From positions 1-35,741 of the forward strand of contig JAFTNU010000020.1 in NCBI GenBank assembly GCA_017451735.1: 35,741 nucleotides of DNA. The letters run 5' to 3'. Positions 1 through 35,741 of this stretch are shown here, in pieces (the first letter of the stretch is position 1; every line of letters starts with the position of its first letter). Under the pieces are notes generated by a model. That model did not search any database and was not told the DNA's origin. It saw only the letters and a program-made list of their open reading frames with translations. A program made the translations under genes and the position numbers. This stretch comes from Clostridia bacterium (GTDB taxonomy: Bacteria; Bacillota; Clostridia; Oscillospirales; CAG-272).

Positions 1-45
1 CCCCGCGGCGCACCGTGCACGGTGCGCCGCGGGGGTTTTGTTTTG
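1..45. terminator. Strong GC-rich intrinsic terminator
   Basis: A perfect 34-base palindrome (positions 1-34, 17-bp arms rich in G and C) is followed on the plus strand by a T-rich run (36-45). It would terminate a plus-strand gene lying left of the window. It also sits directly after the minus-strand exporter gene that ends at 46, so it may serve both. The window edge truncates whatever flanks it on the left. Confidence 0.8.
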
Positions 46-909
46 TTACACTCCCATCAGCAGGGCCAATCCCGTCAGATCCAGCAGGCATCCGAAGAAG
101 ATACCTACCCCCAGGAGTGCCGCAAGGATCAGCAGATTTTCTTTGAGATTTTTGTTGGTGCGAAAGAGAACGAGAAGGCCTGCACCCGCACCCGTCAGCA
201 GTCCCGCCAGCATGGCGCCCCCCGAGATGACATCGTGAGTCCAAAGGGTAGCAATGGCCACCGAGGCGGCGCAGTTGGGGATCAGGCCGATCACGGCCGC
301 CACGATGGTGCCCAGCACCGGTACGCTGTTGACCGCAGTGGCGATCCGCTCTTCGCCGATCAGCTCGAAAGCGCCTGTAAGCAGAACATTGATGATGAGC
401 ACGAACAGGAAAATGTGAAGGGTGTGGTGGATCGCCGAACGGAAAATACCCTTTTCGCAGTGGCAGTGCTCCTCCTCGCAAAGCTCCTCCACATGCATTT
501 CATGTATCCGCCCCCGCAAAAGGAGGTCGGTCACAAATCCCACTGCTATGGCGATGCCCAGCTTCAGTCCCAGAACCGTGAGGATGCGAGAAAAAGCGAT
601 GCCTTCTCCCAGAAAGATCGGCAGCATCTCGTCGGATGTGGCAAGAAAAACGGCCAGAAGCGTACCGGGCGTTACGATCCGCCCCGCGTAAAATCCTGCC
701 GCCATGGCAGAAAAACCGCATTGGGGGATCAGCCCCAGCGCACCGCCGATGGCAGGCCCTCCGCGCCCTGCCTTGGAGATGACCTTTTGCACCCCGTCTC
801 CTGCCTTATGCTCCAGAAATTCCATCAGGAGATAGGTAAGAAACAGGAAGGGGAGCAGCTTTAAGGAGTCCAGGAGGCCGTGCTCCAGAATATGTCCGAT
901 CAGCTCCAT
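46..909 (-). CDS. Putative 10-TM heavy-metal exporter (ArsP_2-like family)
   Basis: This 287-aa, strongly hydrophobic protein resembles the putative 10-TM heavy-metal exporter family (ArsP_2). It has two repeat halves, each with a signature of the form GLIP-x-C (GLIPQCG near residue 60, GLIPNCA near 200), as expected for an internally duplicated transporter. Between the halves is a cytoplasmic-looking loop (residues 136-151) packed with His and Cys: H136, H139, C144, H148, C149, H150, C151. That loop probably binds a transition metal. Its ATG overlaps the stop of the upstream Fur-family gene by one base (TGATG), so the two are translationally coupled. The inferred role is metal efflux under control of the neighbouring regulator. 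The metal (Mn, Fe, Zn or other) cannot be told from sequence. Confidence 0.75.
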   Translation of the reverse strand: MELIGHILEHGLLDSLKLLPFLFLTYLLMEFLEHKAGDGVQKVISKAGRGGPAIGGALGLIPQCGFSAMAAGFYAGRIVTPGTLLAVFLATSDEMLPIFLGEGIAFSRILTVLGLKLGIAIAVGFVTDLLLRGRIHEMHVEELCEEEHCHCEKGIFRSAIHHTLHIFLFVLIINVLLTGAFELIGEERIATAVNSVPVLGTIVAAVIGLIPNCAASVAIATLWTHDVISGGAMLAGLLTGAGAGLLVLFRTNKNLKENLLILAALLGVGIFFGCLLDLTGLALLMGV

Positions 910-1358
910 CAGCGCACCTCCCCGGCAGAGCGAGCGGCACAGGCGGCGCAGGTACCGTACAATACTGAGCGGCCTCTGTCGGCGCGGAAGCCGTGGGCCG
1001 CAAACAGGTGGTCGAAGATCTCCTTACTGCAATCGCACTCCAGATGGGTCACATTGCCGCAGATCAGGCAATGCAGGTGAAAATGGGCGTCACAGTGGTG
1101 CTCGTTGCCCACATATTGATAGACGAACCCTGCCTCGTCCTTTCCGACAGGGAATTTTTTGACCTCTCCCTCCTCGCAAAGGGAGGCGAGCATACGGTAG
1201 ACCGAGCTCCGTCCGGGGGCACCTCCGCCCTCATCGGCGCAGGAGCGGCAAAGCCCCATATAGATCTCCTCCGCACCTTGGGGCGGTTGCTTTCTGATAT
1301 CCTTCAGATAGGCCGCAAGACGGGTACGCCCCGCAGTGTTATAGTGCTTTTTTTCCAT
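909..1358 (-). CDS. Fur-family metal-dependent transcriptional regulator
   Basis: A 149-aa Fur superfamily protein: N-terminal winged helix (about residues 1-80), then a His-rich metal-binding region (HHCDAHFHLHCLICG) and a dimerisation half. It carries the two CxxC pairs (CLIC and CAAC) that form the structural zinc site in Fur/PerR/Zur proteins. The frame is open further upstream, but the ATG at 1358 is chosen because AGAGGT stands just before it and because upstream starts would fall in the operator/promoter. It is the first gene of a two-gene operon with the exporter. A Fur-type palindrome covers its transcription start, which implies autoregulation. Which metal it senses is not decided by the sequence. 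Confidence 0.88.
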   Translation of the reverse strand: MEKKHYNTAGRTRLAAYLKDIRKQPPQGAEEIYMGLCRSCADEGGGAPGRSSVYRMLASLCEEGEVKKFPVGKDEAGFVYQYVGNEHHCDAHFHLHCLICGNVTHLECDCSKEIFDHLFAAHGFRADRGRSVLYGTCAACAARSAGEVR

Positions 1359-1374
1359 GGTTACCTCTTGAAAC

Positions 1375-1389
1375 TGAGAATTATTTTCA
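1375..1389. promoter_or_regulatory. Fur-box-like operator (7-1-7 inverted repeat)
   Basis: TGAGAAT-T-ATTTTCA is a 7-1-7 inverted repeat differing from the classical Fur box (TGATAAT-N-ATTATCA) at one position per arm. It lies immediately downstream of the -10 box of the regulator/exporter promoter, over the expected start of transcription. That is the place for simple repression by the gene's own product. Confidence 0.7.
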
Positions 1390-1390
1390 A

Positions 1391-1419
1391 ATTGTAGCAT
1401 AGATCGTATCTTTTGTCAA
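1391..1419 (-). promoter_or_regulatory. Sigma-A promoter of the Fur/exporter operon
   Basis: On the minus strand TTGACA (1419-1414), a 17-base spacer and TACAAT (1396-1391) form a near-consensus promoter. The start of transcription should fall near 1384, inside the Fur-like operator. Confidence 0.85.
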
Positions 1420-1427
1420 GAGCCCGA

Positions 1428-1456
1428 TTGACTTTTTCTCCCGCCCATGCTACAAT
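1428..1456 (+). promoter_or_regulatory. Sigma-A promoter of the DMT transporter operon
   Basis: TTGACT (1428-1433), 17 bases, TACAAT (1451-1456). It is divergent from and partly back-to-back with the Fur promoter; the two -35 boxes are only 8 bases apart. Transcription would start near 1463, which rules out the in-frame ATG at 1459 as the start codon. Confidence 0.82.
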
Positions 1457-1488
1457 AAATGGGATTCCCGATCGATGGAGGCTTATGT

Positions 1489-2448
1489 ATGAATCACAAG
1501 CAATTGGGCGGCACGCTGATGCTGTTGCTGACCGCCTTTATCTGGGGCGTAGCCTTCGTGGCTCAGGATAAAGGTGCCGCGTATGTTGGCAGCTTTACCT
1601 TTCAGGCCCTGCGCAGTCTTCTGGCCACCGTTTTACTGACCCTGCTTTGTATGGTACGGAACGGATGGGCCGGAAAGAAGGGAACCTACACGCCGCCCTC
1701 AAAGGAGGGGAGAAGAACCCTGCTGTGGGGTGGCATCGCCTGCGGTGTTCTGCTTTGTACGGCGTCACTGCTACAGCAGTTCGGCATTGCCAATAATACA
1801 TCTTCACCCGGCAAGGATGCCTTTATTACCGCGCTTTATATTGTTTTCGTCCCCATTTTGGGGCTGTTGTTCGGAAAGCGCTCTCAGCCGCATGTTTATG
1901 CTTGCGTTGTGGTGGCTCTGGTGGGACTGTGGATGCTCTGTATGGGTGGCTCCGGTATCACCACGGGGGATATTCAGGTCATTCTTTGTTCACTGGCCTT
2001 TTCCTTTCACATTATGCTGGTGGATCATATTGCTCCCCGGGTGGACGGCGTCCGCCTTTCCTGCATTCAGTTTTGCACTGTTACGGTGATCTCCGGTGTG
2101 TGTATGCTCCTGTTTGAGAGACCCACATGGGAAAACATTCTTGCCGCCATGGGCTCGATCGTTTTTGCGGGGGTTTTGTCCTCGGCGGGGGGATACACCC
2201 TGCAGATCCTGGGGCAGAAGCACACGCCCCCCACCGTCGCCTGCCTTGTGATGAGCCTGGAATCGGTTTTTGCCGTGATCGCCAGCATGATATTTTTGCC
2301 CGAGGTCCCCGCACCCACGGCCCGGGAATGGATCGGTATGGTGCTGATCTTTGTGGGTATTATCGTGTCCCAGCTGCCACTGCGGTATGGGAAAAAGAAG
2401 AAGGAAGCACAGACATGTTCGGATGAACAGAATCAGGAGGAGATATGA
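1489..2448 (+). CDS. DMT-superfamily transporter (EamA type)
   Basis: A 319-aa membrane protein with about ten hydrophobic segments arranged as two EamA repeats. The N-terminal segment has the family-like motif TAFIWGVAFVAQD, and the second repeat contains the conserved pattern around SLESVFAVIAS. Such proteins move small metabolites (amino acids, nucleosides or other) across the cytoplasmic membrane; the substrate here is unknown. The start at 1489 is preferred to the in-frame ATG at 1459, because GGAGG (1477-1481) lies seven bases ahead of it and 1459 precedes the predicted transcription start. The C-terminus is a charged cytosolic tail. Its stop overlaps the start of the next gene by four bases (ATGA), so the two are one operon. 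Confidence 0.88.
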   Translation: MNHKQLGGTLMLLLTAFIWGVAFVAQDKGAAYVGSFTFQALRSLLATVLLTLLCMVRNGWAGKKGTYTPPSKEGRRTLLWGGIACGVLLCTASLLQQFGIANNTSSPGKDAFITALYIVFVPILGLLFGKRSQPHVYACVVVALVGLWMLCMGGSGITTGDIQVILCSLAFSFHIMLVDHIAPRVDGVRLSCIQFCTVTVISGVCMLLFERPTWENILAAMGSIVFAGVLSSAGGYTLQILGQKHTPPTVACLVMSLESVFAVIASMIFLPEVPAPTAREWIGMVLIFVGIIVSQLPLRYGKKKKEAQTCSDEQNQEEI

Positions 2449-4763
2449 AAAAAGCAAACCGTTTCGATGCTTTGCGGAAAAGCACGGTTGAATTCGTGCC
2501 CGCGAGTGGGCAGACCGTACAGGTGGATCTGGCCGATTACGTGATCGTGAGCCCCCGGGATTTTCACGCCGATGCCATGTGGCGCGTGGAGGAGCTTGCC
2601 TCCCGATTGCAGATCCCGATCTGTGACGGCACAGAGGAGGCGCCTCACGGCCGCGAGATTCTGATCGGAAATACGGGCCGTGCCGAAAGCGATGCGGCCA
2701 AGCAAGAGATAAAGGGCGCGGGCTGTATCGTTCGGGTAACGGACGACAAGATCGTCATTTGCGGCACCACCAATTATCTGACACAGCTGGGCTTGAAGCA
2801 TTTCACCGAGCAATGGCTCACGGGTGCAACGGGGACGGTGATCACACTGCCCGTGTGCACCGTGTGCCAAGAACTGACCATGCTGTCTCTGGCTGATGAT
2901 GAGCTCTGCAATTATGCCCTGGTCTATGACAACGATCTGGATGATGACGGCGGCAACTGCCCCGAGCCTCATGGCCCCGGCAACCGGGAGCAGAACCCCG
3001 ACCAGGTGGATTTTGCGGTCCATGCCTGCAACCGTATCGGGGAGCTGCTGGTCAAGCTGACCGGATGCGAGGCCACCTCGGTATCCGTGATCCCCGATGT
3101 GGACTCGGCACAGCGGGAGCTCCTGATGGGAAATACCGACCGCGAGCGGGTACAGGAGATCCTTTCGGAGCTGGCCGTGAACGAATACGGTATTTTTACC
3201 GATGACAAAAATATCATGGTGCTGGCATGGAATGATACGGCACTGATGAAGGCCTATGGGCTTTTTGCAACGGTTTTGCGCGATTCCTTTGTAACCGATG
3301 CCAAAGGGTATAAGACCTATTATCTGCCAGCATTTCTGACCGATCGGTATTCCTTTGAGACCAATTGGGTCACCGACTTTCCAAAGCCGGAGGCCAGGGG
3401 GCTGACTCTTTCCGAGACGGTGGATGTACATGACGATTCGCTGGAATATATCTATCTCGGAGAAGGTGTTACAGCCAAAAATTATCGTACGTATTGCAAA
3501 AAGCTGACCGAGAGCGGGTATACCCTGTACAGTGAAAACGACATTGAGGGTAACCTGTTTTCCACTTATGTGAATCGTGAGCAGGGCGTTACCCTTCATG
3601 TGACGCTGGCCCTGTTCCCGCATGCGCAGGACTATGACATCCGCCTCTGGCCCAAAAATCTGCGGGTGGTCTCGGCGCCTCTTTCCTCGGTTTGCCTGAT
3701 CGGCAAGAGGGAGCTGGAGCCGCGGCAGATCTACACAAGACTGACCGATACCATGCTGACCTCGGTGGAGCAGGACAGACCCGCCAAATCGGTGCTGGGC
3801 AATTTTTATGTGCTGACCCTGGAGGACGGGAGCTTTTTCATTGTGGACGGCGGACAGAATCGGGGCACCATCGGCACCGACTATTATCTGTGGAATGTAT
3901 TGAACAAGCTGTATGAGCGGACCCACGGTCACAAGCCCACTGGCGAGGATCCCATCGTGATCGCAGGTTGGCTGCTGACCCATGCGCATGATGACCATAT
4001 CGGCACTTTGAAGGCCTTCTGTCGAAGATACAGCGATCCCCAGTACCCCTTGCGCTTTGAATACTTCTTTGCCAATCTGATGTCTGAGTCCGAGCATTTC
4101 AATGTGTGCGGGGTGGTTCCCGTGCAGACCTGGGAATCTCTGCTGGGTGATTTTGCCCAGCGGGTCAATTGCGTCAAGCTGCATTCGGGCGACAGATTTT
4201 ATCTGCGCAATGCGGCCTTTGAGGTGCTTTATACTCATGAGGATATGCACCCCTTCATGCTGGATTATTATAATGAATCCTCTACCGTTCTGCGGATCGA
4301 TCTGCGCCATATGGACGGGAAGGGAAATGAGATCGGCGTGCCGGTAGGCTTGCTCAGCACGGGCGATATGAACCGTTATACAGGCAAAAATATGCTGGCC
4401 ATGTACGGCAGTTATCTGCAGACGGAAATGATGACCGTTGCCCATCACGGCTGGGTGGGTCCCAAGCGGCTGTTTTACGATGTGGTAAGTCCCAAGATCC
4501 TCTGGTGGCCCACCTTTATCAAGGATTTTCAGTATATGACCAAGGAGGGGCAGCAGAACAACAGCTGGTATCATCTGCGCGTGGATTACTATATTGCCCA
4601 TGATCTTGCATCGGTGAAATATATTTTCGTACAGGATACGTACGATACCACGCTGATCCTTGGCAAAAACGGTATCGATTATGACAATATCCTCCCTTGC
4701 CTGTTTGATCTGATCGATGAAAAGCGGATCGATTACAATGAGGATACGGTAATCAAAAAATGA
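2445..4763 (+). CDS. Two-domain protein with C-terminal metallo-beta-lactamase fold
   Basis: 772 aa, no signal peptide, so probably cytosolic. Residues about 20-130 resemble the N-terminal domain found in some glycoside hydrolases (alpha-glucuronidase-like, with an EILIGNTGR-type strand and ADY-VIVS start), but no hydrolase barrel follows. From about residue 430 there is a metallo-beta-lactamase-type domain with the HxHxDH motif H513-A-H515-D-D517-H518, a later Asp in STGD (D641) and a His pair in VAHHG (H667, H668). Together these are a plausible binuclear metal site. The middle (130-430) is unassigned. It overlaps the DMT transporter by four bases, so it may process what the transporter moves. 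MBL-fold enzymes can be hydrolases, nucleases or oxidoreductases; the reaction here is unknown. Confidence 0.72.
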   Translation: MKKANRFDALRKSTVEFVPASGQTVQVDLADYVIVSPRDFHADAMWRVEELASRLQIPICDGTEEAPHGREILIGNTGRAESDAAKQEIKGAGCIVRVTDDKIVICGTTNYLTQLGLKHFTEQWLTGATGTVITLPVCTVCQELTMLSLADDELCNYALVYDNDLDDDGGNCPEPHGPGNREQNPDQVDFAVHACNRIGELLVKLTGCEATSVSVIPDVDSAQRELLMGNTDRERVQEILSELAVNEYGIFTDDKNIMVLAWNDTALMKAYGLFATVLRDSFVTDAKGYKTYYLPAFLTDRYSFETNWVTDFPKPEARGLTLSETVDVHDDSLEYIYLGEGVTAKNYRTYCKKLTESGYTLYSENDIEGNLFSTYVNREQGVTLHVTLALFPHAQDYDIRLWPKNLRVVSAPLSSVCLIGKRELEPRQIYTRLTDTMLTSVEQDRPAKSVLGNFYVLTLEDGSFFIVDGGQNRGTIGTDYYLWNVLNKLYERTHGHKPTGEDPIVIAGWLLTHAHDDHIGTLKAFCRRYSDPQYPLRFEYFFANLMSESEHFNVCGVVPVQTWESLLGDFAQRVNCVKLHSGDRFYLRNAAFEVLYTHEDMHPFMLDYYNESSTVLRIDLRHMDGKGNEIGVPVGLLSTGDMNRYTGKNMLAMYGSYLQTEMMTVAHHGWVGPKRLFYDVVSPKILWWPTFIKDFQYMTKEGQQNNSWYHLRVDYYIAHDLASVKYIFVQDTYDTTLILGKNGIDYDNILPCLFDLIDEKRIDYNEDTVIKK

Positions 4764-4797
4764 ATACGTTAAGAGAAAAGCTCTGATAAAGTAAGAG

Positions 4798-4845
4798 CAG
4801 GCAGAGCAAGAACAAAATCCTTTTGTTCTTGCTCTGCCTGTTTTT
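4798..4845. terminator. Intrinsic terminator between convergent genes
   Basis: A perfect 20-bp stem (4798-4817 with 4821-4840) closed by a three-base loop, followed by TTTTT on the plus strand. It ends the DMT/MBL operon and probably also the converging M23 peptidase gene, although the minus-strand T-tract is poor. Confidence 0.88.
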
Positions 4846-4874
4846 ACAGATGAATCGATGCTCACGCAGTATCT

Positions 4875-5630
4875 TTACGATGCATCCTCGTAATTGGTAT
4901 CCTCATTCAGGGTGGCCATGGCATCCGCATCCAGATAGTCGGTGGGATCCACCTGTAAGCCGTTCACTGTCATTTCCAGATGGAGATGGGGCTCGTCCGC
5001 CACCTCGACCATGGCCGATTCGCCCACGGTGCCGATCACATCGCCGGCCTTGACGGCGGTGCCGATCTTCACGTTTTCGGGCAGATCGGAAGAGAGGTTC
5101 TTATAAATGGTATAAGCATTGCCGCCGTGGGCCACGGCAATACAATGGCCCATAGAGACGTCCTCCCAGACCTGAGAGATGACACCGTCTGCCATGGCGC
5201 AGACCGAGGCACCCTCTACGGTGCCGATGTCAATGCCCAGATGCACGCGATAGTCGCACATGGTGTCGGAAAAGACCTGCATATCGGCATTGTGCTTTTT
5301 TTGCAGAACGCCGGAAACGGGCAGCAGGAAGCGAGAGGGCAATACATCGGTATCGGTCTCATCGGCAGGGGGCGTGGGCGTGTCGGAGGCGTCGGGGCCC
5401 TGAGGCTGCTGAGCATCGTCGGGAGCCTCGCTGTCGTCGGGATCGGTCACACCGGCGGGCTCACTGTAGGGGTCATCGGGCAGATCGTTCTTGGCGGCGC
5501 GGTTGGCGATCACGGTGGTGATAATAATGGCGGTCAGCACCAGCAGCATCGCGGTCACAGTGATGGCAATGGCACGGGCACCTTTATCCTCTTTCAATTT
5601 TACAAAAATGTTATGATTGCTCTTGGGCAT
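4875..5630 (-). CDS. Membrane-anchored M23 (LytM) peptidase, SpoIIQ-like
   Basis: 251 aa: a short basic N-terminus, one transmembrane helix (about residues 18-42), a long Asp/Pro/Thr-rich linker (about 48-95) and a LytM/M23 domain. The zinc ligands H130 and D134 (HLGID) and the HLH pair H215/H217 are present, so unlike some SpoIIQ proteins the endopeptidase site looks intact. The pattern around VFSDTM, HLGIDIG, GNAYTIYKNLS and HLHLEM, with its single N-terminal anchor, is close to stage II sporulation protein Q, the forespore partner of SpoIIIAH in clostridia. A general cell-wall endopeptidase is the alternative. The Shine-Dalgarno site AAAGGAG precedes the ATG. It is a single gene, convergent with the MBL operon and divergent from the LRR lipoprotein. 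Confidence 0.75.
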   Translation of the reverse strand: MPKSNHNIFVKLKEDKGARAIAITVTAMLLVLTAIIITTVIANRAAKNDLPDDPYSEPAGVTDPDDSEAPDDAQQPQGPDASDTPTPPADETDTDVLPSRFLLPVSGVLQKKHNADMQVFSDTMCDYRVHLGIDIGTVEGASVCAMADGVISQVWEDVSMGHCIAVAHGGNAYTIYKNLSSDLPENVKIGTAVKAGDVIGTVGESAMVEVADEPHLHLEMTVNGLQVDPTDYLDADAMATLNEDTNYEDAS

Positions 5631-5662
5631 ATTGTGTCACTCCTTTTTTTCGTGTTGCTTCT

Positions 5663-5690
5663 ATTTTTACCCTTTTCAGGTGGGATATGC
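5663..5690 (-). promoter_or_regulatory. Weak candidate sigma-F-type promoter for the SpoIIQ-like gene
   Basis: On the minus strand GCATA (5690-5686) and GGTAAAAAT (5671-5663) match sigma-F element patterns (GYATA and GGNNANANT). The 14-base spacing is shorter than the usual 15-16. No good sigma-A promoter is seen for this gene. Treat it as a hint only. Confidence 0.25.
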
Positions 5691-5721
5691 AGTTCGTGAC
5701 GGAAAAAACATTCGACAATCA

Positions 5722-5750
5722 TTGACAAGGCTCCCGGAAGGCGATATAAT
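5722..5750 (+). promoter_or_regulatory. Consensus sigma-A promoter of the LRR lipoprotein gene
   Basis: TTGACA (5722-5727), 17 bases, TATAAT (5745-5750): a perfect match to the vegetative consensus with ideal spacing, about 60 bases upstream of the start codon. Confidence 0.9.
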
Positions 5751-5809
5751 GTAGATACCAAAGGATCCGTTGAAGGGATGAATGACAACAAGAATAGGAG
5801 ACGGTGACA

Positions 5810-7354
5810 ATGAAAAAGCTATTGGCCTTGATGCTTGCTTGGATGATGCTTTTGACCGTACTGGTCGCCTGTGACAGCACACAGAAGCCTCAAATCAACA
5901 ACGATACCGAGAACGGTGATACCGAAAACGGCGGCGATCAAAACGGCGGCGACGAGGGTGATGACGATCAGGAGAAAGGCACGCCCGCCACGCCGGTTCC
6001 CGGCACCGAGGGACTGGCCTACAGATTGAACAGCGATGCGAAGAGCTATACCGTGACGGGCATCGGCACCTGCACGGAAAGCGATATCGTGATCAGCACC
6101 TATCAGGGCCTGTCCGTGACCGCTGTGAATTATGCGGCCTTCAGGGGGAGTACGCAGATCAAGACCGTGACCTTGGGCGAGGGTGTGGAAAGCGTTGCTC
6201 CTTATGCCTTTGAGAATTGCACGGCGCTGACAAGCGTGACCGTCGGCAGTACCGTAAAGCGCATTGAGTTCGCCGCCTTTAAGAATTGCGGGGCTCTGAC
6301 CGATGTGACTGTTGCAGAGGGGCTGACCACCATGGACGACGATATCTTCTGGGGCTGTGAGGCGCTGAAGAATGTGACGCTCCCCAACACCCTGACCGAT
6401 ATCGGTGATACCGTGTTTGAGGCTTGCTATGCGTTGGTCACCACGACCTACGACAATGCCGCCTATGTCGGCAATGCCACCAATCCTTATCTGTATTTGC
6501 ACAAGGCTGTAAATAAAGAGATCACCACGGTCAATATTCATGCCTCCACCCGATTCATCGGCAGTTATGCCTTTAGCGGCTGTTCGGCACTGACCGAGGT
6601 TACGGTCCCCGACAGCGTGACCCTGCTCACCGAGGGCGCGTTCTACTATTGCACGGGGCTTTCCACCCTCACACTGGGGGATGCTGTGACAAGAATCAGC
6701 GACAATGCTCTCTCGGGCTGTCAGAGCTTGACTAACTTCACCCTCCCCGAAAGCGCTATCGAGCTGTCCGGCAATCTGTTTGGCGGTAAGACCATGCTGA
6801 ACCATGCCACCTATGGGAACTGCAAATATATCGGAACCGCTTCTAACCCTTACCTGTATCTCTACGAGGCGATCGATACCGAGATCACCTCCTTTGAGGT
6901 ACACCCCGACACGAAGCAGATCGGTGACTATGCCTTTTCCTACTGTAACGGTCTCACGCAGGTGGTGATACCCGATCACGTGACCGTGATCGGCGACTGC
7001 GTGTTCCTTGGCTGTGAGAAGCTGACCGGCATCACCTTCCCGGCAGGGATCAAGACCATCCCCGGCAATATGTTTGTGGCCTGCCCGTCGCTGATCAGCA
7101 TTGTGATCCCGGACGGTGTCACCGATATGGAGGGGTATCTGTTCTCCGAGTGCACCAATCTGACAAGTGTAACACTGCCGGAAAGCCTTAAGAATATCGG
7201 GCATCATATGTTCAGCGAATGCACCGCACTGACCGATATCCATTTCAAGGGCACCAAGGCCCGGTGGGAGGAGATCTACAAGGGTTACGAATGGAATATC
7301 GAGACCGGTGCCTATACCATCCACTGTATCGACGGCGATATTGCAAAAGAATGA
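5810..7354 (+). CDS. BspA-like leucine-rich-repeat lipoprotein
   Basis: 514 aa. The N-terminus is a lipoprotein signal peptide ending in the lipobox LVAC, so Cys 20 or so should be lipidated. A spacer rich in Asp, Asn, Glu and Gly follows (about 25-60), then an LRR_5 (BspA-type) solenoid to the C-terminus. Repeats have the pattern xIxxxAFxxCxxLxxVxLPxxL. Two blocks of roughly 125 residues are internal duplicates; each begins with a segment containing NPYLYL and an alanine-glutamate/lysine-rich turn. Such proteins sit on the outer face of the membrane and bind host, carbohydrate or partner ligands. ATG at 5810 is chosen over the in-frame GTG at 5804 because AGGAG (5796-5800) is nine bases from it. 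Expression should be high and constitutive from the consensus promoter. Confidence 0.88.
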   Translation: MKKLLALMLAWMMLLTVLVACDSTQKPQINNDTENGDTENGGDQNGGDEGDDDQEKGTPATPVPGTEGLAYRLNSDAKSYTVTGIGTCTESDIVISTYQGLSVTAVNYAAFRGSTQIKTVTLGEGVESVAPYAFENCTALTSVTVGSTVKRIEFAAFKNCGALTDVTVAEGLTTMDDDIFWGCEALKNVTLPNTLTDIGDTVFEACYALVTTTYDNAAYVGNATNPYLYLHKAVNKEITTVNIHASTRFIGSYAFSGCSALTEVTVPDSVTLLTEGAFYYCTGLSTLTLGDAVTRISDNALSGCQSLTNFTLPESAIELSGNLFGGKTMLNHATYGNCKYIGTASNPYLYLYEAIDTEITSFEVHPDTKQIGDYAFSYCNGLTQVVIPDHVTVIGDCVFLGCEKLTGITFPAGIKTIPGNMFVACPSLISIVIPDGVTDMEGYLFSECTNLTSVTLPESLKNIGHHMFSECTALTDIHFKGTKARWEEIYKGYEWNIETGAYTIHCIDGDIAKE

Positions 7355-7360
7355 TGAAAG

Positions 7361-7433
7361 CAAAAGCAAGCACAGGAGTCATAGCGAGATGTCCTTAACA
7401 GACCATCACGCAGGGACACGGTGCTTGCTTTTG
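7361..7433. repeat. Long inverted repeat: unusual terminator or structured RNA
   Basis: Perfect 13-bp arms (7361-7373 and 7421-7433) enclose a 47-base loop that contains a smaller stem (TGTCC near 7390 with GGACA near 7413). T-runs flank it on both strands. It is placed as a terminator for the LRR lipoprotein gene, but the large structured loop is unlike the compact terminators elsewhere in the window. Confidence 0.55.
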
Positions 7434-7466
7434 TGCTTGAATTGACAGACCAATGCAAACACGGAC

Positions 7467-7496
7467 TTGACTTTCTTTCCCCTTTGATGATAGAAT
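7467..7496 (+). promoter_or_regulatory. Sigma-A promoter of the Rrf2 regulator gene
   Basis: TTGACT (7467-7472), 18 bases, TAGAAT (7491-7496). Transcription would start about 20-25 bases upstream of the ATG at 7526. Confidence 0.65.
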
Positions 7497-7525
7497 ATAG
7501 AAAAAGAATGAATGAGGTAACTGCT

Positions 7526-7957
7526 ATGATGATTTCAACCAGAGGCCGATATGCCCTGCGGGTCATGATCGACCTGGCGGAACGACAGAGCGACGGCTTG
7601 ATCCCCATGAAGGAAATTGCCGCCGACCAGGGAATATCCCTCAAATACCTGGAGCAGATCATTCCCGTGCTCTCCAAAAACGGTCTGGTGGAGGGCGTTC
7701 AGGGCAAGGGTGGCGGCTACCGCCTGCCCCGTGGACCAAAGGAGATCAAGGTGGGAGAGATTTTGCGCCTGACCGAAGGAGATCTTGCCCCTGTGGCATG
7801 TCTGGAGTGCGGTGCCGCTGTCTGCGAACGGGTGGCCGAGTGCCGCACCTTTACCATGTGGAAAAATTTTCATGAGATGACCAATCGGTATTTTGATGGC
7901 ATCACCCTGGCCGACCTGATGCGGCCGCAGGAAAGTAACGGTATTGAGGCAAAGTAA
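7526..7957 (+). CDS. Rrf2-family transcriptional regulator, IscR-like
   Basis: 143 aa. The N-terminal winged helix has the Rrf2 hallmarks TRGRYALRVMIDLA, the recognition-helix region ISLKYLEQIIPVLSKNGLV and the glycine-rich wing GKGGGYRL. The second half carries C92, C95, C100 and C106; three of these have spacing compatible with a [2Fe-2S] cluster as in IscR/NsrR-type members. It therefore probably senses Fe-S status or oxidative/nitrosative stress. Unlike typical iscR loci there are no cysteine desulfurase or scaffold genes beside it, so its targets lie elsewhere or in the surface-protein gene that follows 38 bases later. Start at 7526 or 7529 (two tandem ATGs); GAGG at 7514-7517 favours the first. 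Confidence 0.9.
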   Translation: MMISTRGRYALRVMIDLAERQSDGLIPMKEIAADQGISLKYLEQIIPVLSKNGLVEGVQGKGGGYRLPRGPKEIKVGEILRLTEGDLAPVACLECGAAVCERVAECRTFTMWKNFHEMTNRYFDGITLADLMRPQESNGIEAK

Positions 7958-7995
7958 CGCACATTGATTGCGCATGTTCAGCGTGGGAGGAGACT

Positions 7996-10872
7996 ATGAA
8001 ACGTATTTTGACGGCAATCCTTGCCATCCTCATGATATTGACCGTTTTTGCGGCGGCGGGTGTCCCTGTGGCGGCGTCGGCCTTGGACGGCATACCGGAA
8101 TATCCCAATTCCGACCCGTACTGGGTCATATTCTATGACGAAGCTCGGGATTGGCCGGTGCTGATGACAGCCGAGATCGATCTGGCAGAGGGGCAGGAGC
8201 TACAGTTATCCTGGGGCAGCTACTTGAAAACGCTGGAGCCTGTGACGGTGGAGTCTTATGCCGCTTATTCCTTGGTCGAGGGGGAGTGGCAGATCCTTCA
8301 CAGCTATGAGCCCCCGGAGGATTATGTCCAACATGTGGTTGCAAGCAATGTCAACGTGTATGACAATCTGGGGCGGATCTATGTTGTGAGCATGTCGTAT
8401 CAGGAATTTTGCAGTAGGCTCTCAGAGGCGGCAGACAACAAGGACCGGGCCTATCGATCCATTCTCGGCGTGTACGACGGCTCCTATACGGCTCCGCAGG
8501 GGCAGACGGGTCTGACGCTCTCTGTTTATGACAGACAGCAATTATTGGGAAATACCGCCTTGCTTCAAAAATATGCCCATATTGCCTCCTTTTGCAGTGT
8601 GGATGCCGATGGGACGCCACAGCAGATCTTTGTGGCAGAGGATGTCAGACAGATCATTGCCTCTGTAACCTCCTCTTATGTGGCGTTGTTCAACTTTTTC
8701 CCCATGACCGCCGACAGCGGTATTGAGGAGGGCTTGTATGTCATGTCTGTCGACTATGATATGTATACCGGCACCTTTGATTTTGTGAGGGAGCAATGGA
8801 TCCAACACGACACCTACCGGATGGCCGATCTGCGGCATGTCAGGCTGATCGGAGATCAGCTGTCGGGCAACGTCTGGGGGGATTATACCGTATTGTTTGA
8901 TACCGAATATATGAAGGTTGGTGAGGCCCTGGCGCAACGGGGAGCACAGGATAACGGTTACCGTATCGAATTTGTCAATGACGCGATCGAGGTAGAGGCC
9001 TGCGGCACGCAGGAGCTCCGTGTGACGGTCAAGGATGTCACAGGCGCCCTTGCCGGGAGCGATGCGGATATTCTGTGGAGCAGCAGTGACCCCAATGTGG
9101 CCAGAATCAAGGGAGAAAATTGGGGAGAGAGCGGAGATGGCTACGCGACTGCCACCGTGACGGGTGCATCGGCGGGGGAGGCGGTGATCACCGCACAGCT
9201 CTCCAACGGGCGCACGGCAAGCTGTGCCGTGACTGTAACGGGAGAGGGTAGCCTGGAGGTGGAGACCTCCATTGCCGTGTTCTCCACAGAAAAATCTCTC
9301 TGTGTCAAAACGGGCAGCAGCATGCGGATGGCATTCGGAGCGGTCAAGGACGGAAAAACCGACGGTCTGTGGAAGAAAATGGCGGTGACGGTCAGCGATC
9401 CCACGGTGATCTCTCTTTCCAAATATACCAAGACCGATTATGGCTATGTGCTGGATGTAAAGGGTCTGCAGGAGGGCTACACCTATCTGGCGGTGACCGA
9501 CACAGAAACGGGAGCCTCGATGGTGATGCTGATCAGGGTGTATGATGTGTTTGCCAAGTCTTACTCCTACGATATAGAAAATATGCCGATCTTTTATCCC
9601 GCCTGTGAGTGGGATCAGGATATTGAGACCAATATCTATAACCTCAACGGTCTTTATGTGAATCACTATCGGTCAGCACGGGACGAGGACGGCTCATACG
9701 CCGTTTCGTTTGATGCCTATAACACCAAATACCATATTGCTGCGGTGGATATCTTTGATGCCAACGGGGAGTGGGTCAACAGCGTACCCATTGATAAATT
9801 TACCGATATGTCAAGCCTGTGGAATGTGGGCGAGCAAATCATTGCCTTGGGCATGGATGCGATCGACGGCAAGATGTTTTCCTATGAGCAAAAGGCCTAT
9901 TCCAAAAAGACTCAGGTCAAATTTGAGGTGCCCGCAGGCGGTTATTTTACCATAAGCAACAATATGCGGGAATCGATCGGCGTTTCCCTTTATAATCTGT
10001 TTGATATGCTGTATAATGCTGCCGTTGCTTTGATGTCTCCCGTTGAAGCACCGGAAAAGCCGGTGGAGCCGGGAGATTTTTACGAGCTGCTCAAAAAGAG
10101 CTTTAAAAAGGATCATACGTTGAAAAAAGAGTTTGCCAAGCTGTTGGGCGGCACCTTTAAGGAGGATCTGGTCAAGCTGGGCAAGGATGTGACGGTGGAT
10201 CTGCTGGGCGAATCGGCAAGAAATCTGTTCAACTCCTTTGAGGATGTACTGCGGCAGATACATTTTGATTGGAAAAGGGCGGGCGAGGCCGTTTTTGGCG
10301 GCGGCGAGAAGATCTTTGAAAAGTTTTCCGGCCCCGTGGGAAAGGCACTGGAGACATGCTTTCAGATGAGCAAGCTCAATCAATTCGGTCTGCAGCTCCT
10401 TCAATTTCTGACGGCACTGGACGACCCTTATGTTACGGTATACACCTCGATCGAAAACGGTTACATTAACCCCCAGGGCGTTGTGGTGCACACAGGGGGA
10501 AATGTGGATGCCGAGGCGGTACTGCAGGTGTTCAGAATCGACGAGGCGAGTGCGGCGGGAGGTCTCTTTGCAAAGGAGAACGGAGCCCATACACTGTATA
10601 ATATCTGCTTTGTGAAAAATGATGGGACGGTACAGCCCGACGGCACCGTGAAGGTCTACATTCCGATCCCCGACGGTATGAAGAGGGATACCTGCACCGT
10701 ATACAGGCAGGAGGAGGACGGCTACTGGATGCCACTTGAGGCCCGCGTGGAGGGAAATTATCTGGTGTTTGAGACCGAGCATTTCAGTTTGTATGCGGTG
10801 GCGGGTGATACCGGCGCTGAGTGTGGCGGCCTTGCCGAGCAAGCTGGAATACAAGCTTGGCGAAAGCCTTGA
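7996..10872 (+). CDS. Large secreted Ig-domain surface protein (N-terminal part of a frameshifted gene)
   Basis: 958 aa in this frame. A classical signal peptide (about residues 1-28, ending near VAASA) is followed by an unassigned region, a Big_2-type bacterial Ig-like domain (about 322-415, WSSSDPNVARI then ATVTGASAGEAVITA), then further unassigned domains and a C-terminal module ending in EHFSLYAVAGDTG. After residue 940 the frame runs into about 17 unrelated residues and stops, while the adjacent frame continues with a Big_3-type domain and a membrane anchor. The ancestral gene therefore ran to 11194 (about 1065 aa). The start is supported by GGAGGAG eight bases upstream. Function unknown; the architecture is that of a cell-surface adhesin-like protein. 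As it stands the product would be secreted without its anchor. Confidence 0.75.
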   Translation: MKRILTAILAILMILTVFAAAGVPVAASALDGIPEYPNSDPYWVIFYDEARDWPVLMTAEIDLAEGQELQLSWGSYLKTLEPVTVESYAAYSLVEGEWQILHSYEPPEDYVQHVVASNVNVYDNLGRIYVVSMSYQEFCSRLSEAADNKDRAYRSILGVYDGSYTAPQGQTGLTLSVYDRQQLLGNTALLQKYAHIASFCSVDADGTPQQIFVAEDVRQIIASVTSSYVALFNFFPMTADSGIEEGLYVMSVDYDMYTGTFDFVREQWIQHDTYRMADLRHVRLIGDQLSGNVWGDYTVLFDTEYMKVGEALAQRGAQDNGYRIEFVNDAIEVEACGTQELRVTVKDVTGALAGSDADILWSSSDPNVARIKGENWGESGDGYATATVTGASAGEAVITAQLSNGRTASCAVTVTGEGSLEVETSIAVFSTEKSLCVKTGSSMRMAFGAVKDGKTDGLWKKMAVTVSDPTVISLSKYTKTDYGYVLDVKGLQEGYTYLAVTDTETGASMVMLIRVYDVFAKSYSYDIENMPIFYPACEWDQDIETNIYNLNGLYVNHYRSARDEDGSYAVSFDAYNTKYHIAAVDIFDANGEWVNSVPIDKFTDMSSLWNVGEQIIALGMDAIDGKMFSYEQKAYSKKTQVKFEVPAGGYFTISNNMRESIGVSLYNLFDMLYNAAVALMSPVEAPEKPVEPGDFYELLKKSFKKDHTLKKEFAKLLGGTFKEDLVKLGKDVTVDLLGESARNLFNSFEDVLRQIHFDWKRAGEAVFGGGEKIFEKFSGPVGKALETCFQMSKLNQFGLQLLQFLTALDDPYVTVYTSIENGYINPQGVVVHTGGNVDAEAVLQVFRIDEASAAGGLFAKENGAHTLYNICFVKNDGTVQPDGTVKVYIPIPDGMKRDTCTVYRQEEDGYWMPLEARVEGNYLVFETEHFSLYAVAGDTGAECGGLAEQAGIQAWRKP

Positions 10873-11194
10873 TACCGACGGCTTGAAGCTGATGCGCGGC
10901 GGTGAGGAGATCACTACGGGATTCATCTGCGATCCTTGTGTTCTGACCGAGGTCGGCACACAGCAGATCACGGTCAGATACGGCCGTGCGGCAACAAGCT
11001 TTCAGATTACGGTAAAGGAAGAATCGAACGATGCGTCGCCCGAAAACGGTGATACCGATACCACCGATGGCGGTGAGCAGGATCAAAGCGGCGATGCGGC
11101 CCCAAAAATGGTAATTGTCATCATTGTGATCGTAACCGTCTGTGTTGTCTTATCGGCGGGTATTGCCATCGTTGTGATCAAAAAACGTCAATAA
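10817..11194 (+). pseudogene. C-terminal part of the frameshifted surface protein (Ig-like domain plus membrane anchor)
   Basis: This frame, shifted +1 from the 7996 gene, continues the same protein. It starts with LSVAALPSKLEYKLGESL, a Big_3-type Ig-like domain (to about 11020), then an acidic Asp/Gly/Thr linker and a terminal hydrophobic helix (about 11107-11178) ending in the basic KKRQ, a stop-transfer anchor. The segment has no credible start codon or ribosome binding site of its own. The shift lies near 10813-10817 and is explained by one extra base. No slippery heptamer or homopolymer is present, so programmed shifting or phase variation is unlikely. True mutation and sequencing error both remain possible. 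Confidence 0.75.
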
Positions 11195-11240
11195 AAAACG
11201 GCACCGTCAGACAGAATCGTCTGACGGTGCCGTTTTACCC
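11195..11240. terminator. Bidirectional intrinsic terminator
   Basis: An 18-bp perfect stem (11195-11212 with 11219-11236) with a six-base loop. It ends in TTTT on the plus strand and a run of T on the minus strand. It serves the surface-protein gene and the converging GRE operon. Confidence 0.92.
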
Positions 11241-11265
11241 TCATATCCCGATGAAAGAAATGCGA

Positions 11266-12156
11266 TCAGGTGGATACGGAAAAATTTGTCATGTCTTTTA
11301 GGATTTGTCTTGCTTTTTCCGTTTCTTCGTCACTCGGCAAAAGGGAGGGAAGTGTATTTTCCATATCCAGTGATGCGTATTTGGAGCCAGCGTAATTGTG
11401 ATAGGACAGCACGCGGATTTTTGTGATATGCTTGAGATCGGAGAGAAGGTGCGCGATCTTTTCGATCTGATCGTCATTCCATTGGGGCACATACGGTATG
11501 CGTATTTCGATACTTTTGCCCAGCGCATCCAGATAGCGGAGGTTTTCAAGGATCCGCTTGTTGGATTGCCCGGTGCACTTGATATGTACATCCTCGTCCC
11601 GGGCCTTGATGTCGTAAAGGAAGATATCGGTAAAGGGAATGACCCGATCCAACGCTTCCTTTGTCACAAAGCCGCAGGTGTCCACCGCCGTGTGGATGCC
11701 GTACTCCTTCAATTGCTTCAAAAGCTCGGCGCAGAAATCGGCCTGCATCAGGCATTCGCCCCCCGATAGGGTGACGCCGCCCCCCGAGTTCTCATAAAAA
11801 TCCTGATCCTCCAAAAGGAGGGGGAGCAATTCCGCTACGGTCATTTCCTTGCCGTAAAGCTTGAGCGCATCTCCAAGGCAGCTTTCGGTACATTTACCGC
11901 AGGCCAGACACCCGGTGCGATCAAAAAAATGCACACCGTTTGCGATATTCTGTGCATTGGTGGGGCAGACCCGCACGCATTCCCCGCATCCGATGCACTT
12001 ATTGTCATAATAAGCCAGCTGTGGGTGAGCGCCGATCCCCTCGGGGTTGTGACACCAGACGCACTTTAAGGGACAGCCCTTGAAAAACACGGTGGTGCGA
12101 ATGCCGTCGCCGTCGTGGACGGCGAAACGCTTGATCTCAAAAATTCTTGCTTTCAT
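11266..12156 (-). CDS. Glycyl-radical enzyme activating enzyme (radical SAM), module A
   Basis: 296 aa, of the PflA-like activase family. The radical-SAM motif CxxxCxxC is C28-PLK-C32-VW-C35, preceded by the family signature DGDGIRTTVFFKGCP. Two ferredoxin-type [4Fe-4S] cassettes follow (CIGCGECVRVC and CLACGKCTESC, about residues 54-93), as in activases of GRE eliminases and decarboxylases rather than PflA itself. The SAM-binding GG motif appears as GGGVTLSGGE, with Cys where most activases have Pro. It should generate the glycyl radical on the GRE at 13463-15622. It is the last gene of that operon, 122 bases after the beta-helix gene, with its own GGAGG site. Confidence 0.92.
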   Translation of the reverse strand: MKARIFEIKRFAVHDGDGIRTTVFFKGCPLKCVWCHNPEGIGAHPQLAYYDNKCIGCGECVRVCPTNAQNIANGVHFFDRTGCLACGKCTESCLGDALKLYGKEMTVAELLPLLLEDQDFYENSGGGVTLSGGECLMQADFCAELLKQLKEYGIHTAVDTCGFVTKEALDRVIPFTDIFLYDIKARDEDVHIKCTGQSNKRILENLRYLDALGKSIEIRIPYVPQWNDDQIEKIAHLLSDLKHITKIRVLSYHNYAGSKYASLDMENTLPSLLPSDEETEKARQILKDMTNFSVST

Positions 12157-12240
12157 TTTTCTTCCTCCAAGACCGGTGTGTAACGATCAAGTTCACCAAA
12201 AGAGTAGGGTGCTCGCCCCAAAGCTATTGATCAGAGGAGA

Positions 12241-12331
12241 ATGTCACTCCGAAGCGGCGACGTATCCTTTTTTGAAGATCACTTCAAAAAAGGATAGAGA
12301 GAATTTTCTTTGCGCAGATTTCTTGCGCAAA
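12241..12331. repeat. Cluster of inverted repeats overlapping a gene end
   Basis: Two palindromes in tandem: a 15-bp stem (12263-12277 with 12282-12296, loop ATCA) and an 8-bp stem (12309-12316 with 12324-12331). The first contains the stop codon of the minus-strand beta-helix gene, so that gene's last residues are encoded by the repeat. There is no T-tract after it on the minus strand, so it is a poor terminator. It looks like an intergenic palindromic element that entered the 3' end of the gene. Confidence 0.5.
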
Positions 12332-13046
12332 TATTGCTGCCGTGTCCCTCCTCAAAAAACGGTTCGTCACAAATATTGACACCGTGCCCCTCGGTGGAAT
12401 GGTCGATCACATATTCGATCGATCCGTGCCAGATGCCCGCTTGGGTCTCCGTGGCCCGATGCCGCCCTTCCAAAAAGTCGGGGGCGCCTCGGTCGGTATG
12501 CCCGGGGCAGGTGTTGGGCCATTGTAGGTTCATTCCGATGATCGTGACGGATTTGTGCCATCCGTCTCTTGTTTTGCCGTTGTGGCTGGCGTTTCCGAAG
12601 CGTGGCATGTGCACATTATGCTCGTCCAACAGATTGATGCATACGATGGGATAAATGCTGACGCCGAAGGCACGGGCGTCGTCGGGATCGTCGATCGAGC
12701 GCTTTCCCTTGTAGCAGTCAAAGGCAAAGCCATAGATGCCGTGATAGGCGGAGAGGCTTTCGCAAAAGACGTGCTCGCCGCCGATGTCAAAGCCTGTGCC
12801 GAAGCCGATCGCCGCGAGATTTTTCCACTCCGTGGTGTAATTATTAGAGCCGTGACATCCACGGAAAGCGGTTGAGCGCGGGTGCGGGAGGGAAACTCCT
12901 TCTGCGGTTGCGGGGTTGTAGCGGTCCAAATCGACGCAGGATGCCCAGCAGTCCTCGTAGCGGAGTCCTGCCGAGTAACGACCGTCGAATACGACAATGG
13001 GCTTGTTGCTTGCGGGAAGCTGAACGCCCAGATTTCGCAGAATCAT
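12279..13046 (-). pseudogene. C-terminal part of a beta-helix-like protein split by a frameshift
   Basis: 255 codons continuing the protein that starts at 13447. The first residues, MILRNLGVQLP, continue directly from the upstream reading frame; loss of one A in a GAAATG context explains the shift. The sequence has short strand-turn repeats typical of right-handed parallel beta-helix (pectate-lyase/GH28-like) proteins, with His/Asn/Cys-rich turns (such as EGHGVNIC and EGHGSNIC near the end). I do not recognise a specific family or catalytic triad. The extreme C-terminus is encoded within a palindromic repeat. Lying between a GRE and its activase, it may act on the same carbohydrate-derived substrate; that is inference. 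Confidence 0.6.
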
Positions 13047-13447
13047 TCCGTGTGAATAAGGATTGGTTCCGTCCGATAGAATACCGAAAATTCCTCATCC
13101 TCGGGCAGGGAATCGTAAAATGCCTTTCCCAGTGTGATGATGGCGCCGTCGCGGAAGCCGAACGGCGGCTTGACGCCCTCCAATACCGAATAACGTGTGA
13201 AATTTTGGTAGAGAAATGCAGGAGGTGCGGGGTTGTAAAAGCAGATCGCACCCCTGTTGCTTCGCTCACTGCAGGAGTTAATCTCATAGGTCCCCTTCAG
13301 TAATACGCAGCTGACCCCCAATCGGTCTGCCTCGTCAATGGCTTTTTGCAGTGTGGGACGGGCATCTGATGCCTCGCATATAAAATCAGCTTTGCTTTTC
13401 AGCTCCTGTGGCGTGTCGGACGCGGCACAAATGATATTACAGTGCAT
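13043..13447 (-). pseudogene. N-terminal part of the same beta-helix-like protein
   Basis: 134 codons. Residues about 25-55 (TLQKAIDEADRLGVSCVLLKGTYEI) match the first helical turn of pectate-lyase-type beta-helix domains. The frame ends at 13043 within ATGA, one base out of phase with the 12279-13046 frame, which completes the protein to about 390 aa. An AAAGGAG site eight bases before ATG 13447 and a gap of only 15 bases from the GRE stop make it the second gene of the GRE operon. It has no signal peptide, so any action would be on cytosolic oligosaccharides. A genuine pair of coupled genes is less likely, because neither half is a complete fold. Confidence 0.6.
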
Positions 13448-13462
13448 ATGGTGACTCCTTTA

Positions 13463-15622
13463 TCAAAGGCTATTCTCCGCCTGGCGGATGAACGCATCCT
13501 GCTCCACCTTGGAGAGATTGACGAAATAGGCGTTCCAGCCGCAAACGCGGACCTGCAGATTTTGGTATTTTTCGGGCTCCGCCTGTGCTTTTTTCAGATC
13601 TTCTGCAAGAAAGACGTTACCGTGCATGGCGAACCCGCCCTTGCGCATATAGGTCATCAGGATCCCGTAGAAGGCCTCGAGGCCGTCCTCACCCGACACT
13701 GCCGACGGGTGGAGCACGATATCCAGCACCGAGCCGGTGGGAAACTTGGCGTGATCCATCTTGGTGACCGAATTGATCAGAGCGGTCACGCCGTGCTTAT
13801 CCATAGCGGTGACGGCGCACAGATTTTTGGAAAGAGGCTCACCCGCTAAGCGCCCGTCGGGGGTGGCCATGGTTCTTTTACTGATAGGGAGGTAATGGTC
13901 CACCGAGAACAGTGCGGCCTTAAAGACACCGTCCCGCCCGTTGGGCTTGTTGTTGATGAGCGCGGCGCAGAAATCCGAAAACTCCACGGCAATCGCATCT
14001 GCCGTCGGGTTGTTGTTTCCGTATTTTTCCGAAAGGCGCAGAGCGATAGCTCTTTCGCGCTCGTGCCCCTGCCAGTTTGCGCGCAGGATGTCGCCGAATT
14101 CGTCAAACGTATAGCGTTTTTGCTCAAAAATCAGCTTTTTAACGGCACAGATCGCATCGGTCAGACTGGCAATGGAGTAGAAATACAGAGAGCTGTTGTT
14201 GTATTTGGCTCCGCCCTCGTACACGTCCACGCCCTGCGCCACGCTGTGCTCATACTGGCAGGAGAGCAGGGGATCGGGGTTGATCTCATCATAATGCCGT
14301 TCGATTTTACAGACATAGTCCATCGCCCGCCGGGTCATATAGGCAATCTGCTTTTTAACGGCGCTCACAAATGCTTCAAAGGAGTCGATCTTTCCCGTTT
14401 CCACTCCGCACAGTGCGCCGCTTTTCAGATCTCTGCCGTTGTTGAATACCAGCTCCACTGCCTTGGGCAGATTCACACCGCCGTTGCCCGTACAGCCGAT
14501 CTCCACGCCCCACACGGCGGGCTCGTAGCAGCCGATGGGCACGTAATCGCGGGCATCCCGCTCCTCAATGCTCACATTCATCAAGGACTTAATGGCGATC
14601 CTGTCATTGACGAATACAAAGCTGGAATTTCCGCCGCGGATGCAGGAAAGCACCAGCTTTACAAAATCCGCAGGTGTTTTTTCGGACACACGGATGTGAA
14701 TCTTGGGGCTGTAGATGTTCAGCTCATTGTAGGTTTCCACGATCAGATAGGAGATCTCGTTGGTGACCTCGTTCCCGTCGGCGTCGATACCGCCAAGGCA
14801 GAAGGGGAGATCAAAGGGGACCTTCGCCACCCAGAATTTGTAGAGGAAGAATTTGAGCATTTCCTTGATCTCGGCTTTGGTATAGACGCCGTTTTCCGTA
14901 TCATTTTTATAAAACGGATATAGCAGAACATCCAATCGTCCAAGGGTTCTGACTCTGGTGCCCCCGATGTATTCGTGCATGAAAAAGTAGAGAATCAGCA
15001 GCTGCATGGCCTCATAGCTGTTTTGCGGTTTGCCGCTTGCAATGCTAAGGAGCGCTTTGCTGTTCTCCACGTTGTAGGGTCGGATCGCCTCGGCCAGTCG
15101 CCCGGCCACCGTGATCACGGCGTTCAGCACGATCCTGCAGGATTCGTAAAAATCCTTTTGCTTTTGAGAAAGGCCCTCTTTTTGAGAGGCGATCTCTACC
15201 CGCTCCAAAAGGCCTGTGAGACCCACCGACAGCAAAAGGCGGGTGTTGGGGGAGGTATGACCGTAATCCGCCTCGCCCTTATATGCGCCAAACTCCTTCC
15301 AGGCGCGTCGCATTTCTGCCGTTTCCGTGGCAAGATAGCGCTCCTTGGCCTCGTTTTCCCAGCGCTTGCGCTGGCTTTTCATGATGCCGCTACCCATCAG
15401 CTTATCCTGAAATATGTCGTCGGCATCAATGGCAATCTGAGCCTTGTCGGCCAGCAATGCAAGGGTTTTGGCCTTGATGATGGCCTTGGAAGCATAGGCC
15501 TGCTCAAGCTCCGATACAAGACTTTCCAATTCGTCTGTCGATAAACCGCTGTCAGTGATCCAATGGGGCATTTCAAACTGGCCGTCTAAACTATTTTTTT
15601 GGGAATCAAAATGCAAGAGCAT
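13463..15622 (-). CDS. Glycyl-radical enzyme (PFL/dehydratase superfamily), module A
   Basis: 719 aa from ATG 15622. The GTG at 15631 is rejected because the GGAGG site overlaps it. The active-site cysteine is C365 in IGCYEP; the Cys-x-Glu-Pro form is shared with GRE eliminases and dehydratases (Glu as base) rather than pyruvate formate-lyase. The glycyl radical is G695 in RVCGWNAYF, 25 residues from the end; the usual loop is RVSGY, so RVCGW is atypical. Length and both loops fit a complete enzyme. Substrate unknown. No microcompartment shell genes or encapsulation peptide are present. It is the first gene of an operon with the beta-helix protein and activase, transcribed divergently from an AraC regulator. 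A close relative is encoded at 23626-25824. Confidence 0.9.
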   Translation of the reverse strand: MLLHFDSQKNSLDGQFEMPHWITDSGLSTDELESLVSELEQAYASKAIIKAKTLALLADKAQIAIDADDIFQDKLMGSGIMKSQRKRWENEAKERYLATETAEMRRAWKEFGAYKGEADYGHTSPNTRLLLSVGLTGLLERVEIASQKEGLSQKQKDFYESCRIVLNAVITVAGRLAEAIRPYNVENSKALLSIASGKPQNSYEAMQLLILYFFMHEYIGGTRVRTLGRLDVLLYPFYKNDTENGVYTKAEIKEMLKFFLYKFWVAKVPFDLPFCLGGIDADGNEVTNEISYLIVETYNELNIYSPKIHIRVSEKTPADFVKLVLSCIRGGNSSFVFVNDRIAIKSLMNVSIEERDARDYVPIGCYEPAVWGVEIGCTGNGGVNLPKAVELVFNNGRDLKSGALCGVETGKIDSFEAFVSAVKKQIAYMTRRAMDYVCKIERHYDEINPDPLLSCQYEHSVAQGVDVYEGGAKYNNSSLYFYSIASLTDAICAVKKLIFEQKRYTFDEFGDILRANWQGHERERAIALRLSEKYGNNNPTADAIAVEFSDFCAALINNKPNGRDGVFKAALFSVDHYLPISKRTMATPDGRLAGEPLSKNLCAVTAMDKHGVTALINSVTKMDHAKFPTGSVLDIVLHPSAVSGEDGLEAFYGILMTYMRKGGFAMHGNVFLAEDLKKAQAEPEKYQNLQVRVCGWNAYFVNLSKVEQDAFIRQAENSL

Positions 15623-15652
15623 GGTATTCACCCTCCAACCTGTATTGTTACC

Positions 15653-15681
15653 ATTTTATCCGAGCGCGCCTTTGATGACAA
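15653..15681 (-). promoter_or_regulatory. Sigma-A promoter of GRE operon A
   Basis: On the minus strand TTGTCA (15681-15676), 17 bases, TAAAAT (15658-15653), ending about 30 bases before the chosen start codon. It is only 16 bases from the -35 of the divergent regulator promoter, so the AraC protein could control both. Confidence 0.75.
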
Positions 15682-15697
15682 GAATTATTCGATCGAC

Positions 15698-15726
15698 TTG
15701 ACTGATTCGAAACTATTTATTATAAT
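15698..15726 (+). promoter_or_regulatory. Sigma-A promoter of the AraC regulator, module A
   Basis: TTGACT (15698-15703), 17 bases, TATAAT (15721-15726). The -10 box ends 18 bases before the start codon, leaving a leader of about a dozen bases. The same spacing is seen in module B. Confidence 0.88.
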
Positions 15727-15744
15727 AGGGGTGAGGTGATGGCT

Positions 15745-16560
15745 ATGGATTTTTTGCAGGATGAGATCGTGGTATCCGAGATCGTACTGGCAGTTTTTTT
15801 CCCCAAGGAAAAGGGAACACCGATACAAAAGTACAGAACCACCCATGGATTGGTGTTTAACGTGGATTGCTGGTCAACCTATCGTTTTGAAACGGGCGAG
15901 GTGCTGACCTGCCGTTCGGGGGATTGCATTTATCTGCCCAAGGGGACAAGATACACGGCGGAAAGGCATATGGAAAAAAATTCCGAGGAAAGAGGCATTT
16001 ATGCCATCAATTTTTTAACGCTTTCAGACGGCAGTAAAAACAAGCCCTTTGTTATGCGTATCAAGGGAAGGGACGAGATGCTCTCTCTGTTTTCAAGAGC
16101 GGCCAATGCATGGCGAAAAAAGGATATCGGCTATTGCGAGGAATGCTTTGGGGATCTGTATAAGATCATCAGGATCATCAAAAAGGAAATGTCGAGCTAT
16201 TCCTCGAAGCACCGAACGCTGGAGAGGATCGCGCCCGCGCTGGACTATATCAACGAAAACTATACCAAGGAGCAGATCTCGCTTTCTCATTTGGCGTCGC
16301 TTTGCAAGATCAGCGAGCCCTATTTGCGCAAGCTCTTTCAAAATGCCTTTTCGGTATCTCCCGCCGTCTATATGCGCAATCTGCGCATCGGCTATGCCAG
16401 GGAGCTGCTGCGCTCGGGGGAGTATTCGGTCACCGATGCCGCCATGCTCGCGGGCTTTAACGACACTGCCTATTTCAGCAGAGAGTTCAAAAGAGCCGTG
16501 GGCGTGGCGCCGAAGGATTATGGCGTGAGCCTTGTGAATCGTAAGATCGTGACAAAATAA
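15745..16560 (+). CDS. AraC-family transcriptional regulator, module A
   Basis: 271 aa. The N-terminal half is a cupin-like effector domain (about 20-110; a GDCIYLPKGTRYT strand-turn is typical of AraC sensor domains). The C-terminal hundred residues hold two helix-turn-helix motifs (ISLSHLASLCKISEPYLRKLF and SVTDAAMLAGFNDTAYFSREFK) ending in the usual P-x-x-Y signature. It is divergent from GRE operon A and probably activates it in response to the substrate, and it may also act on the glycosidase gene downstream. GAGGTG at 15733 favours ATG 15745; ATG 15739 is the alternative. The transcript would have a very short leader. Confidence 0.9.
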   Translation: MDFLQDEIVVSEIVLAVFFPKEKGTPIQKYRTTHGLVFNVDCWSTYRFETGEVLTCRSGDCIYLPKGTRYTAERHMEKNSEERGIYAINFLTLSDGSKNKPFVMRIKGRDEMLSLFSRAANAWRKKDIGYCEECFGDLYKIIRIIKKEMSSYSSKHRTLERIAPALDYINENYTKEQISLSHLASLCKISEPYLRKLFQNAFSVSPAVYMRNLRIGYARELLRSGEYSVTDAAMLAGFNDTAYFSREFKRAVGVAPKDYGVSLVNRKIVTK

Positions 16561-16595
16561 AGTAAGATATAACGATGCAAAAGAAATAAGGCTCG

Positions 16596-16604
16596 TGCTA
16601 TAAT
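16596..16604 (+). promoter_or_regulatory. Extended -10 promoter of the glycosidase-like gene
   Basis: TGCTATAAT is a perfect extended -10. The -35 region (TGCAAA near 16576) is poor, which fits a promoter that needs an activator such as the adjacent AraC protein. Confidence 0.6.
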
Positions 16605-16644
16605 TGAGACATCTGTTAGGTAACTTGAGGAGGAGATTTGGATC

Positions 16645-18717
16645 ATGACCCAAGAAATGCATCACACAAAGCCAAGGCGCCTCATCAACTGGTGGCTCAC
16701 CTGGGAGGATCTGAACTGGCCCAGCGTGGATATCGAGGACAAGATCAAGCGCAGAGCAGAAGAGGCGGCCAAGGCCAACGTGACGACCGCTATTTTGTTC
16801 GGTGCCCATTTCCGATGGGATTATCTCCCTTATTTCACCCTGCTTCACGACCATATTGCCGCTACCTGTGAGGAGCTGCACAAATATGGCATTGAGCTTT
16901 ACGACCGACACTCCGTCAATCTGATCCATCGCTACGATACGCGGGAGCAGATGCGCCATGTGATGCTGCACAGCGGCCCGCATATTCCGTTCTCTCCCTC
17001 CCGTGAGGCGGCCGCCACATGGGAATACAAGGGCAAGCGTCTCAACGATTGGCGCATGATCGACGTGCGGGACAGAAGCGTTCTGTATTATCCGCAATAT
17101 GCCTCCGAGGGCTTTTGCTATCGGAACCCCGATTTTATCGAGGCCTATTGTGATTATGCAAAAAAGCTTGTAGCTGATACAGGTATTGATGGACTGGCCG
17201 CAGAAGATCCCGTGCACTATATGCATTACAAATCCTGCGCCTGCCCCCATTGCAGGGCGGAGCTGAAGCGCAGAACAGGCGTTGAGCTTCCGCCTATCGA
17301 GGATCGCGGCTTTTGGGGAAATTGGGAAAATCCCGCATGGCGCCAGTGGATCGATCTGCGGTATGAATCGGGAAAGGAATTTTTTGAGAAGCTGATCCCC
17401 CATCTGCCTGCGAATTTTCCCGTGACCACCTGCGGCTCGAACAGTGCAAGCAACGGCGTCAACGGCTCCGCCTCCGATGCAAGCCGTTTCATTGCGGGGG
17501 GAAGTAATTACGTGCATATGGAAATGAGCGGCAACACGCCCCCCTATAAGCACGATCCCGTTACCGCCAACACATCCGTTGCCGAGCGAATGGTTGGCTT
17601 TTCTCATCACCAAGCAGTGGCAAGAGAAAACGGAATCCGTTCCTTTTCCACGGGCTATGGCTTTTCAAAGCCCTCCGCTAACATCATCTGGGCCGTGAAT
17701 AAGGTGCTGGATACCGATTGCTGCTTTTCTACGCTGAAGGCGCGGCTGGGACTACCCGACCATGTGCTAAAGGAGCTCCCCGACGAGCCCGAGCTGGTAC
17801 GGGAGGCATACACCTTTGAAAAAAAACATCCCGATCTCTTTGGGGGTGAGCAGCTTGCGCAGGTAGGCGTGTTCTTTTCGTATCAAACGCGCAATAATTC
17901 CTTTTTCGGCAATCTCAGCAAGGGTTATTACCGCGATTATTCGCACACCCTTCGCACGCTTTTTGCGGCAGGCATCAGCGCCCATACTGCTTTGCACCTT
18001 CCCACCGATACAAGCGACTATCCCGTTATCATTCTGTCAAGCGTTGCGCTGATGACGGATGAGGAAAAGAAACGCCTTGCGGAATATATGGCAAACGGCG
18101 GCGTGGTGCTGGCCTGTGGCCCCTCGGCATTGGCGCCGTGCGAAAGCAAGTGGGTGTTGCCCACGAGACCGGGGATCGAAAGGCCCGAAGATTTTTTCTG
18201 CACGATCGCAAATGGCGTATGGCACAAATACGCGGAATGGACGACAAACACGACGTTGGATGAATCGTCCGAGCCGAACCAGTGGCGTGAGGTGGGGAGA
18301 GGACTGTATTATAATCCACACAGGGTTTCCGACGGGGCGATCAAAGAGTCCCTCCTGGCGCTTGCAGGCCGCTTTGCGCGAAAAATGCCCATTGAGCTTG
18401 TGACCTGTGCAGGATACCTGACCACCACGTTCCGATCGGACGATGCGTATATCATGCATTTTCTCGCTGCGGATTACGACACCGATATCGACCACAAGCT
18501 GGATGAGATGCGTTTCCACCGGAGTCGCGTGAATTTTGTGAACAAGGTCACGCCCATAGGCGTGTCCGAGCGGATCGTTCTTCGCACCGAGTTGCAAGCC
18601 GAGGTATTTCTCCCCTTTGGTGAGGGCACGGCCAAGGTCACATATGGCGAGGGTACCTGCGAGATCCACCTGCCCCCCGCCACGGCGTATGCCATTATCA
18701 AGCTAAACCAGAAATAA
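16645..18717 (+). CDS. Glycoside-hydrolase-like protein (GHL/GH42-type barrel with trimerisation-like domain)
   Basis: 690 aa, no signal peptide. Residues about 1-390 look like a (beta/alpha)8 barrel of the hypothetical glycosyl hydrolase/GH42-like group: RAEEAAKANVTTAILF at the start, then DGLAAEDPVHYMHYKSC with acidic residues at a strand end and a neighbouring CACPHC cysteine cluster, as seen in that group. Residues about 420-520 resemble the Rossmann-like beta-galactosidase trimerisation domain (YPVIILSSVALMTDEEK, then YMANGGVVLACGP). A small beta domain ends the protein. It should act on intracellular oligosaccharides; the substrate is not known. GAGGAGGAG (16627-16635) sits nine bases before the ATG. 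It follows the AraC regulator and is convergent with another hydrolase-like gene. Confidence 0.75.
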   Translation: MTQEMHHTKPRRLINWWLTWEDLNWPSVDIEDKIKRRAEEAAKANVTTAILFGAHFRWDYLPYFTLLHDHIAATCEELHKYGIELYDRHSVNLIHRYDTREQMRHVMLHSGPHIPFSPSREAAATWEYKGKRLNDWRMIDVRDRSVLYYPQYASEGFCYRNPDFIEAYCDYAKKLVADTGIDGLAAEDPVHYMHYKSCACPHCRAELKRRTGVELPPIEDRGFWGNWENPAWRQWIDLRYESGKEFFEKLIPHLPANFPVTTCGSNSASNGVNGSASDASRFIAGGSNYVHMEMSGNTPPYKHDPVTANTSVAERMVGFSHHQAVARENGIRSFSTGYGFSKPSANIIWAVNKVLDTDCCFSTLKARLGLPDHVLKELPDEPELVREAYTFEKKHPDLFGGEQLAQVGVFFSYQTRNNSFFGNLSKGYYRDYSHTLRTLFAAGISAHTALHLPTDTSDYPVIILSSVALMTDEEKKRLAEYMANGGVVLACGPSALAPCESKWVLPTRPGIERPEDFFCTIANGVWHKYAEWTTNTTLDESSEPNQWREVGRGLYYNPHRVSDGAIKESLLALAGRFARKMPIELVTCAGYLTTTFRSDDAYIMHFLAADYDTDIDHKLDEMRFHRSRVNFVNKVTPIGVSERIVLRTELQAEVFLPFGEGTAKVTYGEGTCEIHLPPATAYAIIKLNQK

Positions 18718-18721
18718 CACA

Positions 18722-18755
18722 AGGCCGCCGCCTCATATGAGGCGGTGGCCTGTTT
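18722..18755. terminator. Intrinsic terminator between convergent hydrolase genes
   Basis: Arms 18722-18736 and 18737-18751 pair over 15 bp with one G-U and a tight CATATG turn, then TGTTTT on the plus strand. It is shared with the minus-strand operon ending at 18765. Confidence 0.88.
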
Positions 18756-18764
18756 TGGGAGAAT

Positions 18765-20561
18765 TTACGGCGAAACAGTGAAAAGTGCGGCCGCGTTTTT
18801 CTTTAACTCAAACTCTATGGTATCGGTGGTTTGTGTGGAAAGATCCGTGCCGAATACGGGCGTTACGGTATAGGGTTCGGGCAAATGCAAGCGCTTGACG
18901 CCGCCTGTGGCGGAGTGAAGGCCGATATAGCCGTTCCCAAGGTAAACCACATCATTTTCATCGGTATAAAGATGGATACCGTTGCTTTTGTAAAATGCTT
19001 GTATTTCATCGGTTGTCAGCTCAAAATGATCGGCGGTTGCGCTCAAATACGGAATCCCCATTTCCCCGCAAAGCTCCATCGCGTGTTTACCCGCTTTCGA
19101 AGGAACAGGCATAACAAATACTGCCGCCTTGTATTTTGGTAAGACGGCATCCGCATCCTCGACCATACAACAGTCATAAGGGACGCCCGTGTTTCCCATG
19201 GCGGTGCGCGTTTTGGTGATCCCCTTTAAATGCGGTGATTGGCTGAACAGGTTGGCATAGCCCCGCTCGTCGGCAAAGAATACCACCTCGGGCGACGGAA
19301 AATCTCCTTTGTTTGTCGGCTCCTTATCGTAGATTTCTTTCATTTTCACAAGCTCATCCATTAGCATCGGGTCGTCATACCAACCGCCCCACATATCAAA
19401 CCACCAGATGGCGGAGGCCTTTGTGATCTGGTGCGCAAAGCTTTTTCTGAGAGCCTCGCGGGAAAGCGCCGCGGTAGGAGGGCCTGCCCACACCGACTGT
19501 CCGTTTTTCATACGGTAGATATCGTCGGGGTATACCTTTGGGCGGGCCTCCTGGATGCTTGTGGTCAGATAGGTTCTGATATCACACTCGATAAAGCAAA
19601 GCTTGCCGTGGTGCTTGACCGAATCCACGGGGATCATATCTGCCCAATCGATGCCAAAGGCACGGTTTTGGGTATAGGCGTTGGGGGAGGAAAAGAAATC
19701 GAGATTGGGGGAATCCAGTAGAGCGCGCAGGGCGTGAGAGCCGAAAATAACGGTATGGTTGGATTCGTAGGAATAGCCGTAAAAGGCCCCCACGATCTGC
19801 TTGTGATGCGTAAGCTCTTTTACGGTCCGGGCGAAAAGCTCCAATGTTTGGGCAACACCGAGGTTACAAAAAACGGCATACCGTCTTGCGTTTTCGCATT
19901 CGTTGCGGCTTTGACCGTTGTAAAGGAAATCCTCGCCTTTGGGGAGTGTTGCCCCATTTTCACCAAAGGATTCCTTGACCCAACGGCGGTACGATTCCCG
20001 TGCAGCATTGCCAAGGCTTCCGTTATAGTCGTGATGAAACCATTCCTGCGTCAATCCGCCGCAGAGCTGCCAGCCACCGACACGGCTTGCATAATCCGAG
20101 CCTTGTATATGCTGTACCAAACGGACAAGCAATGCTGCGCCGTCCTTGCGGAAGGCCTCTGAAAACAGCGCCTCGCGGTATCCTCCCTTGGGGGTGAGTG
20201 TGACATCATCGGGATGTGTATCCACCCACCATTTCGGCATGCTGACATAGATGCGCGGAAAAATGATGGCATCGGGGCAGGCACGAAGGATCTTGCGTAC
20301 CGCATCCTCAAATTCCGAATAATCGGGGGCTTGAGGATCTTCAAAAACGCCTACACGAAACGGGGTAAATCCGGTTGTGCTATTGATCGGGGCAGTGGTA
20401 AAGGAGATGTTTACAAAAAAAATACGATAGCCCGCCTTGATAAAATCCTCATATCTGCTCCTTTCCTCAAAATACGTCGTATAAGCCATTGCGGGAACAG
20501 AAATTCCGTTGATCAAAAGCCGAGGGACACCATTCTTTACTTGAATTTCGCTTGTTAGCAT
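18765..20561 (-). CDS. Glycoside-hydrolase-like protein (GH42/clan-A-type)
   Basis: 598 aa from ATG 20561; upstream in-frame codons belong to the MurQ reading region and lack a ribosome site. It begins with a small beta strand region typical of beta-galactosidase-like hydrolases (PRLLINGISVPAMAY). A probable (beta/alpha)8 barrel follows, with GGWQLCGGLTQEWF (candidate acid/base Glu) and later KLCFIECDIR (candidate nucleophile region). The C-terminal part (about 420-590) has a Rossmann-like domain and a beta-rich end. No signal peptide, so cytosolic. The start overlaps the murQ stop by seven bases and has AGGAG upstream. It may release amino sugars that feed the kinase and etherase of the same operon; that role is inferred from context. 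Confidence 0.7.
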   Translation of the reverse strand: MLTSEIQVKNGVPRLLINGISVPAMAYTTYFEERSRYEDFIKAGYRIFFVNISFTTAPINSTTGFTPFRVGVFEDPQAPDYSEFEDAVRKILRACPDAIIFPRIYVSMPKWWVDTHPDDVTLTPKGGYREALFSEAFRKDGAALLVRLVQHIQGSDYASRVGGWQLCGGLTQEWFHHDYNGSLGNAARESYRRWVKESFGENGATLPKGEDFLYNGQSRNECENARRYAVFCNLGVAQTLELFARTVKELTHHKQIVGAFYGYSYESNHTVIFGSHALRALLDSPNLDFFSSPNAYTQNRAFGIDWADMIPVDSVKHHGKLCFIECDIRTYLTTSIQEARPKVYPDDIYRMKNGQSVWAGPPTAALSREALRKSFAHQITKASAIWWFDMWGGWYDDPMLMDELVKMKEIYDKEPTNKGDFPSPEVVFFADERGYANLFSQSPHLKGITKTRTAMGNTGVPYDCCMVEDADAVLPKYKAAVFVMPVPSKAGKHAMELCGEMGIPYLSATADHFELTTDEIQAFYKSNGIHLYTDENDVVYLGNGYIGLHSATGGVKRLHLPEPYTVTPVFGTDLSTQTTDTIEFELKKNAAALFTVSP

Positions 20562-21385
20562 TTTGGCGTCTCCTTTCCCGCCGCTTCCACGGCGTTTCTG
20601 ATCTTCCATTGATTGTCGTTCAATCGTTTTATTGCCTCTTCTTCCTCGCACTGCAAAATTTCGGTCACGATGCGGATCACCCGTTTTTTCAGCTTTTCGT
20701 TGGAGGGGGAGAGGTTGATCATCATGTTTTCGTACACCTTACCCGTTTTGGCCATGGCGCAGGTGGTCAGCGTGTTTAAAACGATTTTTTGCGCTGTGCC
20801 CGCCTTCAGACGGGTAGAGCCGGTCAGAACCTCTGCACCCGTGTCGGTCAGGATGGGGATGTCGGCAACGCGCAGGACTGCAGTGCCGTCGTTGCAGGTG
20901 AGTCCCACGGTGACACAGCCCGCTTTTTGGGCTTCCTCAAGAGCTCCCACCACATACGCCGCGTTGCCTGCCGCCGAGATGCCTACGACCACGTCGCCTG
21001 CGGTGATGCCGTGCGCCTTGATGGCTTGACAGCCGTTTTCGTATTTGTCCTCCTCGTTCTCGCCTGCCCGGAACATCCGTTCCTTACCGCCGGCAATGAT
21101 GCCGCTGACCATGTCGTAGGGGACGCCAAAGGTCGGCGGACATTCGGCGGCGTCGATCACGCCAAGACGCCCCGATGTGCCGGCTCCCACGTAAATCAGA
21201 CGATGGCCGTTTTCAAAGGCATCGGCAATGGCATCCACCGCCCGAGCAATGGCGGGGGCGGCATCCTCGGCCGCCCTGACCGCCTCGTGATTGGCGGTAA
21301 TGACAAGGCGTGCCATGTCCTCGGTGTTCATCCGATCCATATGCATGCTTAAGGGGTTTCTCATTTCGGTTTTCGGTGTATTCAT
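20555..21385 (-). CDS. murQ: N-acetylmuramic acid 6-phosphate etherase
   Basis: 276 aa. MurQ cleaves the lactyl ether of MurNAc-6-phosphate, giving GlcNAc-6-phosphate and D-lactate, in cytosolic peptidoglycan recycling. Visible hallmarks are the SIS-domain motif YVGAGTSGRLGVIDAAECPPTFG (quoted in part; around residues 60-85) with the catalytic-region Glu of ECPPTF, and ENEEDKYENG. The usually invariant GIAASGRTPYV loop is GISAAGNAAYV here, and the C-terminus is about 20 residues shorter than in E. coli, so activity should not be taken for granted. ATG 21385 overlaps the kinase stop by four bases (ATGA); the ATG at 21394 lacks a spaced ribosome site. Middle gene of a three-gene operon. Confidence 0.9.
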   Translation of the reverse strand: MNTPKTEMRNPLSMHMDRMNTEDMARLVITANHEAVRAAEDAAPAIARAVDAIADAFENGHRLIYVGAGTSGRLGVIDAAECPPTFGVPYDMVSGIIAGGKERMFRAGENEEDKYENGCQAIKAHGITAGDVVVGISAAGNAAYVVGALEEAQKAGCVTVGLTCNDGTAVLRVADIPILTDTGAEVLTGSTRLKAGTAQKIVLNTLTTCAMAKTGKVYENMMINLSPSNEKLKKRVIRIVTEILQCEEEEAIKRLNDNQWKIRNAVEAAGKETPKC

Positions 21386-22533
21386 TTCTTCCATCCTTTG
21401 TAGCTGTTTTTGAAATTCCGATAAAAGTCCTGCGGAACGCCGTCTCCCAATAGCCTTCGGCTTTGGCGGCAGGCACCGTATATAGGAGGGAGCTCCGATG
21501 TGACGATCTCAACATCGGTATGCTTTGACAGGTGGTGTCGCAGGATGTCTCCGTAATGTTCAAACAGCCCACCGCCTGCAACGGCTCGCGGTCGCACCCG
21601 ATAAAGCCTGACCCCGGTATTCAAAAGCTCGGCAAGACGTGCCGCATTGCGGTCAATGATATCTGCCGCCTTGGCATCTCCTTGCCCGTACCCTTGGAAA
21701 ACCACCTTTGCCAGAGAAGCGATCAGGGGCTTCCCGCCCTCATACAGGCTTCCGACGGCATCCCACGCTTTTGCAGTCTTTAGCGTTTCCCGCAACAGCT
21801 CACTCACCAAAGAGGGCTTTTCCATCCGCTCCTCCTCTTCAAGAGCGGTCATGACGGCGTCCCTGCCGATATCGTAGGCACTGCCGGCACGGTCAAAGAG
21901 ATATCCCCATCCTCCAAGACGCGCATAGCCCTCTCCGTTGCGGACAAATACCACAGATCCCGTCCCGCTGATCACCGCCATGTCCGCTTCATCATCCATG
22001 GCAAAAAGGTTGGCGGAGTCTGTTTTTACGCCGATGGTCAGGGAAGGGAAGGCTTCTTTTAAAGATTGGAGCATTCGCCTGCCGTGATCACCTGTCGAGA
22101 CGCCCGCAATGCCGCAAAAGACGGCGGAAACGGAAGGAAATTTCACCAGGATCTCGCTGATCCCGTCGCAGATGGTTTTCAGCGCCTTCTGCAGTCCCAC
22201 ATCGTTGGGGTTACAGCCGTTGCGGCAAAAGAATTCCAAAACGTGACCGTCGGTTGTGGTGACGGCGAATGCGGTCTTGGAGCCGCCGCCGTCAATGCCG
22301 AGAATCAATTTTTCTGTTTTTTGACGGAGGAGATCGTCTACGAGTATCCCGAAATAGGACGCGATCCCAATGAGGTTTTCAAGGTCGGGAGGCGCGATGC
22401 CGCGCTCCCAGTTGGAGACCGCTTGAAAGCTGACGTGAAGCGCCTGTGCAAAGGCTTGCTGCGTCAGACCGCGCTCCTTTCTAAGCTCTCTGATTTTGTT
22501 TCCTATCTGCAAAATGTCTAAGATATGAATCAC
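21382..22533 (-). CDS. Fusion of an XRE-type DNA-binding domain to a BadF/MurK-like amino-sugar kinase
   Basis: 383 aa from GTG 22533. Residues 11-69 form a Cro/CI-type helix-turn-helix (GLTQQAFAQALHVSFQAVSNWERG). Residues 75-383 are a BadF/BadG/BcrA-family sugar kinase: phosphate-1 motif LGIDGGGSKTAFAV, the NPNDVG motif, and ISGTGSVV with GGWGYLFDRAGSAYDIG. This family includes N-acetylglucosamine kinases and the MurNAc/GlcNAc kinase MurK of clostridia, which is often next to murQ. The fusion suggests a repressor that reads its own sugar substrate, in the manner of ROK repressor-kinases. A palindrome (CAAACAGTTTG) overlaps its -35 box. The start is uncertain: the frame is open to 22608, but the predicted transcript begins near 22548, and AAAAGG precedes the GTG closely. 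Confidence 0.82.
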   Translation of the reverse strand: MIHILDILQIGNKIRELRKERGLTQQAFAQALHVSFQAVSNWERGIAPPDLENLIGIASYFGILVDDLLRQKTEKLILGIDGGGSKTAFAVTTTDGHVLEFFCRNGCNPNDVGLQKALKTICDGISEILVKFPSVSAVFCGIAGVSTGDHGRRMLQSLKEAFPSLTIGVKTDSANLFAMDDEADMAVISGTGSVVFVRNGEGYARLGGWGYLFDRAGSAYDIGRDAVMTALEEEERMEKPSLVSELLRETLKTAKAWDAVGSLYEGGKPLIASLAKVVFQGYGQGDAKAADIIDRNAARLAELLNTGVRLYRVRPRAVAGGGLFEHYGDILRHHLSKHTDVEIVTSELPPIYGACRQSRRLLGDGVPQDFYRNFKNSYKGWKK

Positions 22534-22554
22534 CGCCTTTTCTCTGCTATTTTT

Positions 22555-22591
22555 ATTATAACAAGCAAAGATGGAAAAGGCAAACAGTTTG
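22555..22591 (-). promoter_or_regulatory. Promoter of the kinase-murQ operon with overlapping palindrome
   Basis: On the minus strand TTGCCT (22583-22578), 17 bases, TATAAT (22560-22555). The palindrome CAAAC-A-GTTTG (22581-22591) overlaps the -35 box and is a candidate operator for the operon's own XRE-domain protein. Confidence 0.7.
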
Positions 22592-22608
22592 TAATTTAAA
22601 TTTGGCAA

Positions 22609-22629
22609 AATTCAATCGGTGATTGAATT
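22609..22629. promoter_or_regulatory. Second inverted repeat upstream of the kinase-murQ promoter
   Basis: Arms AATTCAATC and GATTGAATT around GGT, a 9-3-9 perfect inverted repeat about 25 bases upstream of the -35 box. It is possibly a distal operator; it directly abuts the terminator of GRE operon B. Confidence 0.4.
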
Positions 22630-22674
22630 CAAAACAGGCAATGTCAAGCCGTTTGGCTTCACATTGCCTGTTTT
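22627..22674 (-). terminator. Terminator of GRE operon B
   Basis: Arms 22631-22650 and 22655-22674 pair over 19 of 20 positions around a four-base loop. On the minus strand the stem runs into TTTTGAATT. No plus-strand gene ends here. Confidence 0.85.
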
Positions 22675-22675
22675 G

Positions 22676-22738
22676 TTATTGTCGGTAGGGGACGGCGCCC
22701 ACGAAATGCCCGTCCCGGATGATGGGAGAGCTGCTCAG
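22676..22738 (-). pseudogene. Possible degenerate spoIVB-like fragment
   Basis: The minus strand reads SSSPIIRDGHFVGAV followed shortly by a stop. It matches 12 of 15 residues of the catalytic segment SGSPIIQDGHLVGAV of the SpoIVB encoded at 26753-27784. A by-eye alignment of the DNA also agrees over about 50 bases. There is no gene around it. It may be a remnant of a spoIVB-type gene, or an intergenic repeat element (an interrupted GGGACGG/CCGTCCC inverted repeat is present) whose reading resembles SpoIVB by chance. Confidence 0.4.
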
Positions 22739-22744
22739 GTGTGG

Positions 22745-23626
22745 TCAAGCAGGGACAACATTTTTTAATCCGCAATTCTGCATTTTCTTTGCAACAAGCT
22801 CGATTTCTTTTTTTGAAGGGATGGGAATATTGGGTATCGGATACGGTCGACCCAAGCACTCATATTTCCGCTCGGCATAATTGTGATATGCGAGAACGCG
22901 CACGCGCTTTACATTTTTTAATTCCTTTATAAAATACGCAATTTTTTCCGCTTCGCCGCTGTTCATCGAAGGAACGTACGGATAACGGATTTCTATCGGT
23001 ACACCGAGGAAATCCACGTATCTTATATTTTCTAAAATTTGTTTATTGGAGACCCCTGTACAGGAAAGATGCACGGCTTCATCTATTGCTTTTATGTCAA
23101 AAAGAAAGGTGTCTGTAAACGGAAGAATCTGATCGATTGATGATTTCGGAACAGCCCCGCAGGTATCGATTGCAAGGTTGATATCTCTCGCTTTCAGAAA
23201 CTTTGCAATTTCTACGCATAGATCGACTTGCATAAGCGGCTCACCGCCCGAAAAGGTGACACCGCCGCCGCTTCCCCTCATAAAGATCTCGTCTTTGAGA
23301 ACCTGTGACGCTATTTCCTCAGCACTCATGCTTTGCCCTGTGACCTCAAAGCAATCGGACGGACAAATGTCTTCGCATTTTTTGCAAAAGGTGTAGCTTT
23401 CCCTTAAAAACAGATGCTTGCCGTTTTGGATGATGTTGGCTTCACATAGCCCCGTGCATGCCATGCAGTGCTTGCAAAGCTCGCTGTCAAAAAGAATCTC
23501 CCTTTCAAAGAGCTGTGATTCGGGATTATGACACCATTTGCAACGCAAGGGACAACCCTTGAAGAACACCGTTGTTCGGATGCCGTCGCCGTCGTGTATC
23601 TCAAACGGTTTTATAGCAAATATCAT
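22745..23626 (-). CDS. Glycyl-radical enzyme activating enzyme (radical SAM), module B
   Basis: 293 aa from ATG 23626, which shares one base with the GRE stop (TGATG) and has GAGGTG upstream. Radical-SAM CxxxCxxC is C25-PLR-C29-KW-C32 after the activase signature DGDGIRTTVFFKGCP. A first ferredoxin cassette (CKHCMACTGLC) is canonical; the second (CKKCEDICPSDC) has altered spacing. GGGVTFSGGEPLMQ is the SAM-binding segment. It is clearly paralogous to the activase at 11266-12156. It should install the radical on the GRE at 23626-25824, with which it is translationally coupled. Base composition is visibly more A+T-rich than in the flanking genes. Confidence 0.93.
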   Translation of the reverse strand: MIFAIKPFEIHDGDGIRTTVFFKGCPLRCKWCHNPESQLFEREILFDSELCKHCMACTGLCEANIIQNGKHLFLRESYTFCKKCEDICPSDCFEVTGQSMSAEEIASQVLKDEIFMRGSGGGVTFSGGEPLMQVDLCVEIAKFLKARDINLAIDTCGAVPKSSIDQILPFTDTFLFDIKAIDEAVHLSCTGVSNKQILENIRYVDFLGVPIEIRYPYVPSMNSGEAEKIAYFIKELKNVKRVRVLAYHNYAERKYECLGRPYPIPNIPIPSKKEIELVAKKMQNCGLKNVVPA

Positions 23627-25824
23627 CAGCCGGACACCTCGCACTGTTTTATAAACATATCCTGCTTTACCTTGCTCAGTTTTACGAAGTATTCATTCCA
23701 TCCGCAAACTCTTACCTGTAGGGTCGCGTGCTTTTCGGGATGCAGCTGCGCCTCCTTCAAGGTTTCTCCGCTTATAATATTACCTTGCAACGCAAAGCCT
23801 CCGTATTCGAAGAACACCTTGATCAGCGCTTCAAAATCGACCAACCCCTTTTCTCCCTCAACGGCAGAGGGGTGCAGAATGAAATCAAAGGGTACACCGT
23901 CCAAGAAGGATGCTGAATCGATCTTCAGCACCGATTGCATATACGCCGTTATGCCGCCTCGGTCCATCCCATCGGACGCACACAAATTTTTGGATATAGG
24001 TGTTTTTGCATTTCTGCCGTCGGGTGTTGCCGAGGTCATTTCTCCATGCTTGATACAGTGATATACCGAATCAAGTCCAAGACGCACCTTGCCGCCACGC
24101 TCAAGCGTTCTTCCGCAATATCTTGTTGCAAGATGGTCAAGAATATCCGTCATGATCTTGTCGGGAGCGTCCATGTTGTTTCCGTATTTTTCTTTGTCCT
24201 TGATCACTTTTGCTTGCAAAGCTTCAAATCCACGCCAATCCTGTGCGAGGGCTTTTCTTATATCCGCAAGAGAGATCTCCTTGCGCTCATAAACATATTT
24301 CTGAATGGCAACGAGCGAGTCAACGGTCGTTGCGAGACCGTGATGCTTTAAGGAAAGGTTGTTGTATTTGAGTGGATATTCGTGTACGTCCGCTCCCTTT
24401 TCCAAGCATTCGGGAAAGCTGCCGGAATAGATCGGAGAAGGGTTTATGCGCGTGCTGTATCTGCCTTGCTTCTCGATAAAATTCAAAGCAAAATCGGTAC
24501 AGTAATCAAGCTGCTTTAGAAAAATCGCAAAAAATGCATCAAAGCTTTGAATGTCAGCTTCACTGGCGTAGCCGACTTGCATTCCCGTTTGAATATCCTT
24601 TCCGCCGTTTATAGCAAATTCAACGCATTTTACCGTGTTGAATCGCATGGCGCAAATCTCCGCCTCCTCCATGCCCATAACGATCGGCTCATAGCAACCG
24701 GAAATGACGTAATGCTGGCTATCCTCACGGGGAATGCCTATTTTCTCATATCCCTTGAATACAGCCTCGTCACCGATCAGGCAAATGCTGTTGTGACCGT
24801 TTCTGATCATCGAAACTGCCTTTCTCAGGATTTGCTTGTCAAGATCTTTGTGATATCTGATATGGATCTTAGGGTCGTAAATGTCCATTTCGTCGTACAC
24901 ATCCAGAATGATATGGCTCAGCCGGTTTGTAAAATCCTTTCCGTCTTTATCCGAGCCGCACATGGTAAAGGGCTGCTCGGCAAACCTTTTGGCGGCGGTG
25001 AAATGGATAAAATAATATCTGAGCAGCTCCTTGAGATCTTCTTCCGGCGTCCCGTTTTTTCTGTCGTTTTCATAATAAGGGAAGTATAGTCTGTCAATCG
25101 GCCCGAGCGTTCTTCCTCTTTCTGCTCCGATCTCCTCAAAATAGAGATAAAGAACTGAAAATTGCATGACCTCATAAAGTGTTTCGGGCGGTCTTTCGGC
25201 GAGGCGCTTGATGCACGCCGAAAACTGCGGTATGTTGAATTGCAGCGAGTATGCATAGATTCTGCCGAGCAGTCTGATCATGGCTTGATAACAAATGATG
25301 ACAGAATCGAGAAAAACGATCTGTTTGCTTTCATAATCGCCCGCTGCAATAAGCTCGGCCCTTGCGGCCTTTGCGTTCTTTAGAATCCCGGGAAATCCGT
25401 TCTGGAGCAGGTACGGCCAGTTCGGGACGGTGTGTGTGAAATCAACCGACATCCAATCCAGCCCGGCGGCTGCAAAGGTTTTGAACCGTTCGTATTCCGT
25501 TGGCAGCTCTTTCTCGCGTATTTTCCGTTTCTGAGAAGAAAATGCTTTTTGAAAGATGCTGTTCGTGGCGAAATAAGAATAGTCAATACCGAGATTGAAT
25601 TTAACGGCAAACGGCGTATGCTCGTTGATTTCAAGCTGAAGGTTATCTAACAGATATGCGTACGCCTCGGCACATACAAGTGGGCGTGGCTCATCGGTTG
25701 GCGTGTCTTGTATTTTCTGAAGAGCTTCATACAGCTCGTTTGCTCCGATTCCCGTGGATTCATCAAAGTGTGCGTTTTGAAATTCATTTTCAACGAAAGG
25801 TCGGTTTTCTGTAAATTTTTTCAT
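23626..25824 (-). CDS. Glycyl-radical enzyme (PFL/dehydratase superfamily), module B
   Basis: 732 aa. Active-site Cys is C377 in SGCYEP and the glycyl radical residue is G708 in RVCGWNEYF, 24 residues from the end. Both loops are the same unusual forms as in the module A enzyme, and the two proteins align along their length, so they are paralogues in one GRE subfamily. The Cys-x-Glu-Pro motif points to an eliminase/dehydratase-type reaction rather than formate lysis; the substrate is unknown. The ribosome site AGAGGTGAT precedes the ATG. It is followed directly by its own activase and divergent from an AraC regulator. The more A+T-rich composition than the neighbours suggests a separate acquisition. 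Confidence 0.9.
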   Translation of the reverse strand: MKKFTENRPFVENEFQNAHFDESTGIGANELYEALQKIQDTPTDEPRPLVCAEAYAYLLDNLQLEINEHTPFAVKFNLGIDYSYFATNSIFQKAFSSQKRKIREKELPTEYERFKTFAAAGLDWMSVDFTHTVPNWPYLLQNGFPGILKNAKAARAELIAAGDYESKQIVFLDSVIICYQAMIRLLGRIYAYSLQFNIPQFSACIKRLAERPPETLYEVMQFSVLYLYFEEIGAERGRTLGPIDRLYFPYYENDRKNGTPEEDLKELLRYYFIHFTAAKRFAEQPFTMCGSDKDGKDFTNRLSHIILDVYDEMDIYDPKIHIRYHKDLDKQILRKAVSMIRNGHNSICLIGDEAVFKGYEKIGIPREDSQHYVISGCYEPIVMGMEEAEICAMRFNTVKCVEFAINGGKDIQTGMQVGYASEADIQSFDAFFAIFLKQLDYCTDFALNFIEKQGRYSTRINPSPIYSGSFPECLEKGADVHEYPLKYNNLSLKHHGLATTVDSLVAIQKYVYERKEISLADIRKALAQDWRGFEALQAKVIKDKEKYGNNMDAPDKIMTDILDHLATRYCGRTLERGGKVRLGLDSVYHCIKHGEMTSATPDGRNAKTPISKNLCASDGMDRGGITAYMQSVLKIDSASFLDGVPFDFILHPSAVEGEKGLVDFEALIKVFFEYGGFALQGNIISGETLKEAQLHPEKHATLQVRVCGWNEYFVKLSKVKQDMFIKQCEVSG

Positions 25825-25845
25825 TTTCGATCACCTCTGAAACGA

Positions 25846-25874
25846 ATTGTACCACAAAGTATCACGGCATAAAA
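25846..25874 (-). promoter_or_regulatory. Extended -10 promoter of GRE operon B
   Basis: On the minus strand TGGTACAAT (25854-25846) is an extended -10. The -35 region (TTTTAT, 25874-25869) is weak, which suits activator dependence on the divergent AraC protein. Confidence 0.6.
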
Positions 25875-25910
25875 TACACAAAAATGCCAAAATGATGTAC
25901 AAAACGGTCA

Positions 25911-25939
25911 TTGACGACAGGCGTTAAAAAATGTATAAT
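25911..25939 (+). promoter_or_regulatory. Sigma-A promoter of the AraC regulator, module B
   Basis: TTGACG (25911-25916), 17 bases, TATAAT (25934-25939). The -10 ends 18 bases before the start codon, exactly as in module A. Confidence 0.88.
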
Positions 25940-25957
25940 GGTATGGGAGGTGAGGAT

Positions 25958-26731
25958 ATGAAATCCGATGTGACGGTAACAAAAATCGAAAACGTATATT
26001 ATCAGAAGACTAACGATTGGCATCGAAATGGATTCAAGCCCAGGATCTTTGACGGTGCAGTGCTTTTCAAAGAGGGAGAAATAGAGTATTATTTTCAAAA
26101 TCAAACCGTGGTCGCAAGAAAAGGAGATCTCCTGCTTTTGCCGGGCAAGCTCCCGTATGGAGGCAAGCGGCGCACAGACCGGGTAGCGTATTATGTGTTG
26201 GATTTCACCTGCCTTTCCCATCATGAATTGGTTTCTCTGGGTGCCCCCTTGGTTGTACAGGTAAAAGAATACGATAAACGCTTATCCGAATTTCAAAATG
26301 CGGTTGATATATGGAACAGACAAACAGCAACCGTAAACCTCAGCATCAAATCTTTTTTGTTTTCTATGCTTGGCGAGGTCAATATGCTCAACAAGCTTGA
26401 CCGAGCCGATGCGCGAAGTGAGGAGATCGTTGCCTATATTGCGGATCATTTCTGTGACCCGCAAATTTCGGTCAAGATGCTTTGTCAAAGATTTTTCATA
26501 TCCGAATCGCAACTGCGAAGAAATCTGCGAAAGACTACGGGATCAAGTCCAAATGACTATATATCCACCTTGCGGATCAATAAAGCAAAAAACGAGCTTG
26601 CACACACCGACAAAACCATAAAACAAATATCCGCAGAATGCGGATTTTCATCTCCATATTATTTTTCAAGGTGCTTTTCTGATATGACAAAAATATCTCC
26701 CACAGAATACAGAACTCTCACCCGCATTTAA
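25958..26731 (+). CDS. AraC-family transcriptional regulator, module B
   Basis: 257 aa. A cupin-like N-terminal sensor (about 15-110; GDLLLLPGKLPYGG turn) precedes a C-terminal AraC DNA-binding domain with two helix-turn-helix units (ISVKMLCQRFFISESQLRRNL and TIKQISAECGFSSPYYFSRCF) and the closing P-x-x-Y. The frame is open to 25931, but that ATG overlaps the -10 box. ATG 25958 follows GGGAGG at ideal distance. It is divergent from GRE operon B, which it probably controls. The stop codon lies in the loop of the following hairpin. Confidence 0.9.
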   Translation: MKSDVTVTKIENVYYQKTNDWHRNGFKPRIFDGAVLFKEGEIEYYFQNQTVVARKGDLLLLPGKLPYGGKRRTDRVAYYVLDFTCLSHHELVSLGAPLVVQVKEYDKRLSEFQNAVDIWNRQTATVNLSIKSFLFSMLGEVNMLNKLDRADARSEEIVAYIADHFCDPQISVKMLCQRFFISESQLRRNLRKTTGSSPNDYISTLRINKAKNELAHTDKTIKQISAECGFSSPYYFSRCFSDMTKISPTEYRTLTRI

Positions 26732-26746
26732 GCGGGTGAGAGTTCT
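26711..26746. terminator. Hairpin terminator between AraC gene and spoIVB
   Basis: Perfect 15-bp arms (26711-26725 and 26732-26746) with a six-base loop that contains the TAA of the AraC gene. T-tracts are weak on both strands. It is probably a shared terminator for the converging genes. Confidence 0.75.
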
Positions 26747-26752
26747 TGCACT

Positions 26753-27784
26753 TTATTCTGCCAGATCTCCCATTTGGTTAAGCATATTCTCAATAAATAT
26801 CCCATATCCGGTGGTGGGATCCCCGATCAGCACGTGGGTCACTGCACCGACGAGGTGACCGTCCTGAATGATGGGGCTGCCGCTCATGCCCTGGATGATG
26901 CCGCCTGTTTTTTCAAGGAGCGCTTTGTCGGTGATGTGCACGGTGAAGCATTTGTTGCCCTCGGCGGCGCGGTTGATGGCGGTGATCTCCGCATTGTATT
27001 CCCGTGGGACGTTGTCATCCAAGGTGCACCAAAGGGTCACGGCGCCGTCGTGGACCTCGTCGCGGTAGGCGATGGGCAGTGCGCCCGTGGGGAGCGAGGG
27101 GCGTTCGGCAAAGGCGCCGAACACGCCGCAGGGCGTGTTTTGCGTCAGCGAGCCGGTCTTACCCGCCGAAAAATGCCCCTTCAGCTCACCGGGTGCTCCC
27201 GCCGCTCCCTTGTTCATACCGGCAATGGTCACACCCATCACACTGCCCCTTGCCATGGGGATCAGTGTGCCGCTCTCTCCGTCACAGATGCCGTGGCCCA
27301 GACCGCCGAAGGTATTCTGCTCGGTCACAAAGGTCACGGTACCGATGCCTGCGCCCGAATCTCTGACGTAAAGTCCCGTGCGTAGTCTGCCGTCCTCGTC
27401 ACAAGGAAGGGGCGTGATGCGGGCAGTTCGCTCCTTACCTTCCCGTCGAAAGGAAAGGGTCAGCGGACAGGTGCCGTTTTTTTCGATGGCCTCGGCCAGG
27501 TTGGCCGCGCTATCGATCTTTTCTTCATTGATCTGATAAATGCAGTCGCCCGGACGCAGTCCCGCATCTTTTGCGGGATTGTGTGCGCCTCCGCCGCTTT
27601 GCACATCACAGTAGCCCACTACCAGAACGCCATCGGTGAAAAAGCGTACACCGAAAGGAATGCCGCCCACATACAGCGTGGGGCGCTCCCGCGTGACGCC
27701 CATGACGGGCAGTGTCAACGCTGTTATAATAAGAAGGATGGCAAGCAGAAAACCGCCACGCCTTTTGATTTTATTTGAATTCAT
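26753..27784 (-). CDS. spoIVB: SpoIVB peptidase (S55 family)
   Basis: 343 aa. SpoIVB is secreted from the forespore and triggers processing of pro-sigma-K in the mother cell. An N-terminal membrane/signal segment (about 10-30) is followed by a PDZ domain (about 68-115, with DAGLRPGDCIYQIN) and the S55 serine peptidase domain. The catalytic His is H164 in GLGHGICDG and the nucleophile S301 in QGMSGSPII. The length is shorter than the B. subtilis protein, mainly in the N-terminal part. The ribosome site is weak (a G-run ten bases before the ATG). It stands as a single gene. In other Firmicutes spo0A often follows spoIVB; it does not here. Confidence 0.92.
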   Translation of the reverse strand: MNSNKIKRRGGFLLAILLIITALTLPVMGVTRERPTLYVGGIPFGVRFFTDGVLVVGYCDVQSGGGAHNPAKDAGLRPGDCIYQINEEKIDSAANLAEAIEKNGTCPLTLSFRREGKERTARITPLPCDEDGRLRTGLYVRDSGAGIGTVTFVTEQNTFGGLGHGICDGESGTLIPMARGSVMGVTIAGMNKGAAGAPGELKGHFSAGKTGSLTQNTPCGVFGAFAERPSLPTGALPIAYRDEVHDGAVTLWCTLDDNVPREYNAEITAINRAAEGNKCFTVHITDKALLEKTGGIIQGMSGSPIIQDGHLVGAVTHVLIGDPTTGYGIFIENMLNQMGDLAE

Positions 27785-27957
27785 GATTTTTTTCCCCCAA
27801 AAAAGTCGCTTTGTTATTACTATGCGCCCGTCGGATTCTTTTCATCAATAACAATTAACTCTGTTGTTGCCATGATTTTAAAGCAGTCAGATTTTAAGGC
27901 ACTTTCGGCCATTGCGAAAAAAACGGTAAATTTTTCGATGTTTTTGAGATGCATGAC

Positions 27958-27985
27958 TTGACAATTTTGGAATTTTAATTATAAT
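27958..27985 (+). promoter_or_regulatory. Sigma-A promoter of the MarR/ABC operon
   Basis: TTGACA (27958-27963), 16 bases, TATAAT (27980-27985): consensus boxes with spacing one short of ideal. Confidence 0.85.
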
Positions 27986-27990
27986 GATAG

Positions 27991-28006
27991 TTAGTTTATA
28001 AACTAA
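27991..28006. promoter_or_regulatory. Perfect palindrome, probable MarR operator
   Basis: TTAGTTTATAAACTAA is a perfect 16-base palindrome lying over the expected transcription start of the MarR gene. This is the size, symmetry and place expected for autorepression by a MarR dimer. Confidence 0.75.
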
Positions 28007-28027
28007 TTTTTTGAAAGGAAAAGCGAT

Positions 28028-28504
28028 ATGCGAAGCAAAAAAGAATTGCCGCCGTCGCCCCCGGAACGGGAGGAGCTGCGGGCACTGCCTGCAGCTCCTC
28101 GCATGATCATGGAGATCTCCCGTCTGTTGCGTTTCCGTGCACACCAGGGCGAGGAGGAGGGCATCATGGCACAGAATACCGCCCGTCTGGTTCTCAGCCA
28201 CCTGGCGGTTCGGGATCATGTCAACCAACTGGAGCTGGTCAAGCTGACCCGTCTGAAGGCCCCGACCGTCAGCGTACTGCTGCGGCATATGGAGGAGGAA
28301 GGATATGTGTGCCGCATGCCGGATGAGGCCGACCGTCGCGCCATGCGTGTCTCTCTGACCGAAAAGGGAAGGGAGTTTGACCGCAGACATCTTTCCCGCA
28401 TCTCCACCAACGATCAGACCGCCATGCGGGGGATCGAAGGGGAGGATGAGGAGACGTTGATCCGTTTGCTCACCCGTATTCGGGATAATTTATCGGAAAG
28501 GTAG
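28028..28504 (+). CDS. MarR-family transcriptional regulator
   Basis: 158 aa. Winged helix-turn-helix of the MarR type: recognition region NQLELVKLTRLKAPTVSVLL and the wing with the conserved DEADRRAMRVSLTEKG. Helices at both ends provide the dimer interface. It is the first gene of an operon with two ABC exporter halves, a common arrangement in which the MarR protein represses the exporter until a drug or toxic metabolite binds. AAAGGA precedes the ATG, and a palindromic operator overlaps the promoter. The ligand is unknown. Confidence 0.93.
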   Translation: MRSKKELPPSPPEREELRALPAAPRMIMEISRLLRFRAHQGEEEGIMAQNTARLVLSHLAVRDHVNQLELVKLTRLKAPTVSVLLRHMEEEGYVCRMPDEADRRAMRVSLTEKGREFDRRHLSRISTNDQTAMRGIEGEDEETLIRLLTRIRDNLSER

Positions 28505-28513
28505 GAGACTGTT

Positions 28514-30316
28514 GTGGGTAAGCTGTTTCGATACTTAAAGCCATATTGGTTCTATGCCATGGTGTCCCCATTACTGATGATACTGGAGGTCACGGCCGAC
28601 CTTTGCCTGCCCTATCTTATGTCCTTTATCGTCAATTACGGCATCATCGGCGAGGACATCGGGGGAAGCGGAGTGGCATCTGCCATCATGGGCCTTATTT
28701 TTCCCGATGGCGGCTATAGCGGATTGCAGATCATCATCACCTTTGGTGTGCTGATGCTTGTAGTGGTGCTGGTGGGTGGCTTTTTTGGAACATTGTGCGC
28801 CTATACGGCGGCAAAGGCCTCCCAGGGATTTGGACACGACCTGCGCTGTGATGCCTACAAAAAGGTCATGTCCCTGTCGATTGAGCAGACAGACAAGTTC
28901 ACCACGGGGTCCCTTGTTACCCGTATGACCAATGATATTGCCATGATCGTGGAATTCATGGAAATGATCCTGCGGATGTTTGTCCGCGCCCCTATCTTTA
29001 TCATCGGCGGCACACTGTTTCTGCTCTCGCTGGATGTACAGTTCGGCGTGGTGTTGCTGATCTCTTTGCCTGTACTGATCGTGACTCTTGTGCTGGTTCT
29101 GGCCCGTGCGGTGCCGTTGTTTGGTACAGTGCAAAAGCGCTTGGATCGCGTAAACTGCGTGGTGCAGGAGAATGTGAGCGGTGCCCGTGTAGTCAAGGCC
29201 TATGTCCGTGAGGACTATGAATGTGACCGATTCCGCACCGCCAACGGGGAATTGCGGGATGTGAACTACCGGGTTCAGCGCCTGATGGCCATCATTCAGC
29301 CCGTGCTGATCGTGGTGGAAAATTTTGCGGTCATTGCCGTCATCTGGCTGGGCGGTCATCGGATCGCAGACGGACTTGCGGGGATGAGCACCGGTAACGT
29401 TATGGCGGCTGTTACATACACCACCCAGGTGATCTCCTCGATCATGATGATCACACGAATGTTCCAATCGGTTTCCCGTGCTCTGGCGTCCGCAAACCGT
29501 GTACGCGAGGTCATGGATTGCGATCCCGTGATCGAGAGCGGCGATCAGAATGCCGCTCCTGCGGAAGTGGCAGTTTCGTTCCGTGATGTGAGCTTTCGAT
29601 ATCCCGGCACCGTGGGTGCTCCCGTGCTCCATGACATCAGCCTGGAGGTGAAAAAGGGAGAGACTCTGGCCATTGTGGGCGCAACCGGATCGGGGAAGTC
29701 CTCTCTTGTCAAAATGATCCCCAGATTTTATGATGCTACACAGGGAGAAATTCTTGTGGACGGCGTATCCGTCAAGGATTACGATTTGAAGAAGCTGCGC
29801 CAAAAAATCGGATACGTGTTGCAAAAAAGCGAGCTTTTTTCGGATACAGTGGCCAATAACATCCGCTGGGGGCGTGCCGATGCCACCGACGAGGAGGTGC
29901 GGGACGCGGCGACCACCGCTCAGGCCGCATCCTTTATCGAAGGGTTCTCGGAAGGGTATGAGACCTTTGTGGCAGAAAAGGGCGCATCGCTTTCGGGCGG
30001 TCAGAAGCAGCGTATTTCCATTGCCCGTGCCCTGGCCCGCAAGCCCGAGATCCTCATTCTCGACGATGCAACCTCTGCCCTGGATCTGGCCACCGAGGCC
30101 AGATTGCGGGAGGCGTTGCATGAGAAATTGCGGGGCAGTACTGTGATCCTCATCGCGCAACGCATTGCCAGCGTGCGGGATGCAGACCGTATTGCCGTCA
30201 TCGAGAACGGGACAATCAAAGCTTGTGCGCCCCATGACGAATTGATGCAAAGCTGTGATACCTATCGCGAGATTTATGCTTCTCAGATGGAGAGAGGAGG
30301 TGAGGCGCATGAATAA
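28514..30316 (+). CDS. ABC exporter half-transporter with a degenerate ATP site
   Basis: 600 aa: six transmembrane helices (about 15-315) and a nucleotide-binding domain (about 350-590). Walker A is GATGSGKSS and the signature LSGGQKQR. Walker B ends in D517-D518 where the catalytic Glu is expected, and the H-loop His is replaced by Gln (Q549, in LIAQRIAS). These two changes are the mark of the degenerate-site subunit of heterodimeric exporters such as TM287/288 or BmrCD. The partner is the next gene. The start is GTG 28514 with AGGAG six bases ahead. The inferred role is export of drugs, peptides or lipids across the cytoplasmic membrane. Confidence 0.92.
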   Translation: MGKLFRYLKPYWFYAMVSPLLMILEVTADLCLPYLMSFIVNYGIIGEDIGGSGVASAIMGLIFPDGGYSGLQIIITFGVLMLVVVLVGGFFGTLCAYTAAKASQGFGHDLRCDAYKKVMSLSIEQTDKFTTGSLVTRMTNDIAMIVEFMEMILRMFVRAPIFIIGGTLFLLSLDVQFGVVLLISLPVLIVTLVLVLARAVPLFGTVQKRLDRVNCVVQENVSGARVVKAYVREDYECDRFRTANGELRDVNYRVQRLMAIIQPVLIVVENFAVIAVIWLGGHRIADGLAGMSTGNVMAAVTYTTQVISSIMMITRMFQSVSRALASANRVREVMDCDPVIESGDQNAAPAEVAVSFRDVSFRYPGTVGAPVLHDISLEVKKGETLAIVGATGSGKSSLVKMIPRFYDATQGEILVDGVSVKDYDLKKLRQKIGYVLQKSELFSDTVANNIRWGRADATDEEVRDAATTAQAASFIEGFSEGYETFVAEKGASLSGGQKQRISIARALARKPEILILDDATSALDLATEARLREALHEKLRGSTVILIAQRIASVRDADRIAVIENGTIKACAPHDELMQSCDTYREIYASQMERGGEAHE

Positions 30317-32279
30317 GGGCGGACCAAGCAATAAGGTTCTGGAGCTTCCCGGACGCGGTGGCGGCGGACCGCGGAACATGAGCCGTGTGAATGTTCAAAA
30401 GCCCAAGCATGGCAAAGAGACGCTCCTGCGCCTGTCTAAATACATCGGTCGCAGTCGCTATATTCTCATCGCTCTTCTGATCATCACCCTTCTTGTTGCG
30501 GCGGTGGATCTGGTGGGGCCGCTCCTGCAGGGCAACGCCATCGACGCCATCGAGGCGGTGCGTTACAATGCCGATACCGGCGAGCTGCTCTACAATTATG
30601 ACGCCGATGAAGAGGCTTTTGCGGGCATCCATGTACGGACCGAATACAAGGTTCATTTTTACAGCTCCGATTATGTGGGACGGGAAGGGCATACGGCCGG
30701 CATGCTGGTCAATCTGACCGTTATGGCCATTCTGTTTGCCGCGTCGGCGATCCTCAACTATTTCATGGGTGTGGTCGCGGCCAAGCTGTCTCAGCGTACG
30801 GTCTATACCATGCGCAACGATCTGTTTGAAAAGATCTCCCGTCTGCCCATCAAATACACCGATACGCATAAGCACGGTGATATTATGTCCCGCATTACCA
30901 ACGATGTGGAGAATGTTTCCAATGCCATATCCAGTTCGATCACCTTGCTGTTTTCGGGCATCCTTACGGTGGTGGGATCTTTGGTCATGATGCTGTTTCT
31001 CAGCCCTCTGATGACACTTGTGGCCATGATCACCATTCCGCTGTCGATCTTTATTTCGGGCAAGCTGACCAAATTCATGCGTAAATACTTCATCAGTCAG
31101 CAAAAGCTGCTGGGCTCTCTCAACGGTACGGTAGAGGAGATGGTGACCTCTTACGGTACGGTCGTGGCTTACGGCAAGGAGCCCGATGCCGTCGAGGTCT
31201 TTGGCGGCTACAGTGCGGGGCTGCGTGATTGCGCAGTCAAGGCACGCGTCTGGGGCTCGATCATGGGCCCGATCATGAATTTTCTTGGTAATCTCCAATA
31301 TGTTCTGGTGGCCGCCACGGGCGGTGCCATGATCCTGTTCGGCGGTCCCGGTAACATCAGTATCGGTAATATCCAGTCCATGCTGTCCTACTCCAAAAAC
31401 TTTACCCGACCCATCAATCAGATCGCCAATCAGTATTCCACCATTCTCACGGCCCTGGCCGGTGCCGAGCGCATTTTTGAGATCATGGACGGCGCCGATG
31501 AGATCGATGAGGGAACCGTGTCTATGACTCCCGCCGATGTGGAGGGGAATATTTCCTTCCGGGATATACGGTTCTCCTACGTAGAGGGTGAGCCTGTATT
31601 GAAGGGCTTAAACCTGGAGGTGGGGAAGGGAAAAAGGATCGCCATTGTCGGTGCCACCGGCTCCGGTAAAACTACCGTTGTCAATCTGTTGACCCGCTTT
31701 TACGAATTGGATGGGGGACAGATCACCGTAGACGGGGTAGATATTACCCACATTCCCAAAGCGGTCTTGCGTCGCTCTATTGCCATCGTGCTGCAGGATA
31801 CGGTACTGTTCCGTGATACCATCCGTAACAATATCAAATACGGCGCACAGGATGCTACCGACGAGGATATGAAACGGGCGGCACGGCATGCCAAAGCGGA
31901 TATCTTTATCGAGCGCCTGCCCGACGGTTACGATACCGTGCTGACCGAGGGCGGCAGCAATCTTTCCCAGGGTCAGCGACAGCTGCTGTCCATTGCCCGT
32001 GCCGTTCTGGCAGATCCGAAAATCCTGATCCTGGACGAGGCCACCTCCTCCGTGGATACCCGTACCGAAATGCACATTCAGCAGGCCATGGTGGCACTGA
32101 TGAAGAACCGCACGTCCCTGATCATTGCCCACCGTCTTTCCACCATTCGCGATGCCGATACCATTGTGGTGCTTCGTGACGGTGTGATCGCCGAGGCGGG
32201 CAACCATGAGGAGCTGTTGGCGCGGGGCGGGGAATATGCCAAGCTTTACAGTAACCAGTTTGCGGGGATCGCCACCTGA
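30309..32279 (+). CDS. ABC exporter half-transporter, catalytically competent partner
   Basis: 656 aa from ATG 30309, which overlaps the previous stop by eight bases and has GAGG upstream. A Gly-rich, basic N-terminal tail (residues 1-30) precedes six transmembrane helices. Between the first two helices lies an insertion of about 50 residues (around 75-125) rich in Asp, Glu and Tyr, probably extracellular. The NBD has a canonical Walker A (GATGSGKTT), signature LSQGQ, Walker B ending in Asp-Glu (LDEATSSVD) and the H-loop His (IIAHRLST). With the degenerate first half it should form one heterodimeric exporter. Confidence 0.92.
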   Translation: MNKGGPSNKVLELPGRGGGGPRNMSRVNVQKPKHGKETLLRLSKYIGRSRYILIALLIITLLVAAVDLVGPLLQGNAIDAIEAVRYNADTGELLYNYDADEEAFAGIHVRTEYKVHFYSSDYVGREGHTAGMLVNLTVMAILFAASAILNYFMGVVAAKLSQRTVYTMRNDLFEKISRLPIKYTDTHKHGDIMSRITNDVENVSNAISSSITLLFSGILTVVGSLVMMLFLSPLMTLVAMITIPLSIFISGKLTKFMRKYFISQQKLLGSLNGTVEEMVTSYGTVVAYGKEPDAVEVFGGYSAGLRDCAVKARVWGSIMGPIMNFLGNLQYVLVAATGGAMILFGGPGNISIGNIQSMLSYSKNFTRPINQIANQYSTILTALAGAERIFEIMDGADEIDEGTVSMTPADVEGNISFRDIRFSYVEGEPVLKGLNLEVGKGKRIAIVGATGSGKTTVVNLLTRFYELDGGQITVDGVDITHIPKAVLRRSIAIVLQDTVLFRDTIRNNIKYGAQDATDEDMKRAARHAKADIFIERLPDGYDTVLTEGGSNLSQGQRQLLSIARAVLADPKILILDEATSSVDTRTEMHIQQAMVALMKNRTSLIIAHRLSTIRDADTIVVLRDGVIAEAGNHEELLARGGEYAKLYSNQFAGIAT

Positions 32280-33052
32280 TGGAAGCTGGAAGGATCACCT
32301 TTGCCAAGCTGTGCCATGAGGAGCTGCTTCGCGAAAAGGAGCGGGACGGCATCGGCCTTTATGCCGAAAAAAGACTGCACAGTGTACTCAAACGCTGGAT
32401 GTACGACGATTTCAGCGCTCATGAGCAAAAAGTGCCCCAACGGGATGGAAAAATCAGCCGTTTTGTGGCGGACATTCTCACCCCGGCGGGGGAGATCATC
32501 GAGATCCAGACGGGGGAGCTTTATCCGCTTTTGCGTAAAATTGCATTTTATATGGAAAAAACGGATCTCACCGTGACTCTGGTGCATCCGCTGACCGCTC
32601 AAAAATATGTCAGCTGGATGGACCCCGCCACGGGGGAGCTGGTGTCACGTAATAAATCGCCCCGTCACGATACGGTGCTTTCAGGTCTGGCTCTGCTCAA
32701 GCCCTTCGCACCGTATCTGGGGAATGAACGCTTTTCGGTGCTGTTCCCCTTAGTAGAGCTGGACGAATACCGCTTGCTGGACGGGGGCGGTCAAAGCAGG
32801 AAGCTGCGCTCACACCGCTATGAGCTGATTCCGTTGGCACTGCTTGATGCCGTACGGTTGCGGACCAAAGAGGATTATCTCGCCTGTCTGCCTACCGATC
32901 TGCCCCAACGGTTTGTGGCCAAAGCCTTTGGAAAACTCACCCGTTTGCGGGGATATGCTTTGTATGATGCCATTGCCGTGTTCGAGGCCCTGGGGGCGGT
33001 CGAGCGGATCGGAAAAGAGGGCAGAAGTACTTTGTTTGAACGAAAAATATGA
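32279..33052 (+). CDS. Unrecognised protein: PD-(D/E)XK-like N-terminal part and winged-helix-like tail
   Basis: 257 aa, sharing one base with the exporter stop (TGATG). I do not recognise a named family. Residues 25-80 have the order E30 (helix), D65 (VADIL) and E75-x-Q77 (IIEIQT), which fits the E-D-ExK/Q active-site pattern of PD-(D/E)XK phosphodiesterases; the ExQ variant is known in that fold. Residues about 100-130 include a WMDPATGELVSR hairpin. The last 50 residues (PQRFVAKAFGKLTRLRGYALYDAI then GRSTLFE) look like a winged helix. It could be a nuclease or a regulator. Co-translation with an ABC exporter is odd for either and may be only positional. Confidence 0.6.
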   Translation: MEAGRITFAKLCHEELLREKERDGIGLYAEKRLHSVLKRWMYDDFSAHEQKVPQRDGKISRFVADILTPAGEIIEIQTGELYPLLRKIAFYMEKTDLTVTLVHPLTAQKYVSWMDPATGELVSRNKSPRHDTVLSGLALLKPFAPYLGNERFSVLFPLVELDEYRLLDGGGQSRKLRSHRYELIPLALLDAVRLRTKEDYLACLPTDLPQRFVAKAFGKLTRLRGYALYDAIAVFEALGAVERIGKEGRSTLFERKI

Positions 33053-33057
33053 GCTTT

Positions 33058-33089
33058 GCCACGGTACGTTCTGTGCCGTGGCGCTTTTT
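33058..33089 (+). terminator. Intrinsic terminator upstream of glmS
   Basis: A 10-bp stem (33058-33067 with 33073-33082, one G-U) with loop GTTCT, then GCTTTTT. It closes the MarR/ABC operon 60 bases before glmS. Confidence 0.85.
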
Positions 33090-33151
33090 GTATGGAGCGC
33101 ATAGGCTGAAAGGGAGGGTCCATATCAAATTTTTTTCGGAAGGTGTACATT

Positions 33152-34984
33152 ATGTGCGGAATCATTGGATTTACGGGGCAGAAAGCAGCATTGCCCGTGT
33201 TACTGGAGGGGCTGGCCACACTGGAATACAGAGGGTATGACTCGGCCGGTGTAGCCCTTTGGGCAGATGGTATTCAAACGGTCAAAGCAGAGGGACGCTT
33301 ATCCCGTCTTGTTGAAAAATTGAAGGAACGTAGCAGTCTTTCGTTGGCCACATGCGGTATCGGGCACACCAGATGGGCCACGCACGGCGCCCCGGCCGAT
33401 CGCAACGCCCATCCTCACGCCACCGAGCGTCTTGCACTTGTGCACAACGGAATCATCGAAAACTATGCCGAGATCGGCGCGTTCCTGATCGAAAGGGGTT
33501 ATACCTTTGCATCGGAGACCGATACCGAAACCGCCGCACTGCTGATCGATTGGTTCTACGGGGAGTACGGCGACCCGCAACAGGCCATCTTTTCCGCGCT
33601 TTCCATGCTGCGTGGGTCGTATGCCTTCGGCGTGATCTTTCGGGAATATCCCGAGCGGATCTATGCCGTTCGAAAGGACAGTCCCCTGATCGTTGCCGCC
33701 ACTGCGGAAGGCGGCATTCTTGCCTCGGATGTGCCCGCCGTGCTGGCGCATTCCAAAGAGTATTATCGCCCGGAGGAGGAGATCCTGTCGGTGCTGGAGC
33801 CCGGGCGCGTGCGCTTTTACACCCGGGACGGTGCGGAGATCGACCAGAAAACGGAGCGTGTGGATTGGGATGTGACCCAGGCGCAAAAGGGGGGATGGCC
33901 CCATTTCATGCTCAAGGAGATCCATGAAGAGCCCGAGGCTTTGCGCCGCACCGTAGGTCACTATCTGAAGGATGGACTGCCGTATTTTGGCGTACCCGCT
34001 TTGGATTCGCCCTTCCCGGTCCGATTCCATGCCGTTCATATCGTGGCCTGCGGCACCGCCATGCATGCAGGACTCATCGGGCGTCATGTCATTGAAAAAT
34101 GGGCACGCTTGCCTGTTTCGGTGGAGGTGGCCAGTGAATTCCGCTACCGTGATCCGATCCTTTGCAAGAATGATCTGGTCATCCTTTTATCACAATCGGG
34201 AGAGACGGCCGATACCCTGGCGGCGCTCCGCCACGCCAAGGCGAAGGGAATTTATACGCTTGCTATTGTCAATGTGGTGGGCTCCTCGGTAGCGCGTGAG
34301 GCCGATAGTGTGCTTTATACCCCCGCGGGCCCCGAGATCGCGGTGGCAAGCACCAAGGCATACAGCGTGCAATGCGCGGTGCTTTATCTTTTGGCCTTGC
34401 GTCTGGCACTCTTGCGCGGGCAGATCGGTGAGGAAGAGGGAAAGCAATTGTGCACGGATCTGTACACGACCGTGCCCGAGGCGGTGCGTGAGGTGCTTTC
34501 CGAAAGTGACCGTATTCGTGATTGTGCAAGGGAGCTGATTACGGCCGAGCACCTATTTTATATCGGGCGGGATGTAGATCACGCTTTGTGCACGGAGGGG
34601 TCACTGAAGCTCAAGGAGATCTCCTATATCCATAGCGAGGCGTACGCCGCAGGGGAGCTGAAGCACGGCACGATCTCGTTGATTGAAGAGGGGACACCTG
34701 TGATCGCGCTGATGACCGCCTCCCATGTGGCCGAGAAGACGCTGACCGGCATCCGCGAGGTCAGATCTCGGGGTGCACAGGTGATTCTGATCACGACGGA
34801 GGCAATTGCTCAAGGGCTGGAGATTCCTTGCGATAAGCAAATTCTTTTGCCGGAGATCGCAGAAAAATTCGCTCCGTTTCCGGCTGTTTGCGTCCTGCAG
34901 CTCTTAGCCTATCATGTGGCGGCGCTCAAGGGGGCGGATGTGGATAAACCCCGTAATCTGGCGAAATCGGTGACTGTAGAGTAA
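33152..34984 (+). CDS. glmS: Glutamine-fructose-6-phosphate aminotransferase (isomerizing)
   Basis: 610 aa. GlmS makes glucosamine-6-phosphate from fructose-6-phosphate and glutamine, the first step toward UDP-GlcNAc. The start is ATG 33152, giving MCGIIGF so that Cys2 becomes the N-terminal nucleophile; an upstream GTG is rejected for that reason, and GGAAGG lies eight bases before the ATG. The glutaminase domain (to about 240) has HTRWATHG and HNGIIENY. Two SIS domains follow with CGTAMHAG, LSQSGETADTL and ASTKAYSVQ, and the C-terminus ends in LAKSVTVE as is invariant in the family. The upstream gap of under 100 bases is too short for a glmS ribozyme, and none is seen. It is the biosynthetic counterpart of the MurQ/kinase salvage operon. 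Confidence 0.97.
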   Translation: MCGIIGFTGQKAALPVLLEGLATLEYRGYDSAGVALWADGIQTVKAEGRLSRLVEKLKERSSLSLATCGIGHTRWATHGAPADRNAHPHATERLALVHNGIIENYAEIGAFLIERGYTFASETDTETAALLIDWFYGEYGDPQQAIFSALSMLRGSYAFGVIFREYPERIYAVRKDSPLIVAATAEGGILASDVPAVLAHSKEYYRPEEEILSVLEPGRVRFYTRDGAEIDQKTERVDWDVTQAQKGGWPHFMLKEIHEEPEALRRTVGHYLKDGLPYFGVPALDSPFPVRFHAVHIVACGTAMHAGLIGRHVIEKWARLPVSVEVASEFRYRDPILCKNDLVILLSQSGETADTLAALRHAKAKGIYTLAIVNVVGSSVAREADSVLYTPAGPEIAVASTKAYSVQCAVLYLLALRLALLRGQIGEEEGKQLCTDLYTTVPEAVREVLSESDRIRDCARELITAEHLFYIGRDVDHALCTEGSLKLKEISYIHSEAYAAGELKHGTISLIEEGTPVIALMTASHVAEKTLTGIREVRSRGAQVILITTEAIAQGLEIPCDKQILLPEIAEKFAPFPAVCVLQLLAYHVAALKGADVDKPRNLAKSVTVE

Positions 34985-34987
34985 GAG

Positions 34988-35028
34988 TGCGGCCCGTCCC
35001 CAAGCTTTTCGGGAACGGGCCGCATTTT
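34988..35028 (+). terminator. Intrinsic terminator of glmS
   Basis: A 10-bp GC stem (outer arms 34988-34997 and 35015-35024), one mismatch, then three more G-C pairs, followed by TTTT. It may also stop transcription of the converging spoVT fragment, although the minus-strand T-tract is poor. Confidence 0.85.
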
Positions 35029-35050
35029 GCGCACTTTTTTGGGGGATGAT

Positions 35051-35686
35051 TTAACTTTCCAGTTGTCTGCCGAGGAACCCGGCTGCAGTCTGGATCAGCT
35101 TGCTTTCCACATCGGCGGCGGGGAGCTTTTTATCCTCTTTATCGCCATTGGCAAGCGAGACCACGCAGCCAACGATGTCACCCTCTGACAGAATCGGCAT
35201 GGCGCAACGCACCGTGTGAGATCCGCCGTCGGCAATGGCAGGCACGGTGTCCATACCCTCGCGCCAGACATATAGGTTGCGGGATTCGATGATCTTTTCC
35301 AGCTCGTCGGAAAGCGATTTGTCGGCGTACTCCTTGCGAGGAACGCCTGCGGTGGCAATGACCGCGTCGCGGTCGCAGATGATGACCGACAGCGCACAGG
35401 TCTTGTGCAGGGTTTCGGCATATTCGCCGGCGAAAACGCCTAGCTCGCCGATGGGGGAATATTTTTTGAAGATGACTTCACCTTCGCGGTCGGTATAAAT
35501 TTCAAGAGGGTCGCCGTTGCTGACAACACGGACGTCCAAAACCCTATTTTTGCGCTTTTCGGCGCTTTGAACGGCTACCGATGCCAAATTTTCTTCCGTC
35601 TCCCCACTTGCGCATTGCAACAGCTGATATACGTCATCCTTAAATAAGATCTCCACGCGATCCGTGTGTACCACGATGCGCTCCAC
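35051..35686 (-). pseudogene. spoVT: 3' part of spoVT in a chimeric frame with recombinase sequence
   Basis: From 35518 down to the stop, the translation is stage V sporulation protein T, a forespore AbrB-type regulator: the end of the AbrB domain (NGDPLEIYTDREGEVIFKKY), the linker SPIGELGVFAGEYAETL and a GAF-like domain ending in TAAGFLGRQLES. What should precede it, about 30 residues (a MKATGIVRRIDDLGR-type strand and helix), is absent. The same frame instead continues upstream into about 56 codons of unrelated sequence resembling a serine recombinase C-terminus (VERIVVHTDRVEI). The DNA-binding swapped-hairpin of AbrB is thus cut in half. No start codon with a ribosome site belongs to this fragment. 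Either spoVT is interrupted by an element that can excise, or it is dead. Confidence 0.85.
35505..35530. other. Putative attachment-site junction within spoVT
   Basis: Recognisable spoVT coding sequence begins at about 35518, in the codons for Asn-Gly-Asp-Pro, and stops abruptly on the higher-coordinate side. The crossover core should lie within or beside the shared bases GCAACGGCGACC (minus strand). The exact core needs the other junction, which is outside the window. Confidence 0.5.
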
Positions 35687-35741
35687 CAGTAGGCAAAGAT
35701 CCTTTCGATCCAGCGTTGGCTTTTCAATGATGTCCCGTAAA
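35519..35741 (-). mobile_element. 3' end of a large serine recombinase gene (partial, frameshifted)
   Basis: The minus strand first encodes LRDIIEKPTLDRK in the frame starting at 35741. After one extra A at about 35700 it continues in the next frame as LCLLVERIVVHTDRVEILFK. Joined, this is the typical C-terminal segment of large serine recombinases of Firmicutes (helix, then V-E-R-I-V-V-H and a DRVEI strand). The catalytic N-terminal domain and the rest of the element lie beyond the window. The coding sequence runs in frame into the spoVT 3' part with no stop between. The one-base shift is a real inactivating mutation or a sequencing error. Confidence 0.65.

Follow-up and report, generated by a model that had tools for sequence, protein, structure and literature searches.

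A widespread family of putative mobile elements with a large serine recombinase and one target site in the sporulation gene spoVT

Introduction

The sporulation rearrangements that we found described are cut in the mother cell, which dies, and the germ line is left untouched (PMC4191935). In C. difficile the skin element splits sigK; its large serine recombinase (LSR), CD1231, is sigma-A driven, and its directionality factor, CD1234, is under sigma-E and SpoIIID (PMC5025042). The phage SP-beta splits spsM of B. subtilis, has its core within inverted repeats and allows in-frame rejoining; it excises in the mother cell only and is retained in the spore genome, and the targets named in that account are mother-cell genes (PMC4191935). 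The gin element in the mother-cell gene gerE of B. cereus ATCC 10987 is non-phage, has a 9-bp core and three recombinase genes and uses an LSR with an extra factor, GirX; its excision is proven (PMC5595907).

Here we analyze an element in spoVT, first met at one end of a 35,741-nucleotide stretch of clostridial DNA, hereafter referred to as the window. It resembles skin in being an LSR element that splits a sporulation gene and in combining a sigma-A type LSR with a separate small factor under a sporulation sigma, the latter being a candidate only in our case. Unlike skin, it targets a forespore gene rather than mother-cell sigK, its candidate factor has sigma-F/G type rather than sigma-E promoters, its LSR frame runs into the target gene, and no phage-type genes were present among the ORFs scanned. 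The split gene, the core within inverted repeats and the in-frame rejoining are common to SP-beta, which differs in being a phage, in mother-cell excision and in its retention in the spore genome. With gin the element shares a similar size, a 9-bp core, the LSR plus extra factor (here a candidate) and, judged from the ORFs scanned, a non-phage nature, while the mother-cell target, the three recombinase genes and the proven excision set gin apart. Split gene, LSR, short core and restored gene, traits of the intervening elements skin, SP-beta, vfbin, vrin and gin, were all found in relatives; of the split gene and the LSR, the window itself shows only the 3′ spoVT half and the C-terminus, respectively. 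No element in spoVT was described in the open-access titles and abstract openings among the matches listed (preprints and most subscription papers lie outside this coverage), nor in those listed for the open-access literature on intervening elements and LSR sites.

Results

The spoVT locus of the window

On the minus strand, 35051-35740 is a single open frame, whose 229 codons extend from the contig end (35740) to a stop at 35051-35053. Residues 99-228 match SpoVT_C (Pfam, E 1e-37) and residues 73-228 match TIGR02851 from model position 27 (E 1.7e-46, under the model's cut-off). Residues 1-72, searched alone against Pfam and NCBIfam, matched no model; alignments place them in the C-terminal LSR part of the full-length LSR-SpoVT frames that relatives carry. 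One such frame (G075) aligns to query residues 3-228 with 60% identity, and another (G019) to residues 2-55 (E 1.9e-9) and 54-229. A preliminary description of the window had read the sequence before spoVT as an in-frame recombinase C-terminus, which the open frame and these alignments confirm. The 1-base frameshift that it reported in the recombinase remnant is absent, all 229 codons being open. It had put the junction at about 35518; the core actually lies at 35507-35515, a few bases away. At this point Gly-Asp-Pro, codons 31-33 of spoVT, forms an in-frame junction with the LSR C-terminus. The features of the locus are as follows.

35051..35515, minus strand: 3′ spoVT piece, codon 31 (Gly) to stop (SpoVT_C, E 1e-37; TIGR02851, E 1.7e-46)
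35507..35515, minus strand: attR core common to both ends, GGCGACCCT, the Gly-Asp-Pro codons (attachment-site comparison)
35511-35512, minus strand: inferred crossover dinucleotide GA (attachment-site comparison)
35516..35537, minus strand: attR element-side arm, akin to the arm consensus TGTCAATGTTATCAG, diverged in the window genome
35516..35740, minus strand: LSR C-terminal 75 codons, in frame with spoVT, cut at the contig end (alignment to relatives)
33143..34984, plus strand: glmS, convergent with spoVT, outside the element, marking the ordinary spoVT locus

glmS adjoins spoVT in three other loci as well (L022, L030, L055). Judged from its sequence, the window contains attR, the right end of an integrative element whose attachment site is spoVT codons 31-33. 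The contig (C3, 35741 bases) ends where the window ends, about 225 bp beyond the junction, and the far end of the element is therefore invisible here. Over 132 nt the element end is 99% identical to that of another genome (G004), while the two spoVT pieces are 77% identical. At the junctions of several interrupted genomes (L055-L058 and the right end of the window) contigs break some 100-230 bases away, as if one element end were common to several genomes or forms in the sample.

The window genome (G000) is a draft of 2.37 Mb in 81 contigs, 90.7% complete. No second SpoVT match was found in it, and thus no intact spoVT elsewhere, the counter-evidence that the preliminary description had proposed to look for. 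A 5′ spoVT piece was not found in this draft either, the lone match to the SpoVT N-terminus, the one AbrB-family match at C11:2154-2396, being rejected because it encodes an 80-residue AbrB-like protein. Among five Recombinase-domain and three Resolvase-domain matches in G000, none continues the LSR gene of the window. Truncated LSR genes that end contigs C58 and C72 were discarded as its missing part because their frames end in C-termini of their own. SpoIVA occurs twice (C22:48704-50176 and C71:371-1843), and the draft may therefore be mixed. This duplication, together with the closeness of the junction to the contig end, could be taken to mean that the junction is an assembly chimera; the probability of this is negligible, since the same junction recurs in independent assemblies, isolates included, and in a replicon titled complete, chromosome II of R. 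bicirculans.

LSR-SpoVT fusions in relatives

The 229-residue query found matches in 125 of 147 relatives. At least 13 of these 125 SpoVT-bearing genomes carry an in-frame LSR-SpoVT fusion, with frames of 720-808 codons in G019, G075, G057, G038, G076, G146, G116 and G129 and frames cut by contig ends in G000, G004, G002, G015 and G051. Most matches in the remaining relatives, whose rows were not all translated, begin at about residue 73, as expected of intact spoVT, and the site is intact in most relatives. Four fused frames carry Resolvase, Recombinase, Zn_ribbon_recom and SpoVT_C in one protein. An extra match in G064 turned out to be an unrelated enzyme-like frame.

A profile of the LSR part (A1) was used to collect 80 loci, the best 80 of 493 candidates, and 75 of these 80 run in frame into SpoVT. 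Two of the 75 (L125 and L141) are identical DNA; both come from one MAG, in which two contigs share 21,767 identical bases, the interrupted spoVT included, probably through duplication of a contig. The five unfused loci are L117 (contig end), L136, L152 (inverted), L159 (tandem or circle junction) and L190 (other sequence); the genome of L136 has an intact spoVT elsewhere (L209). The 75 also comprise records that bear no MAG label, among them R. bicirculans 80/3, R. flavefaciens 007c, ATCC 19208 and YRD2003, A. massiliensis AT3, Flavonifractor sp. An100 and Ruminococcus sp. Marseille-P6503. Within the genus to which R. flavefaciens 007c belongs, where fusions were judged by match extent and frame length, the SpoVT query matches 105 of 125 genomes; 23 genomes have frames of at least 668 codons, and in five more, whose frames are shorter, the match extends into the LSR part.

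RISVD and the zinc cysteines are kept in all 76 full-length fused LSRs (selected for an LSR part longer than 520 residues). The frame is single and open in the 76 loci, and the SpoVT C-terminal part of fused loci, 145-155 residues long, is intact. Such integrity, with Resolvase to SpoVT_C conserved within one protein, is what one would expect if the recombinase-SpoVT protein were itself functional and the element immobile. We consider such domestication improbable: the AbrB half, needed for DNA binding, is missing, near-identical LSRs lie beside SpoVT pieces that are 50-60% identical, the site is intact in most relatives, and both the attP symmetry and the LSR tails described below are kept.

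Matches were found in 385 phage records; among the matches listed the best two, at 53% and 50% identity, are short unannotated human-faecal contigs, and the rest are at or below 34%. None of the matches listed for 334 plasmid records exceeds 31% identity. IMG/VR yielded 20 loci, four of them close, of which three run on into SpoVT and the fourth stops at the core.

Both ends of the element

The layout in relatives is a 5′ spoVT piece with the first 33 codons of the gene, an element of 8-57 kb, and an LSR frame that runs through the attachment site into 3′ spoVT. The 5′ piece, MKATGIVRRIDDLGRVVIPKEIRRTMRIREGDP, followed by foreign sequence, was found in 10 of the 13 interrupted genomes (not in G000, G116 and G129) and in 29 of 35 further genomes (not in the other six). 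These pieces are cut after Gly-Asp in 28 of 29 cases, the exception being the intact L209. In 12 genomes both spoVT halves lie on one contig in the same orientation, 8.0-57.3 kb apart from core to core. The spans, taken from left-core and right-core coordinates on contigs matched by length, are given below; the larger ones may hold nested elements.

G057: 8.0 kb
Ruminococcus MAG G170: 11.4 kb
Ruminococcus MAG G161: 11.6 kb
A. massiliensis: 14.1 kb
R. flavefaciens ATCC 19208: 18.2 kb
R. bicirculans: 20.2 kb
G156: 20.3 kb
G019: 20.5 kb
G164: 23.9 kb
G157: 33.6 kb
R. flavefaciens 007c: 54.3 kb
G172: 57.3 kb

When the flanks were joined in silico at GGN-GA-YCCN, SpoVT was in frame in all six genomes tried. 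The relatives that show both ends thus bear out the skin-like interruption of spoVT proposed in the preliminary description. The truncated AbrB domain, which had been held against activity, does not count that way: it is cut exactly at the attachment site and restored in frame once the flanks are joined. At the protein level 29 of the 36 5′ pieces are identical though synonymous sites are saturated, an identity that recent insertion and continued use would both produce. The pN/pS of the 3′ pieces (medians for interrupted versus intact 0.56 vs 0.25, and 0.44 vs 0.085 in another comparison) was uninformative, synonymous sites being saturated and the compared sets different.

Two kinds of unusual arrangement were seen. 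In G154 (L231, C11:55001-75000; L152) the whole element of about 12.7 kb is inverted between the spoVT halves, its recombinase end adjoining the 5′ piece and its other end the 3′ piece. Two contigs carry two successive spoVT 5′ pieces (L098 on G146 C15 and L099/L100 on G075 C51; 10.5 and 15.3 kb apart). Their homology extends slightly upstream of the start codon, and the first junction in G075 looks decayed, which suggests that older elements came with a spoVT 5′ end of their own and that a second insertion took place later.

Attachment site and recombinase tail

The core GGNGAYCCN was present in the 36 genomes with both ends. attL and attR differ at core position 3 in eight of these 36 genomes and at position 6 in five. 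Genomes G002 and G051 have the same element ends and the same attR position 3 but differ at attL position 3, which must therefore be host DNA. The pattern at positions 3 and 6 thus places the exchange between them, at GA. Joined element ends (attP) form an inverted repeat whose best centre is G|A, with a 36-genome mean of 0.75 complementary positions against 0.11-0.43 elsewhere.

In the circle form the LSR frame would continue for another 24-43 residues as a tail, which a stop codon closes in 32 of 36 genomes. The tails have a common pattern around F-C-x-A-M-x-x-L-A-K-R, with modest conservation (differences at codon positions 1, 2 and 3 of 0.52, 0.43 and 0.65). Once the element is integrated, SpoVT from codon 34 onwards stands in place of this tail.

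The attP pattern, searched with zero mismatches allowed, was present in none of 394 genomes and in no viral contig. A single attP-type junction was seen, in L159 (1438-11776), where a 5′ spoVT piece and the element are followed by a recombinase whose frame continues into a second left end where the contig stops; the junction differs in one base from the left end of the same contig and is thus a tandem copy or a circle. A stretch resembling the attP arm (ACAATGTTGTCA) lies across the -10 box of the LSR in some elements, L132 and L129 among them. Self-regulation of the LSR through this stretch is possible but weakly supported: 19 of 74 upstream regions pass the 1% threshold, with strands and positions mixed.

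Mobility and cargo

Across 76 fused loci, identity between LSRs is loosely related to identity between the SpoVT pieces (Spearman 0.34, 2850 pairs). In the pair L120/L121 the LSRs are identical (1.00) and the SpoVT pieces 60% identical, whereas in L131/L132 the SpoVT pieces are 99% identical and the LSRs 70%. Since the relationships of LSRs and hosts disagree, insertion is recurrent; the sequences of relatives show that one spot in spoVT has been struck repeatedly by different elements.

Cargo was scanned in 28 ORFs from four elements, a subset of their ORFs. The A. massiliensis element encodes type I restriction-modification, GmrSD, RhuM and a MobA/VirD2 relaxase. The R. bicirculans element carries VWA, PP2C, a kinase, Bro-N, a tyrosine integrase and part of a Mutator transposase, and that of G019 carries Fic, an IrrE-type domain, PIN, a tyrosine integrase, Band 7 and a 2561-residue TPR/TIR/LRR protein. 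An ABC ATPase was found in the G057 element. No phage structural or packaging genes were found in the 28 ORFs, and no relaxase among the scanned ORFs of the three elements other than that of A. massiliensis.

Integrative and mobilisable elements with serine integrases combine a site-specific LSR with mixed cargo and horizontal spread. The spoVT elements share these properties, including, in A. massiliensis, a relaxase, and may possibly be nothing but ordinary elements of this kind, although we rate this well short of probable. In that case spoVT would be a very conserved landing site, sporulation would be blocked in the lineage concerned, and excision would be tied to transfer, not to sporulation. 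The strong disagreement between LSR and host, the varied defence-like cargo with a relaxase in one of four scanned elements and the failure to see an excised form (attP pattern in 0/394 genomes and 0 viral contigs) agree with this account. That a relaxase was seen in one of four scanned elements, and that an LSR-linked gene has forespore-type promoters (see below), sets the spoVT elements apart from integrative and mobilisable elements.

A small protein encoded upstream of the LSR

All-against-all comparison of small ORFs upstream of the LSR revealed one dominant family, encoded on the same strand in 58 of 70 elements. Its profile matched within 1.2 kb upstream of the LSR in 62 of 82 loci and, on the same strand, further up in 11 more (73/82); nine of the 82 loci, some of which are duplicates, had no match in the stretch examined. 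The protein has about 65-105 residues, with W, G, L and L invariant in 36 aligned sequences. Searches gave no match in Pfam or PHROG, none better than E 0.078 in NCBIfam and none better than E 0.12 in PDB. By its sequence, it is a new family and a candidate directionality factor. Of 196 genomes from the family to which the window belongs, 10 have it, and G000 is not among them. A relative of the small protein (L301, G020 C15:127-312) lies inside a 234-codon open frame at a contig start; spoVT is intact in this genome.

Promoters of spoVT, the LSR and the small protein

The promoter motifs scanned were B. subtilis consensus sequences. Upstream of spoVT a sigma-G type match is present in 40 of 71 cases, compared to 5% of shuffles; relaxed sigma-F matches occur in 34/71 and strict ones in 0/71. 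Thus, the location of the target in a mother-cell gene, a trait of the intervening elements that we found described though no part of their definition, does not extend to spoVT. In C. difficile, spoVT is under sigma-F and sigma-G, and heat-resistant spores need SpoVT (PMC3789822).

Upstream of the LSR, sigma-A matches were found in 20 of 55 non-redundant sequences (0.4 expected), while the forespore motifs were at background in the same 55: sigma-F 0 vs 0.3 expected, relaxed sigma-F 1 vs 1.1, sigma-G 2 vs 1.6. The small ORF presents another picture. The sigma-F consensus lies 14-45 nt before its start in 7 of 51 cases (0/716 control genes), and sigma-G in 6/51 (11/716). Relaxed sigma-F was found in 22/51 against 6/716, with a motif that was relaxed after the sequences had been inspected. 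Either sigma-F in its relaxed form or sigma-G precedes 25 of the 51 small ORFs and 16 of the 716 controls; 26 of 51 have neither. Sigma-K was not enriched upstream of the small ORF. Mean sigma-E scores are above shuffles in all three sets (z 9.1 for spoVT, 3.7 for the LSR and 3.0 for the small ORF), with zero matches at one mismatch or fewer, and the sigma assignments are therefore not clean.

The spoVT promoter bears on vegetative phase variation of spoVT independent of sporulation stage, which a site-specific and in principle reversible recombination, and the inverted element of G154, might bring to mind. Because the promoter is forespore-type, vegetative switching would not show; moreover, LSR excision normally needs a directionality factor (PMC5025042, PMC5595907). 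We regard such variation as highly improbable.

Sporulation genes of the hosts

SpoIVA is above the cut-off in 31 of 33 genomes examined, including 25 of the 27 interrupted ones. With the sigma-G model no match reaches the cut-off and 10 of 14 control genomes match too, so that only the strength of a match is informative: 30 of 33 genomes give a strong match (E 1e-101 or better), G051 and G156 a weak one and G057 a split one. G051 and G156 are both interrupted and have neither SpoIVA nor a strong sigma-G match. These two would fit an ordinary integrative element that blocks sporulation. The SpoIVA kept in 25 of 27 interrupted genomes and the finding that, in roughly half of the elements, the LSR-linked small protein has a forespore-type promoter speak against that account, and so do the identical 5′ protein pieces (29 of 36, synonymous sites saturated), except that recent insertion would give the same.

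Discussion

The window holds the right end of a member of a widespread mobile family with one target site. Of the readings considered, a forespore developmental switch is the best supported, although not demonstrated: the LSR would split spoVT, and the small protein, under sigma-F/G, would drive an excision that restores it. We lean towards this reading with some reserve. The preliminary description had also suggested a developmental switch; the promoters of the candidate directionality factor speak for this, while no excision was observed and the switch itself is our reading of the arrangement.

In a vegetative cell, the LSR made from its sigma-A type promoter would integrate the circle (attP x attB) and keep spoVT split. 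In the forespore, the small protein of the element (65-105 residues), with its sigma-F/G type promoter, would act as directionality factor and turn the LSR to excision (attL x attR), restoring spoVT, itself a forespore gene. Because the forespore chromosome is the inherited one, the circle would then have to travel with the spore and re-integrate during outgrowth; otherwise it would be lost, and transfer would have to bring it back. Each move would swap the LSR C-terminus: the circle form would end in a tail of about 25 residues and the integrated form in the SpoVT C-terminal domain, and the two forms may therefore differ in activity. A full germ-line switch, with excision in the forespore, the circle in the spore, re-integration after germination and, as the LSR frame includes the attachment site, a swap of the C-terminus between short tail and SpoVT sensor domain that helps to set the direction of recombination, is a tentative extension that we would not call likely.

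Against a forespore switch, an element that excised there would forfeit its position on the chromosome of the spore. The absence of the attP pattern from all 394 genomes and the roughly half of small ORFs that have neither promoter also argue against it, as do the unclean sigma assignments, the two interrupted genomes that lack SpoIVA and the genomes in which the 5′ piece was not found.

As a large recurrent family in a forespore gene, the spoVT elements break the mother-cell-only pattern of the rearrangements that we found in print. If the germ-line switch were true, sporulation would involve rearranging the very chromosome that is passed on. This raises the question whether the spore chromosome is inherited without the element, and how the element would return.

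Gut Clostridia with sporulation genes are often recorded as non-sporulating. Given that SpoVT is required in C. difficile, at least 28 of the 105 Ruminococcus-group genomes with SpoVT may not sporulate, or may do so only via excision. The interruption of spoVT thus bears on the non-sporulating records of gut Clostridia that carry sporulation genes.
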